Assembly (NCBI GenBank): GCA_022571365.1
Contig: JACZXZ010000020.1
Span: 1-34,192, forward strand
Length of the DNA: 34,192 nt
Direction: 5' to 3'
Source: Pseudomonadota bacterium
Lineage (GTDB): Bacteria > Pseudomonadota > Alphaproteobacteria > G022571365
The position numbers and the translations under genes are program-made. The notes beneath the pieces are model-generated. The model was not told the origin of the DNA and made no database searches. It worked only from the letters and a program-made list of their open reading frames with translations. This document shows, piece after piece, positions 1 to 34,192 of this stretch (positions within the stretch are counted from its first letter, which is position 1; the number at the start of each line of letters is the position of its first letter).

Positions 1-205
1 CGGGAAATCCGCCTCGAGCCTAACTCCGGCGTCATGTCGTGATAGAGAACTTCGCGGCGCCGCCCGGACGCGCGGCTCGATCTCCTCCTTGAGTCGCGGG
101 TCGACGGCGAGGTGGTGAGGCTGGTGCCCTTGGCGGGCGAAGATGGCGCGCGGTGGCGCCCCTCCGCGCAAGGCCCCGTTCTCATCCGGGTGGGCCATGG
201 TCATG
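1..205 (-). other. Possible 5' part of a divergent ORF, running off the window
   Basis: Reading the minus strand from an ATG at 205 gives an open frame to the window edge. The first part has GC-ending codons like a real gene; near position 50 codon use degrades and another frame looks better, so a frameshift or chance is possible. No family was recognised. It would be divergent from the formate dehydrogenase genes. Confidence 0.2.
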
Positions 206-228
206 GTCCCGCTTTAGGCTTATATGGT

Positions 229-247
229 ATGGACAGACTGGGTCCAT
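229..247. promoter_or_regulatory. Inverted repeat just upstream of the formate dehydrogenase start
   Basis: A perfect 6-bp inverted repeat, ATGGAC-N7-GTCCAT, lies next to a TATA-rich stretch at about 219-228 and just before the chosen start at 261. It could be an operator, but a 6-bp arm is short and chance is possible. Confidence 0.25.
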
Positions 248-260
248 GAGGTTCCGCGCC

Positions 261-1979
261 ATGTTGGAAGCCCCCGCAAAGCCTCGCAAGCGCGGCCATC
301 CCGGCGCCGGCAGAAGGCGGATGGTGTCCCATCCCAAGGGACGCCAGGTCGACCCCGGGGCCCTGGCCGAAATCCAGGAGCTGCTGGGCGACCGGCCGCG
401 GCGGCGCGACCTCCTGATCGAGCATCTCCACCTGATCCAGGACAGCTATCACTGCCTTTCCGCGGCCCATCTGGCCGCGCTCGCCCACGAGATGCGTCTG
501 GCGCTGGCCGAGGTTTACGAGGTGGCCTCGTTCTACGCCCACTTCGACATCGTCAAGGAGGACGAGAGCCCGCCGCCGGCGCTCACGGTGCGGGTGTGCG
601 ACAGCCTGACCTGCGAGATGATGGGCGCCGGGCGGCTCATGAAGGAGCTGAGCCAGGCGTTCGACGGGGCGGTGCGGGTCGTCCGCGCCCCGTGCATGGG
701 CCGCTGCGACACCGCCCCGGTGGCCGAGGTCGGGCACTACCACGTGGACGGCGCGACCACATCGGGCGTGCGCGAGGCCGTCGAGGAAGGGCGGACCGAG
801 CCGGCCATCCCGGCCTATGTCTCTTTCGACGACTACCTCGAGGGCGGGGGCTACCGGTTGCTCAAGGACTGCTGCTCCGGCAAGCGCGCCATCGAGGAGG
901 TGATCGTCGCCATGGAGGCCTCGGGTCTCAAGGGACTGGGCGGCGCCGGCTTCCCGGCCGGCCGCAAATGGCGCTTCGTCCTCAAGGAGCCCAAGCCGCG
1001 GCTGGTGGCGATCAACGCCGACGAGGGCGAGCCCGGCACCTTCAAGGACCGCCATTACATGGAGACCGACCCGCACCGGATGCTGGAGGGCACGCTCATC
1101 GCGGCCCGCGCGGTCGAGGCCGAGGAGATCTATATCTACCTGCGCGACGAATATCCCGGCATCCGCCACGTCCTCGCCGCCGAGATCGCCAAGGTCGAGG
1201 CGGCGGGCCTGTGGCCGCGGGGCGCGATCCACCTGCGCCGCGGCGCCGGCGCCTATATCTGCGGCGAGGAGTCGGCGATGCTCGAGAGCATCGAGGGCAA
1301 GCGCGGCCTGCCCCGGCACCGGCCGCCCTACGTCGCCCAGGTCGGGCTGTTCGGCCGGCCGACCCTGGTGCAGAACGTGGAGACCGTCTTCTGGATCCGG
1401 GATATCGTCGAGAAGGGCGCTGATTGGTTCGCCGGCCAAGGCCGCAACGGGTGCAAGGGGTTCCGGAGCTTCTCGGTCTCGGGCCGGGTCAAGGAGCCGG
1501 GGGTCAAGCTCGCCCCCGCCGGCATCACGGCGGCCGAGCTGATCGAGGAATACTCGGGCGGCATGGCCGACGGCCACCGCTTCAAGGGCTATCTCCCGGG
1601 CGGCGCCTCGGGCGGCGTCCTGCCGGCCGCGATGGCCGACATCCCGCTCGACTTCGGCACCCTGGAGGAGCACGGCTGCTTCATCGGCTCGGCCGGCGTG
1701 GTGGTGGTGTCCGACCGGGACAACATGCGCGCGGTGGCCTTGAACCTGATGCGCTTCTTCGAGGACGAAAGCTGCGGCCAGTGCACGCCCTGCCGGGTCG
1801 GCACCGAGAAGGCGGTGAAACTCATGCAACGGCCGGTCTGGGACGAAGCGCTCTTGGGCGAACTCAGCCAGGCCATGGCCGACGCCTCGATCTGCGGCCT
1901 GGGCCAGGCCGCGCCCAACCCCTTGAAGATGGTGCTCAAACATTTCCCCGAGGATCTCACCCGGAGTCAACATGGCTGA
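261..1979 (+). CDS. fdh1B: NAD-dependent formate dehydrogenase beta subunit, NuoE-NuoF fusion
   Basis: Diaphorase subunit that passes electrons from the formate-oxidising alpha subunit to NAD+ through FMN; cytoplasmic. The first 150 or so residues are a NuoE-like thioredoxin-fold 2Fe-2S domain, with ligands visible at C113, C118, C145 and C149. The rest is NuoF-like: the glycine-rich [13 protein letters not shown] motif, [23 protein letters not shown], and 4Fe-4S ligands C505, C508, C511 and C545. I chose ATG 261 because a GAGG sits nine bases upstream; ATGs at 246 and 321 are alternatives. The product of 572 residues fits the fused beta subunit of the tungsten-containing FDH1 of Methylobacterium. 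It overlaps the alpha gene by 8 bases, so the two are surely co-translated. The fds-type enzyme keeps these domains as separate proteins, so the fusion points to the FDH1 type. Confidence 0.9.
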
Positions 1980-4737
1980 GCCCATCACCTTCACCCTCGA
2001 CGGGAAGCGAGTCGAGGCCGCGCCGGAGGAGACCATCTGGCAGGTGGCCAACCGCCTCGGCATCGAGATTCCCCATCTCTGCTACACGCCGGACCCGGGC
2101 TACCGCGCCGACGGCAACTGCCGCGCCTGCATGGTGGAGATCGAGGGCGAGCGCGTGCTCGCCGCCTCCTGCATCCGCGCGCCGGCGCCGGACATGACGG
2201 TCACGACCAACTCCGAGCGCGCCAAGGCCTCGCGCCGGATGGTCATGGAGCTCTTGATCGCCGACCAGCCGCCGCGCGCTTCGGCCCATGACCCGGGCTC
2301 CAAGATGTGGCGCTGGGCCGAGGCCATGGGCCAGACCGACAGCCGGTTCCCGGCCCGCCAGGCGACGCCGCCGGACTCGAGCCATCCGGCCATGGCCGTC
2401 AACCTGGATGCCTGCATCCACTGCACGCTCTGCGTGCGCGCCTGCCGCGAGGTCCAGGTCAACGACGTCATCGGCATGGCCGGGCGCGGCGCCGGGGCCA
2501 AGATCGTGTTCGACTTCGACGACCCCATGGGCGCCTCGACCTGCGTCGCCTGCGGCGAATGCGTGCAGGCCTGCCCGACCGGCGCGCTGATGCCGGCGAG
2601 CCTGGTCGACGAGCAAGGCGTGGGCCGCAGCGAATCGTTGCGCGAGGTCGACAGCGTCTGCCCCTATTGCGGGGTCGGCTGCCAGATCACTTACCAGATC
2701 GCGGACGACCACATCCTCGCGGTCAAGGGTCTTGACGGCCCGGCCAATCTGAACCGGCTGTGCGTCAAGGGCCGTTTCGGCTTCGACTACATCCACCACC
2801 CGCACCGGCTGACCGTGCCGCTGGTGCGCCTGGACGGCGTGGCCAAGGACGCCAACGACGACCTCGATCCGGCAAATCCGTTCACCCATTTCCGCGAGGC
2901 CACCTGGGACGAGGCGCTGGACCGCGCGGCCGAGGGCTTGAAGCGCATCCGCGACCGCGACGGCGGCCGGGCGCTCGCCGGCTTCGGCTCGGCCAAGGGC
3001 TCCAACGAGGAGGCCTATCTCGTCCAGAAGCTGGTGCGCACCGGCTTCGGCACCAACAACGTCGACCACTGCACCCGGCTGTGCCACGCCTCTTCCGTCG
3101 CGGCGCTCCTGGAGACCATCGGCTCGGCCTCGGTCACCGCGCCGTTCACCGAGTGCTCCAACTCCGACGTGATCATCGTCATCGGCGCCAACCCGACCGA
3201 GAACCACCCGGTCGCCGCGACCTTCATCAAGAACGCGGTCAAGCGGGGGGCGATGCTCATCGTCATGGACCCGCGCGGCCAGGCGTTGAAGCGTCACGCC
3301 ACCCATATGCTCGAGTTCACCTCCGGCACCGACGTGGCGCTCCTCAACGCGCTCATGAACGTCATCATCACCGAAGGGCTCTATGACAAGCAGTACGTGC
3401 AGGCCCACACCGAGGGCTTCGAGGAGCTGAAGGTCCACCTCAAGGAGTTCACCCCCGAGGCGATGGCCGAGGTCTGCGGCGTCGCGCCCGAGACCCTGCG
3501 CACCGTGGCCCGCGCCTACGGCCGCGCCGAGGCCGCCATCATCTTCTGGGGCATGGGCATCTCGCAGAGCATCCACGGCACCGACAACGCGCGCTGCCTG
3601 ATCTCACTCGCGCTCATGACCGGCCATGTCGGCCGGCCCGGCACCGGACTCCATCCCCTGCGCGGCCAGAACAACGTCCAGGGCGCCTCCGACGCCGGCC
3701 TCATCCCGATGTTCTACCCGGACTACCAGTCGGTCGAGACGGACGCCATCCGCGAGAAGTTCGAGGCCCTCTGGGGCGCCAAGATCGACCCCAAGCGGGG
3801 CCTCACCGTGGTCGAGATCATGGACGCCATCCACGACGGCGTCATCAAGGGCATGTATATCATGGGCGAGAACCCGGCCATGTCGGACCCCCATCTCCAG
3901 CACGCCCGGGAGGGCCTCGCCAGGCTCGAGCACCTGGTGGTCCAGGACATCTTCCTGACCGAGACCGCGTTCCACGCCGACGTGGTGTTGCCGGCCTCGG
4001 CCTGGCCCGAGAAGGACGGCACCGTCACCAACACCAACCGCCAGATCCAGATCGGCCGCAAGGCGCTGGAGACTCCCGGCGAGGCGCGCCAGGACTGGTG
4101 GATCATCCAGGAGATCGCGCGGCGCATCGGGCTCGACTGGGACTACGGCCACCCGCGCGAGGTGTTCGCCGAGATGAGCCGGTGCATGGAGTCGCTGACC
4201 GGCATCACCTGGGAGCGGCTCGAGCGCGAGGGCTGTGTGACCTACCCCTGCGATTCGGAGGAGGAGCCCGGCCACGACATCATTTTCGCGGACGGTTTCC
4301 CGACCCCCACCGGCCGCGGCAAGTTCGTGGCCTGCGACATCATTCCGCCCGACGAGCGCCCGGATGAGGCCTTCCCCATGATCCTGACCACCGGCCGCCA
4401 GCTCGAGCACTGGCACACCGGGGCGATCACCCGGCGCTCACACGTGCTCGACGCGCTGGAGCCCGAGGCGGTGGCCTGCCTGAGCCCGAGCGACCTCGCC
4501 CGGATGGGCGTCGCCGGCGGCGAGACCATCCGGGTGGCCACCCGGCGCGGGGTGATCGAGCTGAAGGCGCGGGTCGACTCATCCGTGCCCAACGGGGTGG
4601 TCTTCATCCCGTTCTGCTTCGCCGAGGCGGCGGCGAACTTGCTGACCAACCCGGCGCTCGACCCGGTTGGCAAGATTCCCGAGTTCAAGTTCTGCGCCGC
4701 CCGGGTCGAGAAGGTCGCGGCCGAAGCGGCGGAGTAA
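1972..4737 (+). CDS. fdh1A: Formate dehydrogenase alpha subunit, Mo/W-bis-MGD type
   Basis: Catalytic subunit that oxidises formate to CO2 at a molybdenum or tungsten bis-pterin site (often annotated fdhF). Domains in order: a 2Fe-2S ferredoxin domain (C37, C50, C53, C67), a NuoG-type His-Cys segment, two 4Fe-4S motifs (CIHCTLCVRAC near residue 148 and CVACGECVQAC near 187), the 4Fe-4S of the molybdopterin domain (CPYCGVGC from C230), then the large molybdopterin and C-terminal binding domains. The metal ligand is a normal cysteine, C371, followed by His in TRLCHAS, the place of selenocysteine in E. coli FdhF. The 921-residue length is normal for soluble NAD-linked enzymes. Start ATG 1972 overlaps the beta subunit stop. 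Family knowledge and the tungstate transporter downstream suggest tungsten, but the sequence alone cannot decide the metal. Confidence 0.95.
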   Translation: MAEPITFTLDGKRVEAAPEETIWQVANRLGIEIPHLCYTPDPGYRADGNCRACMVEIEGERVLAASCIRAPAPDMTVTTNSERAKASRRMVMELLIADQPPRASAHDPGSKMWRWAEAMGQTDSRFPARQATPPDSSHPAMAVNLDACIHCTLCVRACREVQVNDVIGMAGRGAGAKIVFDFDDPMGASTCVACGECVQACPTGALMPASLVDEQGVGRSESLREVDSVCPYCGVGCQITYQIADDHILAVKGLDGPANLNRLCVKGRFGFDYIHHPHRLTVPLVRLDGVAKDANDDLDPANPFTHFREATWDEALDRAAEGLKRIRDRDGGRALAGFGSAKGSNEEAYLVQKLVRTGFGTNNVDHCTRLCHASSVAALLETIGSASVTAPFTECSNSDVIIVIGANPTENHPVAATFIKNAVKRGAMLIVMDPRGQALKRHATHMLEFTSGTDVALLNALMNVIITEGLYDKQYVQAHTEGFEELKVHLKEFTPEAMAEVCGVAPETLRTVARAYGRAEAAIIFWGMGISQSIHGTDNARCLISLALMTGHVGRPGTGLHPLRGQNNVQGASDAGLIPMFYPDYQSVETDAIREKFEALWGAKIDPKRGLTVVEIMDAIHDGVIKGMYIMGENPAMSDPHLQHAREGLARLEHLVVQDIFLTETAFHADVVLPASAWPEKDGTVTNTNRQIQIGRKALETPGEARQDWWIIQEIARRIGLDWDYGHPREVFAEMSRCMESLTGITWERLEREGCVTYPCDSEEEPGHDIIFADGFPTPTGRGKFVACDIIPPDERPDEAFPMILTTGRQLEHWHTGAITRRSHVLDALEPEAVACLSPSDLARMGVAGGETIRVATRRGVIELKARVDSSVPNGVVFIPFCFAEAAANLLTNPALDPVGKIPEFKFCAARVEKVAAEAAE

Positions 4738-4956
4738 GCCCGATTTCGAGGGCGCAGGCCGAGCGGTTGCGCGTCGATCCCGCGATGTGCCGAGTCGTTG
4801 GCGGCAAGTCCGGCCTACGGGCGGCAGCGTGCGTCTTTGGAACGCCTCGCCATACATGGAGTCGATAGTGGCGGTGTGGGGCTCGCGTAAGCCTTTTTTC
4901 TTCGGTGGTGCGTTTTCTGGCAGCCGGATCACCAAGCCTATGGGAGGGGAAGTGTT

Positions 4957-5343
4957 ATGAAACAGTTGATGCGTGCCGTCGGCCTGGCTGTGGGCATCGC
5001 CATTGGAACCGTTTCTTCGGTAGGGGCGACCTCAATTGAGGCTTTCAACCAGTGGAAATATGACGATGACACCGTGACTCTTTCCAAATCTGAGGTGCTG
5101 AGGATCGTGTTGAGCAATGTCTATCACGCTTTCGACTGGGCGAACGCCGTAAACGAGGGCGAGGGACTGAGGCCATTATTTTGCCCGCCCGAAGATTTGA
5201 GTGTGGAGGATGAGCTCGTAATAAGGATGATCGAAGACGAGCTTCAAAACCCGTCTGCTTATGGTTTATCATTCTATCCCTCGGATACCCCGATAGAACT
5301 CATTCTCCTGCACGGCGCGAAAAATATGTTTCCCTGCAGGTGA
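4957..5343 (+). CDS. Small secreted protein resembling the Rap1a/Tai immunity family
   Basis: A 128-residue protein with an N-terminal signal peptide (hydrophobic residues 7-23, likely cut after GA near residue 24), so periplasmic. The mature part has FCPP in the middle and ends with NMFPC, spaced like the two conserved cysteines of Rap1a/Tai proteins, which protect against type VI amidase effectors. No effector gene is adjacent, so an immunity role is not supported by context, and many members are orphan periplasmic proteins. The start has a strong ribosome site, GGGAGGGG, just upstream. It is separated from the formate dehydrogenase by 219 bases, has a lower GC content than its neighbours, and is probably transcribed alone. 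Confidence 0.6.
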   Translation: MKQLMRAVGLAVGIAIGTVSSVGATSIEAFNQWKYDDDTVTLSKSEVLRIVLSNVYHAFDWANAVNEGEGLRPLFCPPEDLSVEDELVIRMIEDELQNPSAYGLSFYPSDTPIELILLHGAKNMFPCR

Positions 5344-5693
5344 AAATGAGGGGCTGATCGTATGGGGGCTACGAACGTTATGCGGACCGATGGCGCACGT
5401 CGTGGCGACGCCGGGGCCCGGAATATGTAGATTCGCTTTTAAGCGGTCGGATCGGGATTTGGTTGACACCGGCCTTGGCGAAGTCTCCCGAGGTCTTCAC
5501 GCCGGCCAGGAGCCTGGCCGACAATGCGCCGGGACCGGACGTCGAGCGGCGGGTTGGTAGTTAGTGACGCAGAAACAAAAAGTGCGTCCTTGTTCCCCCT
5601 CCCCCTGCCCCCTCCCGCCAGGGGAGGGGCCGCCGCGGGCTCATCCGTACCCTGGGCTAAGCATCACACGGGCGAACCGGACGGGAGGGTGAA
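5344..5693. other. 350-base intergenic gap with a CT-rich inverted repeat
   Basis: No supported gene. Around 5589-5630 there is a run of CCCTCCCC blocks followed by GCCAGGGGAGGGG, which can fold as a hairpin. It could end transcription of the secreted-protein gene, but there is no T-run, so I do not call a terminator. Confidence 0.4.
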
Positions 5694-7067
5694 ATGACTA
5701 TAGATCGAAACCGGATTCGGGAGCTGTGCGCCCGCGAGGACGCCCGGTTCATCGAAGAGCGACCACGAAGCATGGAGCTGCTCGAGAAGGCGCGAACATG
5801 CATGCCGGACGGGGTGCCGATGGCGTGGATGGTTAGCGCATACCACCACGCCCCCATGTTCGTCGCCGAGGGCGACGGCGCCTACTTCACCGACGTCGAT
5901 GGCCACCGCTACCTCGACATGAATCTGGCGGACACCAGCATGGCCTGCGGGTTTACGCCGCAACCGGTCGTCGAGGCGGTAGCGGCGCAGATGCGGCGCG
6001 GCAGCCAGTTTTTGCTACCCACCGAAGACGCGATCGCGGTGGCCGAGGAACTCGCCGGGCGCTTCGGCCTGCCGCGCTGGCAGTTCACGCTCGCGGCGTC
6101 GAGCGCCAACACAGAGGTGCTCCGCATCGCCCGCGCCGCCACCGGGCGCGAGACCATCCTGCTGTTCGACGGCAAGTACCATGGCATGCTCGACGAGACC
6201 TTGCTCACACTTGTCGATGGCGAGCCGAGGCCGGAGGGGCTGGGGCTTCCAAAAGAGGCCGGCAGGCGAACGCGGATCGTCCAGTTCAACGACCTCGCCG
6301 CCGCCGAGGCGGCGTTGAGCGACAGCGCCGTCGCCTGCGTTGTGGTTGAGCCCGCGCTCACCAACGTCGGCGGCGTAATTTCACCCGAGCCCGACTTCCA
6401 CGCCGGGCTGCGCGCGCTCACCCGCCGCTTCGGCAGCCTGCTGATCCTCGATGAGGTGCACACCCACGTCTGTGCCTTCGGCGGGCTCACCCGCGCCTGG
6501 GGGCTAGAGCCCGACATCGTCGTCTTGGGCAAGGCGCTCGGCGGCGGCATCCCCATCGGTGCCTACGGCATGACGGAGGAGCTCGCCCGGTTCATGGAGG
6601 GCACCGCCGGCGGCGAGGGCGAGGCCGCCGACTGGACCGTGCGTTTCGCGATGCGGGTGGCGACTGGCGGCACGATGTTCGCCAATGCCTTGTCGTTGGC
6701 CGCGGCGCGCGCCACGCTCGAACACGTCCTCACCGAAGACGGCCACGCCCGCACGGCGGCCCTGGGCGAGAGGCTCGCCGACGGCATCGAGGCCGCGATT
6801 CGGCGCCACGGGCTTTCCTGGTCCGCCTATCGGCTCTATTGCCGTTCCGGTTACTGCTTCGCCCCCAAGCTGTCGCGCAACGCCCTCGAGGCGCAGGCCG
6901 TCGCCGATATCCCGCTCACCAACCTGATGCGCGTGTACATGGCGAACCGCGGCGTGTGGGAAGCCCTCGAGGGCGAAGGTCCGGCGGCCTCGTTCGCCGC
7001 TACGGCGGCTGACATCGACTTATATCTCGATGTCTTCGAGCGCTGCCTCGCCGACCTAGTCGGCTGA
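5694..7067 (+). CDS. Class III PLP aminotransferase, glutamate-1-semialdehyde aminomutase-like
   Basis: A fold-type I pyridoxal phosphate enzyme of 457 residues, cytoplasmic. Visible signatures: the aldehyde cofactor lysine K280 in VLGKALGGG, the aspartate of LDEVHTH (D253) that contacts the pyridine ring, and GKYHGMLDE near residue 160, the typical GSA aminomutase/aminotransferase loop. The N-terminal 40 residues are longer than in HemL, and the active-site surroundings differ from true HemL, so it more likely acts on another amino acid or amino ketone. The substrate is unknown. ATG 5694 follows GGGAGGG at good spacing. Neighbours are functionally unrelated, and the gene ends 75 bases before a remnant of mobA, so it gives no context clue. 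Confidence 0.85.
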   Translation: MTIDRNRIRELCAREDARFIEERPRSMELLEKARTCMPDGVPMAWMVSAYHHAPMFVAEGDGAYFTDVDGHRYLDMNLADTSMACGFTPQPVVEAVAAQMRRGSQFLLPTEDAIAVAEELAGRFGLPRWQFTLAASSANTEVLRIARAATGRETILLFDGKYHGMLDETLLTLVDGEPRPEGLGLPKEAGRRTRIVQFNDLAAAEAALSDSAVACVVVEPALTNVGGVISPEPDFHAGLRALTRRFGSLLILDEVHTHVCAFGGLTRAWGLEPDIVVLGKALGGGIPIGAYGMTEELARFMEGTAGGEGEAADWTVRFAMRVATGGTMFANALSLAAARATLEHVLTEDGHARTAALGERLADGIEAAIRRHGLSWSAYRLYCRSGYCFAPKLSRNALEAQAVADIPLTNLMRVYMANRGVWEALEGEGPAASFAATAADIDLYLDVFERCLADLVG

Positions 7068-7142
7068 CTGCCGGGTCATCTTCGTCGGCCCTAGCCGAGC
7101 AGCCGAGACAGCGCGCCCCGGGACAAGGCCGCGGCGCGCGAG

Positions 7143-7209
7143 GCTAGGCGAGCAGCCGCTCCGCCGCCTTGAGGTCCTCGGGGCGGTTGGCGTTGAAGAA
7201 GGGGTCGAC
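7143..7209 (-). pseudogene. Remnant of a mobA 3' end
   Basis: The minus strand reads [19 protein letters not shown] and then LA and a stop, matching the C-terminus of the intact MobA encoded at 8748-9395. About 50 bases are nearly identical to 8782-8840. Upstream of the match the similarity stops abruptly and the low-GC 483-residue gene begins. It reads as the displaced end of a former mobA, or of a duplicate. Confidence 0.75.
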
Positions 7210-7241
7210 CTGAGCGAAACACCGAACTGCGCGCCGATGCT

Positions 7242-8693
7242 TCAGGATTTAGTAGCGGGCGAGTCGGGCTCAGCTTCAGCGGACGCAGTCTCCAGGAAAG
7301 CGCGCCAGTCCGTGGCCTCTGCGAGCACGCCGTTGGTCGTAAACAGAGCCTTGACAACCTTTTTGCGTCGGCTTGGATTGGTGCGCGCTTCCAGCGAGAG
7401 ACCCAATAACTGGAGGCCCGTTAGCGCACAGACCGGAGCGCGGGTAATGGTACGCGTAACAGAGTTTGGAAAGTCGGGCTCCGTCCGTTCGAGCAGCGAC
7501 TTCTGCCGAAAGGTTCCTATCACCATGATACCGTGACAATCCGTCGGAACATCCGGACCTTCGAGTGGTATCCCCAACTCGGCTAGCTTGTCTGCGTACT
7601 GTGCTAAGTCCGGATCGTTTTTTCGTTCCTCCGGCGAACTGGTAAGCGTCGCCAAAACGTCCATCCGCCAGCGTTCACATTGCCGTAAATTGCTCTCCCT
7701 GGCAGGGCCGTCTAAACCCTTTGCTTCTATAGCTGCAAGCTGAGCCCCGTCCCAAGAGAGGAGGTCAGCGCGAGGCTTCGGTCCGTGAACCACCTTGAGG
7801 TTTATCTCCTCAAACGCCTCCTTTACGGCCAAGACAAAGTCGTCGCCGGTGCTCGTAAAAAGCCGCTTCGCTGGCTGCGCTGCTTGAACGATTGCCTGTT
7901 GGGACTGAATTCGTTTCTCCAGTTGTGCAACTTTAGCTTCGAGCCGCGCGATCTCTGTCCGCGCGGCGGGCTCGTCCGGCAGCCGGAACGCGTCAGCCCA
8001 AGGAGGAAGTTCGATATCGCCATCACCGAGACGATTCGGGAGCGCGATGAGTGCTTTAAGGTAAGGTTCTACTCGTTTGGGATCGTCCCAGTACGCGTCG
8101 GACCAGTTGGGCCGCGGGAGAAAGATAACGACGCCAACACCGAACCGGCGCCAACCGCCAACCAGTTGCGGCGAGCCAGGCCGAGCTGTCGAAACCCGCA
8201 GCAAAGGCGAAAGGTCAGAACTTTTGAGCACAACTTCATACTGCGGGGCGCTAAGGACTGCTTGACACAACTCTCGTGCAGGCCCTGGACCGCAGAAATT
8301 GATCATGCGGCCACGTACTGGTCTCCAACGCGCCCAACTAAAAGGAGCTACACCAGACAGCGAAAATTCGTTCTTTTCCCTTTGGTCTATATCCCAATAT
8401 AGAAATGTGGGCGGCCGGCACGTGTGTATAATGAGGGAGTTGCCTCGTTGCACCCAATCAAGGATCGTTTCTAATCGTTGCTCGATTATTTTGGATAGGT
8501 CCGTGCCGTAAGACCAGTCTAAGGGCTTAGCAAGATCAATATCAAATTGACTCTCCAGATCTTCCAGAAACGTCGCCGGCGTCCAGACTATCTGCTGGAT
8601 TTCAGCTAGATTTATATCGGTGAAAAAATCGCCAGTTTGGAAGTCGCCGACGGGATCAACAAATCCGATTAAAAGAACACGACTCTGATCCAT
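7242..8693 (-). CDS. Unknown 483-residue protein with a PD-(D/E)XK-like C-terminal domain
   Basis: I do not recognise the family. Residues 1-220 look like an alpha/beta domain with hydrophobic strands (SLIIHT near 88, VGVVIFLP near 186), perhaps a Rossmann or amidotransferase-like fold. Residues 240-270 are a predicted coiled coil with leucines in register (ARLEAKVAQLEKRI). Residues 285-345 resemble a restriction-endonuclease fold: a helix AVKEAFEEI, then D310 and E323-A-K325, fitting D-(12)-ExK. A cysteine/tryptophan-rich helix follows. No signal peptide or membrane segment is seen. GC is lower than in the flanking genes, and the gene sits between intact mobA and a mobA 3' remnant, so it is probably acquired. 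Start ATG 8693 lies 54 bases from the mobA stop. A role in defence or in a mobile element is an inference. Confidence 0.7.
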   Translation of the reverse strand: MDQSRVLLIGFVDPVGDFQTGDFFTDINLAEIQQIVWTPATFLEDLESQFDIDLAKPLDWSYGTDLSKIIEQRLETILDWVQRGNSLIIHTCRPPTFLYWDIDQREKNEFSLSGVAPFSWARWRPVRGRMINFCGPGPARELCQAVLSAPQYEVVLKSSDLSPLLRVSTARPGSPQLVGGWRRFGVGVVIFLPRPNWSDAYWDDPKRVEPYLKALIALPNRLGDGDIELPPWADAFRLPDEPAARTEIARLEAKVAQLEKRIQSQQAIVQAAQPAKRLFTSTGDDFVLAVKEAFEEINLKVVHGPKPRADLLSWDGAQLAAIEAKGLDGPARESNLRQCERWRMDVLATLTSSPEERKNDPDLAQYADKLAELGIPLEGPDVPTDCHGIMVIGTFRQKSLLERTEPDFPNSVTRTITRAPVCALTGLQLLGLSLEARTNPSRRKKVVKALFTTNGVLAEATDWRAFLETASAEAEPDSPATKS

Positions 8694-8747
8694 AAGTTCC
8701 TCAGCTCGCCCCTAAGCGTTCTTCACGGTTCCTTTGTCTCAGGGTTG

Positions 8748-9395
8748 TTAATCTACCGATGGCTTCCCAAGGTAGGCAAGCGCTTCTTCCGCCGCCTTGA
8801 GGTCCTCGGGGCGGTTCATGTTGAAGAAGGGGTCGATGGGCTCGGCCGGGAATTCGACCTCGATGAGCCGGTAGCGGGCGGTCCAGACGTCCACCTTGCG
8901 GACCTCCTCCGCGACCAGGGCCCGGCGCAGCGCGTCGGCGAGGCTGACCGGCCAGAGCCCGAAGACCGGATGGGCCCGTCCGCCGGAGGCGGCGCAGGCC
9001 ATCTCGGCGTGCTCGGCCGCGAGGGCATCGACCATGCGCTGGACCATGTCGGTGGGCAGGAACGGCGCGTCGGTGGCGAAGCTCGCGACCCACTCGCATT
9101 CAGGCGCGTTCCGGGCCGCCCACTCGAGCCCGGTCAAGACCCCGGCCAAGGGACCGGCGAAGCCCTTGACCGCGTCGGCCGTGACCGGAAGGCCGTAGGA
9201 CGCGAAGCGCGCCGGATCGCCGTTGGCGTTCAGCACCAGCGCCGAGACCTGCGGCCGGGCGCGTTCGATCACGCGCTCGAGGAGGGTCCTGCCGCCGAGC
9301 GCGCGCAGGCACTTGTCGCCGCCGCCCATGCGCCGGGACAGCCCGCCGGCGAGCAACACGCCGGCGACTGCCAGCGAGAGGTTGCGATCGCTCAC
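8748..9395 (-). CDS. mobA: Molybdenum cofactor guanylyltransferase
   Basis: Transfers GMP to molybdopterin to make the guanine dinucleotide cofactor needed by formate dehydrogenase; cytoplasmic. The N-terminal nucleotide-binding signature is clear: [15 protein letters not shown] from about residue 14. FATDAPFLP near residue 105 carries the metal-binding aspartate, and the C-terminal NRPEDL motif is typical of MobA. The 215-residue length is normal. The start is GTG 9395, sharing the four bases GTGA with the stop of the GIY-YIG gene, so the two are coupled. On the minus strand the order is fdhD, GIY-YIG gene, mobA, so fdhD and mobA were probably direct operon partners before the GIY-YIG gene entered. 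Its GC content is high, unlike both flanking accessory genes. Confidence 0.9.
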
Positions 9396-9958
9396 GTCAC
9401 GTCGCTCTTTTGTTGGAGCCTTTTTACCCCAAGTAATTGGATGATTTCTCTTGCGCCTTTGTTTTGGAACGTAACTGGCGGCAAGTCTCGCGGATAGGAA
9501 ACTGAACGTTCATTGTCGCATTTCAAACGCGGATTGTCTTCAGCCCGACGCATAAGTTGGTCAATCAAGAGGCTTTCCACCTGCTTTGTAAATTGGTCAT
9601 CGATACACGTATAATAAAACTGAATACGTTTCACCTCTTCTATTGCAATGAGAACTTTGTTATCGACATCGTTTAGACTCTCACAAAGCTCTTTTGTTCT
9701 ATAAGCGTAACAGCTATTCTCGTCGTATATCCAGTATCCAAGACCTAATGTCGATACAAAGTGTGTTCTAAACCGAGTCATAAGGTTATTACGCGTACTT
9801 CCTGCCCTTCCCGCATACGCTACAGTTAACCCTCTCCTTGGATATTTTCTTAGGTAAATATAAACGCCGGGCTTGGCCAGTTGTGTCTCCAATTGTCTAG
9901 TGGAAGGGAGCCTCGGGATTCTCAATGGCCCGTGCCACTCTAAGTCGATGGTTCGCAT
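9392..9958 (-). CDS. GIY-YIG nuclease-like protein
   Basis: A 188-residue protein with a GIY-YIG-type domain: GVYIY at 31-35, then VAYAGRAGS at 46-54 in place of YIG, a following arginine region (R56, R62, R64), and a candidate metal-binding E128 in the helix QVESLL. These are the family's main catalytic elements. The C-terminal 55 residues are unassigned and lack an obvious DNA-binding motif. GC content is much lower than in fdhD and mobA, suggesting transfer. It starts 44 bases after fdhD and overlaps mobA by four bases, so it is embedded in a cofactor operon. It could be a homing-type or defence nuclease, or a domesticated gene. No inteins or introns are visible beside it. Confidence 0.7.
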
Positions 9959-10002
9959 ACTTTTGGTTCCTCCTTACTACGCTGCAAGGCCACAGTCTGC
10001 CC

Positions 10003-10884
10003 TCACGCCGCATCGTCGGCGAGGCTCGCCTTGCGCTGGATGTGCCGGGGCTCCTCGGCGACCTGGCCGGGGTCGGCGTCGTATTGGATCCGATGCTCGC
10101 CCGCAAGCGCGATGAAGCGCTTGCCCCTGGCCCGGCCGATGAGGGTGAGATCCGCGCGCCGGGCCAGCTCGACGCCCCAGGCGGTGAAGCCCGAGCGGCT
10201 CATCAGGATCGGGATACCCATCTGCACCGTCTTGAGGACCATCTCGCTGGTGAGCCTGCCGGTGGTGTAGAACATCTTGTGCTCGGGCCCGATATCGTGG
10301 CGGAACATATAGCCGGCGATTTTGTCGACGGCGTTGTGGCGGCCGACGTCCTCCATGTAGATGAGCGGCCGGTCCTCCTCACACAGCACGCAGCCGTGGA
10401 TGGCCCCCGCCTCCAGGTAAAGGCTGGGCCGGGTGTTGATCTTCTTCATCAGCGCGTAAAGCCATGAGGTCTTGAGCACGGCGTCCTTGGGCAGCTCGAT
10501 TTCGTCGAACTTCTCCATGAGATCCCCGAACGCCGTGCCCTGGGCGCAGCCCGAGGTCCGGGTCCGCTTTTTCAGCTTTTCCTCGTAGTTGGTCCGCCGC
10601 TCGGTGCGGACCACGACGACCTCGAGGTCCTCGTCGTAGTCGATGGCCGTCACCGCGTCGTCGAGGCGCAGCATGTTCTGGTTCAACAGATAGCCCACGG
10701 CCAGGTAGTCGGGATAGTCGCCGATCGTCATCATGGTGACGATCTCCTGGTCGTTCAGGAACAGGGTGAGGGCCCGCTCGACCACCACCGAGGTCTCGAC
10801 CGCCTTGCCCTCATGGTCGATCCCGGGGACCCGGTTGGTGAGCCTAGGGTCCTTCGGGTTCGGATGGACGAGGAATTCCTTCAT
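10003..10884 (-). CDS. fdhD: Formate dehydrogenase accessory sulfurtransferase FdhD
   Basis: FdhD passes sulfur from a cysteine desulfurase to the bis-MGD cofactor, which is required for active formate dehydrogenase. The 293-residue protein carries the signature DVGRHNAVDK in the middle and the C-terminal segment SRSGFTAWGVELARRADLTLIG. At the site where E. coli has a CxxC pair there is SGCAQGT, with C113 but no second cysteine. Another pair, HGCVLC, occurs near residue 165. The start is ATG 10884. It lies on the opposite strand to the formate dehydrogenase genes and is divergent from the tungstate transporter, with a 400-base gap between them. Confidence 0.92.
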   Translation of the reverse strand: MKEFLVHPNPKDPRLTNRVPGIDHEGKAVETSVVVERALTLFLNDQEIVTMMTIGDYPDYLAVGYLLNQNMLRLDDAVTAIDYDEDLEVVVVRTERRTNYEEKLKKRTRTSGCAQGTAFGDLMEKFDEIELPKDAVLKTSWLYALMKKINTRPSLYLEAGAIHGCVLCEEDRPLIYMEDVGRHNAVDKIAGYMFRHDIGPEHKMFYTTGRLTSEMVLKTVQMGIPILMSRSGFTAWGVELARRADLTLIGRARGKRFIALAGEHRIQYDADPGQVAEEPRHIQRKASLADDAA

Positions 10885-11021
10885 GACTCCCGTTTTCGCC
10901 GCGCCGTGGATTCCCTATCGCGAAACCGCCCGCGCGCGGGCCGGGCCGGTCCTTCCTGCGAGATATGGGAGATATGGGTTGTCCGCTTCGAAGAATGAAC
11001 CGGACAAGCCTCGCCCGCAAG

Positions 11022-11070
11022 CAAAGGAGGCAAGCAAAGGAGCGGACAAAGGAGCGGGCAAAGGAGCGGC
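11022..11070. repeat. Tandem array, about 12-bp unit, four copies
   Basis: CAAAGGAGCGGG-like units begin at 11022, 11035, 11047 and 11059, with small differences; the first is 13 bases. It lies in the fdhD-tupB gap. Each unit contains AAAGGAG, which looks like a ribosome site, but no start codon follows usefully. Confidence 0.8.
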
Positions 11071-11160
11071 CCGGCGGCGCGGCCGGGCAGAAACGCCCGG
11101 CAACCCGGCGCCGGGCCAGGTTGCCGGACATCCCAATATCGTGTATAAAGTGACTATTTC

Positions 11161-11206
11161 ATGTGTAATTTTCTTAATTTGTATTTTTCCGGAAATTATA
11201 CATAAT
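11161..11206 (+). promoter_or_regulatory. Promoter with an overlapping inverted repeat, tungstate transporter
   Basis: An AT-rich island in GC-rich DNA. A -35-like TTGTAT at 11179-11184 and a -10-like CATAAT at 11201-11206 are 16 bases apart. They are embraced by an imperfect inverted repeat, ATGTGTAATTT (11161-11171) and AAATTATACAT (11193-11203), one mismatch per arm pair. An operator for a metal-oxyanion regulator is likely; the HTH regulator at 14626-15516 is the obvious candidate. Confidence 0.55.
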
Positions 11207-11287
11207 ATCTACGTATCTACCAATGTGAGGCCGCGTCCCAAGGGGGCGCTGCCAATCGGGTCATCTCGATCGACCGACGCGCTTGAC

Positions 11288-11992
11288 ATGGACGAAATCT
11301 ACGCCGCCGCCGCCGCCGCTTTCGGGCTCATCCTCGATCTCGACCCAGACCTGGGCGAGATCGTCGTCCTCTCCCTCAGGGTCAGCCTGACGGCGGTGGC
11401 GCTCGCCACGGCCATCGGCCTGCCCCTGGGCGCCGCCATCGCGCTGTTCCGCTTCCCCGGGCGCAGGACCATGGCCGTGGTGCTCAATGCGCTCATGGGC
11501 CTGCCGCCGGTGGTGGTCGGGCTCATCGTCTATCTGATGCTGTCCCGGGCCGGGCCGTTCGGCGTGTTCGGACTTCTCTACACGCCGGGGGCCATGATTG
11601 TCGCCCAGTGCCTCCTGATTGCGCCCATCATCGCGGCGCTCACGCGCCAGGTGGTGGAGGACTTGTGGGCCGAATACGAGGAGCAGTTGCGCTCGCTCGG
11701 CGCCGGGCCGGGGCGGGCGATGGCGACGCTGCTGCGGGACGGCCGGTTCAGCCTGGTGACGGTGGTGCTGGCCGGCTTCGGCCGGGCCAGCGCCGAGGTC
11801 GGCGCGGTGATGATCGTCGGCGGCAATATCGACCACCTGACGCGGGTCATGACCACCGCCATCGCGCTCGAGACCAGCAAGGGCAACCTGGCGCTCGCCC
11901 TCGGGCTCGGCTTTATCCTCATGACCTTGGCGCTGGGGGTCAACGCCGCCGCCTTTGTCATCAAGGACGTGGCCCAGAGGCGCCAGGGATGA
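11288..11992 (+). CDS. tupB: Tungstate ABC transporter permease
   Basis: Membrane part of a tungstate importer: 234 residues with about five hydrophobic segments (for example near 24-50, 58-85, 98-120 and 205-228) and the permease loop that contacts the ATPase (EEQLRSLGAGPGRAM, near 138-152). The length and single-subunit layout match the TupB family. Start ATG 11288 is the first good start after the AT-rich promoter; a GTG at 11225 in the same frame is an alternative, and neither has a strong ribosome site. The stop shares ATGA with the ATPase gene, so the genes are coupled. Molybdate or sulfate permeases are the alternatives, but the binding proteins downstream are of TupA type. Confidence 0.88.
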   Translation: MDEIYAAAAAAFGLILDLDPDLGEIVVLSLRVSLTAVALATAIGLPLGAAIALFRFPGRRTMAVVLNALMGLPPVVVGLIVYLMLSRAGPFGVFGLLYTPGAMIVAQCLLIAPIIAALTRQVVEDLWAEYEEQLRSLGAGPGRAMATLLRDGRFSLVTVVLAGFGRASAEVGAVMIVGGNIDHLTRVMTTAIALETSKGNLALALGLGFILMTLALGVNAAAFVIKDVAQRRQG

Positions 11993-12771
11993 CCGCGGGA
12001 CAGCCCCTGGCCGAGACCGCCCCGATCCTGCCCTTGGAGCTCGACCGGGTTTCGTTCGAGGCCGGCGGCAGGCGGCTGATCGAAGAGATAACCCTGACCT
12101 TCGAGGCCGGGCCCCGGACCCTGATTCTGGGGCCGAACGGGGCGGGCAAGAGCCTCTTGCTGCGGCTCTGCCACGGGCTCCTGAGGCCGACCACGGGGCG
12201 GGTCATCTGGCGTGGCCCGGGCGCCGCGCTTGGCCCGGGCGGGCCGACCAGGCGCCAGGCCATGGTGTTCCAACGCCCGGTGATGCTCCGCCGCTCGGCC
12301 GCCGCCAACGTGGCCTATGCCTTGAGCGTCAACGGCGTCAGGTGGAAGGACCGGCGCGCGCTGGTCGGCGAGGCGCTCGAGAGGGTCGGGCTCGCCCGGC
12401 TCGCCGAACGCCCGGCGCGGGTGCTGTCGGCCGGCGAGCAGCAGCGCCTGGCGCTCGCCCGCGCCTGGGCGCTCCAGCCCGAGGTCCTGTTCCTGGACGA
12501 GCCGACGGCGAACCTGGACCCGGCGGCGAGCCACGCGGTCGAGCGGATCATCAATGGCTTCCACCAAGCCGGCACCAAGATCGTCATGACCACCCACGAG
12601 CTGGGCCAGGCCCGGCGGCTCGCCGACGAGGTATTGTTTCTGCACTGGGGCCGGCTGGTCGAGCGCAGCCCGGCGGATTCGTTTTTCACCCAACCGCGCA
12701 CCCCGGAGGCCGATGCCTTCGTGCGGGGCGAGCTGTTGTGGCCGTGCGCCCCGCCCCCGGAGGAAGCATGA
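11989..12771 (+). CDS. tupC: Tungstate ABC transporter ATP-binding protein
   Basis: Energises tungstate uptake at the inner face of the membrane. The 260-residue protein shows Walker A GPNGAGKS, the signature loop LSAGEQQRLALARAW, Walker B VLFLDEP and the switch histidine in TTHE. Compared with most ATPases, the signature motif reads LSAGE instead of LSGGE, a common variant in this family. The start ATG overlaps the permease stop by four bases, and the stop overlaps the start of the binding-protein gene by four bases, so tupB-C-A is one tightly coupled operon. Confidence 0.9.
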   Translation: MTAGQPLAETAPILPLELDRVSFEAGGRRLIEEITLTFEAGPRTLILGPNGAGKSLLLRLCHGLLRPTTGRVIWRGPGAALGPGGPTRRQAMVFQRPVMLRRSAAANVAYALSVNGVRWKDRRALVGEALERVGLARLAERPARVLSAGEQQRLALARAWALQPEVLFLDEPTANLDPAASHAVERIINGFHQAGTKIVMTTHELGQARRLADEVLFLHWGRLVERSPADSFFTQPRTPEADAFVRGELLWPCAPPPEEA

Positions 12772-13634
12772 TCGAGGTTCGCCGGTTGACCAGCTCTATT
12801 ACCGCCGCCCTCGCGGCGGTGGCGATGGCGATGACCATGGCCATGGCCGCCCAGGCGCAAGACTCCGCGGCACGGCAGAGGTCGATTGTGGTCGCGTCCA
12901 CGACCTCGACGGACAATTCCGGTCTGTTCGGCTACATTTTGCCTATTTTCGAGGCCGAGACCGGTATCAAGGTGCATGTTGTCGCCGTCGGCACCGGCCA
13001 GGCCCTGGAAATCGCTCGCAACGGCGACGCCGACGTGCTGCTGGTCCATCATAAGCCGTCGGAGGAGCGGTTCGTGAGCGGCGGCTTCGGCGTGGACCGC
13101 CGCGACCTCATGTACAACGATTTCGTCATCATCGGCCCCAAGGCGGACCCGGCGGGTATCGATGGCATGACCGACGTGGTGGAGGCGTTCAAGAAAATCG
13201 CCGCCGGCAGAGTGCCGTTCGCCTCGCGCGGCGACGACAGCGGCACCCACAAGGTGGAACGTCAGATTTGGCGGCAGGCCGGCATCGACGCCTCGGTCGC
13301 CTCGGGCGCCTGGTACTGGGAGACGGGCTCGGGCATGGGGGCGACCCTGAACACGGCGGTCGGCATGGACGCCTACAGCTTGAGCGACCGCGCCACATGG
13401 CTCAGTTTCAGGAACAAGGCCGAGCTGGTGATTCTGGTGCAAGGTGATAGGCGTCTCTTCAACCAGTACGGCGTGATCCGGGTGAACCCGGCCAGGCACC
13501 CCCACGTCAAGGCCGCCGCCGCCAAGGCCTTCGTGGACTGGCTGACCTCCGAGGCCGGGCAGAAGGCGATCGCCGACTTCAAGGTCGACGGCCGCCAGCT
13601 CTTCTTCCCCAACGCCAAGGGCCTCGGACCGTGA
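12768..13634 (+). CDS. tupA: Tungstate-binding periplasmic protein, first copy
   Basis: Substrate-binding protein that captures tungstate in the periplasm. It has a signal peptide with repeated Ala-Met residues (about 1-30, cut after AQA). The mature start carries the TupA motif STTSTDNSGL, followed by VGTGQALE, with SRGDDSGTH near residue 155 and NQYGVI near 240. The Ser/Thr-rich first loop and the SRGDDSGTH loop are the expected oxyanion contacts. At 288 residues its length is usual. The gene ends close to a second binding-protein gene of the same family, so the transporter may be served by two proteins. Confidence 0.88.
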   Translation: MIEVRRLTSSITAALAAVAMAMTMAMAAQAQDSAARQRSIVVASTTSTDNSGLFGYILPIFEAETGIKVHVVAVGTGQALEIARNGDADVLLVHHKPSEERFVSGGFGVDRRDLMYNDFVIIGPKADPAGIDGMTDVVEAFKKIAAGRVPFASRGDDSGTHKVERQIWRQAGIDASVASGAWYWETGSGMGATLNTAVGMDAYSLSDRATWLSFRNKAELVILVQGDRRLFNQYGVIRVNPARHPHVKAAAAKAFVDWLTSEAGQKAIADFKVDGRQLFFPNAKGLGP

Positions 13635-13699
13635 GGCCGGCGCGCGTTCATTCGCTGGCCGGGCAACGCGGGCGGCGCGGCGGCAAAGAGGCGGCGCGA

Positions 13700-14551
13700 A
13701 TGGCGCGCTCTTTGCGGCTTCGGCGGCGCGTCGCCTTTTGGGCGGTCGCGTTCATCGCGGCGCTGTCCTCCGCGGAGGCGGGCGCGGCCGGCGAGCGCAC
13801 GTTGACTTTGGCCACCACCACGACGACCGAGAACTCGGGCCTCATGGGCCACCTGTTGCCGCTGTTCGAGGCCGGGACCGGGATCGAGGTCCGGGTCGTG
13901 CTGCACGGCACCGGCCAGGTCCTCCGGGCCGCCCGGGCCGGCGACGTCGACCTGTTCATCGCCCACGACAAGGAGGCCGAGCTCGCCTTCCTCGCCCAGG
14001 GCTACGGGATCGAGCGGCGCGACCTGATGTCCAACGACTTCGTCATCGTCGGCCCGGCGGACGATCCCGCGGGGATCAACGGCATGACCGATGCGGCCCA
14101 GGCGCTCGCCCGGATCGCCGCCTCGTCGGCAAGCCCCTTCGTCTCGCGCGGCGACGACAGCGGCACCCACCGGGCCGAGCGGCGCCTCTGGCAGGCGGCC
14201 GGCATCGATCCTTCCGCCGCCTCCGGGGAGTGGTACCTGGAAGCCGGCGCCGGGATGGGCTCGACCCTCAACATCGCCGCCGGCAGGGGCGCCTACACGC
14301 TGACCGACCGCGGCACCTGGCTCAGCTTCGGGAACCGCGGCGATCTGGTCATCCTCGCCGCCGGCGACCCGCGCCTGTTCAACCAGTACGGAATCACGCT
14401 GGTCAATCCCTCCCGCCACCCCTACGTCAAGGCCGCCGAGGCCCGCGCCTTCTTCGACTGGATCACCGGACCCGACGGCCAGCGCGCCATCGCCGCCTAC
14501 CAGATCGACGGCGAGCAGCCGTTCCACCCGAACGCGGAGGGCCGGCAATAG
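13700..14551 (+). CDS. tupA: Tungstate-binding periplasmic protein, second copy
   Basis: A paralogue of the preceding protein, with the same layout: signal peptide, ATTTTTENSGL at the mature start, LHGTGQVL, SRGDDSGTH and NQYGITLVNPSRHPYVKA. It keeps the predicted ligand loops, but the first loop is TTTT instead of STTS, so its affinity or ligand may differ. I prefer ATG 13700, which has AAGAGG about ten bases upstream. A GTG at 13631 would overlap the first copy by four bases but would add a charged tail before the signal peptide. Tandem binding proteins with one permease/ATPase pair suggest a broader or wider-range uptake system. Confidence 0.85.
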   Translation: MARSLRLRRRVAFWAVAFIAALSSAEAGAAGERTLTLATTTTTENSGLMGHLLPLFEAGTGIEVRVVLHGTGQVLRAARAGDVDLFIAHDKEAELAFLAQGYGIERRDLMSNDFVIVGPADDPAGINGMTDAAQALARIAASSASPFVSRGDDSGTHRAERRLWQAAGIDPSAASGEWYLEAGAGMGSTLNIAAGRGAYTLTDRGTWLSFGNRGDLVILAAGDPRLFNQYGITLVNPSRHPYVKAAEARAFFDWITGPDGQRAIAAYQIDGEQPFHPNAEGRQ

Positions 14552-14625
14552 GACGGTGGCCGCTTGAGGCGGCGCCGGCCGGCGAGTGAGCCAAGCCCGC
14601 GGCCTTTAACCCTTTTGGTCCACCC

Positions 14626-15516
14626 TCACGGCCCGTTGTAGACGACCCGGCCGAGGCCGCTTATGTCATAGCCGCCCATCTCTTGGGCATGGGCCCGGAA
14701 GGCGTCGGTGCGGGCGAAGCCCAGCAGCTTCTGGACCGGCGGCTCGAAGTAGTCGCGCCGGCGCATGACCAGGTCGAAGCGCTCCCGGGCGAGCGCCACG
14801 AAGTCGAGCCGGAACTGCTGGGCCGCCGCCCTGATGGCGGGACCGGCGTCGGCCTTGCCCTCCTGGACCGCCAGTCCCAGGTCGGTCTCGCTCAGCGCCG
14901 GCTGGTCGAGGAGCACCAGCTCCTCGGGCGCGATGCCGGCCTGCGCGATCAGGTGGCGGAACAGGAGCTGGCTGCCGGCCGCCGCCTGGCGCTGGACGAT
15001 CCGGGCGCGCTTGGCGCGGAGGTCCGCGAGGCCGGCGATCCCGAGCGGGTTGCCCGGCGCCACCACCAGCCCCTGCTCGCGCCACGCCCACTCGATGACG
15101 ATCACGTCCATGCCGGGGAGGCTTGCCTCCACGACCTTCCGGTTGTACTCGCCGCTCTCCGGGTCGAGGACGTGGAGGCCCGAAATCCGCGCCTCGCCCG
15201 CCTTGAGGCGTTTGAGCCCGTCCAGGCTGCCGCCGGCCAGGAGCGCCAGGTCCGAGTGCGACTCCCTGAGCGCCCAGTCGAGGAGCGGATCGTGGCTGCC
15301 GGCGACCACGGGCGGCGCCGGCTTGGCGAGCCTCCGGGCGGCATCGGGGACATCGGTGGCCTCGGCCAGCCACTGGTCGATCAGGAGCTTGGGGAAAAGC
15401 AGCTTGCCGGTGACCCGGGTGCACGGAATCTGGCGCCGGCGGACGAGGTCGTAGACCTTGCGCTCCTTGACGCGCAGGTATTCGGCGACCTCGCGGGTGC
15501 TCATCATCTCGGGCAA
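14626..15516 (-). CDS. Regulator with excisionase-type HTH and substrate-binding-like domain
   Basis: A 296-residue cytoplasmic protein, no signal peptide. Residues 1-55 are a MerR/excisionase-type helix-turn-helix (STREVAEYLRVKERKVYDLVRR). Residues 70-290 resemble a periplasmic binding protein, with SHDPLLDWAL, GSLDGLKRL, VVAPGNPLGI and AGSQLLFRHL. This architecture is known for oxyanion-responsive regulators in which the binding domain senses molybdate or tungstate. It is convergent with the tungstate transporter operon and divergent from moaA, so both are plausible targets. Start TTG 15516 has GGAGG seven bases upstream; the ATGs at 15507 and 15504 lack a ribosome site at suitable spacing. 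The ligand is inferred, not shown. Confidence 0.78.
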   Translation of the reverse strand: MPEMMSTREVAEYLRVKERKVYDLVRRRQIPCTRVTGKLLFPKLLIDQWLAEATDVPDAARRLAKPAPPVVAGSHDPLLDWALRESHSDLALLAGGSLDGLKRLKAGEARISGLHVLDPESGEYNRKVVEASLPGMDVIVIEWAWREQGLVVAPGNPLGIAGLADLRAKRARIVQRQAAAGSQLLFRHLIAQAGIAPEELVLLDQPALSETDLGLAVQEGKADAGPAIRAAAQQFRLDFVALARERFDLVMRRRDYFEPPVQKLLGFARTDAFRAHAQEMGGYDISGLGRVVYNGP

Positions 15517-15645
15517 GGGCCGGCCTCCGTCCGTTCGGGCCGCAGTATATCGCCTGAGCCCCGGCCGGCGGCATCTTTAGTTTGAAGAAGCCATAGGGTT
15601 GCGATGGGGCAGCCGCATTGATTATAGTAGCGCGCGACAGATATC

Positions 15646-15699
15646 AGAGTATGAACGGATTGGGCCGGCCGGAGAGTATGAACGGATTGGGCCGGTCGG
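15646..15699. repeat. 27-bp tandem duplication before moaA
   Basis: Two units of 27 bases, beginning AGAGTATGAACGGATTGG, differ at one base. Each carries an ATG. From the first ATG a 25-codon frame runs through both units and ends at 15728, overlapping the moaA start; a leader peptide is possible but its ribosome site is weak. Confidence 0.7.
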
Positions 15700-15718
15700 G
15701 AGGAGGGGCTGTCCGCGA

Positions 15719-16726
15719 ATGTCCATGAAGCCGTTGATCGATCCTTATCTGCGGCGCATCGCCTATGTGCGCGTGTCGGTGACCGACCGCTGCGACTTCC
15801 GCTGCGTCTATTGCATGACCGAGGACATGGAGTTCCTGCCCAAGGCCGAGGTGCTGACGCTGGAGGAGCTGGACCGCCTGTGCACCGCCTTCGTCCGCCT
15901 TGGGGTGAGAAAGCTTCGGCTCACCGGCGGCGAGCCGCTGGTCCGGCGCAACGTCATGAGCCTGGTCAGGAGCCTGGGCCGCCACCTCGAGAGCGGCGCG
16001 CTGGATGAGCTCACGCTCACCACCAACGGCAGCCAGCTTACAAAATACGCCCACGATCTCCGCGCCGCCGGCGTCAAGCGCATCAACGTCTCGCTCGACA
16101 CTCTCGATTCCCGCAAATTCACCGCGATCACCCGCTGGGGCAAGCTCGAGAAGGTGATGGACGGGTTGGAAGCGGCCAAGGACGCCGGCCTCGAGGTCAA
16201 GATCAACACCGTGGCCTTGAAGGGCGTCAACGAGGACGAGCTCGACCGCCTGATCGCCTGGTGCGGGGAGGAAGGCTTCGACATGACCCTGATCGAGGTC
16301 ATGCCCATGGGCGACATCGGCGGCGAGAGGAGGCTCGATCAGTACCTGCCGCTCTCCATGGTGCGCGGGCGGCTTATGGAAAAATGGACGCTTGAGGAAA
16401 GCGACTACCGCACCGGCGGTCCGGCACGTTACTTCACGGTCAAGGAGACCGGCCGCCGGCTCGGTTTCATCACGCCCTTGACCCACAACTTCTGCGAATT
16501 GTGCAACCGGGTCCGGCTGACCTGCACCGGCATGCTCTATATGTGCCTGGGGCAGGAGGACAGCGCCGACCTGCGCGCGCCCTTGCGGGCGAGCGAGGAT
16601 GACGACCTGCTGGTCGAGGCCATCCGCGAGGCGATCTCGCGCAAGCCGAAGGGTCACGACTTCTTCATCGACCGCCGCCAGGGCCGGCCGGCGGTCGCTC
16701 GCCACATGAACGTCACCGGCGGGTAA
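15719..16726 (+). CDS. moaA: GTP 3',8-cyclase, molybdopterin synthesis
   Basis: Radical SAM enzyme that converts GTP to the first pterin intermediate of molybdenum/tungsten cofactor synthesis. It has the N-terminal cluster CDFRCVYC (C25, C29, C32), the second 4Fe-4S motif CELCN...C near residues 260-275, and the essential C-terminal Gly-Gly (NVTGG end). The 335-residue length is usual. Start ATG 15719 follows GGGAGGAGGGG at good spacing; a longer open frame upstream exists only because the tandem repeat is open. The gene sits among formate dehydrogenase maturation genes, but moaC and moaB/E are not in the window, so the remaining pterin genes must be elsewhere. Confidence 0.95.
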
Positions 16727-16827
16727 CGCCGCCCCGCCCTGGAAGGAACGTTGCGGGAGGGCTATATTCGCTCAGGATTTGCTCAGGGATTTCTTGACCG
16801 GATCGAGGGTTTTAAGCGGGACGCGAT

Positions 16828-18009
16828 ATGCTGGGCACGGCGCTCTTGCTGTCCGGGCTGGTGCACGCCGCGGGCGTCGGCATCATGGCGGTCGGGCCGT
16901 CGTTGTCCGAAGTCGGGCCGTCGTTGTCCGAGGCCGCGCCGCCCCCGCCGGTCTCGGTCGACTACGCGTCCGGCGACGGGTCCATGAGCCAACTGGCGAA
17001 TCACCTGGCCCAGGGGGAACCGCTCGTCCAATTGCTGGAGAGGGTCGCCGAGCTCGACCGATCCCTGGCCGCGGCGATGGCGGCGCTGGAGACCGGTGAG
17101 CCCGAGCTCCTCGACCCCCGTCAGGCGAAAGTCGCCCAGCGCATGGTCAAGCCGGCCCGGCTCGGCTATGCCCACGCCCAGTACAACCTCGCCCTCAGGC
17201 GCCTTGCCGGCAGGGGCGTTCCCCGCGATCGGGCGGGTGCCGTGGAAGGGCTCGGGAAGGCGGCTCGGCAGGGCTATGTCAAGGCCCAGCTCCTGCTCGG
17301 CTACCTCCTGGTGAAGGGCGGCGAGGCCGAACGGGACCTCGCCGAGGCGCATTTCTGGTGGACGCTCGCCGCGGATCGCGGCAGCCAGGCCGCGGCCACG
17401 GGCTACGAGCTGCTCCAGACGCGCATGACCCCGGAGGAAATTTTGAGATCGCGCGGTCTGGCCAGCGAGTGGCGTTCCGCCATGGGCGATTTGGCGCCGC
17501 CGCCCACGCCGGCCGCGGAAGACGAGTCCCGGCAGAGTCCCCTGATGGCTGCGGTCACCAGCGGCGATGTGGCGGCGCTCAGGACCATGCTCGCCCAGGG
17601 CGGGGACGCCGGGGACACCGATCTCTATGGCCGCACCGCCATGATAAGCGCGGCATGGCGTGGCGATGCGCGCATCGTCGACCTCCTGCTGGAGGTCGGC
17701 GCCGAGCCCGAGGTCGTCGATGTCGACGGCAAGACCCCCCTGATCTGGGCCGCCTCCAACGGCCATGAGGAGGTCGTGGCCGGGCTCACCGACGCCGGCG
17801 TGAACATCGACAGCCAGGATGGCGGCGGCCTCACCGCCTTGATGCGGGCGGCGTGGAACGGTCATGCCGACACCGTGAAGGCGCTCTTGGAGGCGGGCGC
17901 GGATGTCGGCCTGAGGGATAAATCGGGCCGCACCGCCCTGGATTACGCCAGCGATCTCGGGTACCAGGACATCATCCTCCTGCTTCAGCCACGCAAGGAC
18001 GGCTCTTGA
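16828..18009 (+). CDS. Sel1-repeat and ankyrin-repeat protein
   Basis: A 393-residue protein likely for protein-protein contact. Residues 1-22 are hydrophobic and could be a signal peptide or anchor. A proline-rich stretch follows, containing a 7-residue direct repeat (VGPSLSE twice, 21-bp duplication at the DNA level). About residues 110-195 hold two Sel1-type repeats (AQYNLALRRLAGRGV and AQLLLGYLLVKGG). Residues 230-390 contain four or five ankyrin repeats, including the TALMRAAWNGHADTVKALLEAGA repeat in slightly shortened form. Sel1 plus ankyrin in one exported protein is common in alphaproteobacteria, but no partner can be named. The start has only a weak ribosome site. Confidence 0.8.
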   Translation: MLGTALLLSGLVHAAGVGIMAVGPSLSEVGPSLSEAAPPPPVSVDYASGDGSMSQLANHLAQGEPLVQLLERVAELDRSLAAAMAALETGEPELLDPRQAKVAQRMVKPARLGYAHAQYNLALRRLAGRGVPRDRAGAVEGLGKAARQGYVKAQLLLGYLLVKGGEAERDLAEAHFWWTLAADRGSQAAATGYELLQTRMTPEEILRSRGLASEWRSAMGDLAPPPTPAAEDESRQSPLMAAVTSGDVAALRTMLAQGGDAGDTDLYGRTAMISAAWRGDARIVDLLLEVGAEPEVVDVDGKTPLIWAASNGHEEVVAGLTDAGVNIDSQDGGGLTALMRAAWNGHADTVKALLEAGADVGLRDKSGRTALDYASDLGYQDIILLLQPRKDGS

Positions 18010-18129
18010 GCGGCGGCGCCGGCGTTCCCTGCCCGCAACCCGGATGGAACGCCGTGGCTGGCGCCCGGTGGCGACTGCGCTATACTCGGTGGCGCTGATC
18101 CCGAGGGGCCGTTTGTCCGGTTGTCGTCC

Positions 18130-18897
18130 ATGCCCGCCAAAGCCGTCGCTTTCGTCGCCGCCGACTCGCCCAGCGCCCAAGAGGCGCTCGGCCGGCTGAA
18201 ACGCCGCTACGGCCATGGTGATCCTGATGAGGCCGACGTGATCGTCGCCCTCGGCGGCGATGGCTTCATGCTGGAAACCCTGCACCGGCTCATGGACCTC
18301 AAGGTGCCGATCTACGGCATGCACTATGGCAGCGTGGGTTTCCTCATGAACAAGTCTAATGAGGACGGCCTGATGGAGCGGCTCGATGCCGCCCAGCCCG
18401 TGGCTCTCCACCCGTTGCAAATGGATGCCCGGTGCCTCGACGGCACGCGGCACGAGGCCCTCGCCATCAACGAGGTCTCGCTGTTGAGGGAGACCCGCCA
18501 GGCGGCCAAGATCCGCGTCAAGATCGACGGCGTCGTGCGCGTCGACACGCTGATCTGCGATGGCGTGATGGTGGCGACGCCGGCCGGCAGCACCGCCTAC
18601 AACCTGTCGGCCTCCGGCCCGGTCGTGCCGATCGGCGCCGGGGTGCTGGCGCTCACCCCGATCAGCGCGTTTCGTCCCCGGCGTTGGCGCGGCGCGTTGC
18701 TGCCGCGCTCGGCCAAGGTGGTCTTCGAGATTCTGGAAGCCGCCAAGCGGCCGGTCAGCGCCGTTGCCGACCACACCGAGGTCCGCGACGTCGCCGAGGT
18801 CCATGTCCGCGAGAACCGCCGGAAGAAGCTGAATCTCCTGTTCGATCCCGAACACGACCTCGAGGAACGCATCTTAAGCGAGCAGTTCCTCCCCTGA
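18130..18897 (+). CDS. nadK: NAD kinase
   Basis: Phosphorylates NAD to NADP in the cytoplasm. The motif ALGGDGFML carries the GGDG nucleotide signature, NEVSLLRE the substrate aspartate/asparagine region, and [15 protein letters not shown] the second binding loop. The 255-residue length fits the short alphaproteobacterial form that starts with IAFVAADSP-like sequence, here VAFVAADSP. That match supports ATG 18130, though TTG 18121 three codons upstream is possible. The stop codon lies inside the first unit of a 20-bp tandem array. The neighbouring genes are unrelated, so it is probably a single transcription unit. Confidence 0.92.
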
Positions 18898-18970
18898 GCC
18901 GCGCCACTCCTCCCTGAGCCGCGCCACTCCTCCCTGAGCCGCGCCACTCCTCCCCTGGGCCGCGCCACCG
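18893..18970. repeat. Tandem array, 20-bp unit, three exact copies plus a degraded one
   Basis: CCTGAGCCGCGCCACTCCTC repeats exactly at 18893, 18913 and 18933, with a degraded fourth copy from 18953. The first unit contains the nadK stop codon, so the repeat grew from the gene's own end. Confidence 0.9.
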
Positions 18971-19045
18971 CCGGGACGCCAGGGGCGGTGATGGCGCCGC
19001 GGATCCCCTGCCATCACCGGGTCCTCGCGGCCCCGGGGCGAGGGT

Positions 19046-20173
19046 TCAATCCGGCGACTCCAAATCCGCGATCGCCGCGCCGATGAAGCGCGCGGCCTCG
19101 GCGCCGCTCACCGCGCGGTGGTCGAAGGTCAACGACAGCGGAAGCATCCGGTGGATCACGGCTTTACCCTTCACGGCGATGACCCGCGGCGCGCTGCGCC
19201 CGGCGCTCAGGATGGCCACCTGCGGCGGCGCCACCACCGGCACGGCGTACCGGCCGGCCAGGGTGCCGAAGTTCGACAGGGTGATCGTGGCCCCGCGGAG
19301 CTCCTCCGGCGGCACCGTGCGCGCCGTGATATTGGCCTTCATGGCCTCGAGGCCGCGGCGCAGGTCGGCCGCGTCGCGGCTCCCGACGTCACGCATTACC
19401 GGCACGAACAGGCCGTCCTCGGTGTCGACGGCGATGCCGAGATCGATCTTGCCGTGCAACCGGCGGCCGACGGCACGGCTGTCGTACCAGGCGTTGAGCG
19501 AAGGCTCCGCCTTGCAGCCGGCGACCACGGCGCGAATCAGGCGAATGGTGACGTCCGCTTCCTGGCGCCAGGAATCGATGTCGGCCTCATCCATCACGGT
19601 GGCCGGCGCCACCTCGGCATGGGCCTGGGCCATCCGCTGGGCCATTGCCCGGCGCACCCCGCGCAACGGCTCAAGCGACGCGGCCTCGGCCGGGGTCTTC
19701 GCGGCGCGCTCAACGTCGGGCGCGGTGATCGCACCGCCGGGGCCGGATGGGCCGACCACCGCCAGGTCAACCCCCAGGCGCCGGGCCAGCGCCCTCGCCA
19801 CCGGCGTCGCCTTGACCGCGGCGGCGGCGGCGGGGCCTTCCACCGTCGCCTCCTCCCCCGCCTCCTCCCCCGCCTCCTCCTCGATCACCTCGCTGGCAGC
19901 CTTGATCTCGCCGGCCACGGCGCCGGCGCCGGCCTCGGCGGCCGGCTCGAATGCCGCCAGCGGGGCTCCGACCTCGACGATCTCGCCGGGCCGGGCGAGC
20001 AGCTTGGCGATGCGGCCGGCCTGGGGCGAGGGGATCTCGATGACCGCTTTGTCCGTCTCGACCGAAACCAGCGGCTGGTCGGCCGCCACGCGGTCGCCGA
20101 CAGCGACGTGCCAGGCGACGATCTCGGCCTCTTGCAGACCCTCGCCGAGGTCCGGCAGGTTGAAGGTCTTCAT
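19046..20173 (-). CDS. 2-oxo acid dehydrogenase E2 acyltransferase
   Basis: Dihydrolipoyl acyltransferase core of a pyruvate or branched-chain 2-oxo acid dehydrogenase complex. Residues 1-80 form a lipoyl domain with K42 in the lipoylation motif ETDKAVIEIPSP. A linker rich in Ala and Glu follows (with the AGEEAGEEA repeat), then the E1/E3-binding domain (TPVARALARRLGVDLAVVGP) at about 135-170, and the catalytic acyltransferase domain ending in DHRAVSGAE with H352. The overall length of 375 is near the family norm. The true start is ATG 20173, because the residues upstream in the same frame do not belong to the domain. The gene is last in the E1alpha-E1beta-E2 operon. The E3 gene is not in the window. 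Confidence 0.9.
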   Translation of the reverse strand: MKTFNLPDLGEGLQEAEIVAWHVAVGDRVAADQPLVSVETDKAVIEIPSPQAGRIAKLLARPGEIVEVGAPLAAFEPAAEAGAGAVAGEIKAASEVIEEEAGEEAGEEATVEGPAAAAAVKATPVARALARRLGVDLAVVGPSGPGGAITAPDVERAAKTPAEAASLEPLRGVRRAMAQRMAQAHAEVAPATVMDEADIDSWRQEADVTIRLIRAVVAGCKAEPSLNAWYDSRAVGRRLHGKIDLGIAVDTEDGLFVPVMRDVGSRDAADLRRGLEAMKANITARTVPPEELRGATITLSNFGTLAGRYAVPVVAPPQVAILSAGRSAPRVIAVKGKAVIHRMLPLSLTFDHRAVSGAEAARFIGAAIADLESPD

Positions 20174-20216
20174 GGCCCGCCTTTCATCCGGGCGACCGCC
20201 TTTCCGCCCGAGCCCT

Positions 20217-21197
20217 TCAGGCGAACGCGAGCGCGCGCCGCGCGGCGGCAAGGATGCGCGCTTCGCTGGGCATGTAGCGGTGTTCCAGGCGCGGCAGCGG
20301 CATCACCGTATCGTATCCGGTCACCCGCTCGACCGGGGCCAGAAGCGACAGCAGGCCCTTCTCGGCCAGCCGGGCGGCGATTTCGGCCCCAAAGCCCGCG
20401 GTGTAGGCGGCTTCGTGGATGATGACGCAACGCCCGGTCTTCTCGACCGAGGCGAGAATTGTTTCCATGTCCAACGGTTTCAGGGTGGCGACGTCGATGA
20501 CTTCGGCGGAGACGCCCTCCGCGCCCAGGGCCTCGGCGGCGGCCAGCGTCTCTTTGATCATCGCTCCCCAGGTAACGAGGGTGATGTCGCTTCCCTCGCG
20601 CGGCTTGAAGCAGACGTCCAGCGGCAGCGCCGCGCCTTCGTCGGCAACCTCCTGCTTGATCGTCCGATAGATCCGCGCGGGCTCGAGAAAGATAACCGGG
20701 TCCGGGTCGCGGATGGCGGCGAGCAGCAGGCCGTAGGCCCATGAAGGCGAGGACGGGACGACCACGCGAATTCCCGGGATGTGGGCGAACATCGCCTCCG
20801 TGCTGTCGGAATGATGTTCGGGCGCATGGAGGCCGCCGCCGAACGGGGCGCGCAGCACCATCGGGCATGTCAGCCGCCCGCGGGTGCGGGTGCGGAGCCT
20901 GGATGCGTGGTTCACTATCTGGTCGATGGTGGAATAGATGAAACCCATGAACTGGATCTCGGCAACCGGCCTGAGCCCCTGCGCCGCCATGCCGACGGAG
21001 ATACCGGCAATCGCCACTTCCCCGAGCGGCGTGTCCAGCACCCGCTCGTCCCCGAAGCGTTCCAGCAAGCCGTCGGTGGCGCGGAAGACGCCGCCATTCA
21101 CGGCGATGTCCTCGCCGAGGACGATGACCCTGTCATCCTCCTCCAGGGCCCGCGCGAGCGCCATGTTGACGGCGCCGACGAGGGTCGCCTCAGGCAT
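20217..21197 (-). CDS. 2-oxo acid dehydrogenase E1 beta subunit
   Basis: Beta chain of the thiamine-dependent E1 component, which together with the alpha chain decarboxylates a 2-oxo acid and acylates E2. The 326-residue protein begins with TLVGAVNMALARALEEDDRV and shows VLGEDIAVNGGVFRAT, FAHIPGIRVVVPSSP and the C-terminal RVTGYDTVMPLPRLE, all typical of E1 beta chains. ATG 21197 overlaps the alpha-chain stop by 8 bases, so the two are coupled. The pairing fits either pyruvate or branched-chain substrates; the two families cannot be separated by eye. Confidence 0.9.
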   Translation of the reverse strand: MPEATLVGAVNMALARALEEDDRVIVLGEDIAVNGGVFRATDGLLERFGDERVLDTPLGEVAIAGISVGMAAQGLRPVAEIQFMGFIYSTIDQIVNHASRLRTRTRGRLTCPMVLRAPFGGGLHAPEHHSDSTEAMFAHIPGIRVVVPSSPSWAYGLLLAAIRDPDPVIFLEPARIYRTIKQEVADEGAALPLDVCFKPREGSDITLVTWGAMIKETLAAAEALGAEGVSAEVIDVATLKPLDMETILASVEKTGRCVIIHEAAYTAGFGAEIAARLAEKGLLSLLAPVERVTGYDTVMPLPRLEHRYMPSEARILAAARRALAFA

Positions 21198-22560
21198 CCT
21201 CGCCGCCTTTCCCGCCGCTCTCCCGGCTCGCCGTCGCGCGTTGCTCGGCCAGCGCCTTGGGCAGCTCGGCGTAGAGGCAGTCGAACATCGCCTGGGGCGG
21301 TTGGGCGGGCGTCGCCTCGTAGGCCTGGACGGCGGCGTCGATGCGCGCGTCAATCTCACCGATCAAATGCTCCTCGTCATCCTTGCTCCACGCGCCGGCG
21401 TTGCCGAGGAAGGCGCGCAGGCGGGCGATCGGATCGGTGCGCCAATGGGCGCTGACCGTCTCGGCGTCGCGGTAGCGGCTGGCGTCGTCGGCGGTGGCGT
21501 GATCGGACAGCCGGTAGGTGAGGGCCTCGATCACGCTGGGACCGCCGCCGGCACGGGCCTTGTGCAAGGCTTCATCCACCGCGTGGCGCACCGCGATCAC
21601 GTCGTCGCCGTCCACCTGGGCACCGTCGATGCCGGCGGCGATGGCCTTCTGAGCCAAGGTTTGCGCCGCCGTCTGCGCGGTGCGCGGGAGCGATATCGCC
21701 CATTGATTGTTGTTGATCACGAACACCACCGGCACCCGCCACGCGCCGGCGAAGTTGAGCGCCTCGTAGAAATCGCCCTTGGAGGTCGCACCGTCGCCGA
21801 TCACGCATACGGCGGCGCGCGGCTCGCGCCTGAGCTTCATGGCGTAGGCGACGCCGACCGCATGCGGCGCTTGGCCGGCCACCGGGATACACACCGGAAA
21901 ATCCTGCCGCGGGCCGGAAAAGTCGCCGCCCCGCTCGTCGCCACCCCAGTAGATGAACAGCTCCTCCAGGGTGACGCCGCGGCAAAGTTGCGCCCCCGCC
22001 TCGCGGTACGTCGGGAATAGGACATCTTCGGGCCGCATGGCGCTGGCCAGCCCGACGCCCACCGCCTCTTGGCCAAGGGACGAGGCGAAGGTGCCGAGCC
22101 TTCCGGTGCGTTGCAACGCCACCGCCTTGGCGTCGAAGCGGCGCGTGAGCACCATGGCGCGGTACAGCGGAATCAACGCCGCCGGGTCGCGGGCGAACTC
22201 CGGCAAGGGTTGTACCGGTCGCCCGGAAGGGTCGAGGAACCGGCTATGATGAATCTCGAAGCTTGCCGCCGTGGCCGCCGTTCCGCCGCCGCCAGGTTGG
22301 CGGGACGCGCGGGCCGGTTTCACCTCGCCGCCGCCCGGCCCGCGCCAGCGCACGCCCGGGGTCTCCCCGGCGCCGATGATGAAAACGACGCCGGCGGACT
22401 CGAGCGCGCGTCGGATGGCGGCAAGATTGTTCGGATAGGGGGTGCGCGCGCCGCGTTCGAAGTCGGCCACGGTTTGCTTGGCCAGGTTCGCGGCCTTTGC
22501 CAGGTCTGCCTGGGTCATGCCCGCAAGGGCGCGGGCCGCCTTGCATATCCTTCCGTTCAA
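21190..22560 (-). CDS. 2-oxo acid dehydrogenase E1 alpha with N-terminal XRE-type HTH
   Basis: One open frame of 456 residues holds two unlike parts. Residues 5-60 are a helix-turn-helix of XRE type (GMTQADLAKAANLAKQTV, then FERGARTPY). Residues 98-456 are an E1 alpha chain starting at FEIHHSRFLDPSGRP, with the thiamine motif GDGATSKGDF at 255-264 and NNN at 283-285. The HTH part has the length of a complete small regulator (about 90 residues), so this may be a gene fusion. No ATG precedes it; TTG 22560 is preceded, five bases upstream, by GGGAGG, which lies in a 17-bp tandem array. A separate E1 alpha translated from an internal GTG is possible. It leads the E1alpha-E1beta-E2 operon. Confidence 0.85.
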   Translation of the reverse strand: MNGRICKAARALAGMTQADLAKAANLAKQTVADFERGARTPYPNNLAAIRRALESAGVVFIIGAGETPGVRWRGPGGGEVKPARASRQPGGGGTAATAASFEIHHSRFLDPSGRPVQPLPEFARDPAALIPLYRAMVLTRRFDAKAVALQRTGRLGTFASSLGQEAVGVGLASAMRPEDVLFPTYREAGAQLCRGVTLEELFIYWGGDERGGDFSGPRQDFPVCIPVAGQAPHAVGVAYAMKLRREPRAAVCVIGDGATSKGDFYEALNFAGAWRVPVVFVINNNQWAISLPRTAQTAAQTLAQKAIAAGIDGAQVDGDDVIAVRHAVDEALHKARAGGGPSVIEALTYRLSDHATADDASRYRDAETVSAHWRTDPIARLRAFLGNAGAWSKDDEEHLIGEIDARIDAAVQAYEATPAQPPQAMFDCLYAELPKALAEQRATASRESGGKGGEDA

Positions 22561-22645
22561 CCGATCCTCCCGTTCAACCCATCCTTCCGTTCAACGTATC
22601 CTCCCGTTCAATCTATCCTCCCGTTCAATCTATCCTCCCGTTCAG
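22553..22645. repeat. Tandem array, 17-bp unit, five copies plus a part
   Basis: CCGTTCAAYCTATCCTC-type units, exactly 17 bases apart, run from 22553 to 22637, followed by the first eight bases of a sixth. On the minus strand each unit reads with GGGAGG (GGAAGG in some units) followed by TTG, i.e. a ribosome site plus start-like codon. The unit nearest the E1 alpha gene supplies its start. Confidence 0.9.
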
Positions 22646-22901
22646 TTGGGCTCCCATACTGACAATCCTTGGTGTTGATTTTACCACAAATGCGACAGAT
22701 GCTAATACATAAGGTTCGTTTTATATATTGAGGTTGGTTATTAAGATCAAGGGCTATTTTGGGCTATTTCTCCCTATTTTGCCCTATTTTGCCCAACGGC
22801 CGGGGAGGGTCCGCACGCGTCGCGGAGACGCGTGAAAGGATATGAAGGCATGAGCCGGATTGCTTTTTTTTCCGACTGTGTCCGCGCCGTGAGGCGCCCC
22901 G
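22646..22901. other. AT-richer intergenic stretch with inverted repeats
   Basis: No supported gene. Around 22754-22795 there are GGGCTATTTT / CCCTATTTT repeats in alternating sense, able to form hairpins. A perfect 8-bp inverted repeat, CACGCGTC-N5-GACGCGTG, is at 22814-22834. The segment 22660-22745 is AT-rich and is the likely promoter area of the E1 alpha operon. No T-run follows either hairpin on the minus strand, so I do not call a terminator. Confidence 0.5.
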
Positions 22902-23993
22902 CTAGCTGCGCCAGCGGAGCACGCGCGCCTTGACCGGGTTCTCGAACGGCCGGCCCTCGGCCTCGGCGCGGGCGAATTCCTTCTTGAGCCGGTAGTACCA
23001 TTTGGCCTGGGTGTCGGCGTCGTCGATCAGCATCAGCTTCGGGCCGTAGGCCAGGCCCTCCTGCTGCTTGACCATGATCCGGCGGTCCTGGTCGAGGAAG
23101 GCGCGGACGAACGGCCTCAAGAGCGGGCGGATCGCGGTCAGCCACTTCATGGTCCAGTAGATGACGTGATTGACCTCGGTCCTGTCCCGGGAAATCGGGG
23201 TTACCGCGGTGAGCCCGCACAAGACGTGCCGCCCGGCCTGGACATGCTCGATCCGCACGCCCGGGAGCCGGAAGGTGATCTCGGTCTCGGGCTTGCCGCC
23301 CAGCAGCCTGTATCCGGGCGAGTTGGCGGACGGCGTGTGGCGGCACATCCGGAAGCCCAGGGGCGCGGGCTCGAAGCGCTTTTCCTTCTCGTGGATCGAG
23401 CGGCGCGACCGCCACCACCAGGCGCGGTGCACGAACGGACCGTGGGCCGGATCCATGAGCCCGACCACGGCGTGGTCGAACCCGCAGGAAAAGATCATCG
23501 ACTCGGCGATCTGGTAGCGCCGGGAGCCGATGTCGGGAATCTCCGGGATCTCCGCCAGGTCGCCGTCGCCGCTGCCCATGAACACCCAGATGTTGCCCTG
23601 GACCTCGCGGCAGGGATAGCGCCGGACCGCCACCCGGGAGACATCGAAGTTCCGATCCTCGGGGAGCGAGGGTATCGCCGTGCATCGCCCCTCGGTATCG
23701 TAGCGCCAGCCGTGGTAACAGCACTCGATCTCGCGGCCGTCGAAGGTGCCGTGGTGCAGCGGCATGCCGCGATGGGGGCAGATGTCCCTGAGCGCGAACG
23801 GCGTGCCGTCGCTTCTCCGGCCCAGGAGCAAAGGCTCGTCCAACAGGGTCTTCGGCATCATCCGGCCCGGCCTCAGCCGGTGTCCGGCAAGCGCGTAGTA
23901 CCAGAGTTCGCGGAGCCACATGGGCCGGCCTGGCTCCTGCTCGCCGGCCGCCGATGGGGCCGTCCCTTGCCGCGTGTTTGGCCGAGACGCCAC
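22902..23993 (-). CDS. Rieske-type oxygenase, ring-hydroxylating alpha subunit family
   Basis: A 363-residue protein of the one-component Rieske mononuclear iron oxygenases. The 2Fe-2S ligands are C72 and H74 in CPHRG and C92 (or C91) with H94 in CCYHGW. A catalytic-domain motif, DHAVVGLMDPAHGPFVH near 170-190, offers the usual two histidines and an acidic ligand for the iron. The reductase partner and substrate are not evident, as no ferredoxin or reductase gene is adjacent. ATG 23993 gives a charged 24-residue leader; M25 (23921), starting WLRELWYYAL, is an equally good start because family members often begin there. Substrate could be aromatic or a sterol-like compound. Confidence 0.85.
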   Translation of the reverse strand: MASRPNTRQGTAPSAAGEQEPGRPMWLRELWYYALAGHRLRPGRMMPKTLLDEPLLLGRRSDGTPFALRDICPHRGMPLHHGTFDGREIECCYHGWRYDTEGRCTAIPSLPEDRNFDVSRVAVRRYPCREVQGNIWVFMGSGDGDLAEIPEIPDIGSRRYQIAESMIFSCGFDHAVVGLMDPAHGPFVHRAWWWRSRRSIHEKEKRFEPAPLGFRMCRHTPSANSPGYRLLGGKPETEITFRLPGVRIEHVQAGRHVLCGLTAVTPISRDRTEVNHVIYWTMKWLTAIRPLLRPFVRAFLDQDRRIMVKQQEGLAYGPKLMLIDDADTQAKWYYRLKKEFARAEAEGRPFENPVKARVLRWRS

Positions 23994-24146
23994 GTTTTCA
24001 CACTCCCCGCGCCGGGATTTGTCGAGCCGCAGGAGTAGCCGATAGCAACGGAACTGACAAGGGAACTGACAAGGGATGGGTCAACGGTATAGTTGGTCCC
24101 GGCGACGGAGCGTCGGGGCGTCGCCTGGAACCAGCAGGGAGAATCC

Positions 24147-24869
24147 GTGAGAATCCTGGTCTTTCAGCATATCGCGATCGAGCATCCCGGCGCCTTTCGG
24201 GACTTCCTGGCCGCCGACGGGGTGAGCTGGGACGCGGTCGAGCTCGACGCCGGCGCGCCGATACCGCCCTTGGACGGCTACGACGCGCTCTGGGTCATGG
24301 GCGGGCCCATGGATGTCTGGGAGGAGGACCGGCACCCGTGGCTTGGGCCTGAGAAGGCGGCCATCCGCGAGGCCGTCGCGCGGCGGATGCCCTTTCTCGG
24401 CGTCTGCCTGGGCCATCAGCTCCTGGCCGACGCGCTCGGCGGGAGGGTCGCGCCCGGGGCCGCGCCCGAGATCGGCATCCTCGAGATCGAGCTCACCCCC
24501 GAGGGCGGGCGCGACCCGCTGTTCGCCGGCCTGGCGCCGGTCGCCAAGTGCCTGCAGTGGCACGCCGCCGAGGTGGTCGCCCCGCCGGCGGGCGCGGTGA
24601 CCCTCGCCGCTTCGCCGGCCTGTGCGGTCCAGGCCTTCCGGGTGGGAGATAAGGCCTACGGCATCCAGTACCATGTCGAGGTGACGCCGGACACCGTGCC
24701 GGAATGGGGCGCGCTGCCGGCTTACCAGCAGGCGCTCGAGAAGACCCTGGGCGCGGGGGCGCTCGCGGGCCTCGAGGCCGAGGCGGCCCGGCATCTCCCC
24801 GAGCTCAATCGCGCCGCCCGGCGGCTCTACGACAACTTCATGGCCCTGGTCCGGGCGCCGGCGGGGTAG
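24147..24869 (+). CDS. Class I glutamine amidotransferase domain protein
   Basis: A single-domain GATase of 240 residues, cytoplasmic. The nucleophile elbow is GVCLGHQLLA with Cys near residue 91; the histidine/glutamate pair is in YGIQYHVEV. The oxyanion strand VMGGPMDVWEE is also typical. Stand-alone proteins of this type are often annotated as GMP synthase-like amidotransferases, and their substrate is usually not known. The start GTG 24147 is preceded by AGGGAG; an in-frame ATG at 24093 would include an unlikely leader. It is divergent from the Rieske gene and stands alone. The intervening gap has a small 13-bp repeat (GGAACTGACAAGG twice near 24050-24076). Confidence 0.85.
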   Translation: MRILVFQHIAIEHPGAFRDFLAADGVSWDAVELDAGAPIPPLDGYDALWVMGGPMDVWEEDRHPWLGPEKAAIREAVARRMPFLGVCLGHQLLADALGGRVAPGAAPEIGILEIELTPEGGRDPLFAGLAPVAKCLQWHAAEVVAPPAGAVTLAASPACAVQAFRVGDKAYGIQYHVEVTPDTVPEWGALPAYQQALEKTLGAGALAGLEAEAARHLPELNRAARRLYDNFMALVRAPAG

Positions 24870-24889
24870 GCGGCTAAGTCATGGAAAAA

Positions 24890-24977
24890 TGGTGCGGGCG
24901 GCGGGACTCGAACCCGCACTCGCTTAACGCGAACGAGATTTTAAGTCTCGTGTGTCTACCGGTTCCACCACGCCCGC
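24890..24977 (-). tRNA. tRNA-Leu, anticodon UAA
   Basis: The minus strand folds as a class II tRNA: acceptor GCGGGCG / CGCCCGC, anticodon stem CGAGA / TCTCG with loop CTTAAAA and anticodon TAA, a variable arm rich in CG/GC pairs, and the T-arm GGTTCGAGTCC. A CCA end is encoded (24890-24892), with A as discriminator base. The mature part is 85 bases plus CCA. No integrase or repeat of the 3' end is seen nearby. Confidence 0.95.
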
Positions 24978-25129
24978 ACCGTGTCGAAACCTACCCCGCG
25001 GCGCGCACCCCGCGCAAGCCTGCCGGCGCGCCGGCGGTCGGTTCCAGAACCCCGCGCGGCGCCTATTTTTTCCTTATAGTTTGGCTAGTTTGGCTTTCCA
25101 GCGCGACATGTGGATGGAAAGGCCGTGAC

Positions 25130-25259
25130 GACGGACGGGTCCGACGGACAGCCCCGACGGACAGCCCCGGCGGACAGCCCCGACGGACAGCCCCGACGGA
25201 CAGCCCCGACGGACAGCCCTGACGGACAGCCCCGACGGACAGTCCCGGCGGACAGCTCC
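25130..25259. repeat. Tandem array, 13-bp unit, nine or ten copies
   Basis: Units close to GACGGACAGCCCC repeat every 13 bases from 25143 to 25259, with a degraded copy before. Single-base changes occur in several. The array lies between the tRNA-Leu gene and the stop of the MoCF-domain gene at 25269. Confidence 0.95.
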
Positions 25260-25268
25260 CGACGCCGC

Positions 25269-26027
25269 TCAGGTGGCCGTGTCCTCCACCGGCTTGCCGC
25301 CCAGGCTCCGGATCAGGTCCTTGAGCTCGGCCGCGGCTTGGTCGAGACGGTCGGTGTCGGTGCCGCGCACCACCAGGCTGATCCCAAACCGCCGGCTGCG
25401 GAAAAACGGGTAGCTGCCGATCTCCAGGTCGGGGTAGCGCTCCTGCAGCTCGCCCAAGCCTTGGGCGATCACCCCCTCGCCGAGAAAGGCGCTGACCGTG
25501 CGCGAGCTGATCGGCGCGCCGCCGGTGAGTTTGTACTTCACGCTTTCGAACATCGCCTGCATGACCGACGGTATGCCGGCCAAGACGAAGACGTTCTGGT
25601 ACTGGAAGCCCGGCGCCATGCTCACCGGATTTTCGATCAGGGTGGCGCCCTTGGGCATGTCGGCCATGCTGAGCCGGGCTTCGTTCAAGTCCTCGGGCTT
25701 GTAGCTTTGGCTGATGAGGGCGACCGCGTGCGGGTTGCGTTCGATCGGCACGCCGAAGGCCTTGGCGATGCACCGGGCGGTGATGTCGTCGTGGGTCGGG
25801 CCGATGCCGCCGGTGGTGAAGACGTAGTCGTAGGCCGTGCGACACTCGTTGACCGCCTTGACGATGTCCGCCTCGACGTCGGGAACGACCCGGACCTCCC
25901 GGAGCTCGAGGCCCAGCTCGTTGAGCCTGCGGCCGATATAGGCGAGGTTCGTGTCCTGGGTGCGGCCGGACAGGATCTCGTTGCCGATGATGATCAGGCA
26001 AACACTCGGAGTTTGCTTGTCCGACAT
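25269..26027 (-). CDS. MoCF-domain (CinA N-terminal-like) protein
   Basis: A 252-residue cytoplasmic protein with the pterin-binding MoCF_biosynth fold: GNEILSGRTQDTN near residue 15, TTGGIGPTHDD near 70, then the C-terminal domain of the CinA N-terminal half, containing GIPSVMQAMFES and FFRSRRFGISLVVRG. The C-terminal nicotinamide-deamidase half of CinA is missing, which is usual for this subfamily. It may bind molybdopterin or a nucleotide; the biochemical role of the family is poorly known. Start ATG 26027 is preceded by GGAGAG. It is not in operon with the cofactor genes upstream, but adds to the pterin-related content of the window. Confidence 0.8.
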   Translation of the reverse strand: MSDKQTPSVCLIIIGNEILSGRTQDTNLAYIGRRLNELGLELREVRVVPDVEADIVKAVNECRTAYDYVFTTGGIGPTHDDITARCIAKAFGVPIERNPHAVALISQSYKPEDLNEARLSMADMPKGATLIENPVSMAPGFQYQNVFVLAGIPSVMQAMFESVKYKLTGGAPISSRTVSAFLGEGVIAQGLGELQERYPDLEIGSYPFFRSRRFGISLVVRGTDTDRLDQAAAELKDLIRSLGGKPVEDTAT

Positions 26028-26664
26028 GGGCTCTCCGGATTCCTGGGCGGCGGCCATGATAGCGCAACTGGCGGCGGCGGCGAAAGCGGCGCGAGCCGGG
26101 GATCGGATGCCCCCAGGCGCGGCGAGGTCACTGACGCGCCTGTAGGAAACGTGCATGTTTGATACGGCGGCTTCAAATCGTCCAACGAGATCAGCCCCGC
26201 ATCGAGAGCCCACGACACCCATCGCCGGGCTGCGGACCAGAAAGCGGCGCGGCACACGGACGAGCAATCTGCCTCAGGGTTCCGTCTCATACTGAGGTAG
26301 CTCGTCGGTGATCGGATACCAGGGCACCTTCGATGAAAAGAAGCTTCGGGGCTGGATCAAGCAGAAAGAAAAGGAAGCACCCAGCGGCGATCGCGGATGT
26401 GGCAACGCGAAAGCTCGCTTTCCCGTACTGAGAGGGCCCGTATAGAGAAGGAATACGAACGCCTGGTATCGGGATCCAAGCGCCGAAAACGCTAACTGAG
26501 GAGCAAGTCCTGTTGGTTTGCCCCCGTTAAGTGGTCCAGCTTCTAAGTTAGGATCCGGGGGTGCCGGAAGGGCGAGGACGCGGTAGGGACCGGCGGTCCA
26601 CCTGAAGAACCTGAACCGTTTCACCCCGTCAGGGAATCCTCTGAATGGGGCGATCTACTGACGC
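26028..26664. other. 637-base gene-poor stretch, possible decayed coding sequence
   Basis: No complete gene is supported. In one plus-strand frame about 26360-26490 reads as a lysine/arginine/glutamate-rich segment ending in TERARIEKEYERLVSGSKRRKR and stop. In an adjacent frame LRGWIKQKEKE precedes it. Such charged helical sequence resembles transposase OrfA remnants, but I cannot assign a family. A minus-strand 116-residue frame covers the same bases but has no recognisable features. Confidence 0.3.
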
Positions 26665-27237
26665 TCAGTTCAGATCGTCGTCCTTCCAGAACTTCGTGCC
26701 TTGGATCGTCGCCATGAGCGCCAACCCGTGTTTGGTGATCTGGTAAAGCTTGATGCCCGACGCCACATCGATGGCGCCAGCGAAGGCCTCCCCCTTCTCA
26801 CCGGATATGGCCGCCGCGTCCGCCTGACCACCGGCCTGCCAGCCCTCCTCCACGAAGCGGTCGAGCGCGCCGCGTTCGGTAAATATGAAGATGCCGCGGA
26901 AATCCTTCACCCCGAGGCCGATGCCGACGCCGACGCTGTACATCTTCATGTAGGTGTCCTTCCCCGTCTCTTGGTCGTGCACGATGCCCCAGCCGCTGCC
27001 GGTCGAAAGCAAAAACAGATAGGTGCCAATGTTGCTGAAGGTGCCGTAGCCCACGGACGAGGCGATCTCGTTGCGCGCCTGGGGGTGTATCTCATAGAGT
27101 TCCGCAAGCGTGTCCGCGCGCATCTGCTGGGCGGTTTGCCGCTTCTCCTCGACCGTGTCGCCACTCGGCGACATACACCCAGTCATGAGGCCAATCAAAA
27201 AGAGTCCAGCGAACGCGGCTCCTGCTGTGCGAATCAT
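26665..27237 (-). CDS. SYLF/Ysc84-type lipoprotein
   Basis: A 190-residue lipoprotein: signal peptide with lipobox LMTGC (C21), followed by a SYLF-type lipid-binding domain. Visible features: GYGTFSNIGTYLFLLSTGSGWG, YSVGVGIGLGVKDF, and the C-terminal IKLYQITKHGLALMATIQGTKFW. Family members coat membranes and may bind phosphoinositides in eukaryotes, while bacterial members are usually of unknown role at the cell envelope. The true start is ATG 27237, with GGGAGG nine bases upstream. The longer frame upstream is an artefact of an open intergenic sequence. Confidence 0.8.
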   Translation of the reverse strand: MIRTAGAAFAGLFLIGLMTGCMSPSGDTVEEKRQTAQQMRADTLAELYEIHPQARNEIASSVGYGTFSNIGTYLFLLSTGSGWGIVHDQETGKDTYMKMYSVGVGIGLGVKDFRGIFIFTERGALDRFVEEGWQAGGQADAAAISGEKGEAFAGAIDVASGIKLYQITKHGLALMATIQGTKFWKDDDLN

Positions 27238-27416
27238 GATTCGCCTCCCATATCCTGCGAGTGGGTCATCCCAAACTTGATGGTCGTCACGCGCCACATT
27301 CCAAACGTCGCTGTCAGCGTGCTCCAGACTGTGAACCGCGGCAAACAGAGGATTGGGGGCGTAAGTAAAAAAAGGACGTAACGCTGCCCCCGGCTTCCAA
27401 CGGCCTGCCACCGGGT

Positions 27417-27458
27417 ATTGTACCACTCACATTGTACCACTCACATTGTACCACTCAC
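27417..27458. repeat. Tandem array, 14-bp unit, three exact copies
   Basis: ATTGTACCACTCAC repeats three times without a gap, followed by AATG. It lies upstream of the SYLF lipoprotein gene and downstream of the DUF3568-like gene. The gap 27238-27598 holds no other supported feature. Confidence 0.9.
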
Positions 27459-27598
27459 AATGTTAGTCTGTTCTGGTTTTGTACGACCAGTAGTATCGCT
27501 GCCGGGACTAGTCGAGAAATGGGAGCGGGACCGGGCAGAGTGCGAGGTGGACGCGGGCGAGCGCCTTAATCCCTCTTTATCTCTATCTCTCCTGTCAT

Positions 27599-28033
27599 TC
27601 ACTCGCCAGCTTGCTCTGCGCGTGCGATTTCTTCTTCCAGCGTGTGCACGATCTGAATAATGATTTCCCTTGCAGTGGCACTGTCCTTGAAGAAGAAATC
27701 GCCTCTATTTACGATGACCCGCATGCTAGTTGTCTTGTCCGTCAATGATTCCAGCTTGATATCGATCGTGCGGTCACTGGCCAGGGCCTCGATTTCGCGA
27801 CCGTACGCTGTCTCATTGTCTTTTGTTACCTTCATGTCCATCCAGTTCAGGGTCTTGAGCGACGCCAGCCGCAAATTCGGAAGCGGCGACGTAAAGGTCT
27901 TGTAAACGATCCCGTTCATGGTGTGTTCGATACCCGCGTCCATGGCTTGAGACCCAACGGTCAAGACGACAGGTGCGCATCCCTGATAGACAACCAAACT
28001 GACGATTATCACTGCGAGCCGGAGGCTATGCAT
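27599..28033 (-). CDS. DUF3568-like lipoprotein
   Basis: A 144-residue lipoprotein with signal peptide and lipobox YQGC (C19). The mature part resembles DUF3568 proteins: YKTFTSPLPNLRLASLKTL, then a beta-strand-rich segment (REIEALASDRTIDIKLESL) and a terminal helix region ending in HTLEEEIARAE. The role is unknown; such proteins sit in the outer membrane or periplasm. The chosen start ATG 28033 is preceded by GAGGAG at good spacing, and a start eleven codons upstream would put a charged segment before the signal. GC content is lower than in neighbours. It is a separate unit from the SYLF gene. Confidence 0.75.
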   Translation of the reverse strand: MHSLRLAVIIVSLVVYQGCAPVVLTVGSQAMDAGIEHTMNGIVYKTFTSPLPNLRLASLKTLNWMDMKVTKDNETAYGREIEALASDRTIDIKLESLTDKTTSMRVIVNRGDFFFKDSATAREIIIQIVHTLEEEIARAEQAGE

Positions 28034-28135
28034 GCCACGGCTCCTCTTCTTTCGGGAGGGCTCCACTAGAGGCAGGTCGCGGCGTCAGTCATGCGGCCTC
28101 CCCCGCGCTGCGATGGTGTCAACCCGGATGCAAGT

Positions 28136-28507
28136 TCAATTTTCGGACGCGATTATGTCTCCCATCTGACCTTCAAGTCTAACAATCGCGCCTGCCAGGC
28201 CCACGGCTTCATCGTCACTCATTTGAGAGAGCGTAGCTATCAGATCACTTTCAGCCCCTTGTGCCTTAACAGAAATTAATCTTCGTCGGTGTTTCTCGAA
28301 ATCACCCTTCATATGATTTGGGAAATCACGCGGAGATAGGGTTATGAAAACAACAGCCGCGTCGAAAAGCCTTTCCTCGATGCGTCCAGGACCAGTCGCC
28401 AGTTTTTGAACCGCGTTAGAGAGCTTTTCGTGCACGTAGATCCGGCGCTCTCTCTTAAGCTCTTCCAAGTCTGCCAGTGAGCCCTGATACTTCATGTGAA
28501 GACTCAA
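28136..28507 (-). CDS. Small hypothetical protein
   Basis: A 123-residue, charged, cytoplasmic protein I do not recognise. It is mostly helical, with an acidic/basic N-terminal helix (LADLEELKRERRIYVHEKL) and a long C-terminal helix without membrane segment. Start TTG 28507 is favoured over ATG 28495 because AAGGAGG lies nine bases before the TTG. A typical sigma-70-like promoter with a palindrome lies upstream, which supports that it is a real expressed gene. The GC content is low compared with neighbours, and it is divergent from sfsA. Function cannot be suggested. Confidence 0.6.
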   Translation of the reverse strand: MSLHMKYQGSLADLEELKRERRIYVHEKLSNAVQKLATGPGRIEERLFDAAVVFITLSPRDFPNHMKGDFEKHRRRLISVKAQGAESDLIATLSQMSDDEAVGLAGAIVRLEGQMGDIIASEN

Positions 28508-28560
28508 CGTTGGAGTCCTCCTTACATTGGGCTAGGCGGATGTTACCGCTGCTGATGTTG

Positions 28561-28595
28561 ATTATAGGCCTACTTACAGGCCTAAATAAAAGTGA
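28561..28595 (-). promoter_or_regulatory. Promoter with palindromic operator for the small gene at 28136-28507
   Basis: On the minus strand a perfect -10 TATAAT occupies 28566-28561. A 7-bp perfect palindrome, TAGGCCT-N6-AGGCCTA (28565-28584), overlaps it and fills the spacer. A weak -35 (TTATTT) lies 17 bases upstream. A repressor binding this palindrome would block the promoter. Confidence 0.55.
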
Positions 28596-28885
28596 TGACG
28601 ATCACACGTAGAAAATTTTTTATCGGTTTTTTAGGCGTATTCACAACTGCCTTCACGTCCAGAATACACCTGATCATCCGACATTATTATCCGAATTATC
28701 CGACATTTCCCATTTGACTCACTTTCGAGGGTCCAACCTGCCGGAGCGGCGGTCCGCAAAACGTTACTCAATATGACAAACGGTAGTCTCAGATTGTAAG
28801 GCGAGGAGAGTCGGCCCGCCGGATGTGCATTAATAGTATACATGCGTAATAAATGATGAACCCTCTTCTCCTTAAACGCGAAACT

Positions 28886-28910
28886 GGGGGCCGGTCATCC
28901 GGCCCCCTTT
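28886..28910 (+). terminator. Rho-independent terminator, strong GC hairpin
   Basis: GGGGGCCGG-TCAT-CCGGCCCCC followed by TTTCTT. Arms of nine bases match perfectly. On the plus strand no coding gene ends just upstream, so it may terminate a small RNA starting in the AT-rich stretch 28800-28870. It could also be used by an undetected gene. Confidence 0.75.
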
Positions 28911-29345
28911 CTTCTAGCCCCTCCGCCGCCTTATACGGCGCAAGGAGCGGCGAAGTTTGGTAACCAGGCGCGGGAGAGCTACCTGAATCTCCTGACGCGC
29001 ACGTAGCAGGCTCTGAGAGGCTGGCTCAGGAACGAGTCCCTAGGACGCCCCAGGAGATTTCTCTCCGACATCGCGCTCGAGAATGGCGCGGTGGTCAGCG
29101 CCCATTGTCCCAACCCCGGCTCCATGTCGGGGCTCGACCAGCCCGGCTCGGAGGTCTGGTTGTCCCGGTCCCGCAACCCCGCGCGCAAGCTCAACTACAC
29201 CTGGGAGCTCTTGCGCGTCGGGGGCGGCCTCGTCGGCATCAACACCGGCCGGACAAACGGCCTCGTCGAGGAAGCGGTCCGGGCCGGCCGGATCCCCGAG
29301 CTCCGGGGTTACGAGCGGGTCCGGCGCGAGGTCCGCTACGGCCGC

Positions 29346-29384
29346 CCTGCCTTCGCCGAAGCGGAGCTTCGGCTTCGCGCAGGC
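29346..29384. repeat. Short palindromic element in sfsA
   Basis: An imperfect palindrome with inner arms CTTCGCCGAAGC and GCTTCGGCTTCGC replaces the expected family residues in sfsA and shifts the frame. It resembles the core of the larger dispersed repeats downstream. Confidence 0.6.
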
Positions 29385-29464
29385 CCGCATCGACCTATTG
29401 CTCAAGGCGCCGGGGCGGCCCACTTGTTACGTAGAGGTCAAGAACGCCTCACCTGAAACGCGCC

Positions 29465-29566
29465 CGCGCTGCCTCCGGCGAAGCCTTTCCATCCTCCGTT
29501 CCACTCTCCGCAGTGCTACGGAGGATGGAAGGACGGGAGCACTGCGGAGGACGGGCGGCGAAGCCG
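29465..29566. repeat. Dispersed palindromic repeat, copy 1, inside sfsA
   Basis: Contains perfect inverted arms TCCATCCTCCG (29488-29498) with CGGAGGATGGA (29519-29529), and CTCCGCAGTGCT (29506-29517) with AGCACTGCGGAG (29538-29549), so two overlapping stem-loops can form. Its length is a multiple of three and the sfsA frame stays open through it. Confidence 0.8.
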
Positions 29567-29879
29567 AGCCGGCCGAGTTTCCCGACGCGGTCACGGCGCG
29601 GGGCACCCGGCACCTGGTCGAGCTCGCGGATCAGGTGGCGGCCGGGACGCGGGCGATCATGGTCTATGGGGTACAGCGCGAGGATTGCGGCGGCTTCGCC
29701 ATTGCCGCCGACATCGATCCGACCTATGACGCCGCCTTCCACGACGCGCTGGCCCGCGGCGTCGAGGTCCTATGCTATGCTTGCAAAGTGAGCCTCGAGG
29801 GCATTGAATTGGACCGGCCCCTGGCGATTGAGCCGTGATTCCTCGGCCGCCGGCGGGCCGCCGCCGGCCGGGCCGGGCG

Positions 29880-29999
29880 CCCGTCCTCCGTAGCCCCCTC
29901 CGCGGTGCTACGGAGGACGGGAGCACTGCGGAGGACGGGCGGCGAAGCCCGCCTGCGGGCCAAAGCCTTCGGCGGCGAAGCCGAACTGCGGAAGGTGGA
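29880..29999. repeat. Dispersed palindromic repeat, copy 2, between sfsA and map
   Basis: Shares GTCCTCCG, GCTACGGAGGACGGGAGCA, CTGCGGAGGACGGGCGGCG and CCTTCGGCGGCGAAGCCG with the other copies. It fills most of the gap between sfsA and map. Confidence 0.8.
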
Positions 30000-30011
30000 C
30001 TGGATGAAACC

Positions 30012-31184
30012 ATGAGCCGTATGGAGGTAAAGGACCACTGGCGGGTTGAGCAGGCCCGGATCAAGATCCACGGTCCGGAGGACTTCGAGGGCATGCGGCG
30101 GGCCGGACGGCTCGCGGCCGAGACCCTTGACTTCATAACGCCCCACGTCGGGGAAGGCGTCACCACCGGCGCGCTCGACCGGCTGTGCCACGATTTCATC
30201 ACCTCCCACGGCGCCATCCCGGCGCCGCTCAACTACCGCGGCTTCCCGAAGTCCATCTGCACCTCGGTCAATCACGTGGTGTGCCACGGCATTCCGGGCG
30301 AGAAACGGCTTCAGCGCGGCGACATCGTCAATATCGACGTCACCGTGATTGCCGACGGCTGGCACGGCGATACCAGCCGCATGTTCTTCATCGGAGAGGT
30401 CGGAAGGAAAGCGCGGCGGCTGGTCGACCTGACCTATGAGGTGATGATGCGCGGCGTGCGCGTGGTCAGGTCGGGGGCGCGCGTGGGCGATATCGGCCAC
30501 GCCATCCAGAGCTATGCCGAGGAACACCGGTTTTCGGTGGTGCGCGATTTCTGCGGCCACGGCCTCGGCCGGGTGTTCCACGACGCGCCTTCGATCCTGC
30601 ACTATGGCAGTCCCGGCACGGGGCCGGTCCTCGAGGCCGGCATGTTCTTCACCGTGGAGCCGATGATCAACGCCGGGCGCTATCACGTAAAGGTGCTCGC
30701 CGACGGCTGGACGGCGGTCACCAAGGACCGCTCGCTCTCGGCCCAGTTCGAGCACTCGGTCGGAGTGACCGCCGACGGCTGCGAGATCTTCACCACCTCG
30801 CCCGCGGGCCTCGACCGCCCGCCCTATCCACCCTCCGCAGTGCCACCCTCCGATCCACCCTCCGGCAGTGCCACTCTCCGCAGTGCCACCCTCCGCAGTC
30901 CGGCTTCGCCGAAGGCTACGCCGGAGGCGGCTGCCACCCTCCGTTCCACCCTCCGCAGTGCTACGGCCCGTCCTCCGCAGTGCTACGGAGGATGGAAGGA
31001 CGGGAGCACCGCGAAGGAGGGGGCCACGGGGGATGGGCGGATAGTAGGCGTGCTCGCGCTCTCTCAACCATGCGGCCGTGGCTTTGCCTCCGCTGAAGCT
31101 CTCGCCCGGCGAAGCCTCTCGCCCGGCGAAGTCTCGGCGAAGCGGGGCGGCGAAGCGGGGTCGGCGAAAGCGTGGCTTCCATGA
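30012..31184 (+). CDS. map: Methionine aminopeptidase, type I, with long repeat-derived tail
   Basis: Removes the N-terminal methionine from new proteins. The catalytic core has the five metal ligands D109 (VNIDVT), D120 (HGDTS), H183 (FCGHGLG), E216 (FTVEPM) and E247 (QFEHS). The usual protein ends at about residue 272 (AGLDRPPY). Here the frame stays open for a further 118 residues, rich in repeated [15 protein letters not shown] and PPQCYGG, encoded by the palindromic repeat at 30826-31020 and a cggcgaagc-rich stretch after it. The frame ends with ATGA overlapping the radC start at 31181, so the tail keeps the map-radC coupling. Start ATG 30012; ATG 30021 is an alternative. Confidence 0.9.
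30826..31020. repeat. Dispersed palindromic repeat, copy 3, at the 3' end of map
   Basis: Composite copy in opposite orientation to copy 5, with CCACCCTCCGCAGT-like units, CCGGCTTCGCCGAAGGCT, then CTCCGCAGTGCTACGGAGGA. It is read in frame as part of Map. Confidence 0.8.
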
Positions 31185-31864
31185 GCAGTGAAAAACCCCA
31201 TTACCTCGGCCACCGCAAGCGGCTGAGAGAGCGGTTCATAAAAGCGGGCGGCGAGGCCCTTCCCGACTACGAGCTGCTCGAGCTGTTGCTGGCGCTGGCC
31301 AAGCCGCGGGGCGACGTGAAGCCGCTGGCCAAGAAGCTGCTCAAGCGATTCGGCGGTTTCGCGGCGGTGATCAGCGCCGAGCCCCGGGAGCTGACCGAGG
31401 TCGAGGGTGTCGCCGAGGCCACCGCGGTGGCGCTCAAGACCGTGCAGGCCGCGGCCCTCAGACTGGCCCGCGAGGAGGTGATGGCGCGGCCGGTTATCGG
31501 CTCGTGGGAGCGGCTCATCGCCTACTGCCGGATGGCCATGGCCCACAGCAAGACCGAGCAGTTCCGGCTTCTGTTCCTCGATCGCAAGAACGCGCTCATC
31601 GCCGACGAGCTGCAGCAGAGGGGTACGGTGGACCACACGCCGGTCTACACGCGCGAGGTGGTCAAGCGCGCCCTGGATCTCGGGGCCTCGGCCATCATCA
31701 TGGTCCACAACCATCCCTCGGGCGACCCGACGCCGTCCAAGGCCGACATCCTGATGACCCGCGAGGTGCGTGACGCGGCGGAGAAGCTGGGCATCGTGCT
31801 CCACGACCACGTCATCATCGGCCGCGGCGAGCACGCCTCGTTCAAGGCGCTGGGGTTGCTCTGA
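31181..31864 (+). CDS. radC: RadC family protein (JAMM domain)
   Basis: A 227-residue protein of the RadC/UPF0758 family. The first 85 residues contain a helix-hairpin-helix-like region ([16 protein letters not shown]). The C-terminal half has the JAMM metalloprotease-like motif [14 protein letters not shown]. The family was named for a DNA-repair phenotype that did not hold, and its role is open. Start ATG 31181 shares ATGA with the end of map, and a GTG at 31172 is possible. Its position after sfsA and map is the common alphaproteobacterial order. No unusual features are seen. Confidence 0.92.
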
Positions 31865-31902
31865 GCCCAGGGCCCGGAGGCCAGGTCGCGGGCCTTGGCC
31901 TA

Positions 31903-32092
31903 CTTCGCCGAAGGCTTCCACCCTCCGCGGTACTCCCGTCCTTCCATCCTCCGTAGCAGCTGCCTCCGGCATAGCCTTCGGCGAAACCGGGCTGCGGAGG
32001 ACGGGCCGCAGCACGCGCCGTCGCCTTAGCGGCTTTGGCGCGTCGGCGACTGTGGAGGGTGGCACGGAGGATGGAAAGGCTACGAAGGCGGG
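31903..32092. repeat. Dispersed palindromic repeat, copy 4, after radC
   Basis: Holds CTTCGCCGAAGG, TTCCATCCTCCGTAGCAGC, GCCTCCGGCATAGCCTTCGGCGAAACCGGGCTGCGGAGGACGG in shared order with copy 5, and then GAGGGTGGCACGGAGGATGGAA. Confidence 0.8.
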
Positions 32093-32188
32093 CCGGGGGA
32101 GTCTTGGCGAAAAATCTCGAGGGGTAAATTTTTTGAGGGTCCCTTTCCCGGCAGCTATGTTGCGACTAAGTATTATTTCAAAATGCGG

Positions 32189-32303
32189 CCGTCCTTAAGT
32201 GGGGCATGCCGCCGTCCTTAAGTGGGGCATGCGGCCGGCCTTAAGTGGGGCATGCCGCCGGCCTTAAGTGGGGCATACCGCCGTCCTCAGTGGGGTATAC
32301 CAA
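32189..32303. repeat. Tandem array, 23-bp unit, five copies
   Basis: GCCGTCCTTAAGTGGGGCATGCC-like units begin at 32189, 32212, 32235, 32258 and 32281, with drift in the last. The inner GGCATGCC is palindromic. No gene lies in the 809-base gap 31865-32673; the rest is repeat copies 4 and 5. Confidence 0.9.
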
Positions 32304-32439
32304 AGTATAGGGGGGTATACTAAAGTATTATTCACGATAAGGCCGTTCCTGGTAAGGATATGTCTCGCGGGAATGGGCTTATTGAACAAAGTGGCAACCG
32401 AACGACCCCTGTGCGGGGAGGGAGTCGAGGGGGAGCGAA

Positions 32440-32533
32440 CCCGTCCTTCCATCCTCCGTGGCACTGCGGAGGGCGGGCCGTGGCAGCTGCCTCCGGCATA
32501 GCCTTCGGCGAAGCCGGACTGCGGAGGGTGGAA
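32440..32533. repeat. Dispersed palindromic repeat, copy 5
   Basis: Cleanest copy: CCGTCCTTCCATCCTCCGTGG, CACTGCGGAGGGCGGGCCG, GCTGCCTCCGGCATAGCCTT, CGGCGAAGCCGGACTGCGGA then GGGTGGAA. Copy 3 contains its reverse complement almost intact. Confidence 0.8.
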
Positions 32534-32673
32534 GCGGGCATTGTGCGGGTCTTCGATCCCGCGGCCGAACCTGTTTTGGGCCCTTCGGTGAGCGGGGTTG
32601 TCGGCCAGAGTCGCACGAACCGGCACCACAATGCAGAGGATGCGGCGGTTCTCGTGGGGAGGAACAAAGCAGC

Positions 32674-34192
32674 ATGAAAGCCAAGAAAACCATCAGAAAG
32701 GCGGCCGCGCGTCCCGCGCCGGCGCGGGACGCGCTCCCCGAGAGATACTTTGCCCTTCTCGAAGGCCATCTTGCCCGCCCGCGGAAGGGGACTCTGGCCG
32801 CGGCGGCCGAGCTGGGCCGGGACCTGGCCTTGGCGGGGCTGCCGCTGGAAGGAATCAGGGAGCTGCACGCGGAGGCGCTCCGCCGCCTTGACTCGGATTT
32901 CGAGGATATGAGCCCGTCGGCCTTTGCCGAACGGACCGCGGCGCCGTTGATGGAACTGCTGATGGCCTATGGCTCGGCCTCGCCCGAGCAATTGGACCAA
33001 GCCGGGCGGACCGAGGAGGCGCTGCGCCAGAGCGAAGGCCACTACCGCGAGCTGTTCGAGTTGTCGCCGATCGGAATCTGGGAACAAGACTACTCCGGCG
33101 CCAAGCGCATCATCGACCGCTTGCGCGGACAAGGGGTGCGCGATTTCCGGCGCTATTTCCGCGAGCACCCGAAAGCGCTCCGCCAAGCGGTCGAGGCCAT
33201 CAAGGAGATCGGTGTCAACCAGGCCCTCCTCGACATCTATCGGGCGCCCAACCTGGACGACTTCCTGCGAACTGTTGCAAGTCCCGTCAGAATGGAGAAG
33301 TGGGGCGGCTTTTACGAGAAAGAGCTGGCCGCCTTGGCGGCGGGCGAAAGCCGCGTCGTACTGGAGGAAACGGAGAAGGCGCTCGACGGTTCGGACATCG
33401 TGACCCGAACCGTCACCCGCATCGGGGAGGCCTACAAGGACAGCTGGGCGCGAGTCGCTTCCACCATCGAGGACATCACCCAGCGCAGGCGGGCCGAGGA
33501 GGCGCTGCGCCAGAGCGAGGGGCGCTTCCGAAGCCTGGCCGCCAATTTGCCAGGCGTCGTGTTTCAGCGGAGACTGACCTCCGATGGCCGGCTCGTCTAT
33601 ACCTATGTCAGTCCGGGCATGCGTGAACTTTACGGCGTCGAGCCGGAAAAGGTGATCGCTGACTCATCGGCCTTTCTCCAAGTCCTCCCAGCCGAGGAGC
33701 AGGGCCGGTTCCTGGCTGCTTTAAAGCACTCGGCCCGGACGCTTTCGCCCATGGACCTGGAACTCCGCGTGGTTTCGGCCGACGGAGGGACGCAATGGCA
33801 GCGCACGATCTCGCGTCCCTTCCGCCGGGAGAGCGGCGAGGTGGTTTGGGACGGCGTGGCTATCGACATCACCGAGCAGAAGCGGGCCGAGGAGGCGCTG
33901 CGCCAGAGCGAGGCGCGCTTTCGCGACCTGTTCGAGCAGTCGCCGATCGGAATCTGGGAAGAAGATTACTCCGCCGTCAAGCGCATCATCGACCGCTTGC
34001 GCGAGGAAGGGGTGCGCGATTTCCGGCGGCACTTCCGCGAGCACCCGGAGGTGATTCGCCAGATAGCCAAAGCCATCAAGGTCATCGATGTCAACCAAGC
34101 CCTCCTCGACCTCTATCGGGTACCCGATAAAGAGACCTTCGTGCAATGGGATGAAAATCCCGCCAGCACCGATTCATGGATAAGCTTTTACG
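32674..34192 (+). CDS. Multi-PAS sensory protein, 3' end beyond the window
   Basis: An open frame of 506 codons to the window edge. Residues 20-105 resemble the RsbU/RsbR-type N-terminal domain (RYFALLEGHLARPRKGTLAAAAELGRD, shown in part by the ELGRD and GIRELHAEALRRL segments). Three PAS-like units follow, each introduced by AEEALRQSE: residues about 110-270, 275-410 and 411 onward. The first and third are close copies, each starting FEL/EQSPIGIWE, containing KRIIDRLR, RDFRR and FREHP, then VNQALLD; the middle is a different PAS fold with VSPGMRELYGVEPEKV. An output domain (histidine kinase, cyclase or phosphatase) should lie beyond 34192. ATG 32674 follows GGGGAGG at a somewhat long spacing. 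Confidence 0.85.
   Translation, partial: MKAKKTIRKAAARPAPARDALPERYFALLEGHLARPRKGTLAAAAELGRDLALAGLPLEGIRELHAEALRRLDSDFEDMSPSAFAERTAAPLMELLMAYGSASPEQLDQAGRTEEALRQSEGHYRELFELSPIGIWEQDYSGAKRIIDRLRGQGVRDFRRYFREHPKALRQAVEAIKEIGVNQALLDIYRAPNLDDFLRTVASPVRMEKWGGFYEKELAALAAGESRVVLEETEKALDGSDIVTRTVTRIGEAYKDSWARVASTIEDITQRRRAEEALRQSEGRFRSLAANLPGVVFQRRLTSDGRLVYTYVSPGMRELYGVEPEKVIADSSAFLQVLPAEEQGRFLAALKHSARTLSPMDLELRVVSADGGTQWQRTISRPFRRESGEVVWDGVAIDITEQKRAEEALRQSEARFRDLFEQSPIGIWEEDYSAVKRIIDRLREEGVRDFRRHFREHPEVIRQIAKAIKVIDVNQALLDLYRVPDKETFVQWDENPASTDSWISFY

What the first reader, a model, noticed from the sequence alone, without database searches (positions are those of the whole stretch)
7242..8693. Unrecognised 483-residue three-part protein
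An alpha/beta N-terminal domain, a coiled coil and an ExK nuclease-like C-terminal domain (D310, E323, K325) are joined in one protein. The combination of a possible sensing domain with an effector-like nuclease resembles the layout of defence proteins. Fold assignments are by eye.
Basis: inference. Interest (0 to 1): 0.6.

Follow-up and report, generated by a model that had tools for sequence, protein, structure and literature searches.

The report
Solitary sensor-nuclease, probably anti-phage
A lone, probably horizontally acquired bacterial gene encodes a DNA-cutting enzyme domain tied by a coiled coil to a likely sensing domain; distant relatives ride in prophages and plasmids next to anti-virus genes, so it is probably an unnamed kind of phage-defence protein.

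Summary
The ORF is real, 483 codons, but on the MINUS strand (ATG 8693, stop 7242). No Pfam, NCBIfam, PADLOC or PHROGs family matches at a usable score. Walking outward by profile gave 21 very distant relatives (16-20% identical) in alphaproteobacteria, Fusobacterium, Streptomyces, Synechocystis, enterobacterial plasmids and prophages. A nine-row profile without P0001 or P0004 still finds P0001's C-terminal part at E 1.4e-4, best of 996 shuffles 8.3. The predicted catalytic residues hold: E323 22/22, K325 22/22, D310 20/22. P0001's own low-confidence model gives mainly restriction-endonuclease-fold chains, best Z 7.0; a better model of a prophage relative gives class I amidotransferase-like folds for the N-terminus (Z 12.1) and FokI/BspD6I for the C-terminus (Z 10.7). 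Three P2-like prophages read carry the gene at the gpA-gpQ site, a known defence hotspot (PMC9122126). Best reading: a solitary sensor-nuclease, probably anti-phage, Shedu-like in logic, in no library searched. Function untested. In the window it is a low-GC3 insert (0.56 versus about 0.91) behind a duplicated mobA end.

The parts
7242..8693 (-). The gene: 483-aa sensor-coiled coil-nuclease protein (P0001)
   Evidence: GC 0.55, GC3 0.56
8034..8693 (-). N-terminal alpha/beta domain, residues about 1-220, probably class I amidotransferase-like fold without conserved catalytic Cys
   Evidence: fold seen on relative L045 only; P0001 model under pLDDT 50 here; boundary approximate
7881..7970 (-). 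Coiled-coil helix, residues 242-271
   Evidence: DSSP of model; DUF7310 coiled-coil match at E 0.14 only
7389..7877 (-). PD-(D/E)XK nuclease domain, residues 273-435
7764..7766 (-). Codon of D310, putative metal ligand
   Evidence: 20 of 22 D, 1 E (P0004), 1 S (P0003, which has a D one place earlier)
7725..7727 (-). Codon of E323, putative metal ligand
   Evidence: 22 of 22
7719..7721 (-). Codon of K325, putative catalytic lysine
   Evidence: 22 of 22
7539..7640 (-). Insertion of about 30 residues (within 352-385) in the nuclease domain of P0001, absent or much shorter in the other 10 rows
8748..9395 (-). mobA-like gene directly upstream on the same strand
   Evidence: ORF; name by eye; GC3 0.91
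7145..7208 (-). Remnant copy of the mobA 3' end ([21 protein letters not shown] and stop) on the far side of the gene
   Evidence: 64-nt direct repeat, 84%; translation
8773..8836 (-). Matching segment inside the intact mobA 3' end

Best explanation
P0001 is a solitary, horizontally acquired defence nuclease. The N-terminal alpha/beta domain (probably a non-catalytic class I amidotransferase-like fold) and the coiled coil make a dimer or higher oligomer and sense an infection cue (a phage protein, a nucleotide or a DNA end). Sensing releases the C-terminal PD-(D/E)XK domain, in which D310 and E323 hold Mg2+ and K325 activates water, to cut phage DNA or, as abortive infection, all DNA in the cell. 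Shown: the frame, the homology of the C-terminal region, conservation of D/E/K, the fold match, the mobile or prophage setting of relatives. Inferred: N-terminal fold in P0001, oligomer, sensing, DNA as target, defence.
For: Homology without P0001 or P0004 in the profile: E 1.4e-4 against best shuffle 8.3; with P0004, 1.6e-6. Catalytic residues 22/22, 22/22, 20/22. Four relatives each brush a different PD-(D/E)XK Pfam family in the same stretch, all below cut-off: AHJR-like, CoiA_nuc, Mrr_cat, Hjc. Fold comparison. Setting: three P2-like prophages with the gene between portal and replication genes (L043, L044, L045; genes named by eye), the place described as an anti-phage hotspot with old and tin (PMC9122126, passages read); directly after pifC and a KAP NTPase on a Klebsiella plasmid; beside a KAP NTPase with weak QatA similarity in Fusobacterium; after a STAND_TPR protein on a Streptomyces plasmid; in a Pantoea phage-plasmid. 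A lone low-GC gene in the window and in G354 (0.52 in 0.67).
Against: No assay. No PADLOC model matches P0001, P0003, P0004 or the eight other relatives scanned at a meaningful score. P0001's link to the family is thin: a full-length profile of eight enterobacterial and cyanobacterial members gives E 2, and dropping P0005 as well as P0004 gives E 0.015 with a shuffle at 0.12. Only the C-terminal half is linked by sequence. No recognised defence gene was noticed next to P0001 in the window, and P0003 lies among ordinary genes with host-like GC. P0001 model mean pLDDT 38.8.
Confidence: 0.55

Rival explanations
1. A solitary restriction-type enzyme acting on modified or foreign DNA (Mrr/McrBC-like logic), where the N-terminal domain reads the DNA rather than a protein or nucleotide cue.
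For: Mrr_cat is one of the subthreshold matches (P0009); McrC and AspBHI are among the fold rows; no methyltransferase is annotated next to the relatives opened.
Against: The N-terminal fold of the relative is amidotransferase-like, not a known DNA-reading domain; no helicase or McrB partner is conserved.
Confidence: 0.17
2. A repair or DNA-metabolism nuclease (Hjc- or EndoMS-like) without a defence role, carried by mobile elements for their own replication or recombination.
For: EndoMS and Hjc score about as high as any row for P0001; Streptomyces P0009 lies beside an ATP-dependent DNA ligase and near dnaE.
Against: Sporadic: 3 of 385 genomes of the class when searches are put together, the window's own included; sits at a defence hotspot in the P2-like prophages; very divergent.
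Confidence: 0.1
3. A superinfection-exclusion or anti-plasmid factor of mobile elements, or an addiction gene, rather than a host defence gene.
For: Most relatives sit in prophages, phage-plasmids or plasmids.
Against: P0001, P0003 and P0004 sit in stretches without a recognised mobile element; no antitoxin partner is conserved.
Confidence: 0.18

Closest known systems
Shedu (SduA) defence nucleases
   Same: Solitary gene, variable N-terminal region joined to a PD-(D/E)XK nuclease (recalled); a Shedu nuclease chain, 8ti9, is one of the fold rows for P0001 (Z 5.8, rmsd 5.8, 148 aligned).
   Different: No Shedu model of PADLOC or Pfam matches; many other PD-(D/E)XK nucleases score as well or better; an amidotransferase-like N-terminus is not a Shedu feature that I know of.
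FokI / R.BspD6I type IIS cleavage domains
   Same: Best C-terminal fold matches: P0001 to FokI 2fok Z 7.0; relative L045 to R.BspD6I 2p14 Z 10.7 and FokI 1fok Z 10.5.
   Different: No recognised DNA-recognition domain or methyltransferase; identity 8-17%.
Class I glutamine amidotransferase-like domains (GMP synthase, IFT52 N-terminus, uncharacterised GATase1-like proteins)
   Same: Fold of residues 2-257 of the relative L045, Z about 10-12.
   Different: No conserved nucleophilic Cys: P0003 and P0004 have none at the corresponding strand end (by eye); no synthase partner seen.
CBASS effector Cap4 and CRISPR effector Can2
   Same: Sensor domain plus PD-(D/E)XK nuclease in one chain (recalled); among the fold rows (Can2 Z 6.1, Cap4 Z 4.4).
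   Different: Their sensors are SAVED or CARF domains (recalled); no cyclase or CRISPR locus is annotated in the neighbourhoods opened.

Membership tests
PD-(D/E)XK nuclease superfamily | Acidic residue plus (D/E)-X-K on neighbouring strands, conserved | tested here: met
   D310 20/22, E323 22/22, K325 22/22
PD-(D/E)XK nuclease superfamily | alpha-beta-beta-beta-alpha-beta core | tested here: met
   H283-296, E300-303, E310-314, E319-325, H332-351, E387-392 in the P0001 model, blocks 341-390 at pLDDT 66-87 but whole-model mean 38.8; fold rows mainly of this superfamily, best Z 7.0; relative L045 Z 10.7 to R.BspD6I
PD-(D/E)XK nuclease superfamily | Metal-dependent nuclease activity | not testable with these tools
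   needs an assay
Shedu | Match to the Shedu profile (DUF4263 / SduA) | tested here: not met
   no such match in Pfam or PADLOC for P0001 or the relatives scanned; that PADLOC holds SduA and Pfam DUF4263 is recalled
Shedu | Nuclease fold close to solved Shedu | tested here: inconclusive
   8ti9 Z 5.8, tied with many other nucleases
Class I glutamine amidotransferase | Fold | tested here: inconclusive
   met by relative L045 (Z up to 12.1); P0001's own N-terminus not modelled
Class I glutamine amidotransferase | Conserved Cys-His-Glu triad | tested here: not met
   no Cys at the expected place in P0003 and P0004 (by eye, alignments); His and Glu not examined
Known anti-phage systems of PADLOC-DB 2.0.0 | Profile match | tested here: not met
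   none at the limits used for P0001, P0003, P0004, P0005, P0006, P0008, P0009, P0012, P0014; P0011 and P0013 only E 0.0045 and 0.0026 to Cas8a and PDC-S02

The most novel reading that the evidence does not exclude
A widespread, so far unnamed family of single-gene immune nucleases in which a catalytically dead amidotransferase-like domain serves as the infection sensor of a PD-(D/E)XK nuclease, spread over at least four phyla and carried by phages at their defence hotspots.
Probability: 0.4. Interest if true: 0.7.

Novelty: new variant of a known kind. Interest (0 to 1): 0.55.

Why it matters
It ties an orphan gene to a diverse family that the Pfam, NCBIfam and PADLOC 2023 copies searched do not hold, gives that family a catalytic motif, a layout and a likely role, and points to an amidotransferase-like domain as a possible immune sensor. 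The family's prophage members are easy to test in laboratory E. coli.

Tried and rejected
No close relatives: tblastn of P0001 in plasmids and phages (at E 10 one chance-level plasmid row), genome contigs twice (no confirmed locus), viral contigs with P0001, P0003, A2, A4, A8, A14 (none confirmed); A10 gave 4 loci and A17 gave 11, of which four are contigs already seen (L051, L052, L054, L061), so seven new. E. coli complete genomes: no DNA match to the L045 gene.

Rejected hits: L003, L004, L005 (L004 and L005 judged unrelated by eye; L003 not read, three stops inside), L006 and L007 (the ORFs of L006 look unrelated; L007 not read), the 16 weak rows besides P0003 itself (they match the N-terminal part of P0003, in part upstream of its likely true start; not read one by one), L027 and L028 (not read), L030 (transposase by eye), L050 (not read). 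P0003 is not found by the A16 profile at E 0.01 although P0001 finds it directly at 2.4e-6. P0004 was first found at E 0.005 in one of 385 genomes, a level where chance rows are expected; it is kept because a profile without it and without P0001 finds it at 9.7e-7.

Fold search of the relative against viral models is led by unrelated GTPases with TM-scores of 0.1-0.2, so it says nothing; restriction endonucleases appear from rank 8 on. L044/L054 is an interrupted copy and was left out of the 22 counted. Of the 22 rows, L056/L057 are 99% alike, P0006/L053 90%, L043/L046 86%, P0010/L053 81%. P0007 is P0008 with a longer start and was not counted. In A16 the L043 and L045 rows begin inside the domain because I cut them too short. 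Streptomyces rows H25 and H26, nine Pantoea rows (H19-H23, H27-H30; C-terminal tail only, one opened), the short Klebsiella rows H31-H33, and H12 and H34 were not added to the alignment.

Literature: searches only; no paper held names the four relatives' accessions tried, which does not show that the family is unpublished. Of PMC9122126 I saw passages only; the Shedu-related papers were seen in a listing only, and what I say of Shedu, pifA, P1-like and N15-like elements is recalled.

Full report
Check of the observation. The open frame at 7242-8693 lies on the minus strand, 483 codons, ATG at 8693. Read from the sequence, GAGGA stands just before the ATG. The gene is compositionally foreign: GC3 0.56 against 0.91 for mobA and 0.92 for fdhD.

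Setting in the window. On the minus strand the order is fdhD (10884-10003), P0002 (9958-9392, 188 aa, GC3 0.45), mobA (9395-8748) and the gene (8693-7242) (fdhD and mobA named by eye). A 64-nt direct repeat, 84% identical, joins 7145-7208 to 8773-8836. It is the last part of mobA: the far copy still reads [21 protein letters not shown] and a stop, the near one [29 protein letters not shown] and a stop. So the gene lies between a whole mobA and a second, orphaned mobA end, as if it came in together with a new 3' end of mobA. No integrase was noticed; how it came in is open.

Family. Library scans of P0001 gave nothing usable, nor did PDB sequences. In 385 genomes of the class, P0001 found P0003 in G064 at 2.4e-6; the two-row profile A2 found P0004 in G354 at 0.005. 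P0004 led to Fusobacterium P0005, which led to Klebsiella, Serratia and Streptomyces proteins, and P0006 to Pantoea, Synechocystis and more Streptomyces. A steered pattern gave four prophage loci, and a second scan seven more contigs. Putting together, 3 of the 385 genomes of the class hold a member, the window's own included.

Is the link of P0001 to the family real? A profile of 13 members without P0001 and P0003 ranks P0001 first of 800 entries, E 1.3e-4, beside the same frame from the window. The nuclease part alone, ten rows, gives 1.6e-6, best shuffle 2.4. Without P0004 too, nine rows, 1.4e-4, best shuffle 8.3. Against: without P0005 as well, 0.015 with a shuffle at 0.12; eight enterobacterial and cyanobacterial members alone, E 2. 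These matches lie between residues 241 and 417; the N-terminal half has no such link, apart from the P0003 match that starts at residue 177.

Catalytic residues. In the alignment of 22 members E323 and K325 are 22/22 and D310 is 20/22; Q338 is 19/22, R403 21/22, G326 19/22. Some members are close to each other (four pairs over 80%), so the counts are not all independent.

Fold. The P0001 model from four rows is poor overall (mean pLDDT 38.8) but has helix 283-296, strands 300-303, 310-314 and 319-325, helix 332-351 and strand 387-392, the order of a PD-(D/E)XK core. Its PDB rows are mainly nucleases of that fold, best FokI Z 7.0, rmsd 4.6, 149 aligned; Z under 8 can be a common arrangement, so it is the run of like entries that counts. 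Four relatives graze four different nuclease families of Pfam in the same stretch, all below cut-off. The prophage relative L045, ten rows, mean pLDDT 70.0, matches 4-amino-4-deoxychorismate synthase (Z 12.1), anthranilate synthase, GMP synthase and other class I amidotransferase-like domains over residues 2-257, and R.BspD6I (Z 10.7, rmsd 3.5, 143 aligned) and FokI over 299-516. Cys is absent at the expected strand end in P0003 and P0004 (by eye), so I take the domain as non-catalytic.

Surroundings of relatives. L043, L044 and L045 carry the gene between a portal gene and a replication gene of P2-like prophages (genes named by eye; L046 not read). Rousset et al. describe that place, between gpA and gpQ next to cos, as a hotspot of anti-phage systems that holds old and tin in P2 (PMC9122126, passages). 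Seven further viral contigs hold it, in other surroundings (neighbours by eye). Klebsiella michiganensis: directly after pifC and a KAP NTPase, an Abi family protein four genes on. Fusobacterium: beside a KAP NTPase with weak QatA similarity. Streptomyces NBC_01520: after a STAND_TPR protein, E 3.5e-242. Pantoea: in a plasmid with portal, head processing, lysis and ddrA genes. Synechocystis, Streptomyces F12 and S. anulatus: no defence gene next to it is annotated as such, apart from a DEAD/DEAH helicase two genes on in S. anulatus. G354: a single gene of GC 0.52 in 0.67; G064: GC like its surroundings.

Mechanism. Most likely a sensor-nuclease: the N-terminal domain and coiled coil hold the nuclease in check or in an oligomer, an infection cue releases it, and it cuts DNA. 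Shown are the nuclease family, its residues and the mobile setting; sensing, oligomer, target and defence are inferred.

Verdict. The kind, a solitary sensor joined to a PD-(D/E)XK nuclease, is known (Shedu is the nearest in logic, recalled); the family is in none of the libraries searched and the amidotransferase-like N-terminus is, as far as I know, new in this role. New variant of a known kind.

Noticed in passing
7145-7208 and 8773-8836: The end of mobA is duplicated on either side of the gene (64 nt, 84%), as if an insert brought a new mobA 3' end and left the old one stranded with its stop codon; no integrase noticed.
   Followed up: partly
9392-9958 (-): A second foreign-looking gene (188 aa, GC3 0.45) between fdhD and mobA, with a GIY-YIG-like start by eye; only a weak PADLOC match to PDC-S14 (E 0.005). 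It overlaps the mobA start and may have come in with the gene under study.
   Followed up: partly
L032 2627-6762: On a Klebsiella michiganensis plasmid a family member follows pifC and a KAP NTPase (the place of pifA, recalled as T7 exclusion), with an Abi family gene nearby: a possible compact defence cluster.
   Followed up: partly
L031 2832-6693: Fusobacterium vincentii: family member, KAP NTPase with weak QatA similarity and a 329-aa protein with an HELGH metalloprotease-like motif (by eye) lie together.
   Followed up: partly
L038 1382-6858: Streptomyces sp. NBC_01520 plasmid: family member directly after a 1263-aa STAND_TPR protein (PADLOC, E 3.5e-242).
   Followed up: no
L042 4001-4336: In nine Pantoea plasmid records only the C-terminal tail of the Klebsiella-type protein is matched (about 39%), in the one opened as a short separate gene of 93 residues: perhaps a decayed member or a free-standing tail domain.
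   Followed up: no

Follow-up and report, generated by a model that had tools for sequence, protein, structure and literature searches.

The window investigated here, i.e., the whole 34,192-nt stretch of DNA, lies in contig C48 of a 2.31-Mb assembly (G000; 93% complete, 116 contigs). Between 29 and 32 kb of the window, the genes sfsA, map and radC form a row of three, with clusters of repeats between them. The reading frames of sfsA were mapped against 21 relatives, none of which is closer than the class level. The features of this region are as follows:

29004 to 29006, forward strand: TAG stop codon in the SfsA frame, 5' of the remnant
29046 to 29345, forward strand: sfsA remnant part 1, frame 0, RPRRFLSDI...RREVRYGR, SfsA_N (Pfam, E 9e-18)
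29346 to 29383, forward strand: palindrome 1, in place of the conserved N-S codons, net +34 nt, frame 0 to 1
29383 to 29445, forward strand: sfsA remnant part 2, frame 1, ARIDLLLKAPGRPTCYVEVKN, aligned with class relatives
29446 to 29449, forward strand: +1 indel, 4 nt versus one codon in relatives, frame 1 to 2
29450 to 29461, forward strand: HLKR motif of SfsA, frame 2
29463 to 29566, forward strand: compound repeat insertion ('copy 1'), net about +98 nt, frame 2 to 1
29500 to 29537, forward strand: inner 38-nt unit (30-mer plus 8 nt), nested in the outer unit
29572 to 29838, forward strand: sfsA remnant part 3, frame 1, AEFPDAV...LAIEP, stop codon 29836–29838, SfsA (Pfam, E 2.8e-31)
29870 to 30005, no strand: repeat cluster in the gap between sfsA and map
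30012 to 31184, forward strand: map (methionine aminopeptidase), homology to the R. prowazekii-type MAP (3mx6) ending at ~30827
30811 to 31180, no strand: repeat cluster forming the extended 3' end of map
31895 to 32100, no strand: repeat cluster 3' of radC
32430 to 32545, no strand: additional repeat cluster

SfsA is recognisable from about position 29046, and the start at 29007 given in the initial annotation is arbitrary. Within the SfsA frame, no ATG, GTG or TTG codon occurs ahead of 29091, which already lies within the conserved domain. The start codon and the N-terminal ~14 residues are missing, and nothing matches the residues preceding RYKRFL in the relatives. Identities of remnant part 1 to class relatives as determined by tblastn mostly ranged from 41 to 60%.

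Palindromic elements had been proposed for this interval and were found at 29346–29383 and about 29463–29566. The earlier of the two shifts the frame, as had been predicted: between YG[KR] and RID, this sfsA contains 40 nt versus two residues in relatives, corresponding to the net gain of 34 nt. Furthermore, the GC-rich repeat block termed copy 1 is indeed located between the CYVEVKN and FPDAV motifs; however, its description as an in-frame insertion does not hold. At the VEVKN-HLKR junction, the distance from AAC to CAC is 4 nt instead of the canonical 3, placing HLKR one base off frame (H[LM][KRSA]R was matched at the HLKR position in 0.07% of shuffles). From HLKR to EFPDA, 113 nt were counted versus ~12–15 canonically, and the resulting net gain of about 98 nt, equivalent to 2 mod 3, restores the frame. 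The +1 indel and the +98 block add up to exactly 33 codons, and the same frame is read at VEVKN and FPDAV. The loop between these motifs comprises 44 residues, compared to 10–11 in most of the 21 class relatives and a maximum of 24.

The SfsA_N and SfsA RE domains were both found, but not within one frame, and the start codon is gone, so that the locus lacks the organization of an intact gene. Four lesions mark sfsA as a pseudogene: the lost start, the frameshift at palindrome 1, the +1 indel and the ~98-nt block. Taken by itself, the +1 indel could stem from misassembly, and the remaining lesions are independent of it; a search of G388 for another assembly of the locus found none. With both sfsA insertions out of frame and no start codon left, this gene does not combine a frame-keeping and a frame-breaking outcome, as had been suggested. 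In this genome, sfsA is present as a single copy, and the family is absent from 15 of the 41 genomes searched; the gene is therefore dispensable.

The inserted repeats are nested, mosaic, REP-like palindromes, whose family units are the 30-mer TCCACCCTCCGCAGTGCTACGGAGGACGGG and a 42-nt 'CCTGCC...GGCAGG' hairpin. The block at 29463–29566 is compound: the outer unit is split into halves (29487–29499 and 29538–29555) by the inner unit, and partial units occur on both flanks. As a DNA fold, the hairpin at 29463–29570 surpassed 200 of 200 shuffles (z = -3.0). Palindrome 1 represents 38 nt of the 42-nt hairpin also present in polA and, taken alone, folds modestly better than shuffles (z = -1.9). Inspection by eye of the flanks of 30-mer copies revealed no evident target-site duplication of the kind associated with MITEs; at the nested site in polA, at most an ambiguous 2-nt GA was seen. 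An openness of the 30-mer in all six frames was considered as a special trait and rejected: one reverse frame contains a stop codon, and six open frames also occur in 29% of shuffled 30-mers.

The repeats exceed chance expectation: genome-wide searches with the 20-mer core, allowing up to three mismatches, yielded 12 places versus none for a reversed-pattern control. Whole or partial copies of this family reside on at least 13 contigs, several of them at contig ends, and most of the copies among the loci examined are intergenic. One 30-mer-like copy (L075, contig C20 of G000, 2183–2210) supplies the C-terminal residues of a reading frame for a trypsin-like protease. No match to a Y1_Tnp/RAYT transposase was obtained by a PF01797 profile search of the 93%-complete genome, with controls positive in 5, and an Rfam scan of the window returned a tRNA as its only match. 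The window also contains separate, short tandem arrays unrelated to the palindromes, at 25129–25284, 22529–22661, 32183–32297 and 15646–15699, with units of 13, 17, 23 and 27 nt. Two 300-nt copies (33006–33305 and 33882–34181; 78% identical) are located at the contig end. Moreover, two adjacent genes share 73% identical DNA between 13215–13514 and 14135–14434 and appear to be a tandemly duplicated gene for a substrate-binding protein.

Elsewhere in the genome, members of the same family interrupt genes without disturbing their frame. In polA (contig C92; L077, 1461–1533), palindrome 1 carrying the 30-nt unit inside it adds 24 amino acids in frame to an otherwise intact, open 961-aa frame. The respective segment comprises 26 aa here versus about 2 in nearly every relative and follows SSDKDLMQLV, a site that is a short turn in relatives (Taq polymerase was also aligned). 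Palindrome 1 in sfsA and its counterpart in polA thus correspond to an empty and an occupied site, differing by exactly 30 nt. Likewise, RNase HII, encoded by rnhB (contig C45; L076, 2037–2076), possesses 30 residues versus 7 in solved homologues, i.e., about 23 extra, and a palindrome falls within this gap in frame. Regarding map, the protein aligns to the last residue of 3mx6, and 118 further codons then read through repeats; this extension (30827–31184) overlaps the start of radC. Tolerated in-frame insertions and destructive ones accordingly coexist in this genome, the former in polA and rnhB and the latter in sfsA. The proposal of both outcomes holds at this level, not within sfsA itself.

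Outside this genome, a search of the GTDB genome collection with the 20-mer core yielded 11 stretches, versus about 0.5 chance matches expected from the collection size and far fewer for the 30-mer. In 384 other Alphaproteobacteria, no occurrence of the core was observed with up to one mismatch. One of the 11 stretches (L089; JACZYA010000057.1, from an Acidobacteria bin) was dropped as a cross-phylum copy, its contig matching contig C109 of the present genome: positions 1849–5349 are 87–99% identical overall and 98–99% identical over more than 2 kb. Based on this similarity, L089 is probably a misbinned, near-identical contig of the source species. The other ten stretches originate from eight MAGs titled Planctomycetota, Verrucomicrobia, Proteobacteria, delta proteobacterium and Fibrobacteres, and mostly share the 30-mer near-verbatim. 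With respect to composition, the Planctomycetota contigs and two Verrucomicrobia contigs fit their own bins and not this genome; only these are clearly placed, the remaining bins being less clear in part because short contigs were masked.

Within the Verrucomicrobia stretch L094, a MutS-like gene harbors an exact 10-residue in-frame insertion derived from the 30-mer. This gene was compared with plasmid-borne MutS-like homologues from Caballeronia, Klebsiella and Rhodococcus, as chromosomal MutS homologues of the same order were too distant. In L090, the identical reading frame of the 30-mer is found close to the beginning of a glycoside hydrolase family 3 gene. Neither the core nor the 30-mer had a copy in viral contigs, phages or plasmids, and the element sequence was not found in the relevant literature. 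The 30-nt unit could enter coding genes because its length is a multiple of three and it is stop-free in five of six frames. It is conceivable, though somewhat doubtful, that the unit is a horizontally mobile, non-autonomous hairpin that crosses phyla and enters genes as a near-constant peptide in an RPE-like manner; such a peptide may correspond to the 30-mer read in forward orientation. The near-identical 30-mer in several phyla is the most interesting point of this study.

Very probably, the region 29046–29838 is an sfsA pseudogene that arose from repeated insertion of mosaic REP-like palindromes combined with ordinary decay, the latter comprising the loss of the start, the +1 indel and a ragged junction. 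Both kinds of element, the 30-mer unit and the 42-nt hairpin, would be non-autonomous and would have spread around the genome, often into one another. If an insertion falls in a loop and lengthens the gene by a multiple of three, the host would retain that gene, as in polA and rnhB; in the dispensable sfsA, out-of-frame or rearranged copies would persist because the gene can be lost. Movement may involve hairpins of single-stranded DNA as intermediates and a transposase that is provided in trans or has since been lost, and the insertions may be neutral.

It is highly improbable that sfsA is functional, with copy 1 being a genuine RPE-like in-frame insertion and the upstream frameshift an assembly error. 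An open frame of 251 aa, the equal frame at VEVKN and FPDAV and conserved residues on both sides, reaching 52–60% identity, would fit such a gene, but the HLKR motif has left the frame, the junction at the palindrome is 34 nt longer than in relatives, and neither the N-terminus nor a start is present, so that several independent errors would have to be assumed. A related interpretation, in which the frame was broken by the ~98-nt block and then restored by selection of the +1 indel as a compensatory change, in a gene still under selection for some time after the insertion, is unlikely: the sum of exactly 33 codons speaks for it, yet a match of this kind has a chance of one in three, and the loss of the upstream frame and of the start implies no present function. 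Moreover, relatives at the class level do not give the order of events.

Regarding the repeats themselves, they could be non-mobile products of local slippage or recombination in GC-rich sequence. The mosaic family with its many overlapping units and clusters would be compatible with this origin, and the further tandem arrays of the window point to active slippage. However, identical units on 13 or more contigs, the exact 30-nt pair of empty and occupied sites, and copies of the 30-mer at unrelated sites of other phyla, among them the exact 10-codon insertion in the MutS-like gene, make slippage very unlikely.

What appeared to be a clean in-frame insertion is hence corrected to an ordinary pseudogene. 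Furthermore, a single genome tolerates one palindrome family in frame within replication genes while the same family destroys a dispensable gene, and such a selection pattern has been proposed for RPEs. Should the spread of the 30-mer across phyla hold, it would represent a short, sequence-defined element whose movement between distant bacteria and missing transposase are directly searchable.

BIMEs (bacterial interspersed mosaic elements) are mosaics of several short palindromic units lying adjacent to one another. The elements described here resemble them in their mosaic combinations and differ, going by the description of BIMEs, in that the units nest within each other. REPINs mobilised by RAYT (IS200/IS605-related) are likewise comparable regarding the hairpin and the lack of a clear target duplication at the 30-mer; however, the Y1 transposase flanked by repeats that characterizes such systems was not found in this genome by the profile search.

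The initial annotation had referred to Rickettsia palindromic elements as precedent. The comparison is apt insofar as mobile-looking, in-frame palindromes occur in coding genes of an alphaproteobacterium, and the frame is kept upon insertion into conserved genes in polA and rnhB. In contrast to the RPE pattern, sfsA was broken and not kept, and the host is GC-rich; the likeness concerns behaviour. Moreover, the precedent is wider than Rickettsia, since REPs tagged GTAG or CGTC occur in alphaproteobacteria, Planctomycetes and Verrucomicrobia, some of them inside coding genes, many of which function in replication or repair, including DNA polymerase I (PMC3733652). These REPs are palindromes of 20–40 nt that form dimers and clusters, mostly at gene 3' ends, and the RPEs of Rickettsia conorii were described as CGTC-ended by Di Nocera and colleagues (PMC3733652).

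The family analyzed here shares general REP features, namely a short palindrome and many dispersed copies that are mostly intergenic among the loci examined. The GTAG superfamily is defined by a terminal, unpaired GTAG beside the stem-loop (PMC3733652), whereas the GTAG in the reverse complement of the 30-mer is central in the palindrome. The CGTC superfamily features a terminal CGTC, an 8–9 bp stem that opens with A-T pairs, a loop of 4–5 nt and a CCA tail, and includes families without a dedicated transposase (PMC3733652). In the 30-mer, CGTC is located two bases from the end, the stem begins with C-T-C-C-G and not with A-T pairs, and that strand carries no CCA tail. Because they behave like REPs but lack the terminal tags, the elements are filed as an untagged REP-like family, belonging neither to the GTAG/CGTC REPs nor to the RPEs. 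Intragenic REPs have already been published; new are this family and its spread across phyla.
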